Origin: Cryptosporangium minutisporangium
GTDB lineage: Bacteria > Actinomycetota > Actinomycetes > Mycobacteriales > Cryptosporangiaceae
NCBI RefSeq assembly: GCF_039536245.1
Contig: NZ_BAAAYN010000046.1
Location: 1-46,991 of the forward strand
DNA: 46,991 nt
Direction: 5' to 3'
A model generated the notes under the pieces. It worked only from the letters and a program-made list of their open reading frames with translations, was not told where the DNA came from and searched no databases. The translations under genes and the position numbers were made by a program. Shown here piece by piece: positions 1 to 46,991 of the stretch. The stretch's first letter is position 1; each line of letters opens with the position of its first letter.

Positions 1-23
1 ACGTTGGTCTCGTAGTCGCTCAT
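1..23 (-). CDS. 5' end of an unidentified protein (partial)
   Basis: Only seven codons are inside the window (reading M-S-D-Y-E-T-N on the minus strand). The start is supported by an AGGAG ribosome binding site 8 bases before the ATG. The family cannot be named. It lies downstream of, and in the same direction as, the three-gene ATPase/nuclease cassette, with a gap of 153 bases, so it may be a separate unit or the last gene of that cassette. Confidence 0.55.
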
Positions 24-176
24 GGCCTTCGCTCCTGCAGTGAGTCGGGGGTACTTCCGCCGGCCGGAGTGTTCTCCGCCGTGCTGTTGAGGAAGACGCT
101 ACGGGTGGCGGCAGCAGCTGTTCTCCCGGAAACGTGCCAACCCCCTCCACCGGTTCGACGGGCGGCCCGCTTTCCA

Positions 177-3100
177 CTAGTCGGACCCGGTTCCGGCCCC
201 GGCTCGTGCCACCACTTCCTCGGTCGTCAGCGGGCTCTTCGGGTGGTAGCTCAGGCACAGCGGCGTCTGTACCTTGACGAACGAGGATGCATCGGGCGCG
301 GCGTAGAACTGCCCAGTGCCCAGCCGTCCGACGTCCGGAACGCTGCCACCCTTCGCCTTCGCCATCTCCTGGGCCGCGCTGATCTGCACCGGCGCGTTGA
401 GAAGCCCGAAGAACTGGGTCGCCGCGTTGCCCGGGATCCGGTTGTGCAGCCCCTTGGGTGCCTGGGTCGCGAAGACGAGACCGAGCCCGTACTTCCGGGC
501 CTGCGACGCGAGCGCCAGCGTGCTCTGCGTGCACGCGGTCATCGCCCCGGACGGTGCCAGCGTCTGCGCCTCGTCCATCACGAACAGGCCTCCGAGTGGC
601 CGGTCACCCGCCGGATTCTTCTTCACCCAGGCGAAGAGCGCCATCTGCAGCTGGTTGACGAAGCTCTGCCGCTGCTCGTCGGAGGCGAGCCCGACCAAGC
701 TGATCACCGACACCCGAGCGCGCTTCCCCGGCGGCGGCGTCAGGAGCACTCCCGGGTCGACCGGGGTGCCCTGCCCACCGAACAACGGATCGTTGACGAC
801 CGCCGCGTTGAGGTCCTGCGCGAGCTCGGCCGCGATCCTCTCGGCGTTGTCGAGCCGGCTGGCCTCGTCCGGGAACGCCGCCAGTACCCCGATGAACTCC
901 CGCAGCGTGACGAAGCCGCTGCGGGCGAAGAACCGCAGCGCCTCGGTGAGGACCGCCCGCCCCCGAACCGCTCGTGCCGCGCCCCCGTCCACCCGGGCGC
1001 GCGGAGCCAGGGTCGCGACCGCCGCGTCGATCGCGGCGTCGAACTCGTCCGGATCGTCGCGGACGCTGGCGAAGTCGGGCAGCGGCTGGAAGCTCAGCGC
1101 CCGGCCGGCCTGACGCCGCGGCGTCCAGACGACGACGTCGGTGCCGTCCAGGTACGCCGCGGCCTTGTCCGCGTCACCGGGCCCCCAGCCCGGCGGTGTC
1201 ACCGGCCAGGCGTCACCGAGCCGGGCGAGGTCGTTGTTCGGGTCCAGGACGATCGAGGAGACGCCCTGGAGCGCGGACTCCTCCACCAATCGTCGGATCA
1301 GCACGGTCTTGCCGGATCCGGACCCGGCGAAGATCGCGGTGTGCTTCCGCAGGGACTCCAGGTCCACGCTGATCGGAGCCCCGCCCTCGATCGCCCGCCC
1401 GACGACGATGTGCGGGACCGCCGGAAGGGGCTCTGGGGTTGGCACCGGATCGGGGCGGTCCACGGTCGTCCTCCCGTGGCCTGCGGACGGGTCGGACAGG
1501 GCAGTCAGGTCGGACAGGGCGTCGCGCAAGAACCCGACTCGGTCCGTCGGCCGACGGCTGGTGAGCCAGGCCTGGAGATGGTTCGGACTCTCCTCGAGCA
1601 GCACTCGAAGAGCGGCCAGTACCTGGAGGTCCTCCTTCGGCACTTTTGGATCGCGTCCGCCTTTGTCGTAGAACGCGTCCAGCTCCTGCCGGGTCTTCGA
1701 TCCCGGCTTCGCCTTCCAATCCGCGTTACGCAGCAGGAACAGCCGGCGCTTCGGCACGCCTTGGGAGAGTCCTGACATCGTGCACGCCGCCCGGATCCGG
1801 GTCAGGGCGGCGACGGGGTGCTGCGCCGAGATCGCGCGGAACGCCCAGTGCGCTTCGTCCTCGGTCGCCTCGTCGAGCGTGAGTCGTAGACGCGCGTGCA
1901 GCGGCGGCTTGACGCCCGGCAGCGGGTCGAACGAGAACCGCTTCTCGGCGTCCTCCTGTTCCAGGATCCATGCCTCCAGCCCGGCGTTGAGCAGGGCGGG
2001 CATCACCGCGTCCTCGGTGGATTGGGCGAGTGCGTGGCTGACGTCCGCGGACGCGATCAGTTGCTCGAACCGTTGGTCGAGCGCCTCCATGGAATCGGGC
2101 GAGATCGGGACCGGACCGGGATCGGACACCGTCTCGACGAGTGCGGTGAGCTCGGTGACCTCGCCCCGGTCGACGCAGGCACGGATGTGCTGGTCGACGC
2201 GTTTCAGCAGTTCGCGGGGCGTGAACTGGCCGGCTTCGGCGAACGCGGACGGGTCGATCGGCCAGGTCGGGTACGGCGGCTCGAACCGGACCCGCCGGTA
2301 GTAGCGATCGAACCGCTTCTCGATCAGGGCCCGCCCGAACTCTTCGGTGGGAATCGACTGCAGGTGCGGCGTGACGCGGAAGCGGTCCTGGACGGTGTCG
2401 ATCGCCTCTTCGGTGATGAGTATCCACGTGGTGGGCGTGCAGGTGAGGACCGTCAGCGTCCGACGGGTGCTCTCCCGGAGCGACATCAGGCCTTCGGCGA
2501 TCTGGTCCAGCGCCGCGTTGTCCACGGTCGCGCCCGAGCCGGCGGACTTCGCCCCGGTCGTGGCGGACGTGACGATCGGGTCGATCTGGTCGACGGCGAC
2601 GACGCTCGGCCCGGTCAGCGCGAGCAGGCGGGACAGGTCGCGGACGATGATCCGCGCGCTCTTCACCATCCGGCCGATGCCCCAGGCGGCGCGCTCACCG
2701 GTCTCGTCCGGCTGCGACAGCAGGAAGTTCTGGCCGACGTCCTGCGCCTGCAGGTCGAAGGAGCCGTACAGCACGAGCGCGCGTGCGGTGTCCTGGCAGT
2801 CCCGCGCGATCTGAGGGTCGACGCTCTGCAGCGCGCGGATGAACGACGTGAGCGCGGCCTCGGTGAGCGGCTCCTCGCCGATGACCTGTGGGAGAAGTTC
2901 CGGGGCCAACCCGCCCTCGTCGGCCAGGCGCGTCAGCAGCGTCTGGAGCTGGGGCTCGCGACGCTTCACCCGACGGGTCAGCCCGTCGAGAATCGACATC
3001 ACGGTGCTCGGCCAGAACGCCGCGGGGTCGACGAGGCTGATCAGGAAGAAGTAGCCGTCGCGGCTCTGGACCTGCTCGCGGAGCCAGCCCATCAGATGGG

Positions 3101-3311
3101 TCTTTCCGGTGCCGCGCTGTCCCTGGATGACGACGCCGAGCGGGCTGCTTCCGCTGCTGTCGAAAGCGTCCTCCAGGCCGTCGAGCACGGCGTCGATCGC
3201 ACGCGTGTGCAGCCCGTCCACATGGAACGGGTTGGGATTCCAGACGTCGTCCTGGGTCGGTGCCGAGCTCAGCCGGACCGTGCGCAGGGCGCGTAGCTCG
3301 GTGTCGCTCAT
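177..3311 (-). CDS. Double ATPase: N-terminal AAA-type domain fused to C-terminal HerA/FtsK-like domain
   Basis: The protein has 1044 residues when started at the ATG at 3311, which overlaps the stop of the upstream gene (ATGA). The N-terminal half carries a Walker A motif GQRGTGKT (about 64-71) and a Walker B-like VVAVDQID (about 237-244), as in AAA/STAND or Cdc6-like ATPases. The middle (about 400-620) is unrecognised. The C-terminal half carries a second Walker A, GSGSGKT (about 663-669), a Walker B VMDEAQ (about 911-916) and a following ATQAPKGL sensor-like stretch, typical of HerA/FtsK/DUF87 ATPases. HerA-type ATPases pump or remodel DNA and often partner nucleases in prokaryotic defence. 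Here the gene is translationally coupled to a probable winged-helix protein and a DUF559 nuclease-domain protein, so the three probably act as a complex. Defence is an inference; repair or plasmid maintenance are alternatives. Confidence 0.85.
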   Translation of the reverse strand: MSDTELRALRTVRLSSAPTQDDVWNPNPFHVDGLHTRAIDAVLDGLEDAFDSSGSSPLGVVIQGQRGTGKTHLMGWLREQVQSRDGYFFLISLVDPAAFWPSTVMSILDGLTRRVKRREPQLQTLLTRLADEGGLAPELLPQVIGEEPLTEAALTSFIRALQSVDPQIARDCQDTARALVLYGSFDLQAQDVGQNFLLSQPDETGERAAWGIGRMVKSARIIVRDLSRLLALTGPSVVAVDQIDPIVTSATTGAKSAGSGATVDNAALDQIAEGLMSLRESTRRTLTVLTCTPTTWILITEEAIDTVQDRFRVTPHLQSIPTEEFGRALIEKRFDRYYRRVRFEPPYPTWPIDPSAFAEAGQFTPRELLKRVDQHIRACVDRGEVTELTALVETVSDPGPVPISPDSMEALDQRFEQLIASADVSHALAQSTEDAVMPALLNAGLEAWILEQEDAEKRFSFDPLPGVKPPLHARLRLTLDEATEDEAHWAFRAISAQHPVAALTRIRAACTMSGLSQGVPKRRLFLLRNADWKAKPGSKTRQELDAFYDKGGRDPKVPKEDLQVLAALRVLLEESPNHLQAWLTSRRPTDRVGFLRDALSDLTALSDPSAGHGRTTVDRPDPVPTPEPLPAVPHIVVGRAIEGGAPISVDLESLRKHTAIFAGSGSGKTVLIRRLVEESALQGVSSIVLDPNNDLARLGDAWPVTPPGWGPGDADKAAAYLDGTDVVVWTPRRQAGRALSFQPLPDFASVRDDPDEFDAAIDAAVATLAPRARVDGGAARAVRGRAVLTEALRFFARSGFVTLREFIGVLAAFPDEASRLDNAERIAAELAQDLNAAVVNDPLFGGQGTPVDPGVLLTPPPGKRARVSVISLVGLASDEQRQSFVNQLQMALFAWVKKNPAGDRPLGGLFVMDEAQTLAPSGAMTACTQSTLALASQARKYGLGLVFATQAPKGLHNRIPGNAATQFFGLLNAPVQISAAQEMAKAKGGSVPDVGRLGTGQFYAAPDASSFVKVQTPLCLSYHPKSPLTTEEVVARAGAGTGSD

Positions 3312-4009
3312 GCGCCCTCGATCGCGATCAGGTGCTTCTTCTGATTGCCGATGACGACCGCCGCCGCCTTCTCGGGCTTCGACAGCGACTTCTTGTTCAT
3401 CTCCGGGACCAGCGTGACGTCGGGAGCGCTGTTGAGGGCGATCAGCGCGGTGTCGACGTCGGCGCGGGGGACGTCGCCCAGTTGCTGGCGCAGGGCCGAC
3501 AGCAGCACCCATCCGTTCGGCCCGTCGGTGAGCCGCCAGTAGGTACCCCGGATGCGCTCCGCCACGTCGGCCGGAGCCTCTTCGGCCGGAGCCTCTTCGG
3601 CCGGAGCCTCTTCGGCTCCGTCGGCCGGAGGCTCCACGTCCGAGACGTCGGTCGAGGGCGCGCGGAAGAGGTCGAACAGCCGAAGATCAGTGCGCGCCAG
3701 GTAGCGGTCGAGCTGCGCGGCGAAGCCCAGCGCGACCGCCCGGCCCCACCGTCCGGTCGGCAGGTCACCGGTCAACTCCGTCCGGGCCCGCGCCCAGCCC
3801 TTCTCCTCGAGCTCGTGGAAGATCTGGTTTCCGAACCCGGCCACTTTCCCCGAGCTGACGAGCTTGAGGTCGTTGAGCCGGGCCTTGTCCTTGCCGGTCA
3901 GCGTCACCCCGAAGCGATCCTTGAGATCGTTGTTCCCGACCTGCGCGGTGACCGCCAGCAGGAGAAGCAATGCGGCGCGCTGCTGGGTGGTCAGGGCGTC
4001 ATTCGACAT
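3308..4009 (-). CDS. Probable two-domain winged-helix adaptor with acidic repeat linker
   Basis: The protein has 233 residues; the ATG at 4009 is chosen because it follows the end of the upstream gene closely and gives a compact N-terminus. I do not recognise a named family. Residues 1-80 look like a helical winged-helix fold (T-x-Q-Q-R-A-A-L-L-L-L-L opening, then G-N-N-D-L-K and an E-L-E-E-K-G-W helix). A linker of alternating A-P-A-E-E repeats follows, then a second basic winged-helix-like domain (about 155-233) with R-G-T-Y-W-R-L and a lysine-rich end. The linker is encoded by three perfect 15-base tandem repeats. The gene overlaps both neighbours: the nuclease-domain gene by 11 bases and the double ATPase by 4. 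A bridge between nuclease, DNA and ATPase is an inference. Confidence 0.75.
   Translation of the reverse strand: MSNDALTTQQRAALLLLLAVTAQVGNNDLKDRFGVTLTGKDKARLNDLKLVSSGKVAGFGNQIFHELEEKGWARARTELTGDLPTGRWGRAVALGFAAQLDRYLARTDLRLFDLFRAPSTDVSDVEPPADGAEEAPAEEAPAEEAPADVAERIRGTYWRLTDGPNGWVLLSALRQQLGDVPRADVDTALIALNSAPDVTLVPEMNKKSLSKPEKAAAVVIGNQKKHLIAIEGA
3571..3615. repeat. Three perfect copies of a 15-base tandem repeat inside a coding linker
   Basis: The unit ccggagcctcttcgg occurs three times in a row at 3571, 3586 and 3601. It encodes the acidic A-P-A-E-E linker of the probable adaptor protein. In-frame 15-base repeats can expand or shrink without breaking the frame, so linker length may vary between strains. 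Confidence 0.9.
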
Positions 4010-5072
4010 GGCTGGATCCTTCCGAGCGTCCCTCGACGCGTCGCGTGGTGAGGAAGAGTTCGAGCTGATGGGCGACGGCGTTGACGTCACCGAGCACCTG
4101 GTCGTTGGTGAAGCGCAGAACGGCGTAGCCCGCGGTCTGGAGGAGGACGTCACGCGCGCGGTCCGCCGCGTACTGGACCTGCCTCCGGTGCTCCGGGCCG
4201 TCGATCTCCACCGCGGTGCGTTCGGCCGCCCAGAGGAGGTCGACGCGGATCGGACTGATCAGTGGGCCGAAGGAGAACGTCTGGTTCCAGGCGCGGCCGC
4301 CGGCCCAAGCGTGGCCGGCCAGCACCTTCTCCAGTAGGCACTCGGCGACGCTGTTCGGGTTGGGCTGTCCGGCCAGCGCGGGAAGCGCCAGTGCCCCGGT
4401 CCGCGCGGCGCGGTCCGACACATCGTCGGGTGCTTGCCCGGTGAGTGCCTCCACGGCGGCCGGAAGCCGAACGCGCTGCGAGTGAATGCGGTCGACGGCC
4501 GGGAACGCGGCGCCGGTGAGCCACACGCCTCCGAGCGCGCCGCGGAACGCGAGCCACTCGACGGCGGCCACCAGCGCGGACTGCTGGGTGGCTGGTAGGC
4601 CGTCCGGCACCTCGACGACGAGGACGACGTCGGCTCGGGCATAGGCGGCTTCGAGGACGCGGACCAAGCCGGCGGCGCGGATTTCCGGTGGGAAGGACGC
4701 GGCCGAGCGGGTGCCGGTCAGCGCGCGGGCGGCGAGGTCGGCGAGGAAAGGGCCGAAGTGATGGGTGCGACCGGCCAGACGAGACGCGAGAAGCCGGACC
4801 GCCGGAACGTTGGCGCCTCCCGGCCCGGAAATCCCCTCGGCGTCGGGAAGCCACGCCGGGAACAGCGCGACCGCGGCCTCCTCGAGCGCATCGAGAACTT
4901 CGCCGACGATCGCGGCCTGCGTGGCGGTGGTGATCGGCCGGTAGGTGACGACGACCGGTGCGTCGGCCGGAAGCGGATCGAGAGCGACGGTCAGCGCGTC
5001 AGCGTCCACATCGTCGAGGTGGACGACTCGACCACGGGGTAACGACGTCCACCACGCCCCGACCGACCCCAC
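3999..5072 (-). CDS. Protein with C-terminal DUF559/Vsr-like endonuclease domain
   Basis: The GTG at 5072 is preferred because GGGGAG sits 5 bases upstream; it gives 357 residues (an in-frame GTG at 5135 would add 21). The last 100 residues resemble DUF559, the Vsr-like branch of the PD-(D/E)XK nucleases: a leading glutamate in S-V-A-E-C-L-L-E, then R-V-D-L-L-W, then the T-A-V-E-I-D-G strand, then R-A-R-D and V-L-R-F-T-N-D. The first 240 residues do not match anything I know. It is the first gene of a three-gene overlapped operon with the adaptor and the double ATPase. It is likely to cut or recognise DNA as the effector of that module. The domain call is fairly sure; activity and role are inferred. 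Confidence 0.75.
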   Translation of the reverse strand: MGSVGAWWTSLPRGRVVHLDDVDADALTVALDPLPADAPVVVTYRPITTATQAAIVGEVLDALEEAAVALFPAWLPDAEGISGPGGANVPAVRLLASRLAGRTHHFGPFLADLAARALTGTRSAASFPPEIRAAGLVRVLEAAYARADVVLVVEVPDGLPATQQSALVAAVEWLAFRGALGGVWLTGAAFPAVDRIHSQRVRLPAAVEALTGQAPDDVSDRAARTGALALPALAGQPNPNSVAECLLEKVLAGHAWAGGRAWNQTFSFGPLISPIRVDLLWAAERTAVEIDGPEHRRQVQYAADRARDVLLQTAGYAVLRFTNDQVLGDVNAVAHQLELFLTTRRVEGRSEGSSHVE

Positions 5073-5252
5073 CCGTACTCCCCGTCGCCCCCGAGGCCTT
5101 GCCGAATGGCTAGGCCGCTGACCCGCACTGTCCACGATGGCAGGTGCTGGGCGGTCTGGCGTGGGCGGGACGGGTTATGTGCCGGAGAGTCGACCGGCGT
5201 ACCCGCCGTTCGTCACCGAACTCCGTCCGGCCGGTGGAGGGCCCCGGACACG

Positions 5253-5290
5253 AAACCGCCCCGCCCGGAGGGGATGGGCGGGGCGGGGTT
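5253..5290 (-). terminator. GC-rich stem-loop after the small basic gene
   Basis: An 11-base perfect inverted repeat pairs 5256-5266 (CCGCCCCGCCC) with 5276-5286, around a 9-base loop. Read on the minus strand the stem is followed by TTTCG, so it fits termination of the lysine-rich gene that ends at 5300. It also separates that gene from the cassette start region. Confidence 0.75.
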
Positions 5291-5299
5291 CCGGTTGGA

Positions 5300-5434
5300 T
5301 CAGGCCTTCGCCTTGGCCTTGCGCTTGGTCTTCTTGGCGTCGCGCTTCATCGCCTTACCGGTGCTCTTGGCCTCGCTCTTGGCGGTCTTCGCGGTCTTCT
5401 TCACGTCCCGCTTCACGGCCTTACCGGTCGCCAT
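5300..5434 (-). CDS. Small lysine-rich basic protein (44 residues)
   Basis: This short gene runs ATG to TGA. The product begins M-A-T-G-K-A-V-K-R-D and contains two copies of a basic unit, T-G-K-A-V-K-R-D-V-K-K-T and T-G-K-A-M-K-R-D-A-K-K-T, separated by A-K-T-A-K-S-E-A-K-S. About 40% of residues are lysine or arginine, there are no aromatic residues, and the rest is mostly alanine, threonine and serine, as in histone-tail-like or RNA/DNA-coating peptides. The strict in-frame repeat, clean codon use, and a hairpin terminator 10 bases past the stop argue that it is real. The ribosome binding site is weak (AAGGGCGGA). Its function is unknown; nucleic-acid binding is inferred from charge only. 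Confidence 0.65.
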   Translation of the reverse strand: MATGKAVKRDVKKTAKTAKSEAKSTGKAMKRDAKKTKRKAKAKA

Positions 5435-5902
5435 CGTGATCCGCCCTTCGTCGAAAAACCTGACGATCGTCGGCTACCCGCGGTGACCCCGTGCGGAAAC
5501 CTCCGGCGCGGAAAAGCTGTCGACGCCGCGCGGCACCGGTGGCGTCGTGACCCTCCCGATCATGGCGCCACTGTGGAGAGTCCGGACGGACCACGCCGCC
5601 GGTCCGGCGCCGTGCGATCCGCTCGGCCCACTCCCGGTGCGCGCAGCGTCGGACGTGATCGTGTCGTGCGTCCGGAAGTGAGGGAACAGGAAGGGAACTC
5701 CGCCTGCGGCGAGTGGCGCATTCCCCGCGCCGAGCGGTCCGCCATGATCGGTTCAGCGGCGATCTGTGTAACCGAACGGCAACACTCACTTGACCTGCTC
5801 CGTGTTAACGCTAACAATCACGGCCAGCGCGGTGACTCAGGCCACAACCTACCTGGGGCACGGGTGTCGCTGGGATGCCCACGCGGGAACGGAGGCGGAG
5901 CT
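5435..5902. other. Intergenic region upstream of araR
   Basis: These 468 bases lie between the divergent small basic gene and araR. I see no convincing gene in any frame; the open frames lack ribosome binding sites. It holds the araR promoter and operator near its right end (5790-5818). About 355 bases between 5435 and 5789 have no assigned function. Confidence 0.6.
5790..5818 (+). promoter_or_regulatory. araR promoter with LacI-type operator over the -10 region
   Basis: A -35 box TTGACC (5790-5795) and a -10-like AACAAT (5813-5818) are 17 bases apart. The 14-base operator TGTTAACGCTAACA (5803-5816), with TGTTA/TAACA arms, overlaps the -10. It closely matches a second site in the araB start (7041-7054, 13 of 14 bases). 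LacI/AraR-type repressors bind sites of this shape, so autorepression is likely. Confidence 0.75.
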
Positions 5903-6991
5903 GTGGTCGAGTCGACCGTGAGACCGGTGGACGGTCGCGACTCCACCGGTGTCGACGACCAGCCGGCCGACCCCGCAGAGCGTCGGGTCGTCATGGCGGA
6001 CGTCGCGCGCCTGGCCGGGGTTTCCCACATGACCGTGTCGCGGGTCCTCAACGACAGCACGGCGGTGAGTGCGACGACCCGCGCGCGGGTCCGAGCGGCG
6101 ATGACGACGCTCGGCTACCGCCCGAACACGGCCGCACGCGCCCTGGCGACCGGCCGCACGCGCCAGCTCGGCGTGGTGAGCGTCAACACGACGCTGTTCG
6201 GCCCGGCGTCGATGCTGGTGGCGATCGAGCGGGCCGCTCGCGACGCGGGCTACGCGGTGAGCATCGCAAGCCTGCGCGAGCCGGACCAGCGGTCGCTCGA
6301 CGAAGCGTTCGACCACCTGACCGCCCAGTCCATCGAGGGCATCGTCGCGATCACGCCGCGCGCCGGTATCGCCGCCGCGTTACGCCAGGCGCCGCGGGGC
6401 GTTCCGCTGGTGGCGGTGGAGGGCGGCGAGGGCCCGATGCCGACCGTCGCGGTGGACCAGTACCTCGGTGCGGTCCGGGCCACCCGGCACCTGATCTCGC
6501 TGGGGCACCGGCGGATCGCCCACATCGCCGGCCCGGACGACTGGCACGAGGCGGGTGAGCGCGAGCGCGGATGGCGCGACTCGCTGTCCGCCGCCGGGCT
6601 GGAGCCGACCGCGCCGCTCCGCGGTGACTGGAGCCCGCGCGCCGGGTACGAAGCGGGCCGGGCGCTGGCCGAGCGTCGGGAGCACACCGCGGTGTTCGTC
6701 GCGAACGACCAGATGGCGATCGGCGTGCTGCGGGCGTTCGCGGAGGCCGGTATCGACGTGCCGGGCGACGTGAGCGTCGTCGGATTCGACGACATCCCCG
6801 AGGCGGCGTACTTCGCGCCGCCGCTCACCACGCTCCGGCAGGACTTCGGCGAGGTCGGCCGGCGCAGTCTCGCGCTGCTGGTCGAGCAGGTCGAGGGTGC
6901 ACCCCGCTCGGACAAGCGGATCGTGATACCGCCGGACCTGGTGGTGCGCGACAGTACGGCGCCGCCGGGACTCGCGTCCGGCGCGAACTGA
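5903..6991 (+). CDS. araR: LacI-family transcriptional regulator of arabinose genes
   Basis: The GTG at 5903 is chosen because GGAGG sits 7 bases upstream; the frame stays open further upstream but without signal. The product has 362 residues. The LacI helix-turn-helix is near residues 34-55 (V-A-R-L-A-G-V-S-H-M-T-V-S-R-V-L-N), with the hinge A-A-R-A-L-A-T-G and a periplasmic-binding-protein-like sugar domain ending in V-S-V-V-G-F-D-D-I and T-T-L-R-Q-D. It is first in an operon with araB (32 bases downstream) and araD. Two near-identical operators, one over its own promoter and one inside araB, suggest it represses the whole unit and is released by arabinose or a phosphorylated derivative. 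The effector is inferred from context. The symbol araR is functional, not proof of orthology to Bacillus AraR (a GntR-LacI hybrid). Confidence 0.88.
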   Translation: MVESTVRPVDGRDSTGVDDQPADPAERRVVMADVARLAGVSHMTVSRVLNDSTAVSATTRARVRAAMTTLGYRPNTAARALATGRTRQLGVVSVNTTLFGPASMLVAIERAARDAGYAVSIASLREPDQRSLDEAFDHLTAQSIEGIVAITPRAGIAAALRQAPRGVPLVAVEGGEGPMPTVAVDQYLGAVRATRHLISLGHRRIAHIAGPDDWHEAGERERGWRDSLSAAGLEPTAPLRGDWSPRAGYEAGRALAERREHTAVFVANDQMAIGVLRAFAEAGIDVPGDVSVVGFDDIPEAAYFAPPLTTLRQDFGEVGRRSLALLVEQVEGAPRSDKRIVIPPDLVVRDSTAPPGLASGAN

Positions 6992-7023
6992 ACAGACCTC
7001 AGCCACCGACCAGGGAGGTGACC

Positions 7024-8712
7024 ATGGCTGATGCACGAGATGTTAACGCTCACAAATATGTGGTCGGCGTGGATTTCGGGACGTTGTCCGGGCGTGCGCT
7101 GGTAGTGCGTGTCGCGGACGGTGTCGAGGTGGGTACGGCCGTGCACCCGTACTGGCACGGGGTGATCGATTCGGCCCTGCCGGTGACCGGTGCGGTGTTA
7201 CCGCCGGACTGGGCGCTGCAAGAGCCGGGGGACTGGCTCGACGTGCTGCGCACGGCGGTGCCGGCCGCGGTGGCGAACGCGGGAATCGATCCGGCCGACG
7301 TGATCGGGATCGCGACGGACTTCACCGCCTGCACGGTGTTGCCGACGACGTCCGACGGGACGCCGCTGTGCCGCGTAGCGGGGTTCGAGGGTCAGCCACA
7401 CGCCTATCCGAAGCTCTGGAAGCACCACGCGGCGCAGGGCCAGGCCGACCGGATCAACGCTCTGGCGCACGAACGCGGTGAGCCGTGGATCAATCGTTAC
7501 GGCGGCAAGATCTCCAGCGAGTGGGAGTTCGCGAAGGGCCTGCAACTGCTGGAGGAGGCTCCGGACGTCTACGCGGCGACCGAGCGGTGGATCGAGGCGG
7601 CGGACTGGATCATCTGGCAGTTGTGCGGCGTCGAGACCCGGAACCGGTGCACGGCGGGGTACAAGGGCATCTTCCAGGACGGCGTCTGGCCGTCGCCGGA
7701 GTACCTGGCGGCGCTCAACCCCGGGTTCGCCGACTTCGTGACCGACAAGATCGAGCATCCGCTCGCGTCCCTCGGCGACCGCGCCGGAGGGCTGACCGCG
7801 CAGGCCGCGGAGTGGACCGGCCTGCCCGAAGGCATCGCGGTGGCGGTCGGCAACGTCGACGCGCACGTCACCGCCCCGGCCGCCCGCGCGATCGCCCCCG
7901 GGCAGCTGCTCGCGGTGATGGGCACCTCGACCTGTCACGTGATGAACGGGGAGACGCTCGCCGAGGTGCCGGGCATGTGCGGCGTCGTCGACGGGGGGAT
8001 CGTCGCCGGGCTCTACGGCTACGAGGCCGGGCAGTCGGGCGTCGGGGACATCTTCGGCTGGTTCGTCGACAACCAGTTACCGCCCGCCTACCACGACGCC
8101 GCGGCGAAGAAGGGCCTGGACCCGCACGAGTACCTGTCCCGGCTCGCCGCCGAGCAGCCGGTCGGCGCGCACGGCCTGCTCGCGCTGGACTGGCACAACG
8201 GCAACCGGTCGATCCTCGTCGACCACGAACTGTCCGGCGTGCTGATCGGCGCGACCCTGGCGACCAAGCCGGAGGACATCTACCGGGCGCTGGTCGAAGC
8301 GACCGCGTTCGGGACCCGGATGATCGTCGACGCGTTCACCGACGCCGGCGTCCCCGTCGACGAACTCGTGGTGGCCGGCGGGCTGCTCAAGAACCGGTTC
8401 GTGATGCAGGTCTACGCCGACGTCACCAACCGGCCGCTGTCGATCATGACCACCGAGCAGGGCCCCGCGCTCGGCTCGGCGATCCACGCTGCGGTCGCCG
8501 CCGGCGCCTACCCCGACGTCCCCACCGCGTCGGCCGCGATGGGCCGGGTGAAGCGGGCCGCCTACCGCCCCGACCCGGCCCGCGCCAAGGCCTACGACGC
8601 CCTCTACGCCGAGTACCGCACCCTGCACGACTACTTCGGCCGCGGCACCGAACCCGGCGGCAACGACGTCCTCCACCGCCTTCGCCGCATCCGGAACGAG
8701 GCCCGCGCATGA
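7024..8712 (+). CDS. araB: L-ribulokinase
   Basis: The protein phosphorylates L-ribulose to L-ribulose 5-phosphate in L-arabinose use. It has 562 residues, the usual length for AraB, and belongs to the FGGY kinases: an N-terminal V-G-V-D-F-G-T-L-S-G-R phosphate-binding loop near residue 15, A-T-D-F-T-A-C-T for substrate, and a C-terminal V-V-A-G-G-L-L-K-N-R-F adenosine motif. The ATG at 7024 follows GGGAGG by 5 bases; a GTG at 7018 is inside that ribosome binding site. An operator-like TGTTAACGCTCACA covers codons 7-11, so the repressor may also act as a roadblock inside the gene. Its stop overlaps the araD start (ATGA). No isomerase gene araA lies nearby. Confidence 0.95.
   Translation: MADARDVNAHKYVVGVDFGTLSGRALVVRVADGVEVGTAVHPYWHGVIDSALPVTGAVLPPDWALQEPGDWLDVLRTAVPAAVANAGIDPADVIGIATDFTACTVLPTTSDGTPLCRVAGFEGQPHAYPKLWKHHAAQGQADRINALAHERGEPWINRYGGKISSEWEFAKGLQLLEEAPDVYAATERWIEAADWIIWQLCGVETRNRCTAGYKGIFQDGVWPSPEYLAALNPGFADFVTDKIEHPLASLGDRAGGLTAQAAEWTGLPEGIAVAVGNVDAHVTAPAARAIAPGQLLAVMGTSTCHVMNGETLAEVPGMCGVVDGGIVAGLYGYEAGQSGVGDIFGWFVDNQLPPAYHDAAAKKGLDPHEYLSRLAAEQPVGAHGLLALDWHNGNRSILVDHELSGVLIGATLATKPEDIYRALVEATAFGTRMIVDAFTDAGVPVDELVVAGGLLKNRFVMQVYADVTNRPLSIMTTEQGPALGSAIHAAVAAGAYPDVPTASAAMGRVKRAAYRPDPARAKAYDALYAEYRTLHDYFGRGTEPGGNDVLHRLRRIRNEARA
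7041..7054 (+). promoter_or_regulatory. Second AraR/LacI operator, inside the araB coding start
   Basis: TGTTAACGCTCACA differs by one base from the operator at 5803-5816. It lies 17 bases into araB, in a place where a bound repressor would block elongation from the araR promoter or block a promoter in the 32-base araR-araB gap. Both copies keep the TGTTAACGCT core. Confidence 0.7.
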
Positions 8713-9365
8713 GCACGATCGCCGACCTCCGGAAAGAGCTCGTCGGGCTGCACCACGAGTTGATCCGCTGGAATCTCGTCGTCTGGACGGCCGGAAACGT
8801 CTCCGCCCGGGTTCCGGGCGAGGACCTGTTCGTGATCAAACCCAGCGGCGTCTCCTACGACGACCTGACCCCGGAGTCGATGGTGGTCTGCGACCTCGAG
8901 GGTCGTCTGGTCGAGGGGGACCTGTCCCCGTCGAGTGACACCGCCGCACACGCCTACGTCTACCGGCACCGGCCGGACGTCGGGGGAGTAGTGCACACCC
9001 ACTCCACGTACGCGACGGCGTGGGCGGCGAGGGGTGAGCCGATCCCCTGCGTGTTGACCGCGATGGCCGACGAGTTCGGCGGCGAGATCCCGATCGGGCC
9101 GTTCGCGATCATCGGCGACGACTCGATCGGCCGCGGCATCGTCGCGACCCTGGAGAACCACCGCTCGCCGGCCGTCCTGATGCGCAGCCATGGCCCCTTC
9201 ACGATCGGTAAGGACGCGAAGGCCGCGGTGAAGGCGGCGGTGATGTGCGAGGACGTGGCTCGAACGGTCCACATCGCGCAGTCGGCGGGCCCGGTCGAAC
9301 CCGTCGACAAGGCGTCGGTCGACCGGCTCTACGACCGGTACCAGAACGTCTACGGCCAGCACTGA
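8709..9365 (+). CDS. araD: L-ribulose-5-phosphate 4-epimerase
   Basis: The enzyme converts L-ribulose 5-phosphate to D-xylulose 5-phosphate, feeding the pentose phosphate pathway. It has 218 residues, slightly short of the 230 of E. coli AraD. Class II aldolase/epimerase zinc ligands are visible as H96 and H98 in H-T-H-S-T-Y-A and a later H161 in S-H-G-P-F-T-I-G-K. The N-terminal W-T-A-G-N-V-S-A-R and K-P-S-G-V-S-Y phosphate-binding motifs are present. The ATG overlaps the araB stop by 4 bases, so it is translationally coupled. A hairpin terminator follows at 9377-9418. Confidence 0.93.
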   Translation: MSTIADLRKELVGLHHELIRWNLVVWTAGNVSARVPGEDLFVIKPSGVSYDDLTPESMVVCDLEGRLVEGDLSPSSDTAAHAYVYRHRPDVGGVVHTHSTYATAWAARGEPIPCVLTAMADEFGGEIPIGPFAIIGDDSIGRGIVATLENHRSPAVLMRSHGPFTIGKDAKAAVKAAVMCEDVARTVHIAQSAGPVEPVDKASVDRLYDRYQNVYGQH

Positions 9366-9376
9366 GCGCTAGCGGC

Positions 9377-9418
9377 TCGGGGTCCACGCTCGGGGTTTCC
9401 GCCCGGCGTGGGCCCCGA
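9377..9418 (+). terminator. Hairpin terminator after araD
   Basis: TCGGGGTCCACGC (9377-9389) pairs with GCGTGGGCCCCGA (9406-9418), 13 base pairs with one mismatch-like wobble around a 16-base loop. It ends the araR-araB-araD operon. There is no long U-tract. Confidence 0.75.
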
Positions 9419-9460
9419 CGTCGCGCTGCCGGTGCGCGAGGGCTCGCTCCGTCCCGTGGG

Positions 9461-9570
9461 CGAATTTCCCGAAAAGCCGCCTCATGGCGGGGCGCGGAAC
9501 GTGGTTCTCCCGAAAGGTCGCCTCCCGGAGCGCTTCGAGAGGTGGTCTTCCCGAAAATCGGCCCCGGCGT
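9461..9570. repeat. Intergenic repeat, family A, first locus (41-base period)
   Basis: Three units built around (T)TCCCGAA lie at exact 41-base steps: the CCCG cores start at 9468, 9509 and 9550. Unit 1 opens CGAATTTCCCGAA, unit 2 is GTGGTTCTCCCGAAAGG, unit 3 is GAGAGGTGGTCTTCCCGAAA. The same three units in the same order and at the same 41-base steps occur at 26373-26478. The block sits between the araD terminator and the next gene. It is too short in unit length and spacer to be a CRISPR array. Confidence 0.8.
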
Positions 9571-9661
9571 CGGGCTCGCGATGCGGCTCGGTGTTTCGAC
9601 TGATCTCGGCGCGGCAAGTACCTGAGCGGTATGCACCGTTTTGGGAACTTCGGGGGTGGCT

Positions 9662-9910
9662 GTGAACGGGCCGGAGCACTACTTGCACGCACAGAAGTAC
9701 GCGACCGAGTCGGCCACCGACAAGGAGCCCGAGTGGATGGCGGCCCACGCCGCGCTCGCCCAGGTCCACGCGACGCTCGCGCTCACGGCCGCGATCGCGG
9801 AATTCGGCGACACCCGGAGCGGGGTGGGGCGGGTGGCCAGCGACTGGACCGGCTGGCGGAACGCCGGAGCAGTGCTCTCTCCGACCGCGAACCCCAGCCC
9901 GCTGGAGTAA
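9662..9910 (+). CDS. Small hypothetical protein (82 residues)
   Basis: The GTG at 9662 is preferred because GGGGGTGG stands just before it; an ATG at 9641 is in frame but lacks a signal. The product is helical and alanine-rich, with H-Y-L-H-A-Q-K-Y-A and a central A-A-H-A-A-L-A-Q-V-H-A-T-L-A-L-T-A-A-I-A helix. I recall short actinobacterial and phage proteins with the pattern G-P-E-H-Y followed by an alanine-rich helix, but I cannot assign a function. There is no signal peptide. It stands alone, with a repeat block upstream and about 240 bases without a gene downstream. Confidence 0.65.
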   Translation: MNGPEHYLHAQKYATESATDKEPEWMAAHAALAQVHATLALTAAIAEFGDTRSGVGRVASDWTGWRNAGAVLSPTANPSPLE

Positions 9911-10139
9911 GCGCAACGGCGCTCCGCGCGGACCGCCGGGTGGCTGCCCGCGACCGACCAGTCGCGCGTTACGGACCTGTGGCCGGACTCGTTCGCCGAT
10001 AAGCGTCCGACCGTCGCCGAACGGCTGAGTGGCTTTGCGAGGGCTGGGCCGGACTCGTCCGAAGCTGGCCGTTCGGCTAGGGCCGTCGGGTTAGGTGTCT
10101 ACGGACGTTCGGTCCTGGGGCCGCGTCGCCTTCGATTCG

Positions 10140-10145
10140 TAGCAT
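10140..10145 (+). promoter_or_regulatory. -10-like box of a probably leaderless transcript
   Basis: TAGCAT fits TAnnnT and ends 6 bases before the ATG at 10152, where no ribosome binding site is visible. This spacing places the transcript start at or next to the start codon, the layout of leaderless actinobacterial mRNAs. Confidence 0.45.
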
Positions 10146-10151
10146 CGCCGG

Positions 10152-10697
10152 ATGTCTTATCCGCCGCAGTTTCAGCAGCGTCGCTCAGGTCTGAAGCCTC
10201 TGCATTGGGTGCTCATCGGGCTGGGCGGCGTGATCGTTCTCTTCTGCGGGCTCTGTGGCGTCGCCGGAGTGATCGACTCCGGCACCGACCCGGCCCCGAG
10301 CGCGAGCGTCGCCGCGGCGACGCAGTCGCCGAGTGCGGCCGTGCCGTCCGCCACTACGGAGTCGCCGTCGCCGTCCCCGAGTGGTACCACCGGCGCGCCG
10401 CTCGTCGGTGACGAGGTGATCGGCTCCGAGAGCAGTGCCGACGCCGACGCGGACGTGGATCGGCAGCCCGCTTCGGACGCTGCTCCGACCACGCGCCGAG
10501 CGGTACCAGCGCCGGCGCGGACGACGTCGGCCCCGAAGCCGGCCCCGGCGAAGACGACCAGCGGCAGCAACAGCGGCTCGGTCTACTACAAGAACTGCAC
10601 CGCCGTGCGCGCTGCGGGCGCGGATCCGATCCGGGTCGGCGATCCGGGATACGCCAAGCACCTCGACCGGGACGGCGACGGCGTCGGCTGCGAGTAA
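10152..10697 (+). CDS. Membrane-anchored Excalibur calcium-binding domain protein
   Basis: The protein has 181 residues: a short cytoplasmic head, one membrane span (about 18-38, V-L-I-G-L-G-G-V-I-V-L-F), a long Ser/Pro/Thr/Ala-rich extracellular stalk (about 48-145), and a C-terminal Excalibur domain (about 148-181) with Y-Y-K-N-C, the A-G-A-D-P-I turn and a final D-R-D-G-D-G-V-G-C-E calcium loop. The two cysteines probably form a disulfide. Excalibur domains are extracellular and resemble a single EF-hand loop, often beside nucleases; no nuclease is present here. A calcium-binding surface protein is the safe description. Confidence 0.85.
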   Translation: MSYPPQFQQRRSGLKPLHWVLIGLGGVIVLFCGLCGVAGVIDSGTDPAPSASVAAATQSPSAAVPSATTESPSPSPSGTTGAPLVGDEVIGSESSADADADVDRQPASDAAPTTRRAVPAPARTTSAPKPAPAKTTSGSNSGSVYYKNCTAVRAAGADPIRVGDPGYAKHLDRDGDGVGCE

Positions 10698-10748
10698 GAG
10701 CCGGCGGCGCGAGGGCCTCTCGATCGGTGCGAGTAGGCCCTCGCCAGG

Positions 10749-11138
10749 TCAGATGCGGCCGAGGATGCGGTCGACCGTGACTTCGAGGACGACGCGCAGG
10801 GGGTTTTCCCGCGGCGTGCGGTACCGGGCGGCGTACCGTCGCTCGGCGTCGGCCACCCGCTCGGGGTCGGACACGACCTCGACGGTTCCCTCCAGCGTCA
10901 ACCAGCGTCCGCCGTCGACCTGACAGAGCGCCGCCCGCTTCGTCTCCCGGGCGTTCGCCGCCTTCCGGGACGGGCCGGAGCAGATGACGCGCGCGAGGCC
11001 GACATCGGCGTCCCAGGTGAAACCGACCGGGGTGACGTGCGGCGAACCGTCCGTCCGCAGCGTGGTCAGCGTGGCCAGGTGCCGCTCGGTGAGGAACTCG
11101 AGGGCCGAGGGCGGCAGGTCCGCCGGGTCGAAACGCAC
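10749..11138 (-). CDS. PPOX-class flavin/F420-binding protein
   Basis: The protein has 129 residues, the size of single-domain split-barrel PPOX proteins such as Rv1155. Typical marks are R-H-L-A-T-L-T-T-L near the N-terminus, [11 protein letters not shown], the middle S-R-K-A-A-N-A-R-E basic segment, and [10 protein letters not shown]. Such proteins reduce small molecules with F420 or FMN; the cofactor cannot be read here. It lies 33 bases downstream of a TetR-family gene on the same strand and is probably co-transcribed with it. Confidence 0.85.
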
Positions 11139-11171
11139 TGGTCGAGCCTACTCAAGCCTTCCGCTGACCGC

Positions 11172-11747
11172 TCAGCGCAGCAGGGCGTCCACCACGAGGT
11201 CGAAGTAGTCCGGCTCGGCCGCCGGCCCGGTCAACTCGTCCGGCGCGGTGTGGGCGAGTTGCACGTGGCCGAGGTAGGCGGTGTAGGCGAGCACCGCGCG
11301 CTGCCTCGCCTCGCGCTCGGCGAAGCCGACCGCGGCGAACACGCTGGTCACGTACGCCATCCGGCGGGCGGTCACGCGGCTGAGCACCGGCGCCACTCGC
11401 GGGTCGTCGGCGTTGCCCAGCAGCGTGAGCTCCACCCCGTTGCTGGTCGCGCCGGTGACGACGTGGCGGAACAGTCGCCGCAGCCGCAGTATCGGGTCGG
11501 GCTCGGCGTCCATCGCCGTGATGATCGCCTCGGTGAGTTCCTCCCACCGGGTGAGCGCGGCCTCCACCAGCGCGTCCCGGTTGGGGAAGTGCCAGTAGAA
11601 GCTGCCCTTCGTCGCACCCAGGCGAGCGGCGATCGGTTCGACCGCCACACCGGGCAGCCCGCGCTCCCCGAGGACGAGGAGCGCCTCGGTGGCCCAGTCG
11701 TCGGCGGTGAGGGTCCGGGAGCGAGCGGAGCCGGCGTCTTTACGCAC
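11172..11747 (-). CDS. TetR-family regulator
   Basis: The protein has 191 residues, a usual TetR length. The DNA-binding helix-turn-helix is near residues 36-56 (V-E-P-I-A-A-R-L-G-A-T-K-G-S-F-Y-W-H-F); the rest is the helical ligand-binding part. It is divergent from the SRPBCC-DUF2867 gene, and the shared 50-base gap holds a three-half-site palindrome, CCGTATGG/CCATACGG/CCGTATGG. The likely role is self-repression together with repression of the divergent gene. The ligand is unknown. Confidence 0.9.
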   Translation of the reverse strand: MRKDAGSARSRTLTADDWATEALLVLGERGLPGVAVEPIAARLGATKGSFYWHFPNRDALVEAALTRWEELTEAIITAMDAEPDPILRLRRLFRHVVTGATSNGVELTLLGNADDPRVAPVLSRVTARRMAYVTSVFAAVGFAEREARQRAVLAYTAYLGHVQLAHTAPDELTGPAAEPDYFDLVVDALLR

Positions 11748-11758
11748 GCCCGTACGCT

Positions 11759-11790
11759 ACCGTATGGTCATTCCATACGGCACCGTATGG
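11759..11790. promoter_or_regulatory. TetR operator between divergent genes
   Basis: CCGTATGG (11760-11767), five bases, CCATACGG (11773-11780), two bases, then a third half-site CCGTATGG (11783-11790). The first two form a perfect palindrome; the third lets a second dimer bind with the middle half-site. It lies 12 bases from the TetR start and overlaps an ATG at 11787 of the divergent gene. Confidence 0.75.
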
Positions 11791-11798
11791 AGGCTCCC

Positions 11799-12767
11799 GT
11801 GCGCAACGTCCACTCCCGCGAACTCGCTGCTTCACCCAGCGCGGTCGCACCGCTCATCGACGGCCTTGCCGGCCCCGACGACGCGTTCTGGCCCACCGGT
11901 TGGCCGCCGCTCCGCTTCGACGGTCCGCTCGGCGTCGGCGCCTCCGGCGGGCACGGTCCGATCCGGTACTCGGTCACCGAGTACGAGCCCGGCCGTCGGC
12001 TCCGCTGTGCGTTCGATCCGGCGATCGGCGTCCGCGGCTACCACGAGTTCCGGGTCGAGCCGATGGACGTGGGGCGCGTCCGCCTCGTCCACGAGATCGA
12101 CGCCGCTCTCCGCGGCGGGATGCGGCTCGGATGGCCGCTCGCCATCCGCTGGCTGCACGACGCGCTGATCGAGGACGCGTTCGACAACGCCGAGCGCGTG
12201 ACCACCGGCGCGGTCGCCAGCCCGCACCGCTGGTCGCTCTGGGTCCGGCTCCTCCGCAAACGGGGCGGCCGCCGTCCGATGCGCGTCGCCGGAGCCGGCG
12301 GCGAGACCCGCAGCCGCGGCCCGGTCGCGGTCGCCGTTCCCGACCGAGCCTCCGCCGATTTCGGGCCGGCCGACCTCGCCGACGCCTACGCGGTGCGGTT
12401 GAAGCCGGGGATGCCGCACGATGCGGCGACGTGGCTGGACGCCACCTTCGGCAACCCGCCCGGCTGGGTGCGGGCGGCGATGGGGATCCGGCAGGCCGCC
12501 GTGCCGTTGCTCGGCATCGAGCGGGCACCCCGCGACACGTTCCGGCCGAGCGCGCTCACCGAGCGAACCGCCACCATCGACGCGGACGCGAACCACCTGG
12601 TGTTCCGGGCCGAACTCGTGGTCGACGACCGGAACGTCACGGTGGCGACGCTGGCCCGCGCCCACAACCGGCGCGGACGCGCGTACCTCGCGGTGGTCGA
12701 GCGGGTACACCCGCTGGTGATCCGCGCGATGCTGCGCCGCGCGACGGTCGCCGTCGCCCGCGGTTAG
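11799..12767 (+). CDS. SRPBCC-DUF2867 fusion protein
   Basis: The GTG at 11799 is chosen because GGAGG lies 5 bases upstream; the in-frame ATG at 11787 is inside the operator. The product has 322 residues. Residues 1-140 look like an SRPBCC/START-like ligand-binding barrel (H-S-R-E-L-A-A-S start, Y-S-V-T-E-Y-E-P-G-R-R-L, then V-H-E-I-D-A-A-L). After a charged linker, about 185-320 look like DUF2867 (D-A-Y-A-V-R-L-K-P-G, then W-L-D-A-T-F-G-N-P-P, and a closing V-H-P-L-V-I-R-A-M-L). Both domains normally occur alone. It is divergent from, and probably repressed by, the TetR gene. Binding of a hydrophobic ligand is an inference. Confidence 0.8.
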   Translation: MRNVHSRELAASPSAVAPLIDGLAGPDDAFWPTGWPPLRFDGPLGVGASGGHGPIRYSVTEYEPGRRLRCAFDPAIGVRGYHEFRVEPMDVGRVRLVHEIDAALRGGMRLGWPLAIRWLHDALIEDAFDNAERVTTGAVASPHRWSLWVRLLRKRGGRRPMRVAGAGGETRSRGPVAVAVPDRASADFGPADLADAYAVRLKPGMPHDAATWLDATFGNPPGWVRAAMGIRQAAVPLLGIERAPRDTFRPSALTERTATIDADANHLVFRAELVVDDRNVTVATLARAHNRRGRAYLAVVERVHPLVIRAMLRRATVAVARG

Positions 12768-12771
12768 CGCT

Positions 12772-12804
12772 GGCGGGCCCGGCGTCGTTCGGCGCCGGGC
12801 CGCC
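12772..12804. terminator. Hairpin between convergent genes
   Basis: GGCGGGCCCGGCG (12772-12784) pairs with GCGCCGGGCCGCC (12792-12804) around a 7-base loop. It lies between the convergent SRPBCC-DUF2867 gene and meaB and could stop transcription from both sides. No U-tract is seen. Confidence 0.65.
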
Positions 12805-12829
12805 GGCAGACCTCGCCGCAGGAGCGCGC

Positions 12830-13840
12830 TCACGCCTCCCGGAACGCGGCGAGGATCTCGTCGGCGGCGAGGGCCGGTGTCAGCGTGCCCTCGGCGACCT
12901 GCTGCTCGACCTTCGGCGCGATCTCCGCGACGCGGGCATGATCGCGCAACGACGCGAGCAGCCGATCTTGCACCATCGTCCAGACCCAGCGCACCTGCTG
13001 TTCCCGTCGGCGGGCCTCCAGCGCGCCGGACGCCGCCCGGGTGTCCTGGTGCCGGACGATCTGCTCCCAGAGCTCCGTCAGCCCGGTGCCCTCGGCGGCG
13101 CTGCAAGTCAGCACCGGTACGTCCCACCCGCCGCGGTCACCGTGCAACAACCGCAGGGCCCCGGCCAACTCCCGGGCCGCCTTCCGGGCGTCGTTGACGT
13201 GCGGACCGTCGGCCTTGTTCACCGCGATGACGTCGGCCAGCTCCAGGACGCCCTTCTTGATGCCCTGGAGCTGGTCACCGGTGCGGGCGAGCGTGAGCAG
13301 CAGGAACGAGTCGACCATCTCGGCCACCGTGGTCTCGGACTGCCCGACACCGACGGTCTCCACCAGCACGACGTCGTACCCGGCGGCCTCGACGACGACC
13401 ATCGCCTCCCGGGTGGCCTTCGCGACGCCGCCGAGCGTTCCCGCGCTGGGGGAGGGGCGGACGAACGCGTTCTCGTCCACGGCCAGGCGGGCCATCCGGG
13501 TCTTGTCGCCGAGGATGCTGCCGCCGGTCCGGGTCGACGACGGGTCGACGGCCAGTACCGCGACGCGATGACCGGCCGCCGTGAGCGAGATCCCGAGCGC
13601 GTCGATGAACGTCGACTTGCCGACGCCGGGCACGCCGGTGATGCCCACGCGGCGCACCGGCGGCGGGCCCGACGTCGGGGCTTGCACCGCCGCCGTCAGC
13701 CGGGTCAGCAGCTCCTGGGCCGCGATCCGGTGATCGGCGCGACGGGACTCCACCAGCGTGATCGCCCGCGCGATCCACGCCCGCTCACCGGCGAGCACGC
13801 CACGCGCGTACTCGTCCACGTTCGGCGCCGGCCGCGTCAC
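12830..13840 (-). CDS. meaB: Methylmalonyl-CoA mutase-associated GTPase MeaB
   Basis: MeaB is the GTPase chaperone that loads cobalamin into methylmalonyl-CoA mutase and protects it from inactivation. The protein has 336 residues, the normal length. It shows the G3E-family Walker A G-V-P-G-V-G-K-S-T (about 69-77), the D-P-S-S region after the first strand, the switch E-T-V-G-V-G-Q-S-E, and the guanine-specifying N-K-A-D. The GTG start at 13840 overlaps the stop of a 32-codon open frame (GTGA), which itself overlaps the end of mutB, so the three are likely translated in a chain. It is last in the mutA-mutB-meaB operon. Confidence 0.93.
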   Translation of the reverse strand: MTRPAPNVDEYARGVLAGERAWIARAITLVESRRADHRIAAQELLTRLTAAVQAPTSGPPPVRRVGITGVPGVGKSTFIDALGISLTAAGHRVAVLAVDPSSTRTGGSILGDKTRMARLAVDENAFVRPSPSAGTLGGVAKATREAMVVVEAAGYDVVLVETVGVGQSETTVAEMVDSFLLLTLARTGDQLQGIKKGVLELADVIAVNKADGPHVNDARKAARELAGALRLLHGDRGGWDVPVLTCSAAEGTGLTELWEQIVRHQDTRAASGALEARRREQQVRWVWTMVQDRLLASLRDHARVAEIAPKVEQQVAEGTLTPALAADEILAAFREA

Positions 13841-13931
13841 CGCCCACCCCGCCTCGCGACGCTCCGGGCGGCGGCCCGCCGCCGGGCGTCCGCATACGCA
13901 GTGACCCGCGCCTGCGGGATCGGAGCAACCG

Positions 13932-13935
<4 letters not shown>
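13837..13935 (-). CDS. Possible 32-residue protein between mutB and meaB
   Basis: This short frame starts with the GTG at 13935, whose GTGA overlaps the mutB stop, and ends in a TGA that overlaps the meaB GTG in the same way. The product would be very basic, with [19 protein letters not shown] and a final A-R-R-G-G-R. Exact coupling on both sides is unlikely by chance. It might instead be only a translated spacer that carries ribosomes from mutB to meaB. No family is recognised. Confidence 0.4.
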
Positions 13936-16123
<2,188 letters not shown>

Positions 16124-16127
<4 letters not shown>

Positions 16128-18019
16128 CGGGCCACCCCCAGGTCGTCGAGCGTCGTCGTCAGCACCGCGACCGCGTCGCACCCGCTGAATACATAATTAT
16201 CGACGTCCGGCAGCGTGCCCTGTTTGCCCGCGAGCCAGACGCGGGCGGCCCCGGCGTCGCGCAGTGCGGCGGCAGCCGCCTCACCGTCCGAGGCGTAGAT
16301 CTTGTCGGTCGAGCAGAGCACCGCGACCTTCGCCCCGCTCTCCCGGAACGCGGCGGCCAGCTCGTCCGGCCCGAGGCTCGGCCCGGCGGGAACGGTCTCG
16401 ATACCACCGGCCTGGAAAAGGTTGGCGGCGAACGTGGCCCGCGCCGTGTAGGCGGCGAGCGGACCGAGCGTGGCGAGGAAGACCTTCGGGCGCTCGGCGG
16501 CGGCGTCGGCCGCGTCGCGCAGGGCTTCGAAGTCCTGGCTGTAGCGGTTGCGCGGCAGTCCACCGGTCGCCGGTGCCGGAGCCGGCGTGCGGACCGGCAG
16601 CTTCTCGGTCGGGTTCGGGAACTCGCTGACGCCGGTCAGCGGGTCACGGCGGTGGGCGATGTTCGTCCTGCGCTCGGCCCAGACCTCGGCGAGGGCGTTC
16701 TCCACGTGCCCGGACTGGAGCGCCGTGACGATCCCGCCGGCTTTCTCGATGCCGGTGAAGACGTCCCACGCCGTGCGGGCCAGCTCGTCGGTGAGGCTCT
16801 CGACGTACCAGGAGCCACCCGCCGGGTCGAGCACCCGCCCGAGGCTCGACTCCTCCAGGAGGAGGGACTGGGTGTTGCGGGCGATCCGGCGGCTGAACGC
16901 GTCCGGCAGGCCGAGCACCGCGTCGAACGGAGCGACGGTGACCGCGTCCGCGCCGCCGATGCCCGCGCCGAAGCAGGCCAGCGTCGTGCGGAGCATGTTC
17001 ACCCACGGGTCGCGGCCGGCCATCATCGCGCCGCTGGTCACGGCGTGCTGCCGTTGCGGGCTCTCCGGGGAGCCGCTCACCTCGGCGACGCGGGCCCAGA
17101 GCCGACGCGCGGCACGCAGCTTGGCGATCGTGAGGAACTGGTCGGCGGTGGCGGCGTAGCGGAACTCCAGCTGGGCCAGCGCCTCCTCGACGCTCAGCCC
17201 GGCGTCGGTGAGTGCCCGCAGGTAGGCGACGCCGGTCGCGATCGAGAAGCCCAGCTCCTGGGCGTCCGACCCACCGGCGTCGTGGTAGACGGTCGCGTCG
17301 ACGAGGCCCGCGCGGACGCCGGTCCCGGCGGTGCGTCGGGCGAGATCGGTGAGGACGTCCAACTCCACCCGCGCGCCCGTGCGGGCGGAGAGCCCGATCG
17401 GGTCGGCGCCCAAGTTCCCGCGCGCGCCGGCCGCAGGTGCCGCACCCGACTCGGCGCCCGCCGCCGTCGAGTCGGCCAGGCTGTCGGTCAGGCGGAGGAA
17501 GGTCTCGGCGGCGGCCCGGGTGTCGGGTCCGGCGTCGAGCGAGATCGGGGCGAGGTCGAGGTAGACGTCGGCGAGCACCTCGGGAAGTGCGTCGACCGGG
17601 ATGCCCTCGGCGCCGAGCACGAGCCAGAGCGACGTGACGCCGTTCTTCAGGTCGGCGTCGATCGCGGCCTTCGTGGCGGCGACGTCCGGATCGGCGTGGC
17701 GCTGCCGGACGTCCCAGCCGCCGGGGCGCTCACCACCCTCGGCGGTGGTGTCCCGCAGGCGGTTGCCCCGGACGAACGGCGGGAACCCGGGGACGCCCGG
17801 ATCGCCGGGTGCGTTCTCCGCGGTGTACAGCGGCGCGAGCCGGATTCCGTCGTACGTGGTGGTGGCGAGCAGATCGTCGACCGCCTCGGGCGGCGTCTCG
17901 TCGGTCGCGGCCCGGGACTTGCGCAGGACGCCCAGCGCGAGTTCCTGCCAGCGTGCCCGATCGACCGGCTCGAAGCCGGCGGCCAGCGCGAGTGGACTCT
18001 TCTCGGACGGCACCGTCAT
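16124..18019 (-). CDS. mutA: Methylmalonyl-CoA mutase, small (non-catalytic) subunit
   Basis: The protein has 631 residues, typical of the small subunit in actinobacteria. It repeats the barrel fold of MutB ([15 protein letters not shown] near 75, [14 protein letters not shown] near 350) but its C-terminal flavodoxin-like part lacks the cobalt-binding D-x-H-x-x-G, as in other MutA proteins. It forms the heterodimer with MutB and is needed for stability. It is the first gene of the operon; a 12-base palindrome lies 24 bases upstream of its ATG. Confidence 0.95.
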
Positions 18020-18042
18020 GCCCGGATGGTAGAGCGACTCCG

Positions 18043-18054
18043 GTCAGCGCTGAC
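18043..18054. promoter_or_regulatory. Perfect palindrome upstream of mutA
   Basis: GTCAGCGCTGAC is a perfect 12-base palindrome 24 bases before the mutA start codon, in the 276-base gap to the divergent DUF4331 gene. It could be an operator for the mut operon. No cognate regulator is seen next to it. Confidence 0.4.
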
Positions 18055-18295
18055 TGAAGTGTGGCCCGGGTAACCGGTCGCGGCGCGCTGGATCGGTTAA
18101 CTCTGTCGTCGCCGCGGACGGTGCGCACTCGGTGCCCCCGGAGGGACGCCGAAGGTGCAGCGTTCGGTCGGATCTGTCGGGTAGGTGACACGGCCCCATC
18201 CCCGGGGCGCGGGGCCGCGAACACGGGATGCGACGTCACCCGGCGTCGTGGCCACGTCCACGCGGCGCGGTCCTTCCGGCACCGAAGGACGCCTG

Positions 18296-19891
18296 ATGCT
18301 CCACCACTCAGCCGGACGCGCCGCGTCCGGACTCCGTACCCCCGCACGGCGGCGGGTGTGGGCGGCGGTCACCGCCGCCCTCGCGCTCACCGCGTTGGGG
18401 CTCCCCGCGCTCGCGCCCGGCGGCGCGACCGCGTCGAGTCACCGTGAGGCCCCGACCATCGCGGGGTTCCCCCAGTACGACAACACCGACGTGTACGCGT
18501 TCGTCAGCCCCGACAAACCCGACAGCGTCACGCTGATGGCCAACTGGATCCCGTTCGAGGAGCCGGCGGGCGGACCGAACTTCTACCCGTTCGCCACCGA
18601 CGCCCGCTACGAGATCAACGTCGACAACAACGGGGACGCCCAGCGAGACGTCACCTACCGCTGGCAGTTCACCAGCTCGTACGCGAGCAAGGACACGTTC
18701 CTGCACAACACCGGGCCGGTCACCAGCCTCGCCGACCCCGACCTGAACTTCTGGCAGAGCTACCAGCTCCAGGAGATCCAGTGGGGCCCGAACGGTCAGC
18801 AGACCGGCGTCAAGCAGCTCGCCAAGCAGCTCCCGGTCGCGCCGTCGTTCGTCGGTAAGGCCTCGATGCCCGACTACGCGGCGCTGCGCAACCGCGCGGT
18901 CAAGTCGCTGCCCGGCGACGTGAAGTCGTTCGCCGGTCAAGCCGACGACCCGTTCTTCCTCGACCTGCGGATCTTCGACGTGCTGTACGGCGGTGACCTG
19001 AGCGAGGTCGGTAACGACACGCTCGCGCCCTACAACGTCAACACGCTCGCGCTCCAGCTGCCGAAGTCCCGGCTCACCCGGGGCGGCGAACCGGTGATCG
19101 GCGTGTGGTCGACGACGTCCCGCAAGAACTCGTCCGGCGAGTACGTCCAGGTCTCCCGGCTGGGGATGCCGCTGGTGAACGAGGTCGTCGTCCCGATCCG
19201 GGACAAGGACCGGTTCAACGCGTCGCAGCCCGCGGGCGACGGCCAGTTCCTGAAGTACGTCACGGAGCCCGAGGTGCCGCGGCTGATCGAGAAGGTCTAC
19301 AAGATCAAGGCGCCCGCCACTCCGCGCCAGGACCTCGTCCAGGCGTTCCTCACCGGGGTTCCGGGTCTCAACCAGCCGCAGAACGTCACCCCGAGCGAGC
19401 AGTTGCGGCTCAACACGTCGATCGCGCCGAGCGCGAGCCCGAAACGGCTCGGTGTTCTCGACGGTGACAAGGCCGGTTTCCCGAACGGCCGGCGGCTCAC
19501 CGACGACGTCGTCGACATCACGCTGCAGGTCGCCGAGGGCGAACTGGTGAACGCGCCGAACGACCTGGGCGACGCGGTGGACGCGAACAACACGCCGTTC
19601 GGGCGTTCGTTCCCGTACGTCGCGCTGCCGACGTCGGGCTCGGACACCCGGGCCGGGGGCACGCCGTCGCAGGGTTCGTCGCAGCCGCCGGCGACCCAGG
19701 CAGCACCGGCCGACCCGAGCACCAGCCCGTCGATGCTCACCGGAGGCGCCGGGAACCCGACGCCGTCCCCGGCGGCGAACGCATCGGAGACCGGGATGAC
19801 CGACCTCCTTCCGCTGGGCTCCGCCGTCGGTGGCGCCGCTCTGCTCGCGTTCGGTGCCGCCTGGTTGTGGCGCAAGCGGCGCACCTCTTGA
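18296..19891 (+). CDS. Secreted, membrane-anchored DUF4331 protein
   Basis: The ATG at 18296 follows GAAGGA by 7 bases; the product has 531 residues. It has a signal peptide (about 1-42, ending A-P-G-G-A-T-A), then the DUF4331 opening S-S-H-R-E-A-P. The body is an extracellular beta-rich domain to about residue 455. A Ser/Pro/Thr/Ala-rich stretch, a membrane span (G-S-A-V-G-G-A-A-L-L-A-F-G) and a basic tail W-R-K-R-R-T-S follow. The tail resembles a sortase signal but no clear LPxTG is present, only L-P-L-G-S, so simple membrane anchoring is more likely. The function of DUF4331 is unknown. It starts an operon with a TPR protein and a NicO-type metal transporter. Confidence 0.88.
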   Translation: MLHHSAGRAASGLRTPARRRVWAAVTAALALTALGLPALAPGGATASSHREAPTIAGFPQYDNTDVYAFVSPDKPDSVTLMANWIPFEEPAGGPNFYPFATDARYEINVDNNGDAQRDVTYRWQFTSSYASKDTFLHNTGPVTSLADPDLNFWQSYQLQEIQWGPNGQQTGVKQLAKQLPVAPSFVGKASMPDYAALRNRAVKSLPGDVKSFAGQADDPFFLDLRIFDVLYGGDLSEVGNDTLAPYNVNTLALQLPKSRLTRGGEPVIGVWSTTSRKNSSGEYVQVSRLGMPLVNEVVVPIRDKDRFNASQPAGDGQFLKYVTEPEVPRLIEKVYKIKAPATPRQDLVQAFLTGVPGLNQPQNVTPSEQLRLNTSIAPSASPKRLGVLDGDKAGFPNGRRLTDDVVDITLQVAEGELVNAPNDLGDAVDANNTPFGRSFPYVALPTSGSDTRAGGTPSQGSSQPPATQAAPADPSTSPSMLTGGAGNPTPSPAANASETGMTDLLPLGSAVGGAALLAFGAAWLWRKRRTS

Positions 19892-19950
19892 CCGCGCGGC
19901 GGCCTCGCGTCCGGCGAGGCCGCCGCCCTACCCCGTGGAAGGACCGTCCG

Positions 19951-21258
19951 ATGCTCCGGATACGACGCCTCACCCTCGCGGCACTGCCGGTCGCGGTCGG
20001 CCTCACGCTCGCCGCCGCGGTACTGATTCCCTCCGACGGGGACGCTCCCCGGCGCGCCACCGCTCGACCCGCCACCGTCGTCGCCGCGCAGGACTGCGCC
20101 ACGGACGGGTGCGTCACCGCCCTCCAGGCCCGGCTGCGGCAGTACCCCCGGGACGGCCGGTCGTGGACGGCGCTGGCCGTCGCGTACGTCGACCGGGCCC
20201 GGCTGACCGGCCAGAACGCGTGGTACCCCCGGGCGCAGAGCGCGCTCGACCGGGCGCTCGCGCTGGACCCGGCCGACGACGCCGCGCTCGCCGCCGCGGG
20301 AGTGCTCGCCGCCGCCCGGCACGAGTTCACCGCGGCGCTGCGCTGGGGCGACCGAGCCGCGGCCGCAAACCCGTACAGCGCCCGCGCGCAGATCGTCCGG
20401 GCCGACGCGTTGACCGAGCTGGGGCGTTACCCGGAAGCGCGAGCCGCCGCGACCGCCGCCGACGACCTCAAGCCGGGCGTGCCGACGTTCACTCGGCTCG
20501 CGTACGCCGACGAGCTGGCCGGCCGGACCGACCGCGCGGCCGCCCTGCTCCGGCGCGGCCTGGAGCCCGGAACAGCACCGGCCGACGTCGCGTTCTGTCG
20601 CTTCCACCTCGGTGAACTGGCCCGGAACGCGGGCGACTACGCCACCGCCGCCACCGAGTACCGGGCTGCGCTCGCCGCCGACCCCGACTACGTCCCGGCC
20701 CGGGCGGGCCTCGCGCGGGTCGAGGTCGCACGCGGCAACCCGTCCGGCGCGGTCCGGATCTACCGTGCGATCGTCACCGCCTCGCCGCTGCCGCAGTACG
20801 CCGCCGAACTAGGGGAGTTGCTCCAGGCCGGTGGTGACCGGACCGCGGCCGAGCAGCAGTACGCGGTCGTCCGGGCCGCCCACCGGCTGTCCCGCTCGAC
20901 CGGCGTCGTGGACGGGCCCGAAGTGACGCTCTTCGAGGCCGACCACGGGAACCCGGCGGTCGCCGTCGAGCTGGCGCGCGCCGAGTGGGCGCAGCGGACG
21001 AGCATCCACGTCGCGGACGCGCTGGGCTGGGCACTGTTCCGGGCCGGTCGGCCCGCGGACGCGCTGCCGTACGTCCGGGCGGCGACCCGGTTGGGGACCC
21101 ACGACGCCCGGTTGCTGTACCACCGCGGAATGGTCGAGCGGGCCGCCGGGCTTCCCGCCGACGCACGCCGCTCGCTCGGCCGGGCGCTCGCGCTCGACCC
21201 GCACTTCTCCCCGCTGGGCGCCCCGGACGCCCGCGCGGCTCTGGCGGGTCTGCGATGA
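19951..21258 (+). CDS. Exported tetratricopeptide repeat protein
   Basis: The ATG at 19951 follows GGAAGGA; the product has 435 residues. The N-terminus is a signal or anchor sequence (L-R-I-R-R-L-T-L-A-A-L-P-V-A-V-G). The rest is a run of about eight TPR-like units (for example A-L-D-R-A-L-A-L-D-P-A-D and the last A-R-R-S-L-G-R-A-L-A-L-D-P-H-F), which form a protein-binding solenoid outside the membrane. Its stop overlaps the start of the NicO-type gene (ATGA), and it lies 59 bases after the DUF4331 gene. A scaffold joining the surface protein to the transporter is an inference. Confidence 0.85.
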   Translation: MLRIRRLTLAALPVAVGLTLAAAVLIPSDGDAPRRATARPATVVAAQDCATDGCVTALQARLRQYPRDGRSWTALAVAYVDRARLTGQNAWYPRAQSALDRALALDPADDAALAAAGVLAAARHEFTAALRWGDRAAAANPYSARAQIVRADALTELGRYPEARAAATAADDLKPGVPTFTRLAYADELAGRTDRAAALLRRGLEPGTAPADVAFCRFHLGELARNAGDYATAATEYRAALAADPDYVPARAGLARVEVARGNPSGAVRIYRAIVTASPLPQYAAELGELLQAGGDRTAAEQQYAVVRAAHRLSRSTGVVDGPEVTLFEADHGNPAVAVELARAEWAQRTSIHVADALGWALFRAGRPADALPYVRAATRLGTHDARLLYHRGMVERAAGLPADARRSLGRALALDPHFSPLGAPDARAALAGLR

Positions 21259-22832
21259 GGCGGGTCCTCGCGGCGTTCACCGTCGTTCTGGGCATGCTCG
21301 CGGGCGGGCTGCTGCTGGGAGCTCCGGCGCAGGCGCATCCGCTCGGCGAGCTGACGGCCAGCCGCTACGACGGGCTGGTGGTCGGCGTCGACCGGGTGTC
21401 GATCGAGCACGTCGAGGACTTGGCCGAGATCCCGACCGCCCAGGTGACGCCGGAGATCGACGTCGACGGGGACGGGACGCTCGCCATCGCGGAGCTGGGC
21501 CGGTACGCGCGGCGCGCCTGCGCGGCGGCGGCGTCCGATCTCCGGCTGACCGTCGGCGGGACCGCTCGCCCGGTGCGGCTGAGCGGTGTACCGCGTGCTC
21601 GGGTCGGCGACGGCCGGGCCGGGCTGCCGGTGCTGCGACTGGAGTGCCCGCTGTCCGCGGCCGTACCTGCCCTGCGGACGCCGACCGAGTACTCGTTCGC
21701 CGACGCCGGAGGGGCCGGCAGTTCGGGCTGGCGCGAGATCACGGTGGTCGGTGACCGGACGAGCGTGACCGGCGCGGCGGTCCGGGCCGACAGCGCGAGC
21801 CGGAAGCTGACGCGGTACCCGGAGGATGCCCTCTCCTCGCCGCCCGACCTGCGGTCGGTGACGTTCTCGGTGCGCCCGGGCGGGGCGGCCGCCGTTCCGG
21901 ACGCCGGCTCCGCCCCGGACAGCTGGGCTCCTGCGTCGGATCGCGTGACTCGACTGCTCGACAGCAGCACGACGCCCTGGTTGGCGGCGGTCGCCGTGCT
22001 GGCCGCGGCGGTGCTGGGAGCCGCGCACGCGCTGGCACCCGGTCACGGCAAGACCGTGATGGCGTTCTACCTCCTCGCCCGCGACCCCGTCCGAGTCGAG
22101 CGGCCGACGTTGGTGGACCGGGCCGCCCGTCGCTCGGGTAGCCGACCGGTCCGGGCGGCGTTCGCGGTCGGTGCGGCGGTGACCGTCGCGCACACCGCCG
22201 GGGTCCTGACGCTCGGGTTGCTGGTCAGTGGGGGTGTCGCGGTGGCGCCAGCGGCGGTGATGCCGTGGCTGTCTGCGGCGTCCGGCCTGCTGATCGTGCT
22301 GGTCGGCGTCGCCCTGCTGCGGGGCGCTCGGCACGGCCGTTCGCACTCCCACGGTCCGGACGGCCATTCGCATTCGCACGGGCCCGGGCACGGGCAAGCG
22401 GGCGGGCACGACCACGGGCACGGGCAAGCGGGCGGGCACGACCACGGGCACGGGCACACCCATGCGCATCCGACCCCGGCGCGGGGGCGGCTCACGCTGG
22501 TCGCCACCGGCCTCGCGGGTGGTCTGCTGCCGAGTCCGTCCGCCCTGCTCGTCTTCCTCGGCGCGGTGGCGGCCGACCGCGCGTGGTTCGGCGTCGTGCT
22601 CGTGCTGTCGTTCGGCGTCGGCATGGCAGCGACGCTGGCCGCCGCCGGGTTACTCGTGCGGTTCGCCGGGCAGCGTGTGGTCCGGCTGGTCACCGCGCGG
22701 GCGGGCCGGATCCGCTCGGCCACGCTCGCCCGCCTCGTGACCACCGCACTCCGAAAGGCACCCGTCCTCACCGGCGTCGGCGTCTGCGGCGTCGGAGCCA
22801 CGATCGCGGTCCGCGCGTTGGTGGCCATCTAA
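21255..22832 (+). CDS. NicO/RcnA-type nickel or cobalt transporter with long extracellular N-terminus
   Basis: The protein has 525 residues and its ATG overlaps the TPR gene stop. It has a signal peptide (about 1-27), ending before H-P-L-G-E, and a roughly 210-residue soluble extracellular part. A NicO-like membrane domain (about 235-525) follows. The first transporter helix holds A-A-H-A-L-A-P-G-H-G-K-T, the hallmark of NicO/UreH/RcnA proteins. A cytoplasmic loop of about 45 residues is extremely histidine-rich (G-H-G-Q-A-G-G-H-D-H twice). Such proteins move Ni2+ or Co2+; the histidine loop fits metal sensing or buffering. Import or export cannot be decided from sequence. A B12 riboswitch and CbtAB lie 0.7 kb downstream, which favours cobalt. 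Confidence 0.85.
   Translation: MRRVLAAFTVVLGMLAGGLLLGAPAQAHPLGELTASRYDGLVVGVDRVSIEHVEDLAEIPTAQVTPEIDVDGDGTLAIAELGRYARRACAAAASDLRLTVGGTARPVRLSGVPRARVGDGRAGLPVLRLECPLSAAVPALRTPTEYSFADAGGAGSSGWREITVVGDRTSVTGAAVRADSASRKLTRYPEDALSSPPDLRSVTFSVRPGGAAAVPDAGSAPDSWAPASDRVTRLLDSSTTPWLAAVAVLAAAVLGAAHALAPGHGKTVMAFYLLARDPVRVERPTLVDRAARRSGSRPVRAAFAVGAAVTVAHTAGVLTLGLLVSGGVAVAPAAVMPWLSAASGLLIVLVGVALLRGARHGRSHSHGPDGHSHSHGPGHGQAGGHDHGHGQAGGHDHGHGHTHAHPTPARGRLTLVATGLAGGLLPSPSALLVFLGAVAADRAWFGVVLVLSFGVGMAATLAAAGLLVRFAGQRVVRLVTARAGRIRSATLARLVTTALRKAPVLTGVGVCGVGATIAVRALVAI
22386..22445. repeat. Two perfect 30-base tandem copies coding a histidine-rich loop
   Basis: Copies at 22386-22415 and 22416-22445 are identical and encode G-H-G-Q-A-G-G-H-D-H twice in the metal transporter. 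Copy number can change in frame, altering the number of metal-binding histidines. Confidence 0.9.
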
Positions 22833-22833
22833 G

Positions 22834-22894
22834 AAATCTGGCCCGATATCGACCTATCGGAGGCGCCCGACAGGTCGATAACGGGTCAGATTTT
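22834..22894. terminator. Bidirectional terminator between convergent genes
   Basis: A long imperfect stem pairs AAATCTGgCCCGaTATCGACCT (22834-22855) with the complementary stretch 22872-22893, around a 16-base loop. The right arm runs into TTTTT on the plus strand, and the left arm reads AGATTT then T on the minus strand. It overlaps the last codons of the phosphatase-like gene and ends both transcripts. Confidence 0.88.
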
Positions 22895-23470
22895 TCGGAG
22901 CCGTTCGGCGGTGCGGCGGACGGTCCACGCGCCGGGGCGTCCGGACAGGTCCGTGCGGGTGAGGGGGGCCACGTCGAGGCGCCAGAACGCGGCGGGGGGA
23001 GCGGACAACGCGACCACCAGCGCCGCCTTGACGACCGACGGGTGCGTGACCGCCACGGTCCGAGCGGGCCCGGCCGCCGTGGCGTCCAACCACTTCGTCA
23101 CCCGGTGGAGCAGGTCCCGCACCGACTCCCCGCCGTGCGGGGCGGCGTCCGGGTCGGTGAGCCAGGCGTCCACACCCGCCGGGTCCGACGCCGCGACGTC
23201 CTCCAGCGAGCGCCCGCGCCAGGAGCCGTAGTCGCACTCGTCCAGGCCGTCCTCGACCGCGACCTCCGTGGCCCCGAGCGCGGCGACGGTCTGCCGGCAG
23301 CGCAGCGACGGCCCGCATCGCCACCCGGCCGAGCGGTACCCGGCCAGTCCGACCGCGGCGGGCCGCGCGGCGGCCACCCCGTCCGGCGGCAGCGGCTCGT
23401 CGGGGGGAAACGCCGTTGCTCTGGTCGCCGCCGTCGCGGGATGGGTCAGCAGCGTGATCCGCGTCGCCAC
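22886..23470 (-). CDS. Histidine-phosphatase-superfamily protein with altered RHG motif
   Basis: The protein has 194 residues, the length of CobC-like histidine phosphatases. The normal R-H-G motif is changed to T-H-P (residues 9-11), so the first histidine (H10) is kept but the adjacent arginine is lost. R57 (in L-R-C-R-Q-T), the acid E78 and the second histidine H143 (in V-T-H-P-S) are present. In B12 synthesis CobC removes a phosphate from ribazole phosphate. The gene lies beside the B12 riboswitch and cbtAB, and I recall such genes next to cbtAB in other actinobacteria. The loss of arginine makes a changed or weak activity plausible. It points away from cbtB and is not under the riboswitch. 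Confidence 0.8.
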   Translation of the reverse strand: MATRITLLTHPATAATRATAFPPDEPLPPDGVAAARPAAVGLAGYRSAGWRCGPSLRCRQTVAALGATEVAVEDGLDECDYGSWRGRSLEDVAASDPAGVDAWLTDPDAAPHGGESVRDLLHRVTKWLDATAAGPARTVAVTHPSVVKAALVVALSAPPAAFWRLDVAPLTRTDLSGRPGAWTVRRTAERLRKI

Positions 23471-23529
23471 ACCTGTCCTTCCTCCGAGGCCCGCGTTGAC
23501 ACAGCTCCAGACGCTGCCATAGCGTTCGG

Positions 23530-23660
23530 ACGCACTCGTGATGTGCGCGGAAGCCGGTGGGAGCCCGGCGCGGTCGCGCCACTGTAACCGGTCCCGTACC
23601 CGCTCAGCGGGGGTACGTCCGGGAGCCAGACCCGGCCATCACGAAGCCCCGAGAGGGACG
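23530..23660 (+). promoter_or_regulatory. Cobalamin (B12) riboswitch upstream of cbtBA
   Basis: The core reads GAAGCCGGTGGGAGCCCGGC, then CGCCACTGTAACC, then GGGAGCCAGACCC, the classic cobalamin-aptamer landmarks in order. A closing stem pairs CGTGATG (23537-23543) with CATCACG (23637-23643). The aptamer ends about 44 bases before the cbtB ATG, near a purine-rich ribosome binding site, so control of translation start is likely. B12 binding would turn off cobalt uptake. Confidence 0.93.
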
Positions 23661-23686
23661 CGTTATCCCGAGGAGGAACTTCAGCC

Positions 23687-23911
23687 ATGGCCAACTTGAT
23701 CGAGACCGCCGGCACCTCACGCCCGGTGGCTCTGCCCACCCCCATCCCGCTCCGCCAGATCGCGCCGTGGGCGCTCTTCGGCGGCTTGCTGCTGCTCCTG
23801 GCGCTGTACTTCGTCGGCGCGGAGGAGGGTGCGACCTCGGTCGTCGGGGGCACCTGGGTGCACGAGTTCGTGCACGACGGCCGTCACCTGCTCGGTTTCC
23901 CCTGCCACTGA
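23687..23911 (+). CDS. cbtB: Cobalt transporter subunit CbtB
   Basis: The protein has 74 residues with a single membrane span (about 26-45, I-A-P-W-A-L-F-G-G-L-L-L-L-L-A-L-Y-F-V) and the histidine-rich tail V-H-E-F-V-H-D-G-R-H followed by P-C-H. These histidines are the family mark and likely metal ligands. CbtB works with CbtA in B12-regulated cobalt uptake. The ATG at 23687 follows AGGAGGA, and a cobalamin riboswitch lies just upstream. cbtA follows 16 bases later. Confidence 0.92.
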   Translation: MANLIETAGTSRPVALPTPIPLRQIAPWALFGGLLLLLALYFVGAEEGATSVVGGTWVHEFVHDGRHLLGFPCH

Positions 23912-23927
23912 CCCAGGAGCTCCCGCG

Positions 23928-24686
23928 ATGATGGGACGTTTACTGACGCGGGGCATGGTGGCGGGTCTGATCGCGGCGGTCTTCGCCTTTCTGGTCGCCT
24001 ACCTGGCGGGTGAAGGGCCGGTGGGTGCCGCGATCGACCTCGAGTCGGCGGCGTCCGCCGCGTCCGGCATCCCGGCCGAGCCGGAGCAGGTCAGCCGCAC
24101 GATCCAGAGCACGCTCGGGCTGGCGGTCGCGGTCGCGATCTACGGCACCGCGCTCGGTGGTCTGTTCGCCATCGCCTACGCGTTCGCGCTGGGGCGGCTC
24201 GGTGGGCTCAGCGAGCGGGCGACGGCGCTGGTCGTCGCGGCAGGCGGATTCCTGACCGTGTTCCTGCTGCCGTTCCTCAAGTACCCGGCGAACCCGCCCG
24301 CGGTGGGTACCGCCGAGACGATCGGCCGCCGGACCGGCCTCTACCTGCTGATGATGCTCATCTCGGTGCTGGCAGGCATCGGTGCGGCGATCCTGGCGCG
24401 GCAACTCGAACCGCGGCTGGGGAGCTGGAACGGCACGATCGCCGCGATCGTCGTCGCGGGCCTGGTCGTGCTCGGTGCCACCTGGGTGATGCCGAACATC
24501 AACGAGGTCGGGCGGGACTTCCCGGCGTCGACGCTGTGGAGCTTCCGGATCGCGTCGATCCAGACGCAGTTCGTGCTGTGGGCGGTGCTCGGCATCGCGT
24601 TCAGCGCGCTGACGGCGAGGGCCGCTGCGCCGCGGCGCGTCCGCCGGGCCCGTCCGCCCGTCGAGCCCGAACCGGCGGCAGGCTGA
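23928..24686 (+). CDS. cbtA: Cobalt transporter subunit CbtA
   Basis: The protein has 252 residues with about five to six membrane spans (first at G-M-V-A-G-L-I-A-A-V-F-A-F-L), matching CbtA. The ATG at 23928 follows AGGAG by 8 bases; an ATG right after it (23931) is also possible. It follows cbtB in the riboswitch-controlled unit. The tail is positively charged (R-A-A-A-P-R-R-V-R-R-A-R). The YibE-type gene begins around its stop codon. Confidence 0.9.
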   Translation: MMGRLLTRGMVAGLIAAVFAFLVAYLAGEGPVGAAIDLESAASAASGIPAEPEQVSRTIQSTLGLAVAVAIYGTALGGLFAIAYAFALGRLGGLSERATALVVAAGGFLTVFLLPFLKYPANPPAVGTAETIGRRTGLYLLMMLISVLAGIGAAILARQLEPRLGSWNGTIAAIVVAGLVVLGATWVMPNINEVGRDFPASTLWSFRIASIQTQFVLWAVLGIAFSALTARAAAPRRVRRARPPVEPEPAAG

Positions 24687-26350
24687 CCGGCCCCGGCGGC
24701 AGGCCGGAGCAGCCCGCGGAGTGGCCCGACCGCGACCCGCGATCCGACCGGTACAACCCGCCCCACGGTGATCAGGCCCCACCCGCGCAGCCGCCGCGCG
24801 GGTGGGCGCCCGACGACTCCGCGTCCGGGTGGGTGGCCGAGGATCCGTACGGGGCCGCTCCGCGGTACCCGGAGGGCACGTACGACCGGCTGAACTTCCA
24901 GAACCCCGGCCAACCGGGGCCCGGCTCCGGTTACCCGGCGGAGTCTCACCCCTCCGCGTCGTGGGATCCCGATCCGCGCGACCGCGGGCCGTGGGGCGCG
25001 GCTCCTCCCGAGCCGCCGCGGCGTCGCCCCGAGCCACCACCCGAGCACTCCGGCGGGCTCGGCTACTCCGGCGCGCCCGGCCATCCCGGGGCACCGGGGC
25101 ATTCGGGGCCGGCCGTCGACGACGCGGCTCACAGCCACGCGCACAGCGTCGCCTCGCCGGTCTCGGCCCGCACCCGCAAGGCCGTGATCGGGATCCTCAT
25201 CCCGGCGATCGTCGCGACGCTGATCGGGCTGATCGTGCTCTGGCCCGGGCAGGTGGACTACAGCAGCAACACCGGCCAGAGCGGCCAGCAGCAGCGCGCC
25301 ACCGGCACGGTCACCGAGGTCGTCGAGCAAACCTGCCCGGAGACGCCCGAGGCGGAGTCGGCCGGGCTGACCGGTCCGTGCGGCAGCGCCACGGTCAAGA
25401 TCACCGACGGCACCGGCGAGGGCCAGACCGTCTCGATGGAACTGCCGCAGGGGCCTGGCGCGCCGCGAGTCGACGTCGGCGACGACGTCGTCCTGCTGGT
25501 CTTGTCCGACGGGAGCGGTGAGGGCGAGTCGACGGCCCGCTACACGATCGTCGACAAGCAACGGTCCGGGTCGCTCTGGCTGCTGGCGGCGCTCGCCGCC
25601 GTGGTGGTCATCGGCTTCGGCCGCCTCCGCGGGCTCGCGGCGATCGGTGGCCTGATCATCAGCTTCGCCGTGCTGCTGCTGTTCGTGCTGCCCGGCATCC
25701 TGGACGGCTCGCCACCGCTGCTGGTGGCGGTCGTCGGGGCGTCCACGATCATGTTCGCGGTGCTCTACCTGACGCACGGCGTCTCGGTACGGACCTCGGT
25801 GGCGATCCTCGGCACGCTGGCCAGCCTCGTGCTCACCGGGCTGTTGGGGGCCGCGTTCACCGCGCTGACCAAACTCACCGGGCTCGGCGACGAGCAGAGC
25901 GTCTATCTGGCCACCGTCGAGGGCGGCGTGGACATGCGCGGCCTGCTACTGGCCGGCATCATCATCGGCTCGCTCGGCGTGCTGGACGACGTCACGATCA
26001 CGCAGTCCCAGGTGGTCGCGGAGCTGGCGCGGACACCGCGGAGCCGATGGGAGCTCTACCGGGCCGCGATCCGGGTGGGGCGGGCGCACGTCGGATCGGC
26101 GGTGAACACGATCGTGCTGGCGTACGCCGGAGCGTCCCTGCCGCTGCTGCTGCTCATCTCGGTCAGCGGGCAGAGCCTGGGTTCGCTCGTCACCGGCCAG
26201 GCGATCGCCGGCGAGATCGTCCGAGCGCTGGTCGGGACGATCGGCCTGGTCGCGTCGGTGCCGATCACCACTGCGCTGGCCGCTCTCGTCGCCGAGTCCC
26301 CCGCCGAGGACGAGGACCCCGCGGAGACGCCCGCCGCGTCCCACCCCTGA
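24683..26350 (+). CDS. YibE/F-family membrane protein with long disordered N-terminus
   Basis: The frame has no ATG, GTG or TTG near the cbtA stop. A CTG at 24683 overlaps that stop (CTGA) and gives 555 residues; the first strong conventional candidate is the GTG at 24833 (505 residues). The first 150 residues are Pro/Gly/Asp-rich and disordered. One span follows (A-V-I-G-I-L-I-P-A-I-V-A-T-L-I-G), then an extracellular domain, then a YibE/F membrane domain of about seven spans from residue 350 (R-L-R-G-L-A-A-I-G-G-L, and I-G-S-L-G-V-L-D-D-V-T-I-T-Q, the family hallmark). Function is unknown; it may belong to the cobalt unit by position only. The exact start is uncertain. Confidence 0.8.
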   Translation: MTGPGGRPEQPAEWPDRDPRSDRYNPPHGDQAPPAQPPRGWAPDDSASGWVAEDPYGAAPRYPEGTYDRLNFQNPGQPGPGSGYPAESHPSASWDPDPRDRGPWGAAPPEPPRRRPEPPPEHSGGLGYSGAPGHPGAPGHSGPAVDDAAHSHAHSVASPVSARTRKAVIGILIPAIVATLIGLIVLWPGQVDYSSNTGQSGQQQRATGTVTEVVEQTCPETPEAESAGLTGPCGSATVKITDGTGEGQTVSMELPQGPGAPRVDVGDDVVLLVLSDGSGEGESTARYTIVDKQRSGSLWLLAALAAVVVIGFGRLRGLAAIGGLIISFAVLLLFVLPGILDGSPPLLVAVVGASTIMFAVLYLTHGVSVRTSVAILGTLASLVLTGLLGAAFTALTKLTGLGDEQSVYLATVEGGVDMRGLLLAGIIIGSLGVLDDVTITQSQVVAELARTPRSRWELYRAAIRVGRAHVGSAVNTIVLAYAGASLPLLLLISVSGQSLGSLVTGQAIAGEIVRALVGTIGLVASVPITTALAALVAESPAEDEDPAETPAASHP

Positions 26351-26372
26351 GCATCCGGGGCTCGCCTCGCCA

Positions 26373-26478
26373 CCGAATTTCCCGAATAACAACGCCTCCG
26401 GGCGGGGTGAGAGGTGGCCTTCCCGAAAGACCACCTCATCCGCCGTCGCGAGAGGTGGCCTTCCCGAAATCGGCCCGC
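26373..26478. repeat. Intergenic repeat, family A, second locus (41-base period)
   Basis: The CCCG cores start at 26382, 26423 and 26464, again at exact 41-base steps. Unit 1 opens CCGAATTTCCCGAA, unit 2 is GAGAGGTGGCCTTCCCGAAA and unit 3 is GAGAGGTGGCCTTCCCGAAA. It lies between the convergent YibE-type and GPP34 genes. Order, spacing and orientation match the locus at 9461-9570. Confidence 0.8.
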
Positions 26479-26496
26479 TGCCCGGGCGGCAGGTGC

Positions 26497-27132
26497 TCAG
26501 GCCGCCGCGGCGGATTGGGCGGCCTGGACCGCCTTGCGCAGGCCCTTCACGACCGGGCCGACTCGCTCGCCCAGCGCCTCCAACCGACGCTTGAACTGAC
26601 GCCGGTCCGCGCGGCTCACCACGATCTTCAGCTCACCGGACGCGGCCAGCGCGACGACGGCCGCGTCCCGCAGGTCGAGCCGGTCGACCGGCTCACCGCC
26701 GCGCAGCGCCCGCCGGGCACTCTCGGCCAGCCGGCTCCGCGTCCGGGTGTCGCGCAGCGAGACGTTCCAGATCGGGAACAGCCCCAGGACGCGTTGCCGC
26801 TCGGCCCGGATGACGTGTTCGGCGGCGAGTTGCTCGCGGACCAGCGTCACGGCCGCCCGGCCGCGGCGGCCGATCCAGTGCTGCCACTTGCGCGGCCGGC
26901 TGCTGGCGGCGATCTCGGCGAGGACGGCGCTCTGCAGGGGATCGGCGACCACCGGGTTCCCGACCACGACCACCCGGCCGTCCTGGTCGGCGACGTGCCC
27001 GGCGAGGACCAGCTCGGTCAGTGCACCGGCCCGCAGCAGCGTGCCCAGGAAACTCGTGTTCGTGAGCCGCTGCTTCTTGGGGTCGTAAGCGAGCAGGAAC
27101 AGTCTCGCGGGTAGGAGGGTCTCGTGCTCCAT
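26497..27132 (-). CDS. GPP34 (GOLPH3/Vps74-like) domain protein
   Basis: The ATG at 27132 follows GAGGAG; the product has 211 residues. It looks like the bacterial GPP34 family: an opening [12 protein letters not shown], then [12 protein letters not shown], and basic helical segments to the alanine-rich end. Eukaryotic members bind phosphatidylinositol 4-phosphate on Golgi membranes; the actinobacterial role is unknown. It lies 61 bases after a ribbon-helix-helix gene and an SPFH gene on the same strand, so it may belong to a membrane-associated operon. Confidence 0.82.
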
Positions 27133-27193
27133 CGTGTTCTCCTCGGGGGTTCCGGGTCCCGGGCGTCCGGACGAACGGCTTCCGGGACCGCGG

Positions 27194-27442
27194 CTACTGC
27201 TCGGGATCGGACGGCTCGGCGTCCGCTCCCGCTCCGTCTGGTTCGTCGTTGTTGCGGGGGCGGCCTGGCCCGCGCATCCGTCCCGCCTCGCGGGGCAGCC
27301 GCCCGGCGTCACCGAGTGAGCGGCGGAGCAGGAACTCGATCTGCGCGTTCGTGCTGCGCAGCTCGTCGGACGCCCACCGTGCCAGGGCGTCGTGCACGGC
27401 CGGATCGAGCCGCAGGAGGATCTTCTTGCGCTCGCTGGCCAC
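27194..27442 (-). CDS. Arc/MetJ-type ribbon-helix-helix protein
   Basis: The GTG at 27442 gives 82 residues; GGGACGAG lies upstream. The first 45 residues fit the ribbon-helix-helix fold: the strand K-K-I-L-L-R-L-D, then [11 protein letters not shown] and [12 protein letters not shown]. The tail is Arg/Gly/Pro/Asp-rich and disordered. It follows the SPFH gene by 16 bases. A perfect 16-base palindrome in the SPFH promoter is the natural candidate for its binding site. Autoregulation is an inference. Confidence 0.85.
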
Positions 27443-27458
27443 CGGCTCGTCCCTGTCG

Positions 27459-28373
27459 TCAGTACAGGGAGCCGGCGTTGACGATCGGCTGCGTGCCCCG
27501 ATCACCGCAGAGGACGACGAGGAGGTTGCTGACCATCGTCGCTTTCCGCTCCTCGTCCAGCTCGACGACGCCACGCTCGGCGAGCCGGTCGAGCGCGAGT
27601 TCCACCATGCCGACCGCACCCTCGACGATCCGGGTACGAGCGGCGACCACCGCGTTGGCCTGCTGACGCTGGAGCATGACCTGGGCGATCTCCGGCGCGT
27701 AGGACAGCCGGGTGATCCGCGACTCGATCACCTCGACGCCCGCCGCGGTGACCCGGGCCGCGATCTCGGCGGAGAGCCTGCCGGTGATCTCGTCGGCGTT
27801 GTCGCGCAGGGAGAGCTGGTCCTCCGGAGCGTCGTACGGGTAGCTGTTCGCGATGTGCCGAACCGCGGTCTCGCTCTGGATCGCCACGAACTCGACGAAG
27901 TCGTCGACCTCGAACGCGGCTTTCGCGGTGTCGGACACCTGCCACACGACGACCGCGGCGATCTGGATCGGGTTGCCGTCGGCGTCGTTCACCTTCGCCA
28001 GCTCGGTCTCGTGGTTGCGCACTCGGGTCGAGACCTTCTGCCGGTTCGTGATCGGGTTGACCCAGCGGAGGCCGGCCTCCCGAATCGTGCCGGTGTAGCG
28101 GCCGAGCAGCTGCACCACTCGCGCCTCGCCGGGTGCGACCGGCGTCAGGCCGCACAGGCCGAGCAGCGCGGCGAGCGCCAGCACCACGCCGAGCACGATC
28201 AGTGCCACCGGCCCGGCACCCGGCGCGTTCTGCGCACCGATGATGATCGGCGCCGGCGAGGCCAGCAGGACCACCAGCAGGGCGATGGCGATCGGGATGC
28301 CCGGAAGGCCGTCCTGCCGGTGCTCGCGGACCTGCGGTGCGGGCATCTCCACTATCGGCTGATCGGTAGTCAT
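27459..28373 (-). CDS. SPFH/band 7 domain membrane protein
   Basis: The ATG at 28373 follows AGGAGGAG; the product has 304 residues. Two membrane spans (about 26-46 and 55-78) precede an SPFH domain (about 80-240), with [16 protein letters not shown], then R-W-V-N-P, and the later [12 protein letters not shown] coiled-coil-like [12 protein letters not shown] segment follows. SPFH proteins (stomatin, flotillin, HflK/C) scaffold membrane microdomains or proteases. It heads an operon with the ribbon-helix-helix gene and possibly GPP34. Confidence 0.9.
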
Positions 28374-28402
28374 GACGTTCTCCTCCTGCGGTCGATAGCT
28401 TC

Positions 28403-28431
28403 AATGTAGCAAAGTGATATCACTTTTTCAA
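28403..28431 (-). promoter_or_regulatory. SPFH promoter with a palindrome filling the spacer
   Basis: On the minus strand a -35 box TTGAAA (28431-28426) and a -10 box TACATT (28408-28403) are 17 bases apart. The perfect 16-base palindrome AAAGTGATATCACTTT (28411-28426) fills the spacer. A bound protein would exclude RNA polymerase. The downstream ribbon-helix-helix protein is the obvious candidate. Confidence 0.8.
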
Positions 28432-28587
28432 CCGACGCTCGATGGAGGGGAGTGACGACGGCGGCAGGCGTTCGGACGGTTCACGCGCCCGAATACGGGC
28501 GGGTATGGTCACGTCCGGACGACCGTGGGTAGCCCCAGCTTCACCGTCCCCGACCCGCTACCCTCACGAGCTCGATTGCGAGTCGTA

Positions 28588-29385
28588 ATGAGCATCCTGA
28601 GCAGGAACAACGTGTCGGTGACTGGCCGTGAGACCGGTCCGGCGATGGTCTTCGCGCACGGTTTCGGATGCGACCAGACGATGTGGCGGTACCTCACACC
28701 GGCGTTCGCCGACCGGTACCGGATCGTGCTGTTCGACTACGTCGGCCACGGCAAGTCGCAGCTGGCCGCGTACGACGCTCGCCGGTACGACTCCCTCGGC
28801 GGATACGCCCAGGACGTGCTGGACGTCCTCGATGAGCTGGACATCTCGTCGGCGGTGTTCGTCGGACACTCGGTGAGCTCGATGATCGGCGCGCTGGCCG
28901 CGATCGAGCAGCCGGACCGATTCGAGAGCCTGGTCATGGTGGGGCCGTCTCCGCGCTACCTCAACGATGCATCAGCCGGATACGTCGGCGGATTCGAGCC
29001 GGACGACCTACGCGGTTTACTCGACTCGATGGAGAGCAACTATCTCGGGTGGTCGAGTGCGATCGCTCCAGCGATCATGGGTAACGGTGACCGTCCAGAG
29101 CTCGGCGAGGAGCTGACCAACAGCTTCTGCCGTACCGATCCCTCGATCGCCCAGCAGTTCGCACGGGTCACGTTCCTCGGCGACAACCGTGCTGATCTCC
29201 CGAAGGTGCCGGTCCGATCGCTGGTGCTCCAGTGCACGGCAGACGTCATCGCCCCGGAGGTGGTGGGCGAGTACGTCCACGAGAACCTGCCGGAGAGCAA
29301 GTACGTGCTGCTCTCCGCGACTGGCCACTGCCCGCACCTCAGCGCACCGGCCGAGACGATCGCCGCCATGCACGACTTCTGCTGA
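28588..29385 (+). CDS. rsbQ: RsbQ-like alpha/beta hydrolase
   Basis: The ATG at 28588 gives 265 residues, close to the 269 of Bacillus RsbQ; the ribosome binding site is weak. The opening M-S-I-L-S-R-N-N-V-S-V and F-A-H-G-F-G-C-D-Q-T-M-W match that family well. The catalytic triad is S95 (G-H-S-V-S), D219 (C-T-A-D-V-I-A-P) and H247 (G-H-C-P-H). RsbQ activates the PAS-containing phosphatase RsbP in energy-stress signalling, probably by handling a small hydrophobic molecule. The next gene, 29 bases downstream, is exactly such a PAS-PP2C phosphatase. RsbQ is also related to plant karrikin and strigolactone receptors. Family and pairing are strong; the ligand is unknown. Confidence 0.88.
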   Translation: MSILSRNNVSVTGRETGPAMVFAHGFGCDQTMWRYLTPAFADRYRIVLFDYVGHGKSQLAAYDARRYDSLGGYAQDVLDVLDELDISSAVFVGHSVSSMIGALAAIEQPDRFESLVMVGPSPRYLNDASAGYVGGFEPDDLRGLLDSMESNYLGWSSAIAPAIMGNGDRPELGEELTNSFCRTDPSIAQQFARVTFLGDNRADLPKVPVRSLVLQCTADVIAPEVVGEYVHENLPESKYVLLSATGHCPHLSAPAETIAAMHDFC

Positions 29386-29414
29386 GCCGTGGCCGAGGGG
29401 ATAGTGGAGTGGAG

Positions 29415-32144
29415 ATGCCGGAGCGGCCACATCCGGCCGCCGAGTGCCTGCCCGCGCCTGCCGGGTCGGGTCGACGGCGGACGGCCACCCGGGCTCGACG
29501 CCGTACCCCCTCGGAGTTCGCCGATCCGGTCGACGACCTCGCCGAACCGGCCGACGACGCGGATCCGATGACACCGACCGAGGGTGCCGAAAGCCCGCTC
29601 GACCAGGCGCCGTGTGGCTTCGTCGTCACCGACCCCGGTGGCCTGATCACCCAGGTCAACCGTCACTTCCTGACGTCCACCGGGTACCGCGCCGACGACC
29701 TGATCGGCCGGCTGCGGTTCCAGGACTTGCTCGCACCCGGCCATCAGATCTTCTACGAGACCCACTACTCGCCGCTGCTGCTCATGCAGGGCTCGGTGCG
29801 GGAGATCGCGGTCGACATCAAGGACGCCCGGGGCGAGCGGCTCCCCATGCTGGTCAACGCCGTCCTCGATCGGGATCCCGCCGGGGAGCCGCGGGCGATC
29901 CGGACGACGGTCTTCGGCGCGACCGACCGGCGCCGGTACGAGCGGGAACTGCTGGCCGAGCGACAGCGCGCCGAGAGCTCCGAGGAGCGCGTCCGGACGC
30001 TGCAGCGCGTCGCCGCCGAGCTGGCGGCCGCCGACGACCTCGCCGAGGTGGGCCGGGTCCTGGTCGACGCCGCGCTCGACGCCGTCGACGGCGACCGCGC
30101 CGGACTCTGGCTGCTCGATCGGAACCAGATCGCGAAGGCCACCGAGGTCGACCAGGCGCTGGGCAACGACGGACCGGCCGCCGTCGCCCTCTCCCACCAC
30201 GGGCTGGTGCAGATCGCCGCGGTGAACATCGCAGAGATCGGCGACCTGTCCCGGATCCCGCTCCCCGACCCGTCCGAGTTCAACGCCCGGCGCCGAGGTC
30301 CGGTGCTGTTCGACTCGCCGCAGTCGGTCTGGGACAGCCACCCGATGATCGCCACGGCCATGAAACGCACCAACACCGGCATGCTGGTCGTGATCCCGCT
30401 CGACGTCGGCGACCACCGGGTCGGCGTCCTGGCTGCGGGCTGCACCCGCAGCCGCCAGCTCGACGACGACGACCGCGAGCTGCTGCACGCCCTCGGCAGG
30501 CAGGGTGGGCAGGCGCTGGAGCGGGCCGCGCTGCACGCCGAGGCGAGGAAGGCGGCCGAACGGTCGGACTTCCTGGCGACCACCGGCCGTGCGCTGGAGG
30601 AGCGGGTCGGACTCGTCGAGCGGGCCCAGCGCCTCGTCGAGCTGGTCACCTGGGAGATCGCCGACGTCGCGAGCGTCGAGTTCCTGGACACCGATGGCCC
30701 CCGGCGGCTGGCCGATGCCCGGTCCCTGCGCTGCGCGGACACGGCGGTGGCCAGCCCGATCGGGATCGAGCCCGGCTGGGCGGGTGACCTGATCACCCAG
30801 GTGATCAACGGCAGCCGACCCAAACTGCTCTCCGAACGGCTACCGATCGGGCCGACCGGGCCGCAACCGGCCAACTGGTGGCTCGCGCTGCCCTTGCGAG
30901 CCTCCGGGCGCACGCTCGGCGCGCTGGTGCTCGGGCGCTACGGCCGGTCGTTCAGCGTCGACGAGGTGACGTTCTGCGGCGAGGTGGCGGCGACCGCCGC
31001 ACTCGCCCTGGACAACGCCCGGCGCTACGAGCAAGAGCGAGAGGTCGCGTTCACGCTCCAGCGCAGCCTGCTCGCCGGCGGGCTGCCCCGACGGCCAGGT
31101 CTGCGGATCGCCACCCACTACCGGCCGGCGATGGAGAACCTCGAGGTCGGCGGCGACTGGTACGACGCGTTCGAGCTCCAGGGCGAGAAGATCGGCGTCG
31201 TCGTCGGGGACGTCGTCGGACGAGGGCTGAACGCGGCCAGCGCGATGGGCCAGCTCCGGAGCGCGATCCGCGCGCTCGCCGGAGCCGGGCTCGGCCCGGC
31301 CGAGCTACTCAGCCACCTCGACCGGTTCGTCGTCCAGTTCGACGCCGGCCGGATGGCCACGCTGGTGTACCTGGAGTTGACCCCGCGGACCGGACATGTC
31401 CGCTACGCGTGTGCCGGGCACTTCCCGCCGCTGCTGGTCCAGGGCGACGAGGAGGCCCGGTACCTCTGGGACGGGCGGTCGACGCCGCTCGACGCCTACG
31501 CCGGGCAGCCCGGCCGGTCGGAAGCGGAGATCACGCTGCTCCCCGGCGCGCGGCTGTTGCTCTACACCGACGGTCTGATCGAGCGGCGCGGCCGGCTGAT
31601 CTGGCGCGGCCTGGAGATGCTCCGCGAGGAGATCCATAAGCACCGCGGCTCGTCGGCGGCCACGCTCGTGAACGAGATCGCCGATTCGATGCTGCGTGAC
31701 GAGAGCAGCCGCGACGACGTCTGCCTGCTCGCGCTGTCGCTGGCCGAGTCGGCCCCGTTCGAGGAGCGGGTCCCCGCGGACCTGACGGAGTTGACCGGCG
31801 TCCGCAACCGGCTGCGGGACTGGCTGGTCGACCACGACGTCGATCGGCACGACGGCTTCGCGATCGTCCTGGCCTGCTCGGAAGCGATCGGCAACGCGAT
31901 CGAGCACGGGTACCGCAATCCGTCGGCGGCCACCACCGGCGTGGTGACGGTCTCCGCGTCGATCGTCGACGAGCGTGTCGATGTCACGGTCCGCGACGGC
32001 GGGATGTGGCAACCTCGGGAGACACCGCCCGACCGCGGGCGGGGACTCATGCTGATGAATCGGCTGATGGACGAGGTGACAGTCGACCGCGGAGACGGTA
32101 CGACAGTGACGATGTCGCGCCGGGTGAGATGGGTGGGGCCATGA
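29415..32144 (+). CDS. RsbP-like PAS-GAF-GAF-PP2C phosphatase fused to an RsbW-like kinase domain
   Basis: The protein has 909 residues; the ATG at 29415 follows GGAG by 5 bases (a later ATG at 29568 is possible). Domains in order: a disordered head, PAS (about 60-165, A-P-C-G-F-V-V-T-D-P-G-G), a short coiled coil, a GAF-like domain (about 195-340), a second GAF-like domain (about 365-510), and a PP2C/SpoIIE phosphatase (about 545-785, with G-G-D-W-Y-D-A and V-G-D-V-V-G-R-G). An HATPase domain closes it (about 790-905, N-box E-A-I-G-N-A-I-E-H-G-Y). Phosphatase and anti-sigma-type kinase are thus in one chain. It lies between rsbQ and a STAS gene, so it should switch the STAS protein between phosphorylated and free forms. 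Confidence 0.92.
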   Translation: MPERPHPAAECLPAPAGSGRRRTATRARRRTPSEFADPVDDLAEPADDADPMTPTEGAESPLDQAPCGFVVTDPGGLITQVNRHFLTSTGYRADDLIGRLRFQDLLAPGHQIFYETHYSPLLLMQGSVREIAVDIKDARGERLPMLVNAVLDRDPAGEPRAIRTTVFGATDRRRYERELLAERQRAESSEERVRTLQRVAAELAAADDLAEVGRVLVDAALDAVDGDRAGLWLLDRNQIAKATEVDQALGNDGPAAVALSHHGLVQIAAVNIAEIGDLSRIPLPDPSEFNARRRGPVLFDSPQSVWDSHPMIATAMKRTNTGMLVVIPLDVGDHRVGVLAAGCTRSRQLDDDDRELLHALGRQGGQALERAALHAEARKAAERSDFLATTGRALEERVGLVERAQRLVELVTWEIADVASVEFLDTDGPRRLADARSLRCADTAVASPIGIEPGWAGDLITQVINGSRPKLLSERLPIGPTGPQPANWWLALPLRASGRTLGALVLGRYGRSFSVDEVTFCGEVAATAALALDNARRYEQEREVAFTLQRSLLAGGLPRRPGLRIATHYRPAMENLEVGGDWYDAFELQGEKIGVVVGDVVGRGLNAASAMGQLRSAIRALAGAGLGPAELLSHLDRFVVQFDAGRMATLVYLELTPRTGHVRYACAGHFPPLLVQGDEEARYLWDGRSTPLDAYAGQPGRSEAEITLLPGARLLLYTDGLIERRGRLIWRGLEMLREEIHKHRGSSAATLVNEIADSMLRDESSRDDVCLLALSLAESAPFEERVPADLTELTGVRNRLRDWLVDHDVDRHDGFAIVLACSEAIGNAIEHGYRNPSAATTGVVTVSASIVDERVDVTVRDGGMWQPRETPPDRGRGLMLMNRLMDEVTVDRGDGTTVTMSRRVRWVGP

Positions 32145-32587
32145 TGCGGGACGAGGTGCGGATCGACGGTCAGAGACCGGAGATCGACTGTGCCGGCGCT
32201 GGCCTGCCGCCGGCTGCGGCGACCGTCGCGGTCTCCGAACTGCACGGCGACGATCGGCAGCCGGACGATCCGCCCGAACAAGTGGTCACGTTGGTGGCGT
32301 TCGCGGGTGAGATCGACCTGGGCACGGCCCCCGCGCTCGGCGAGACCGTCCCCAGCCGCACCACCGACGCGGCGGCCGTCCTGCTCGATCTCTCCGCGGT
32401 GACGTTCTTGGACAGCGCCGGCGTCCGGCTGCTGGACAACTTGGTGCGACTGCACGAGGGGCGGGGCACCGCGGTCCGCCTGGTCGCTCCCGAGCACGGC
32501 GTCGCCCGGTTCACGCTGACGCTCTGCGCGTTCCGGTCGGAACTGATCGAGTCCACGGTCGCCGCGGCCAGGGCCTCGCTGCGCTGA
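32141..32587 (+). CDS. STAS-domain anti-anti-sigma factor
   Basis: The ATG at 32141 overlaps the phosphatase stop (ATGA); the product has 148 residues. The STAS fold is clear from F-A-G-E-I-D-L, then V-L-L-D-L-S-A-V, and F-L-D-S-A-G-V-R-L-L with the phosphorylatable Ser at residue 92. About 45 residues of unmatched sequence precede it. In RsbV-type signalling the unphosphorylated form binds the kinase domain and frees a sigma factor. Its kinase and phosphatase are likely both supplied by the fused protein upstream. No sigma factor gene lies in the window. Confidence 0.92.
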   Translation: MMRDEVRIDGQRPEIDCAGAGLPPAAATVAVSELHGDDRQPDDPPEQVVTLVAFAGEIDLGTAPALGETVPSRTTDAAAVLLDLSAVTFLDSAGVRLLDNLVRLHEGRGTAVRLVAPEHGVARFTLTLCAFRSELIESTVAAARASLR

Positions 32588-32598
32588 CGAGTTCGGGG

Positions 32599-33687
32599 TC
32601 AGTCCGCGATCGACGGGCTCGGTACCACCGCCGGGTCGCCGCCGATGAGGCTGGTCGGCGCGGCTTGGCGGGAGGCCTTCCACTCCGGTAGGCGGTCGGC
32701 GTTGATCGCGGCGAACATCGCTGCGGTGGCCTCTTCGTCGACCTGGACCGCCGTGCCGTACGGCGTCCACAGGGACTCGCTGGAGTACGGGAGCGTCTCG
32801 AACGTCAGGTCGCCCGGTCGCAGGCCACGCAGCGCGAACGCCAGCCCTTCGACGTCCATGCTGTCGTCCACGGTGATCGCGCTGGTGGCGGCGCGGAGGA
32901 ACGAGTCGAACCGGAGCGGGTTGGTCAGCGTGCCGCCGCTGACGGCCTTGTCCAGCAGCGCCTTCAGCACGATCTGCTGGTTGTGGATCCGGCCGAAGTC
33001 GCTGCCCGGCACCGAGTACCGCTGGCGCATGAAGTCCAGCGCCGAGTCGCCGCCCATGTGGTTGCAGCCGGCCCGCCAAACCCGGTTCGTGTGGATCGAC
33101 CGGACCGTGTACGTGGTGCAGACCCGGACGCCGCCGACCGCGTTCACCATGGTCCGGACGCCGTTGAAGTCGACGACGACCGCGCCGTCGAGAGGGAGAC
33201 CGGTGAGGTCGTAGACGGCTTTCGCCGCCAGCGGGGCGCCGCCGTACGAGAACGCGGCGTTGATCTTGTTCTTGCCGCCCTGCCAGGTGCCGCCGGCCGG
33301 GATATCGACGTACGCGTCCCGGGGAATCGACACCACGTACGCGCTGCCCAAGTCCGCGGTGACGTGGACGAGCATCATCGTGTCGGAGCGCTCGCCGACG
33401 GTGTTCGCCTGGACCGACGGGTCGGCCAGCCGGGAGTCGGAGCCGAGCACCAGAAAGTTGAGCGGGCCGACGATGTCGTCGCCGGGGTCGTAGCTCGAGC
33501 CGGTGCCGTCGGTGCGCTGCGTCGTGGGGACGTCGCCCAGCAGGTCCGCGCGTTTGATGTTCTTCTCGTACCGCGCGCTGATCGCCCAGGCGGCACCGAT
33601 CGTGCCGACCGAAACCAGGAGGAGCGCGACCCCCACGATGAGGCCCACCGTGGTCCACGGTGTGCCGCCCCTCCGACCTACGCCCAC
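32599..33687 (-). CDS. LytR-CpsA-Psr (LCP) family cell-wall ligase
   Basis: The protein has 362 residues: a short cytoplasmic head, one membrane span (about 12-35) and an extracellular LCP domain. Family marks are L-G-S-D-S-R, R-S-D-T-M-M-L-V-H-V, S-I-P-R-D-A-Y-V-D-I-P, K-I-N-A-A-F-S-Y-G-G and the R-Q-R-Y-S-V-P-G-S-D-F-G-R segment. LCP enzymes attach polymers such as arabinogalactan or teichoic-type glycans to peptidoglycan from polyprenyl-phosphate carriers. It is convergent with the STAS gene, with only 11 bases between them. Confidence 0.93.
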   Translation of the reverse strand: MGVGRRGGTPWTTVGLIVGVALLLVSVGTIGAAWAISARYEKNIKRADLLGDVPTTQRTDGTGSSYDPGDDIVGPLNFLVLGSDSRLADPSVQANTVGERSDTMMLVHVTADLGSAYVVSIPRDAYVDIPAGGTWQGGKNKINAAFSYGGAPLAAKAVYDLTGLPLDGAVVVDFNGVRTMVNAVGGVRVCTTYTVRSIHTNRVWRAGCNHMGGDSALDFMRQRYSVPGSDFGRIHNQQIVLKALLDKAVSGGTLTNPLRFDSFLRAATSAITVDDSMDVEGLAFALRGLRPGDLTFETLPYSSESLWTPYGTAVQVDEEATAAMFAAINADRLPEWKASRQAAPTSLIGGDPAVVPSPSIAD

Positions 33688-34172
33688 TCGTTCCGCCCTC
33701 TGCTGTCACCCGGTTGGCACCGCCGGTCGCGCTCTCTCCCCGGTACATCGGCATCGATCGGATCGAGTCAAGGAGGCGAATCTGTTCGCGCACGATACGG
33801 CAGGCAATTCAGCAATCTAGGAGTACCCCGCTACCCCCTCGATAATCACCGTTCGCGGACCCGATGACCAGGGGTTTCCCGGGCCGCTTCGACAGCAGTG
33901 GATGGCGAGGTGCCGGCGTGCACTAAACGGCCTCGACGGGCCGTGGTAATAGCGCAGAAATCGACGCGAGAAACGGTGGACGCAATTCGTGGTGCGGACT
34001 TCCGGCAAAGTATCCGGAAACGGTGATTAACTATCGAGTAGGCGCTCGCACAGCGCCGCTCCCGGCGTGTCGCGTCTGTTGTCCTCCGCGAGTCGGGGGA
34101 GGTCGATACCGGCAAAACAGATGATAGGCACGGGCCGCCGCGAAATGGTCCATCTCGCTAGGCTCCGTTCTG
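33688..34172. other. Intergenic region upstream of LCP and acyltransferase genes
   Basis: These 485 bases are visibly less GC-rich than the coding DNA and contain no credible gene. They hold the start regions of two divergent genes. TAATCACCGTT (33843-33853) recurs as its reverse complement at 34019-34029, and a small hairpin GGCCTCGACGGGCC is present around 33930. A TAGGCT box (34159-34164) lies 8 bases before the acyltransferase ATG, suggesting a leaderless start. Confidence 0.5.
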
Positions 34173-36251
34173 ATGCACACGCAGCAAAACGTCACTCCAG
34201 TCAGCAATGATCACGAATTGGAGCCCGGATTTCGGCCGCAGAACACCGGACATTCACGTCCGACGCCCGAATCCTCTAACGACGGAACTGCTGCGAGTGT
34301 GAAGTCGCTCACGCCGGAGTTCACGTACCGGCCGGGGCTGGACGGTATCCGCGCATTGGCCGTCACGGCGGTGCTGGCCTATCACCTCGGTGCCGGCTGG
34401 CTGCCCGGCGGATTCCTCGGCGTCGACGTCTTCTTCGTCCTCTCCGGGTTCCTCATCACGACGCTGCTGGTCACTCGCGCCGGGCCGGGCGGACGGGTCG
34501 ACCTGGAGGACTTCCTGGCCCGCCGGGCGCGCCGACTGCTGCCCGCGGCGTTGCTGATGGTCGCGGTCGTTGCGGTCGTCGCCGCGTTCACGCTGCCGAC
34601 CCACCGGCTCGGCGCATTCCGCCTGGACGCGCTGTGGACCGTCCTGCAGGGTGCGAACTGGCGGTTCGTCGCGTCCGGCCAGTCCTACGTCGACGAGTTC
34701 GCGCCTCCGTCGCCGCTGCGGCACGCCTGGTCGCTCGCGGTCGAGGAGCAGTTCTACCTGGCCTGGCCGCTTATCGTCGCGCTGGCGCTGCGGCTGCGTC
34801 GAGGGCGCTTCTGGCTGGTGCTACTCGCCGGCGTCCTGGCCCTGGCGTCCGCGGCGTGGATGCGCCATCTCTACGCCGCGCCGGACCCGTCCCGCTCGTA
34901 CTACGGCACCGACACCCGGGCGCACGCGCTGCTGACCGGCGCGGTCCTCGCGCTGCTTCTCCTCGGCCCGGGCCGGGAGCGGTGGGCGCGGTGGCTCGGA
35001 CGGCTCGCGGTGCCGGCTCTGCTCGGGCTGCTCGTCGCGGCCGCGCTGGTCGGCGACGACTGGCACGGGTACTACCGGGGCGTCGGGTTCGTGGTGGCGC
35101 TGGTGGCCGCCGGGTTGGTGGGTGCGGTGGCGGTCGCCCCGGACGGGCCGGTGGGCCGCTTGTTCGCGCTCGGGCCGCTGCCGTGGATAGGGCGGCTGTC
35201 GTACGCGCTCTACCTCTGGCACTGGCCGGTCTACTGGTGGCTGGACGAGGTAGCGGTGACCACGTCCGGGACGCCTCTCGACGTGCCGGTCGTCGCCGTC
35301 GGCGCCAAGCTGGCGCTCACGTCGGCGCTCGCGCTGGCGTCGTACCGTCTGGTCGAGAAGCCACTGCAGGGCCGATGGGCCAGGCGGCGGCGCGCTCCGT
35401 TGACCGCGCGCGCACTCCTGCCGGCACCGGTGGCCGTCGTGGCCGTGCTCGGCGTCGTCGGCGTCACGACGCTGCGGGCGACCCCACCCCTGGTCGCCGA
35501 GCCCGCGACGCCGGGGTCCGAACCGCGGGTGCTGGCCGCCGCACCCTCACCGCGGGCCGTCCGCCTCGCGACCGCAGGCGATTCCGTTGCGAAGAGCCTC
35601 GCGCCCGGGCTGCATCGGCTCGCGACCACCCGCGGCTGGGGGTACGTCGACAGTGCGGTCAGCTCCTGCTCGGTCGCCGCGCTGCTGATGGTGGAGTCCG
35701 ACGGCGCGCCGTACGCGGCCGGCCGCCGCTGCCCGGACGTCGTCCCGGCGATGCAGCGTGCCCTGGTCAGCGACTTCGACCCGACGCTGATCCTGGTGCA
35801 CTCCCGGTGGGAGACCCACCCGGTCCGGCGCGCCGACGGAGCGGTCGTCGAGCCGGGTACCGCAGCGCACGTCGCACACGTGCGTCGCCAGCTGACGATC
35901 GCGCTGCGGCGGCTGACGGCCGGCCGCGCCCACGTCGTCCTGATCGAGCCGATCCCATTGGCGGAGTCGCTCTGCCGGCGGCTCGGGCACTCGTCGGCGA
36001 CCTGTCGGACGCAGACCCGGGACCCGCAGGCCGCCCGGTACAACGCACTTCGCCGATCGACCGCCGCGGCGTTCCCCGGCCGGGTCACGGTGATCGGGGT
36101 GACCGACCTGCTCTGCCCCGGCGGCGAGTGCGCGGACGAGGTGGGGTCGCGCCGTCCCCGGCCGGACGGGCTGCACTTCTCGCCGGAGGGCGCCGCGTGG
36201 CTCGCGCCGCAGATCCTGCGCCGGGCCGTCGACGCGGGCGCACTCGGCTGA
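34173..36251 (+). CDS. OafA/YrhL-type acyltransferase with C-terminal SGNH domain
   Basis: The protein has 692 residues. After a disordered head of 50 residues comes an acyltransferase-3 domain of about ten membrane spans (about 53-395). It holds Y-R-P-G-L-D-G-I-R-A-L-A-V, the V-F-F-V-L-S-G-F-L-I hallmark, and the R-R-A-R-R-L-L-P-A stretch. The soluble outer C-terminal part (about 445-690) looks like an SGNH transferase domain (A-T-A-G-D-S-V, and the final D-G-L-H-F-S). Such proteins O-acylate cell-surface sugars or lipids. There is no ribosome binding site before the ATG at 34173, so the start is either leaderless or further in. It is divergent from the LCP gene. Confidence 0.9.
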   Translation: MHTQQNVTPVSNDHELEPGFRPQNTGHSRPTPESSNDGTAASVKSLTPEFTYRPGLDGIRALAVTAVLAYHLGAGWLPGGFLGVDVFFVLSGFLITTLLVTRAGPGGRVDLEDFLARRARRLLPAALLMVAVVAVVAAFTLPTHRLGAFRLDALWTVLQGANWRFVASGQSYVDEFAPPSPLRHAWSLAVEEQFYLAWPLIVALALRLRRGRFWLVLLAGVLALASAAWMRHLYAAPDPSRSYYGTDTRAHALLTGAVLALLLLGPGRERWARWLGRLAVPALLGLLVAAALVGDDWHGYYRGVGFVVALVAAGLVGAVAVAPDGPVGRLFALGPLPWIGRLSYALYLWHWPVYWWLDEVAVTTSGTPLDVPVVAVGAKLALTSALALASYRLVEKPLQGRWARRRRAPLTARALLPAPVAVVAVLGVVGVTTLRATPPLVAEPATPGSEPRVLAAAPSPRAVRLATAGDSVAKSLAPGLHRLATTRGWGYVDSAVSSCSVAALLMVESDGAPYAAGRRCPDVVPAMQRALVSDFDPTLILVHSRWETHPVRRADGAVVEPGTAAHVAHVRRQLTIALRRLTAGRAHVVLIEPIPLAESLCRRLGHSSATCRTQTRDPQAARYNALRRSTAAAFPGRVTVIGVTDLLCPGGECADEVGSRRPRPDGLHFSPEGAAWLAPQILRRAVDAGALG

Positions 36252-36339
36252 TCCGGCCGCCGCGTGCGTCCTCCACCTTCCGACCCGGAGTGTGACCGGC
36301 TTCTCCGCCTCATCACTGGGGGCGTCTCGCCTGCTCTGC

Positions 36340-36495
36340 TACGGTTCGAGGCGCGAGGGGGAGTAGCTCCCAATGTCGCGGTCGACATACTGATGCTGGC
36401 GGGTTCGACCCGCAGGCCTCCGGCCGCGCGGCCTTCACGGGCGAGCGAGACCTTCGACTCAGGCGTATTGACGCCGGGTCGAGGTCGTGCGCGCA
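36340..36495 (+). promoter_or_regulatory. yybP-ykoY (manganese) riboswitch
   Basis: The leader contains the conserved GGGGGAGTAGC and, about 80 bases on, GCGAGACCTTCGACTCAGG, the two halves of the Mn2+-binding loops of yybP-ykoY RNAs. GGCGTATTGACGCC forms the stem that follows. The RNA lies about 30 to 190 bases before a GDT1-family gene, its usual client. Binding of Mn2+ is expected to increase expression of the transporter. Confidence 0.88.
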
Positions 36496-36526
36496 CCTGA
36501 TCCGGCTTAGGACCGGAAGGTGTTTC

Positions 36527-37114
36527 GTGGCTGGTTTTTTCACGGCGCTGGCCGTCAGCTTCGGCGTGATCTTCGTTGCCGAGTTGGGCGACAAGTCGCA
36601 GCTGATGGCGCTGACGTTCGCGACCCGCTTCCGGGCGCTCCCGGTACTCATCGGCATCACGATCGCCACCGCGATCGTGCACGCCGTCTCGGTCGCGGTG
36701 GGGTACGGGCTCGGCTCGGCGCTGCCGACCGGCTGGATCGCGTTGATCGCCGCGCTGGCATTCCTCGCGTTCGGGCTGTGGACGCTGCGCGGGGACACGC
36801 TCACCGAGGAGGAGCGCACCAAGGCGGAGAAGACGACCAAGTCCGCCGTGGTCGCGGCGTCGGTCGCGTTCTTCCTGGCCGAACTCGGCGACAAGACGAT
36901 GCTCGCCACGATCACGCTGGCCACCCAGTACGGCTGGTTCGGCACCTGGCTCGGCTCGACGATCGGCATGGTCGCCGCCGACGCGCTGGCGATCGTCGTC
37001 GGTCGTCAGCTCGGCAAGCACCTGCCGGAGAAGGCCATCAAGTACGGTGCCGCCGCGCTGTTCTTCCTGTTCGGTGCCTGGCTGCTGGTGGAGGCGATCG
37101 TCGAGCTGACGTGA
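36527..37114 (+). CDS. GDT1/TMEM165-family (UPF0016) manganese transporter
   Basis: The protein has 195 residues and six membrane spans in two halves, each with the family motif E-L-G-D-K-S/T (about residues 19-24 and 118-123). The GTG at 36527 follows GGAAGG by 6 bases. Bacterial members export Mn2+; eukaryotic GDT1/TMEM165 moves Ca2+ or Mn2+ into the Golgi. The yybP-ykoY riboswitch just upstream supports Mn2+ export under excess. Its TGA directly abuts the end of the convergent peptide deformylase gene. Confidence 0.92.
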   Translation: MAGFFTALAVSFGVIFVAELGDKSQLMALTFATRFRALPVLIGITIATAIVHAVSVAVGYGLGSALPTGWIALIAALAFLAFGLWTLRGDTLTEEERTKAEKTTKSAVVAASVAFFLAELGDKTMLATITLATQYGWFGTWLGSTIGMVAADALAIVVGRQLGKHLPEKAIKYGAAALFFLFGAWLLVEAIVELT

Positions 37115-37699
37115 TCATCCGGTGCGCGACGGCTCCAGGGACGGCGTGCCGTTCCAGGACGCCGACCGGATGTCCTTGAGCGCCTGCTTGCGGACCTTGC
37201 CGCCGAGCCGCTCGACGTAGAGGACGCCGTCCAGGTGGTCCACCTCGTGCTGGAAGCACCGCGCGAGGTATCCCTCACCGACGACGTCGACCGCGTTGCC
37301 GTCCACGTCGACCCCGGTGACGCGGACTCGCGACGCCCGGGGCGTCGGGAAGCGCAGACCGGGGATCGACAGGCATCCCTCGTTCTCCTCCTCCAGCCCG
37401 GCGGAGAGCCGCTCCAGCACCGGGTTCACCACGTGTCCGCGCCGTCCCGGCCCGCAGTCGTAGGTGAACAAGCGCAGACCGACGCCGACCTGCGGTCCCG
37501 CCAGCCCGGCACCCGGGGCGGCCTTCATCGACGCCGTCATCTGCTCGACCAGTTCGGCGAGCGCGTCGTCGAACACCTCGACCGGCGCGGCCGGCCGGTG
37601 CAGAACCGGTTGCCCGGTGACGACGATCGGCAGCAGGCCGTCCGCCCCTCGGGGTGGCAGGATCACCGATCCGCTGCCGGTCTGGGTCGAGCTCTCCAT
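37115..37699 (-). CDS. def: Peptide deformylase
   Basis: The enzyme removes the formyl group from the initiator methionine of new proteins. The protein has 194 residues. All three motifs are present: G-A-G-L-A-G-P-Q-V-G-V (63-73), E-G-C-L-S (107-111) with the metal cysteine, and H-E-V-D-H (151-155), so it should be active. The ATG at 37699 overlaps the stop of the upstream regulator by one base (TGATG), so the two are coupled. A chromosomal def is more usually near fmt; a second, regulator-linked copy is what this looks like. Confidence 0.93.
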   Translation of the reverse strand: MESSTQTGSGSVILPPRGADGLLPIVVTGQPVLHRPAAPVEVFDDALAELVEQMTASMKAAPGAGLAGPQVGVGLRLFTYDCGPGRRGHVVNPVLERLSAGLEEENEGCLSIPGLRFPTPRASRVRVTGVDVDGNAVDVVGEGYLARCFQHEVDHLDGVLYVERLGGKVRKQALKDIRSASWNGTPSLEPSRTG

Positions 37700-38292
37700 C
37701 AGCGGTCCTCTCGCTCCGTCAACGGGTCTCTCGGAGATGGGTCGGCGGTGTCGCCGGCATCGGACGGTGGGAGCAGGGGGAACACCCGGGAGACCAGCGC
37801 GACCGGACGCGCGTCCGGCGGCCGGTCGTCCGCCCGCTCCCGATCGGCGAACCGGGCCGCCACCGCCCGGACGGCCGCCGCCACCGCGGTCATCTCCTCC
37901 GGCGTCAGCCAGAGCACGTGGCTCGTGGCCTCGTCCGCGCGCCACCGCGGGTCGACTTGATCCCGCCCGGCGAGCCAGCGGCGGTACCCCTCGTCCTCCA
38001 GTTCCCGGAGCAGCGGATCCCACTCACCGTCGGCGGCCGGGCGGGCGGTCGGCTCGCGGCGCAACCGCCACGGGCGACGTCGTCCGGGTCCGCTGCCGGG
38101 CGGAACTGGCGCTTCCTCCACCAGGCCTGCTCTGGCGAGCTGCCGCAGGTGGAAGGAGCAGGACCCGGAGCTCTCGCCGAGCTGCCGGGCGGCCTGATTC
38201 GCGGTCACCGACCCGTCGGCCAGGAGCTCCAGGAGCGCCGTCCGCACCGGATGAGCCGTGAGCTGCGTCGGGGAGGCGGCGTCCGAGGACAT
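37699..38292 (-). CDS. ArsR-like winged-helix regulator
   Basis: The ATG at 38292 gives 197 residues. Residues 10-60 form a winged-helix domain (L-T-A-H-P-V-R-T-A-L-L-E-L-L, then N-Q-A-A-R-Q-L-G-E-S-S-G-S-C-S-F-H-L-R-Q-L). The rest, to about 160, is a helical domain of the kind seen in ArsR/HTH_20 proteins without metal-binding cysteine pairs. Two palindromes with TTTGCAAA cores lie immediately before the start codon and are likely its operators. Peptide deformylase follows directly, so this gene may control def expression. The start codon has no ribosome binding site and is preceded by a -10 box, suggesting a leaderless message. Confidence 0.88.
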   Translation of the reverse strand: MSSDAASPTQLTAHPVRTALLELLADGSVTANQAARQLGESSGSCSFHLRQLARAGLVEEAPVPPGSGPGRRRPWRLRREPTARPAADGEWDPLLRELEDEGYRRWLAGRDQVDPRWRADEATSHVLWLTPEEMTAVAAAVRAVAARFADRERADDRPPDARPVALVSRVFPLLPPSDAGDTADPSPRDPLTEREDR

Positions 38293-38321
38293 GCTTTGCA
38301 AAGTAGCACTTTTGCAAAGTG
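38293..38321 (-). promoter_or_regulatory. Twin TTTGCAAA palindromes with a leaderless -10 box
   Basis: Site 1 is CTTTGCAAAG (38294-38303), one base from the start codon. Site 2 is CACTTTtgcAAAGTG (38307-38321). On the minus strand TACTTT (38305-38300), a TAnnnT -10 box, ends 7 bases before the ATG. Binding of the ArsR-like regulator to both sites would cover the -10 box. Confidence 0.72.
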
Positions 38322-38342
38322 TCGGGCCCGCGGCGCGCTGCT

Positions 38343-38514
38343 TGGTTGTCGCCCTTCCCGGGTGTCGCCGAGATGGTTGTCGTCGATTCCGTGCCATGGT
38401 CCGGAATCCACGACAACCACTGCGGACGCAGCCCTGAGAGCGCGACAACCACTCGCCGCCCGTACGGAGAGCGCGACAACCATCCGCTGCTCCGCACGGA
38501 ATGCGCGCCAACCA
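38343..38514. repeat. Repeat family B: TGGTTGTCG/CGACAACCA units at 31-32-base steps with a central cruciform
   Basis: Six units: TGGTTGTCG at 38343 and 38374, then the reverse complement CGACAACCA at 38411, 38443 and 38474, and a degenerate CGCCAACCA at 38506. Steps on each side are 31, 32, 31 and 32 bases. The two innermost units frame a hairpin at 38374-38419: a 9-base stem, 2-base mismatch, a 7-base stem (GATTCCG/CGGAATC) and a loop containing CCATGG. It has no CRISPR-sized repeats or spacers. Confidence 0.8.
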
Positions 38515-38564
38515 TCAGCGGCGCCACGCTGACGACTAGTTCTGCCGCGCAGTCGGCCACCCCC

Positions 38565-38714
38565 ATTGCCGTTAGCGTCGATCCAGCAGAAGCCCGCCGG
38601 GTCGACGTCCTGCGTCCAGAGGGTCGGCGTCTCCCGGTACACCCGATCGAGGTCGCCGATGAGCTTCTGAACACCCGCGTGGTCGGGTTTGTCCAGCACC
38701 CACCAGTCCAGCGA
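38565..38714 (-). pseudogene. Relic of glgB (1,4-alpha-glucan branching enzyme)
   Basis: A 50-codon open stretch reads S-L-D-W-W-V-L-D-K-P-D-H-A-G-V-Q, then D-L-D-R-V-Y-R-E-T-P-T-L-W, then D-P-A-G-F-C-W-I-D-A-N. This matches the conserved segment of GlgB (L-D-P-x-H-x-G-V-Q, D-L-N-R-x-Y, P-A-G-F-x-W-I-D-A-N). The rest of the 700-residue enzyme is missing. It lies between repeat family B and the TetR gene, and no start or ribosome binding site is present. It is a leftover of a deletion or rearrangement. Confidence 0.8.
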
Positions 38715-38734
38715 CCGAGGAGGGGGATGGCGGC

Positions 38735-39343
38735 TCAGCCGCCGTCGGCGGTGGGTGCGCCCACGAGGACCCGCACGATCGCCAGCGCGGTCTCCACCTC
38801 CGGGGCGCCCCGGCCGAGCAGGTGCGCGTACATGTGGAAGTCGCACACCCGAACGATCGCGACCGCGAGCGCCGTGATCGGGAGCGGCAGGGTCAGCCGC
38901 CCGGCCGCCCGTTCCTGCTCCAGCAGTTCCTCGACGAGCGCGGCCGCGCGATCCTCGATCGCACCCGGCATCGTCGCCAACCGGATGAACACCATCGGTT
39001 CGCGCTGGGTGAGGGCCTTGAGTCCGGGTGCGGCCAGTACCGCGCGCATGAACCGCGCCAGCACGTCGACGACGTACTCCGGACCGCCCGCGCCGGGGCC
39101 CTGGCCGTTCTGGGCCGATCGCTCCGCAGAGCGGAACGTCCGCTCGGTCGCCTCGGCCAGCACGACCGCGAGCAGCTCTTCCCGGTTGCCGACCCAGCGG
39201 TAGAGCGTGGCCCGCCCGATGCCCAGTTGGTGTGCGAGCGCCGACATGTCGACCGGCTCGCCGTCGAGATACGCACGGGTGGCCAGCGCGACGACGTCGG
39301 CGGGGCCTCGGGCAGGGAGCACCGGCGCGGATCGCTCGGCCAC
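38735..39343 (-). CDS. TetR-family regulator
   Basis: The GTG at 39343 follows GGGGAG by about 6 bases; the product has 202 residues. The helix-turn-helix is near residues 32-52 (M-S-A-L-A-H-Q-L-G-I-G-R-A-T-L-Y-R-W-V-G). The C-terminal helical part carries no metal or known ligand motif. It is oriented away from the AA10-like gene, which lies 100 bases upstream on the same strand. No clear operator was seen. The target is unknown. Confidence 0.88.
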   Translation of the reverse strand: MAERSAPVLPARGPADVVALATRAYLDGEPVDMSALAHQLGIGRATLYRWVGNREELLAVVLAEATERTFRSAERSAQNGQGPGAGGPEYVVDVLARFMRAVLAAPGLKALTQREPMVFIRLATMPGAIEDRAAALVEELLEQERAAGRLTLPLPITALAVAIVRVCDFHMYAHLLGRGAPEVETALAIVRVLVGAPTADGG

Positions 39344-39445
39344 TCGTAACTCCCCGGTCGCTCGGCTCGGCGCTGCCCGGCCATCTTAGTGGGCCAACTC
39401 ACTCTGCGGATCGGGCATCCGGATGGATCCAGGCCGTCCGGGCTG

Positions 39446-40630
39446 TTAGGCGACCTCCCACAGGGCCGGGGCGGACTCCGGTTCCCAGCCCGGGACGGAG
39501 CGGTGCGGCTGCAGGCAGCGGTAGGTGACGCCGTCGAACTCCACGAGATCGTCGACGTCGTAGGCGATGCCGGACTCCCACGCGGGCGTGGGTTCGTCGG
39601 TATTCGGATCGCCGCCGTTCGGCGCCGCGTCGCTCGGCCGCGCGCTGCTCGGGCTCACCGTGGCGCCGGTCGGTCGCACGGCCGGTGCCGCCGGTGCGGC
39701 CGGTGTCGCCGCGTCGTCGTCGCCGGGAATCCTGTTCTCCCCGGCGCGGCCGAAACGGACGTCCGAGCAGGCGTACAGCGCCGCGTCGGTGTCCTCGCGC
39801 TCCCAGATCGTGTAGACGACGTGCGTCCCGGAGCGCTTCGGGAGGCGGACGCGAACCCGGTAGGCGTTGTCCGTACCGGGTTTCCCTGTCACCTGGCCGA
39901 TCGGCTTCGGCTCCAGGTCCTCCCAGGTCAGCGGCTGCTTGGGGTCGTAGCCAGCGCGGGTGAGAAAGAACCGGAGCCGACCGGAGTGCCGGTCGTCGAG
40001 GCGGTACTCGAACGTCGTGGTGCCCTCGCTGGGCACCACGGTCGTCGGCCAGTCGTCGCGGGCGAGGTCGAGACCGCGGTACCGCTCCCGGCCCGCGCTG
40101 CACAGCCGGGTGTCCGGAATGACTTCCCGGTGCCGCTCGCCGACGTCCGGGATGCTCACATCGGTGCCGTCGCCGAGCGCTTCATCGGTGGCCGTGCGGA
40201 TCGCCGCGGCCGCGCGGCACGCCTGGAACAGGTCCCGGTTCGGGGTGCCCGCCCGGCAGGCGTGCCCCCGGCTCGCGGGGGTGATCGCCGTGCCGGTGGC
40301 CTCCGCGCCCGGCGCCCAGATGAGCAGGAGCGGAACCGCCACGGTCGCCGCGGCCACGATGCCGGCCGCCGCCAGCAGCTGCGGACGGCCGAACCGGAAA
40401 CGGGTTGGCTCCGGTGGTGCGGGGAGCGGCGGCGGAGGGTCGGCGTGATGCCGGCCCGGAACGATCTCGGGCGGCGTCGGCTGTTGCGGGACCGCCGTCA
40501 CCGCACCGGCCGCGCGTCCGAGCAACTTCGTCAGGTCGTTGGTTAACTCCGTCGGCGACTTCGCCGCCCGGCGGTGTGACCCGCGGGCGGACGGCTGGAC
40601 CGAACTCGCCGACCGCGCTCGCCCGTCCAC
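39446..40630 (-). CDS. Membrane-anchored AA10 (LPMO)-like protein with CBM5/12 module, lacking the N-terminal histidine
   Basis: The GTG at 40630 follows AGGAG; 394 residues. Residues 1-84 are a cytoplasmic Pro-rich part and 85-105 a membrane span (L-L-A-A-A-G-I-V). An AA10-type fold follows (about 112-295): G-T-A-I-T-P-A-S-R-G-H-A-C, F-E-Y-R-L-D-D-R-H-S-G-R, F-F-L-T-R-A-G-Y-D-P, L-T-W-E-D-L-E and H-V-V-Y-T-I-W. After a linker, residues 348-394 look like a CBM5/12 chitin-binding module (A-W-E-S, Y-D-V-D-D-L-V, Y-R-C-L-Q-P). Active AA10 enzymes hold copper with the mature N-terminal His and a second His; here the first is Thr (T112, ACC codon) and only H215 remains. It is probably a non-oxidising, chitin-binding surface protein. 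Confidence 0.85.
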   Translation of the reverse strand: MDGRARSASSVQPSARGSHRRAAKSPTELTNDLTKLLGRAAGAVTAVPQQPTPPEIVPGRHHADPPPPLPAPPEPTRFRFGRPQLLAAAGIVAAATVAVPLLLIWAPGAEATGTAITPASRGHACRAGTPNRDLFQACRAAAAIRTATDEALGDGTDVSIPDVGERHREVIPDTRLCSAGRERYRGLDLARDDWPTTVVPSEGTTTFEYRLDDRHSGRLRFFLTRAGYDPKQPLTWEDLEPKPIGQVTGKPGTDNAYRVRVRLPKRSGTHVVYTIWEREDTDAALYACSDVRFGRAGENRIPGDDDAATPAAPAAPAVRPTGATVSPSSARPSDAAPNGGDPNTDEPTPAWESGIAYDVDDLVEFDGVTYRCLQPHRSVPGWEPESAPALWEVA

Positions 40631-40849
40631 TGGACTCCTGTCCTACCCCCACCACGCCCGTCGCGGCTGATGCTAGTGCACCGCAACGTTCGGCCGTCGC
40701 GTGACTGATTACCTGCTCACCGGCGTTATTGCTTCTCTCTTCTGGTCCACGTCTGCGGTCGGCCACCAGTTCACTCCTCGACTCGATGCGTTTGCCCTAC
40801 GGGTGCTGCGGGATAGGTCTGGAGGTAGCTGGACCGAGGGAGTGAGCGC

Positions 40850-42361
40850 GTGGCACAGACAGCGGTTCGAGAGATCGAGCGGAAGTACGAACTGCCCGAG
40901 GGAGTGTCCATCCCCAGCCTGGACGACCTGCCAGGAATCGCGGTCGATCGGGCGGCGGACGTCTTCGAACTGGAGGCGGTCTACTTCGACACCACGGACC
41001 TGCGGCTGGCCACCCACCGGGTGACGCTGCGCAGGCGGACCGGCGGTGAGGACGCGGGTTGGCACCTGAAGCTGCCCGCCGGACCGGACGGCCGGGACGA
41101 GATCCACTGGCCGCTGGGGCGCGCGAGCCGCACCGTACCCGCCGAGCTCGCCGCGCTGGTCGCCGCGTACACCCGGGGCCGGACGCTGGAGCCGGTGGCG
41201 CGGATCCGGACCACCCGCACCCGCCGTCGGCTGCGGGACACCGGGGGATCGGTGCTCGCCGAGGTCGTCGCCGACGAGGTGGCCGGCCAGACGCTCGGAG
41301 CTGAGTCGACGCTGTCGTCCTGGTCCGAGCTGGAGGTCGAGCTGGCCGGCGGGTCGCGCGAGGTGCTGGACACGGTCGAAGCGCGGCTCCGCTCGGCGGG
41401 CGTGCGCCGCTCGCCGAGCGCGTCGAAGCTGGCTCGGGTGCTGGGCACGCAGCCGGCCGCCGACCAGGGTGCGCCGCGGCGTCGACCGACCGTGGGGCAG
41501 CTGGTCGTCGACCACCTGCGCGAGCAGGTCTGGACGATGCTCGAGTACGACCCCCGGGTCCGCCGGGACGAGCCGGACGCGGTGCACAAGATGCGGGTGG
41601 CCACCCGCCGGCTCCGGTCCGCGCTGCAGACGTTCGGCGCGGTCGTCGATCGTTCGGCCACCCGGCCGGTCACCGACGAGCTGAAGTGGCTGGCCGGCGT
41701 CCTCGGTGAGGCGCGCGATCTCGAGGTGTTGCGCGCGAGCCTGGACGAGAAGATCGCGGCGACCGCCGACGAACTCGTGGTGGGCCCGGTGCAGGCGCGG
41801 GTCACCGGTCACCTCGCGCACCAGCAGGGCGAGGCGCGCGAGCACGTGCTCGCGGCGCTGAACGGCAAGCGGTACTTCGCGCTGCTGGACGCGCTCGACG
41901 CGCTGGTCGAGGACCCGCCGCTGACGCGCAAGGCACGCGGTCGCGCCGCCCGGGCCCTGCCGAGGACGCTGCGCCGCGGTCAGCGCCGGGTCGCGCGTCG
42001 AGTGGATGCCGCGGCTGCGCTGCCCTCGGGTGAGCAGCGCGACGTCGAGCTGCACGAGGCCCGGAAGGCCGCGAAGCGCGCCCGGTACGCGGGAGAGCTG
42101 GCCCGGCCAGCGCTCGGGAAGGCCGCGAAGCGCTACGCCACCGCGATGGAGGACGTCCAGGAGGAGCTCGGCGCCCACCAGGACAGCGTGGTCGCGCGTC
42201 AGGTGCTGCGCGAGCTCGGCATGCAGGCCCACTTGGCGGGGGAGAACGGCTTCACGTTCGGGCTTCTCCATCGCGGGGAGCAGGCCGCCGCCGACGCCGT
42301 CGAGGCGCGCATCCCCGTCGTGCGCAAGGCCGTCCGGGCGGCGGGACGCGCGCTGCGTTGA
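40850..42361 (+). CDS. CYTH-CHAD domain protein
   Basis: The protein has 503 residues. The N-terminal CYTH (triphosphate tunnel) domain has the E-x-E-x-K motif at E8, E10, K12 and further basic and acidic pairs (T-L-R-R-R-T-G-G, then W-H-L-K-L-P). The C-terminal CHAD domain (about 220-495) is helical with conserved histidines and basic residues (V-H-K-M-R-V-A-T-R-R-L-R, then L-H-E-A-R-K-A-A-K-R-A-R-Y). CYTH proteins hydrolyse or bind triphosphates and polyphosphate; CHAD binds polyphosphate granules. It stands alone; the GTG at 40850 has a GGGAGTGA signal upstream. Confidence 0.92.
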   Translation: MAQTAVREIERKYELPEGVSIPSLDDLPGIAVDRAADVFELEAVYFDTTDLRLATHRVTLRRRTGGEDAGWHLKLPAGPDGRDEIHWPLGRASRTVPAELAALVAAYTRGRTLEPVARIRTTRTRRRLRDTGGSVLAEVVADEVAGQTLGAESTLSSWSELEVELAGGSREVLDTVEARLRSAGVRRSPSASKLARVLGTQPAADQGAPRRRPTVGQLVVDHLREQVWTMLEYDPRVRRDEPDAVHKMRVATRRLRSALQTFGAVVDRSATRPVTDELKWLAGVLGEARDLEVLRASLDEKIAATADELVVGPVQARVTGHLAHQQGEAREHVLAALNGKRYFALLDALDALVEDPPLTRKARGRAARALPRTLRRGQRRVARRVDAAAALPSGEQRDVELHEARKAAKRARYAGELARPALGKAAKRYATAMEDVQEELGAHQDSVVARQVLRELGMQAHLAGENGFTFGLLHRGEQAAADAVEARIPVVRKAVRAAGRALR

Positions 42362-42511
42362 GTGCGCGTCGATCCCGCGTAGTACGTCGGGCGAGGCCGA
42401 TTGTCGCTCGTGGGCGTAGCGCGGTAAAACTCGGACGTTCGCGGACTCGGGTCTGGTACTTCGCGGTACCGTCCGGTGTTCCAGTTGCGCGGTGTTAGAG
42501 AGGGCCCACTG

Positions 42512-44155
42512 ATGCGGTCGTTCCTCCGGCGGGTCCCAGCGGCTTTGCTCGCGGTCACGCTTGCTGCCGGGTTGGCAGCGTGTACCGATGACGAGTCGAG
42601 CAACGGCGGCAAGAGCGCGGTCGACCTGGACGCGACCGTCGTCACCACCGAGGGCGGAGCCCTCCGCGGCTCGTCCGCCGCCGGTTACCGGTCGTTCCTC
42701 GGCGTTCCGTTCGCGGCGCCGCCGGTCGGGAACCTGCGGTGGCGGCCGCCGCAGCCCGCCGAGAAGTGGTCCGGCGAGCGCGACGCGACGAAGCCGGGCG
42801 CTGCCTGCACGCAGGGGTCCAGCCTCGTGAGCGGCGGCGAGTCCGGGAAGGGCAGCACCATCGAAGACTGCCTGTACCTGAACGTCTACACGCCGACGAC
42901 CGGGACCGCCCGCCGGACGCTGCCGGAGGCCGGCCGCGACGGCAAGCTCCCCGTGATGGTGTGGATCCACGGCGGCAGCTACACCAGCGGAGCGGGCTCG
43001 GACTACGGCCCCGGCCGGCTGGTCACTCAGGGCGGCGCCGTCGTCGTGACGATCAACTACCGGCTCGGCGCGCTGGGCTTCCTCGCGCTGCCGGAGCTCT
43101 CCCGGGAACAGGAGCTGGGCTCCGGCACCTACGGGCTGCTCGACCAGCAGGCCGCGCTCCGCTGGGTGCAGAAGAACGTCGCGGAGTTCGGTGGTGACCC
43201 GAAGAACGTCACGCTGTTCGGCGAGTCGGCCGGTGCCGGCAGCGTCTGTGCCCAGATGATCGCGCCGCAGGCCAAGGGCTTGTTCGCGAAGGCGATCGCG
43301 GAGAGCGGGTGCGCGCTGCGCGGGCCGACGCAGGCGAAGGCGGAGCAGACCGGGACCGCGCTGGCGGCGAAGCTCGGCTGCCGGGGCGCGGAGGTGCTGA
43401 CCTGCCTGCGCGGGAAGTCGTCGGCCGCGATCCGCTCGGCGGCGACCGCCACCAGCACGAGCCTGACCTACGCACCGTCCAGCGGTAACCCGGTGCAGCC
43501 CACCGACATCGAGTCCGCGTTCGCGGAGGGCAAGTTCCAGAACGTGCCGCTGCTGCAGGGCACGAACCACGACGAGGGCCGGCTGTTCATCCTCTCGCTG
43601 GGGCTCTCCGGCATCGGCCCGGCGCTGTACCCGGCCGCGGTGCGGCGGGCGACCGGACCCCTGGCCGACCAGATCCTCGCCCGATACCCGCTGTCGAAGT
43701 ACGGCACTCCCGGGGACGCGCTGGGCGCGATCGTCACCGACTCCACGTTCTCCTGCCCGGCGCTGCGGACGAACCAGTCGGCGGCGAAGCGGACGACGGT
43801 CTACGCGTACGAGTTCAACGACCCGAACGCGCCGCTGCCGAAGATCGGGAACTATCCGCTGAAGGCCGCGCACGCCGCGGAACTGCCGTACCTGTTCGAG
43901 ATGGAGCGGCTCGGCGGGCTGCCGCAGACGGCCCAGCAGCTCAGCCGCGAGATGGTCGCGTACTGGACGAGCTTCGCTGCCGACGGTGACCCGAACGTCG
44001 ACGGGGCGCCGAAGTGGGGAACGTTCTCGCCGGGCGGCTCGTCGATGCAGGCGCTGGTGCCGCAGGGGTCGACGGCGCTGCCGACCGACCGATTCGCCAC
44101 CGAGCACAACTGCGACTTCTGGGCGAAGAACCCCACAGTCTCGTTGCGCTCTTAG
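42512..44155 (+). CDS. Lipoprotein carboxylesterase, type B
   Basis: The ATG at 42512 follows AGAGGG; the product has 547 residues. It has a lipoprotein signal peptide (lipobox L-A-A-C, Cys at 24). The type-B esterase fold shows S-F-L-G-V-P-F-A-A-P-P-V-G near the N-terminus, the G-E-S-A-G-A-G nucleophile elbow (Ser239) and D-E-G-R-L-F. The catalytic His is likely in A-A-H-A-A-E-L-P-Y. It is a para-nitrobenzyl-esterase-like hydrolase on the outer face of the membrane. The substrate is unknown. Confidence 0.93.
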   Translation: MRSFLRRVPAALLAVTLAAGLAACTDDESSNGGKSAVDLDATVVTTEGGALRGSSAAGYRSFLGVPFAAPPVGNLRWRPPQPAEKWSGERDATKPGAACTQGSSLVSGGESGKGSTIEDCLYLNVYTPTTGTARRTLPEAGRDGKLPVMVWIHGGSYTSGAGSDYGPGRLVTQGGAVVVTINYRLGALGFLALPELSREQELGSGTYGLLDQQAALRWVQKNVAEFGGDPKNVTLFGESAGAGSVCAQMIAPQAKGLFAKAIAESGCALRGPTQAKAEQTGTALAAKLGCRGAEVLTCLRGKSSAAIRSAATATSTSLTYAPSSGNPVQPTDIESAFAEGKFQNVPLLQGTNHDEGRLFILSLGLSGIGPALYPAAVRRATGPLADQILARYPLSKYGTPGDALGAIVTDSTFSCPALRTNQSAAKRTTVYAYEFNDPNAPLPKIGNYPLKAAHAAELPYLFEMERLGGLPQTAQQLSREMVAYWTSFAADGDPNVDGAPKWGTFSPGGSSMQALVPQGSTALPTDRFATEHNCDFWAKNPTVSLRS

Positions 44156-44343
44156 TGGGCGGCCCGCCCAGAACGACGCTGACAGGCGAGCGCGAGGCCT
44201 TGAGACACAGCTAGGTCGAGCCCAGCGGAAGTTGCCTCGCGCGGCGCCTGACAACGGCGGCTCAGCGGTTCGCTGCGGCCTCGCGCTCGACTGCCGGCCC
44301 CGCTCTGGGCGGGCTCCAGGTTCGAGCTCGAGCCGCTACGCGG
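44156..44343. repeat. Stem-rich intergenic element between convergent genes
   Basis: CGAGCGCGAGGCC (44187-44199) is repeated as its exact reverse complement at 44277-44289, giving a 13-base-pair stem around 77 bases. A small palindrome TGGGCGgccCGCCCA follows the esterase stop. No gene is evident. A folded RNA or a large terminator between the convergent esterase and pirin genes is possible. Confidence 0.45.
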
Positions 44344-45312
44344 TCAGCGGGTGCGGCCTCGTGGTTTGAGGGGGGTGGTGGGGAGTTCGGGTGCGTGCAG
44401 GGGAGCGCCGTCGAAGCCGGTCACGGTGCCGAACCCGCGGCCGGCCTCCCAGTCGGCGCGGGCCGCGACGATGTCGTCGTGGCTCCGCCCCACGAAGTTC
44501 CACCACATCACGATCTGCTCCTCGAACGGCTCGCCGCCGAGCACGAGGGTCCGGCCGGCGCCGGTCAACGGCAGCTCGGTGCGGCCGGTACCCAGGTAGA
44601 CCAGGCCGCCCGCCGGGACCGGTTCGCCATCCACCACCGGCCCGTCCTCGAACGCCAGCACCGCGTACTCGAAGTCCGGACGCAGCGCGAGCGTGCCGCC
44701 GTCCCCACCGATCAGCACCTCGGCGCCGACCAGCGGCGTGTAGGTCCGCGCCGGCGAGGTCGCGTCCTCCAGCGTCCCCATCAGGACGGTGACGGTCAGG
44801 CCGTCGCGCGCCACCACCGGCAGATCGCCATGGTGCGCGAACGCGGGCGCCACCGCACGCTCCCCCGCGGGTAGCGCGACCCAGAGCTGGGCGCCGTGCA
44901 GGATCGGCGTGCGGTCGGCCGGTGACTCCTCGGCGTGCGAGATACCGACGCCCGCGGTCATCAGGTTGAGCTGTCCCGGCCGGATCAGCTGCTCCGATCC
45001 GAGGCTGTCCCGGTGGAGCACCTCACCGCGCACCAGCCAGCTGACGGTCTGGAGCCCGATGTGGGGGTGCGGTGGCACGCGCATCCCGCCCGGTCCGCCC
45101 GACCCGATGTCTTCCGGTCCGTAGTGATCGACGAAGCACCACGCACCGACCATCCGCCGGTCGCGGTGGGGCAGCGTCCGGGTCACGGTCAGCCCCCGGG
45201 GGCCGCCGAGGACGACGTCCCGGCCGATCAGGAGTTCGCGGACGGGCGCCGTCGCGACGTCCGACCGACCGCCGCAGGTGGCCTCGGTGGGCGCGGGATC
45301 GAGGTTGCTCAC
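44344..45312 (-). CDS. Pirin-family cupin protein
   Basis: The protein has 322 residues with the two-cupin pirin fold. The metal site motif P-H-P-H-I-G-L-Q-T-V is near residue 82, followed by R-G-E-V-L-H-R-D-S-L-G and a later G-I-S-H-A-E. The second cupin shows M-W-W-N-F-V-G-R-S. Pirins bind iron; some are quercetinases, some act as regulators. The start GTG at 45312 has no ribosome binding site but a TACGCT (-10-like) box 6 bases upstream, suggesting a leaderless transcript. It is convergent with the esterase gene and divergent from the next one. Confidence 0.93.
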   Translation of the reverse strand: MSNLDPAPTEATCGGRSDVATAPVRELLIGRDVVLGGPRGLTVTRTLPHRDRRMVGAWCFVDHYGPEDIGSGGPGGMRVPPHPHIGLQTVSWLVRGEVLHRDSLGSEQLIRPGQLNLMTAGVGISHAEESPADRTPILHGAQLWVALPAGERAVAPAFAHHGDLPVVARDGLTVTVLMGTLEDATSPARTYTPLVGAEVLIGGDGGTLALRPDFEYAVLAFEDGPVVDGEPVPAGGLVYLGTGRTELPLTGAGRTLVLGGEPFEEQIVMWWNFVGRSHDDIVAARADWEAGRGFGTVTGFDGAPLHAPELPTTPLKPRGRTR

Positions 45313-45437
45313 GGGGCGAGCGTACGTCGCGGTGTCGGGTTTCCCGCCGCTGATGTCCGACGCCTGTCGGATGACCGGTGTGCAGCGACGATGCCACGAT
45401 CGTCGGGCCCGCTGAGCCCTCGCCGAGGAGGACCTTC

Positions 45438-46394
45438 GTGACCTACGCTTTCGACCCCGAACTCGCCGCCGTCATCCCGCTGCTGCCCGTCGTCGACCTG
45501 GACGACCTGGCCTCGACGCGGACCATGCAGGCCGAGCTACTCACTCAGCTGGCGGGCCCGGACGGGGAGACGGACGTGGACGTCCGCGACGTCCGCGTGC
45601 CCGGGCCGGAAGGCGCACCCGACGTCCTGCTGCGGATCTTCAGTCCGAAGGGTCACCGGCCGGGCGAGTCGGCGCCGCTGCCGGCGATCTACGACATCCA
45701 CGGCGGAGGTTTTGTCCTCGGCTCGATCGACATCGACGACCAGCGGAACAAGGAGCTGAGCGCGGGCATCGGCGCGGTCGTGGTCAGCGTCGAGTACCGG
45801 CTCGCGCCGGAGTACCCGTTCCCGGCGCCACTCGAGGATTGCTACGCCGGCCTGGTCTGGCTCGCCGACCACGCCGATGAACTGGGCGTCGACGCGTCGC
45901 GGATCGCGCTGTTCGGCATCAGCGCCGGTGGTGGCCTGGCGGCCGGGCTCGCGCAGCTCGCCAGGGACCGCGGTGGGCCGGCGCTCGCGTTCCAGTACCT
46001 GGGCGTACCCGAGGTGGACGACCGGCTGGAGACGCAGAGCATGCGGACGTTCGTCGACACTCCGCTCTGGAGCCGGCCCCGGGCGATCTTCAGCTGGGAC
46101 GCGTACCTCGGTGCCGGGAGACGCGGCACCGACGAGGTGAGCCCGTACGCCGCACCCGCCAGGGCCACCGACCTCACCGGGCTGCCGCCCGCCTACGTCT
46201 CGGCGATGGAGTTCGACCCGCTGCGGGACGAGAGCATCGCGTACGCGCTGGCGCTGCTCGCTGCCGGGATCAGCGTCGAGCTCCACCTGTTCCCGGGGAC
46301 GTTCCACGGGTCGGGGTTGGTGGCCACCGCGGAGGTCTCGAAGCGCGAAGCGGCCGAGGGCCTAGCCGTCCTCCGCAAGGCGCTCCGGGTCTAG
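45438..46394 (+). CDS. Alpha/beta hydrolase of the hormone-sensitive lipase type
   Basis: The GTG at 45438 follows GAGGAGGAC, giving 318 residues. It shows the oxyanion-hole H-G-G-G-F near residue 90, the G-I-S-A-G-G-G nucleophile elbow, the acid in E-F-D-P-L-R-D-E and the final histidine F-H-G-S-G. The family hydrolyses short-chain esters or lactones in the cytoplasm. The substrate is unknown. It is divergent from pirin and convergent with the PucR-type gene. Confidence 0.92.
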   Translation: MTYAFDPELAAVIPLLPVVDLDDLASTRTMQAELLTQLAGPDGETDVDVRDVRVPGPEGAPDVLLRIFSPKGHRPGESAPLPAIYDIHGGGFVLGSIDIDDQRNKELSAGIGAVVVSVEYRLAPEYPFPAPLEDCYAGLVWLADHADELGVDASRIALFGISAGGGLAAGLAQLARDRGGPALAFQYLGVPEVDDRLETQSMRTFVDTPLWSRPRAIFSWDAYLGAGRRGTDEVSPYAAPARATDLTGLPPAYVSAMEFDPLRDESIAYALALLAAGISVELHLFPGTFHGSGLVATAEVSKREAAEGLAVLRKALRV

Positions 46395-46406
46395 CGACGC
46401 CGAACC

Positions 46407-46991
46407 CTAGGGGACCGGCTCCAGGGGTCCCGCCAGCTTCCGGGCCCAGAGCGCGAGCTGGGCCCGGAAGCGGTCGCCCGGTTCGTCCAGGCGCCAGCCG
46501 AGGGCGTCCTCCACGTGCGCGAGGCGCGCGGCGACCGAGCTGTGGTGCAGGTAGAGCGCGGCCGCGGCCTGGCGGAGCGACCCGGTACGGCAGAACGCCT
46601 CCAGCGCGGCGACGTCGAGCGCGCCGCTGTCGGTGCGCGCCAGAGCGTCCAGGGCCCGGACGTCCGGCTGGTCGCGCAGCCGGGCGGTGGGGATCTCGGC
46701 CAAGAGCGCGAGCGGGCCCAGCGCATCGTGGTCGACGACGGCGTCACCGGGATCGGCCGCCGGAGCACCGGCCGGGGACGCGAACCGGAGCGCCAGGCGG
46801 GCCTGGGCCCACGAGGCCTCCGCGGCCAGCCCGTCCACGTTGCCGCCGACGCCCACCCGGATGCCGGTCGACGTCGGCGCTCCACCGCGGCGGGGCGTCG
46901 CGTCCGCGGTGGCGCGACTCTCCCCGGCGCGGTCGCGGAGGGCGGCGCGTAGGTCGGCGGCGGGCGAGCCGGTGCCGTCGCGACGCTGGAG
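46407..46991 (-). CDS. PucR/CdaR-type transcriptional regulator (5' end beyond window)
   Basis: The frame is open to the window end with no stop, so the N-terminal part is missing; 194 codons are visible. The C-terminal 60 residues form the PucR/HTH_30 helix-turn-helix (A-L-E-A-F-C-R-T-G-S-L-R-Q-A-A-A-A-L-Y-L, then S-V-A-A-R-L-A-H-V-E). The preceding part fits the GGDEF-like middle domain of CdaR proteins. Ligand and target cannot be seen. It ends 12 bases from the convergent hydrolase gene. Confidence 0.85.
   Translation of the reverse strand, partial: LQRRDGTGSPAADLRAALRDRAGESRATADATPRRGGAPTSTGIRVGVGGNVDGLAAEASWAQARLALRFASPAGAPAADPGDAVVDHDALGPLALLAEIPTARLRDQPDVRALDALARTDSGALDVAALEAFCRTGSLRQAAAALYLHHSSVAARLAHVEDALGWRLDEPGDRFRAQLALWARKLAGPLEPVP

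Follow-up and report, generated by a model that had tools for sequence, protein, structure and literature searches.

HerA motors are recurrent in defence. To our knowledge, the question of how DNA translocation is converted into an immune response is still largely open.

In the sections of Rakesh, Aravind and Krishnan (2024, PMC10853773) drawn on here, HerA/FtsK capture systems combine HerA with an Orc/CDC6-type AAA+ ATPase, wHTH proteins, and a REase. An inactive REase lies between the AAA+ core and a C-terminal wHTH, the active REase belongs to either of two families, of which one is AbiJ-type, and a subset of the operons has a separate gene with 2-4 wHTH domains. Links to TIR, STAND, and further domains are described there for related Orc/CDC6 ATPases. 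BREX-related capture (BRC) involves PglZ, DUF6079, STAND, and DUF4007, according to the corresponding sections of Rakesh and Krishnan (2026, PMC12839542). In the two-component DUF4297-HerA system, DUF4297 assembles on the HerA hexamer (PMC11291478, as excerpted).

Results

Three overlapping genes were found on the minus strand, as were all features described below, in the window, the whole 46,991-nucleotide stretch of Cryptosporangium minutisporangium DNA that was analyzed. Gene 1 (3999..5072; 357 aa counted from GTG 5072) encodes a DUF559/Vsr-like nuclease, gene 2 (3308..4009; 233 aa) a predicted tandem winged-helix protein, and gene 3 (177..3311; 1044 aa) an AAA + HerA double ATPase. Gene ends confirmed the overlaps reported in the first-pass annotation, 11 bases between genes 1 and 2 (3999..4009) and 4 bases between genes 2 and 3 (3308..3311), the latter being identical in size in 37 of the 65 loci measured. 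The annotation had taken them to imply fixed stoichiometry, but gene overlaps rather suggest translational coupling. GTG 5072, the start implied by the coordinates in the first-pass annotation, is the likeliest for gene 1, and homologues begin three codons further in; the longest alternative start is an upstream GTG at 5135. A start at base 5063 was ruled out, the codon there being GTC. The gene 1 alignment (A1) and structure model used window positions 4002-5063, three codons shorter than the GTG 5072 start.

The window opens at base 1 of its contig, so that no sequence preceding it can be read. An ORF starting at window base 22 was considered as a downstream fourth gene and dropped; in genus relatives it is a separate acidic-repeat protein, the gene for which starts 182 and 154 bases past HerA in two loci of the window's genus (L064 and L066).

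The nuclease assignment was borne out by Pfam, which placed DUF559 (PF04480) in the gene 1 product above cut-off (E=1e-11, 45.1 bits versus 20.6). Foldseek matched the modeled nuclease domain (4023..4370) to 3hrl (TM-score by target 0.82, E=0.021). The DUF559 core residues D, E-x-D, and H were present in 41-42 of 43 aligned rows, the exceptions being gaps and a single row in which R replaces E, and judged from these residues the active site appears intact. The N-terminal part is an alpha/beta domain without family assignment. It was also considered as a candidate inactive P-loop ATPase; P-loop-type Foldseek matches were weak (E from 0.03, probability <=0.72), and hhalign gave no kinship with the AAA-HerA protein.

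The gene 2 product had no Pfam match at E<=1. Its AlphaFold2 model (pLDDT 89.7, pTM 0.56) has two domains, read as winged-helix-like from the order of helices and strands (3770..3997 and 3311..3574), with a low-confidence acidic EEAPA-repeat linker between them. The modeled domain order thus agrees with the winged-helix middle protein with acidic repeat linker that had been proposed from the sequence. The top Foldseek matches, used also in assigning the N-terminal domain, were MarR/ArsR-type regulators (best E=2.6e-3, none below 0.001). In 28 winged-helix members, Pfam matches were weak and each was confined to one member; two of them were winged-helix models. Away from HerA, 5 places match the winged-helix profile in its C-terminal part. 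Profile matches to Glr1262 (E=6.3e-4) and to many calmodulins (E from 0.003) were weak and are probably due to chance.

Both ATPase domains of the gene 3 product scored above Pfam cut-off (DUF87 for HerA, E=5.3e-11; AAA_16, E=1.3e-8), so that the earlier description of a 1044-residue chain carrying AAA and HerA was correct. The two are fused in a single chain in all 22 members aligned, with DUF87 in 22/22, AAA_16 in 21/22, and AAA_22 in 22/22. Residues G64, G67, G69, and K70 of the AAA Walker A (QGQRGTGKTH, 3096..3125) are kept in 69 of 70 loci, the remaining one having a gap. The HerA domain (201..1409; Walker A residues 663-669, Walker B about 909-916) is the most conserved part of the protein, and its key residues are kept in 68-70 of 70 loci. 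The middle segment between the domains (residues 426-600, 1512..2036) is also conserved; a profile search gave no sequence relative in the PDB (best E=0.21). The ORC-CDC6-like model (PF24389) matched 7 of the 22 members at E<=0.01. It reached 16.3 bits in the window's protein, under the cut-off of 27, and a PF24389 search of the host genome gave no match.

Comparison with described systems gave partial likenesses. In PADLOC, the HerA domain matched mad8 of MADS best (E=8.7e-19), a likeness limited to this domain, as the winged-helix and nuclease proteins had no PADLOC match. NCBIfam HerA_antiphage reached 17.1 bits against a cut-off of 800. The cassette resembles SIR2-HerA and DUF4297-HerA defence, as excerpted from PMC11291478, in combining HerA with an effector; neither effector was among the Pfam matches, and compared with the two-component DUF4297-HerA, the cassette adds an AAA module and a tandem winged-helix protein and has a different nuclease. 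It shares with BRC, as covered in the sections of PMC12839542 used here, HerA/FtsK with an AAA+ ATPase, which in BRC is of the Orc/Cdc6 type, and a multi-wHTH protein, but in none of the three proteins did Pfam match PglZ, DUF6079, STAND, or DUF4007, nor NurA of HerA-NurA.

With Orc/CDC6-HerA capture, as set out in the same sections of PMC10853773, the cassette shares a HerA/FtsK motor (here DUF87 in 22/22, Walker motifs intact), an AAA+ ATPase, a separate multi-wHTH gene (here two winged-helix-like domains in the model), and a restriction-type nuclease. It differs in that AAA and HerA are fused in one chain, in that the nuclease is a DUF559 protein with its own N-terminal domain, and in that separate partner genes are swapped for TIR, AIPR/AbiU-type, or trypsin-STAND-WD40 proteins. 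The initial view that no nameable system fits therefore stands for PADLOC and NCBIfam, where no named system matches, but not for the kind of system, which those sections describe. The DUF559 layout and partner swapping were not found in the sections of the 2024 and 2026 papers (PMC10853773, PMC12839542) considered; the supplementary loci of the former may contain the DUF559 layout. In open-licence literature other than bioRxiv, no text had both DUF559 and DUF87. HerA and DUF559 do co-occur in open-licence literature, as sampled here, and the excerpts of PMC7159879 and PMC8195603 have 'HerA' once each, within a reference.

The winged-helix gene lies directly before HerA in 92 of 92 collected HerA loci, although in L027, L028, and L101 it is truncated or incomplete. 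Among 298 genomes of the host's order, HerA was found in 54, the winged-helix gene in 55, and the nuclease (full-length query, E<=1e-15) in 18. All 54 HerA genomes carry the winged-helix gene, and in the one further genome it lies on a contig of 3 kb. All 18 nuclease copies adjoin the winged-helix gene; in one genome (G190), HerA sits on another contig. These counts identify the winged-helix/AAA-HerA pair, not the trio, as the conserved unit. The three-gene order put forward at the outset does recur, in Actinomycetota, a Hyphomonadaceae MAG, and a Methylobacterium plasmid, arguing against chance, and a survey lacking any such order, which would have spoken against it, was not obtained. As a fixed unit it has to be given up, the nuclease being one of several partners.

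The spread is patchy, with HerA in 6 of 396 in a sample of the phylum in addition to the 54 of 298 in the order. Only 3 of 72,556 plasmid records have the cassette. One, from Methylobacterium, is typed as a mobilizable plasmid. The other two copies look chromosomal: that of Tsukamurella is surrounded by ribosomal genes, and the Nonomuraea record has a length of 11.9 Mb. Phage records gave no match, and a search of viral contigs, made with the AAA part alone, gave 330 stretches that fitted the patterns, of which none was confirmed.

Of the 92 HerA loci, 41 have the DUF559 nuclease as partner, 18 a ParA-TIR-CATASP protein accompanied by a TIR protein, 10 a divergent trypsin-STAND-WD40 protein, 3 an AIPR/AbiU-type protein, and 4 a STAND-like protein, which in 2 of these occurs together with the nuclease; each type was named from one member. 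Immune-type matches comprised ParA/TIR/CATASP, TIR, SEFIR, AIPR (E=1.4e-29), AbiU (E=4.9e-76), and Trypco1. The divergent trypsin-STAND-WD40 gene may belong to a neighboring system. No partner was recognized in 15 loci, suggesting that the pair may act alone; this was the case in 7 of 8 loci of genus g9. Upstream neighbors in that genus (c25 reductase, c48, and others) were considered as partners and dropped, and we take them to be housekeeping genes.

ParA-TIR was present in 17 of the 298 genomes and lay directly upstream of the winged-helix gene in 18 of 19 places. Nuclease and ParA-TIR were never found together (0/92 loci; 18 and 17 genomes of 298, without overlap). On an 89-row HerA tree, which omits L027, L101, and L128 (cut by contig ends), partner labels required 16 changes versus 45.4 in shuffles. 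The ParA-TIR and trypsin variants needed just 2 changes and 1 change, indicating few independent swaps on trees that are quick searches with long branches at L093, L105, L021, and others.

No defence gene was noticed on plain inspection of the neighbors of the cassette in the window's genus. In a neighbor test across loci, 70 neighbors matched 41 PADLOC families and 70 control proteins matched 3. This test of a defence island is weak, because it counts families and the number of proteins was not given, because most of the 25 families listed among the 41 are PD-T4-6 versions, and because the scan covered 70 of the 200 neighbor ORFs and 70 of the 215 control ORFs that had been called. ORFs outside the three core families came from a simple GC-frame caller, with false ORFs included. 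In the window's genus, sugar genes adjoin the cassette, likewise in L064-L066, which counts against a defence reading.

Discussion

The locus comprises a conserved two-gene core with intact ATPase motifs and a variable partner gene, here a DUF559 nuclease. We infer that it is probably a counter-invader system (phage or plasmid) of the HerA 'capture' kind. The AAA-HerA protein would form a ring moving double-stranded DNA, the winged-helix protein would bind DNA and link motor to effector, and the AAA domain would sense or load. Invading DNA would be drawn to the nuclease and then cut. Other effectors would respond to this core in relatives: TIR proteins (probably with NAD+ loss), an AIPR/AbiU-type protein, or a trypsin-STAND-WD40 protein.

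It is unlikely that the cassette merely adds a new member with the operon layout of the published Orc/CDC6-HerA systems. The parts list of AAA+, HerA, REase, and multi-wHTH protein is identical, as far as the cited sections of PMC10853773 go, and AAA_16 and AAA_22 are nearly universal among the members. However, the window's protein stays below the PF24389 cut-off, the middle segment has no PDB relative to support an inactive REase insert, and the words 'DUF559' and 'Vsr' are absent from the main text of PMC10853773.

A HerA-NurA-like module for DNA end processing or chromosome maintenance, serving repair and not immunity, seems distinctly improbable to us. HerA plus a nuclease is an archaeal end-resection theme (PMC12977600, in the part consulted), and both the conserved cassette neighbors within the window's genus and the partnerless pairs of genus g9 fit repair; the patchy presence of HerA across the order, the TIR, AIPR/AbiU-type, and WD40/Trypco1 partners, and the absence of a Pfam match to NurA in the nuclease protein do not. 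Least probable by far is that the cassette is left over from a conjugative or plasmid machine for DNA transfer, with HerA as coupling or pumping ATPase. TrwB and VirB4 models do match the HerA part weakly and the Methylobacterium record is typed mobilizable, but against this stand the scarcity of plasmid records and the chromosomal look of the other two copies, and inspection of the neighborhoods brought no transfer gene to notice.

Returning to the counter-invader reading, we extend it tentatively, with somewhat less than even confidence. The winged-helix/AAA-HerA pair may be a general, mainly actinobacterial, invader-sensing DNA motor with exchangeable effectors (DUF559, TIR + ParA-TIR-CATASP, AIPR/AbiU-type, trypsin-STAND-WD40). 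If so, one DNA-translocation sensor would lead to DNA cutting, NAD+ loss, or proteolysis, depending on the lineage. It would also assign a role to a DUF559 family that, in the survey of the order, is found only beside the winged-helix gene. With a fixed motor-adaptor pair and natural partner swaps, variants of related, harmless actinobacteria could help to separate the sensing part from the killing part.

Organization of the cassette and its products

The window starts at base 1 of contig C46 in a 9.2-Mb genome and has a GC content of about 70%. The cassette consists of three minus-strand genes, which overlap by 11 bases (genes 1 and 2) and 4 bases (genes 2 and 3), in agreement with the anatomy and coordinates of the first-pass annotation. 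The fixed stoichiometry that it deduced does not follow from overlaps.

Gene 1 (3999-5072, minus strand), with its start best placed at GTG 5072, encodes a DUF559 protein; homologues start three codons further in. The DUF559 domain scored above the Pfam cut-off (E=1e-11), and the roughly 230 residues N-terminal to it matched no family. The AlphaFold2 model is good (pLDDT 87.1, pTM 0.83). Among its structural matches the endonuclease-like protein 3hrl ranked first (TM-score by target 0.82, E=0.021); the next were weak hits to structures of P-loop ATPase type. Of 43 aligned rows, 41-42 conserve the core residues of the domain (D, E-x-D, H); the others have gaps, except for one row with other letters.

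Gene 2 (3308-4009, minus strand) encodes a 233-residue protein for which Pfam, PADLOC and NCBIfam all lacked a hit at E<=1. Its AlphaFold2 model (pLDDT 89.7) has two winged-helix-like domains separated by an acidic repeat linker, and resembles MarR and ArsR regulators. Across 298 genomes of the order Mycobacteriales, the winged-helix profile matched, through its C-terminal part, five more places away from HerA (G082:C1:6625321, G159:C13:85709, G068:C4:3393106, G234:C19:12843 and G076:C42:169537), with no HerA of the family nearby. This domain may also be present in other proteins.

Gene 3 (177-3311, minus strand) encodes a 1044-residue protein that combines an AAA domain (AAA_16, AAA_22) with a C-terminal HerA domain, its best-conserved portion; the segment between them is also conserved and has no assigned fold. 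The motifs of both ATPases are intact, with Walker key residues conserved in 68-70 of 70 loci. Solved structures matching the protein were mostly of HerA type, and mad8 was the nearest PADLOC model for the HerA part.

The winged-helix gene and HerA form a conserved pair

A one-genome-per-species scan yielded 29 loci. Regions from order-wide and plasmid searches were added, giving a comparison set of 92 HerA loci, including the window. The winged-helix gene immediately preceded HerA in all 92 (partial in L027, L028 and L101), bearing out the conservation expected from the first reading. Of 65 loci measured, 37 had a 4-base overlap between the two genes and 19 a 1-base overlap. Among the 298 genomes of the order, 54 carried HerA, 55 the winged-helix gene and 18 the nuclease; in G146, the additional winged-helix genome, the gene is on a contig of 3 kb. 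All 18 nuclease copies adjoined the winged-helix gene; in G190, HerA is on a different contig.

In a phylum-wide sample, 6 of 396 genomes were positive, all within the same order. Outside that sample, the one-genome-per-species scan found cassette loci in Streptosporangiaceae, a Frankia MAG and a Hyphomonadaceae MAG, and the plasmid search found a copy on a Methylobacterium plasmid. In Tsukamurella NZ_LR134464.1 (L104:3879-19252), the cassette, a VapB-PIN pair and a DEAD/DEAH helicase lie between rplN and rpsQ. This site is within the ribosomal protein cluster, and despite its plasmid label the record looks like part of a chromosome. The pair in L100 adjoins what we take to be the same ribosomal genes, and the L079 cassette is close to homologues of them (clusters c72-c74).

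The partner gene is exchanged

For each partner type, domain names come from scanning one member against Pfam and PADLOC. The DUF559 nuclease was the partner in 41 of the 92 loci, two of which also held a STAND-like gene. A ParA-TIR-CATASP gene lay directly upstream in 18 loci, each with a TIR gene, and a divergent trypsin-STAND-WD40 gene was found in 10, nine of them with Trypco1. An AIPR/AbiU-type gene was immediately downstream in three loci, a STAND-like gene without nuclease was present in two, and one had only a SEFIR gene. No partner was recognised in 15 loci, and two loci were truncated by a contig end (the nuclease of L101 was found on L129). The label "STAND-like" is our presumptive assignment, and so are the trypsin and STAND labels within the WD40 protein; PADLOC support for the trypsin part was weak, and the one STAND-like member scanned had no Pfam match.

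Nuclease and ParA-TIR never occurred together in the 92 loci, and the sets of genomes carrying them (18 and 17 of 298) did not overlap. ParA-TIR was found at 19 places in its 17 genomes, 18 of them immediately upstream of the winged-helix gene; the other is a partial match in G222. On an 89-row tree, 16 changes suffice to explain the partner labels, versus a shuffled mean of 45.4. The trypsin label occupied one side of a branch, ParA-TIR required two changes and the nuclease 12. These changes suggest that the nuclease is the widespread partner, with a few replacements and several losses, a conclusion resting on few independent events.

A gene of SEFIR-NPCBM type, oriented away from the TIR genes, precedes the winged-helix gene by about 2.3-2.5 kb. 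Loci with this gene type are L083-L088, L091, L111, L113, L116 and L120; in L120 it occurs by itself, separated from the winged-helix gene by 239 bases.

Genomic neighborhood and alternative functions

Beside the cassette, window positions 5144-9365 hold what we take to be a LacI-type regulator, an FGGY-type sugar kinase and a class II aldolase-like gene, presumably for use of arabinose or ribulose. Homologues of the kinase are near the cassette in genus relatives L064-L066. This setting among sugar genes common to relatives weighs against a role in countering invaders, as do the loci whose pair has no recognised partner. DNA repair would also be compatible with HerA plus a nuclease. Phage records gave no match to the cassette, nor did viral contigs searched with the AAA part, and the test of neighbors for defence genes was weak. 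PADLOC found LmuA and LmuB (Lamassu) among the scanned neighbors; we think that these are the genes beside the cassette in L018 and L033.

In L018 (2103-7382) and L033, a gene matching AAA_23 just under the cut-off and two co-directional genes adjoin the nuclease cassette. Downstream of HerA, positions 1-22 (minus strand) hold the start of a separate gene for an acidic protein rich in DxDxDG-type repeats, presumably calcium-binding-like, also found in L064 after 12891. The stretch upstream of it looks conserved in the genus.

Relation to known systems and proposed mechanism

With these points weighed, we consider it reasonably probable that the cassette is a counter-invader system of the HerA-capture kind. 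In a relative, DUF4297-HerA, assembly on the HerA hexamer is reported to activate the nuclease and to give protection against phage (PMC11291478). Rakesh, Aravind and Krishnan (2024; PMC10853773) proposed that invader DNA in transit is intercepted by HerA/FtsK motors acting together with Orc/CDC6 ATPases, wHTH proteins and REases, and noted fusions of related Orc/CDC6 ATPases with TIR and STAND; Rakesh and Krishnan (2026; PMC12839542) repeat the interception proposal. These Orc/CDC6-HerA capture systems are the nearest published kind, and the HerA and multi-wHTH genes of the cassette fit it. The portions of the 2024 main text considered here do not mention a DUF559 partner or its exchange for AIPR/AbiU-type or trypsin proteins. 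The first-pass annotation could name no such system; this is right for the present layout, but the kind to which it belongs has been described.

Its assignment to Orc/CDC6, the presence of an inactive REase insert and the match in REase family are less certain, and we therefore call the cassette a variant of the HerA-capture kind, short of a proven member. In such a variant, the HerA ring would move DNA, the winged-helix protein would hold DNA and couple the motor to the effector, the AAA module may serve in sensing or loading, and the exchangeable partner protein would deliver the damage.
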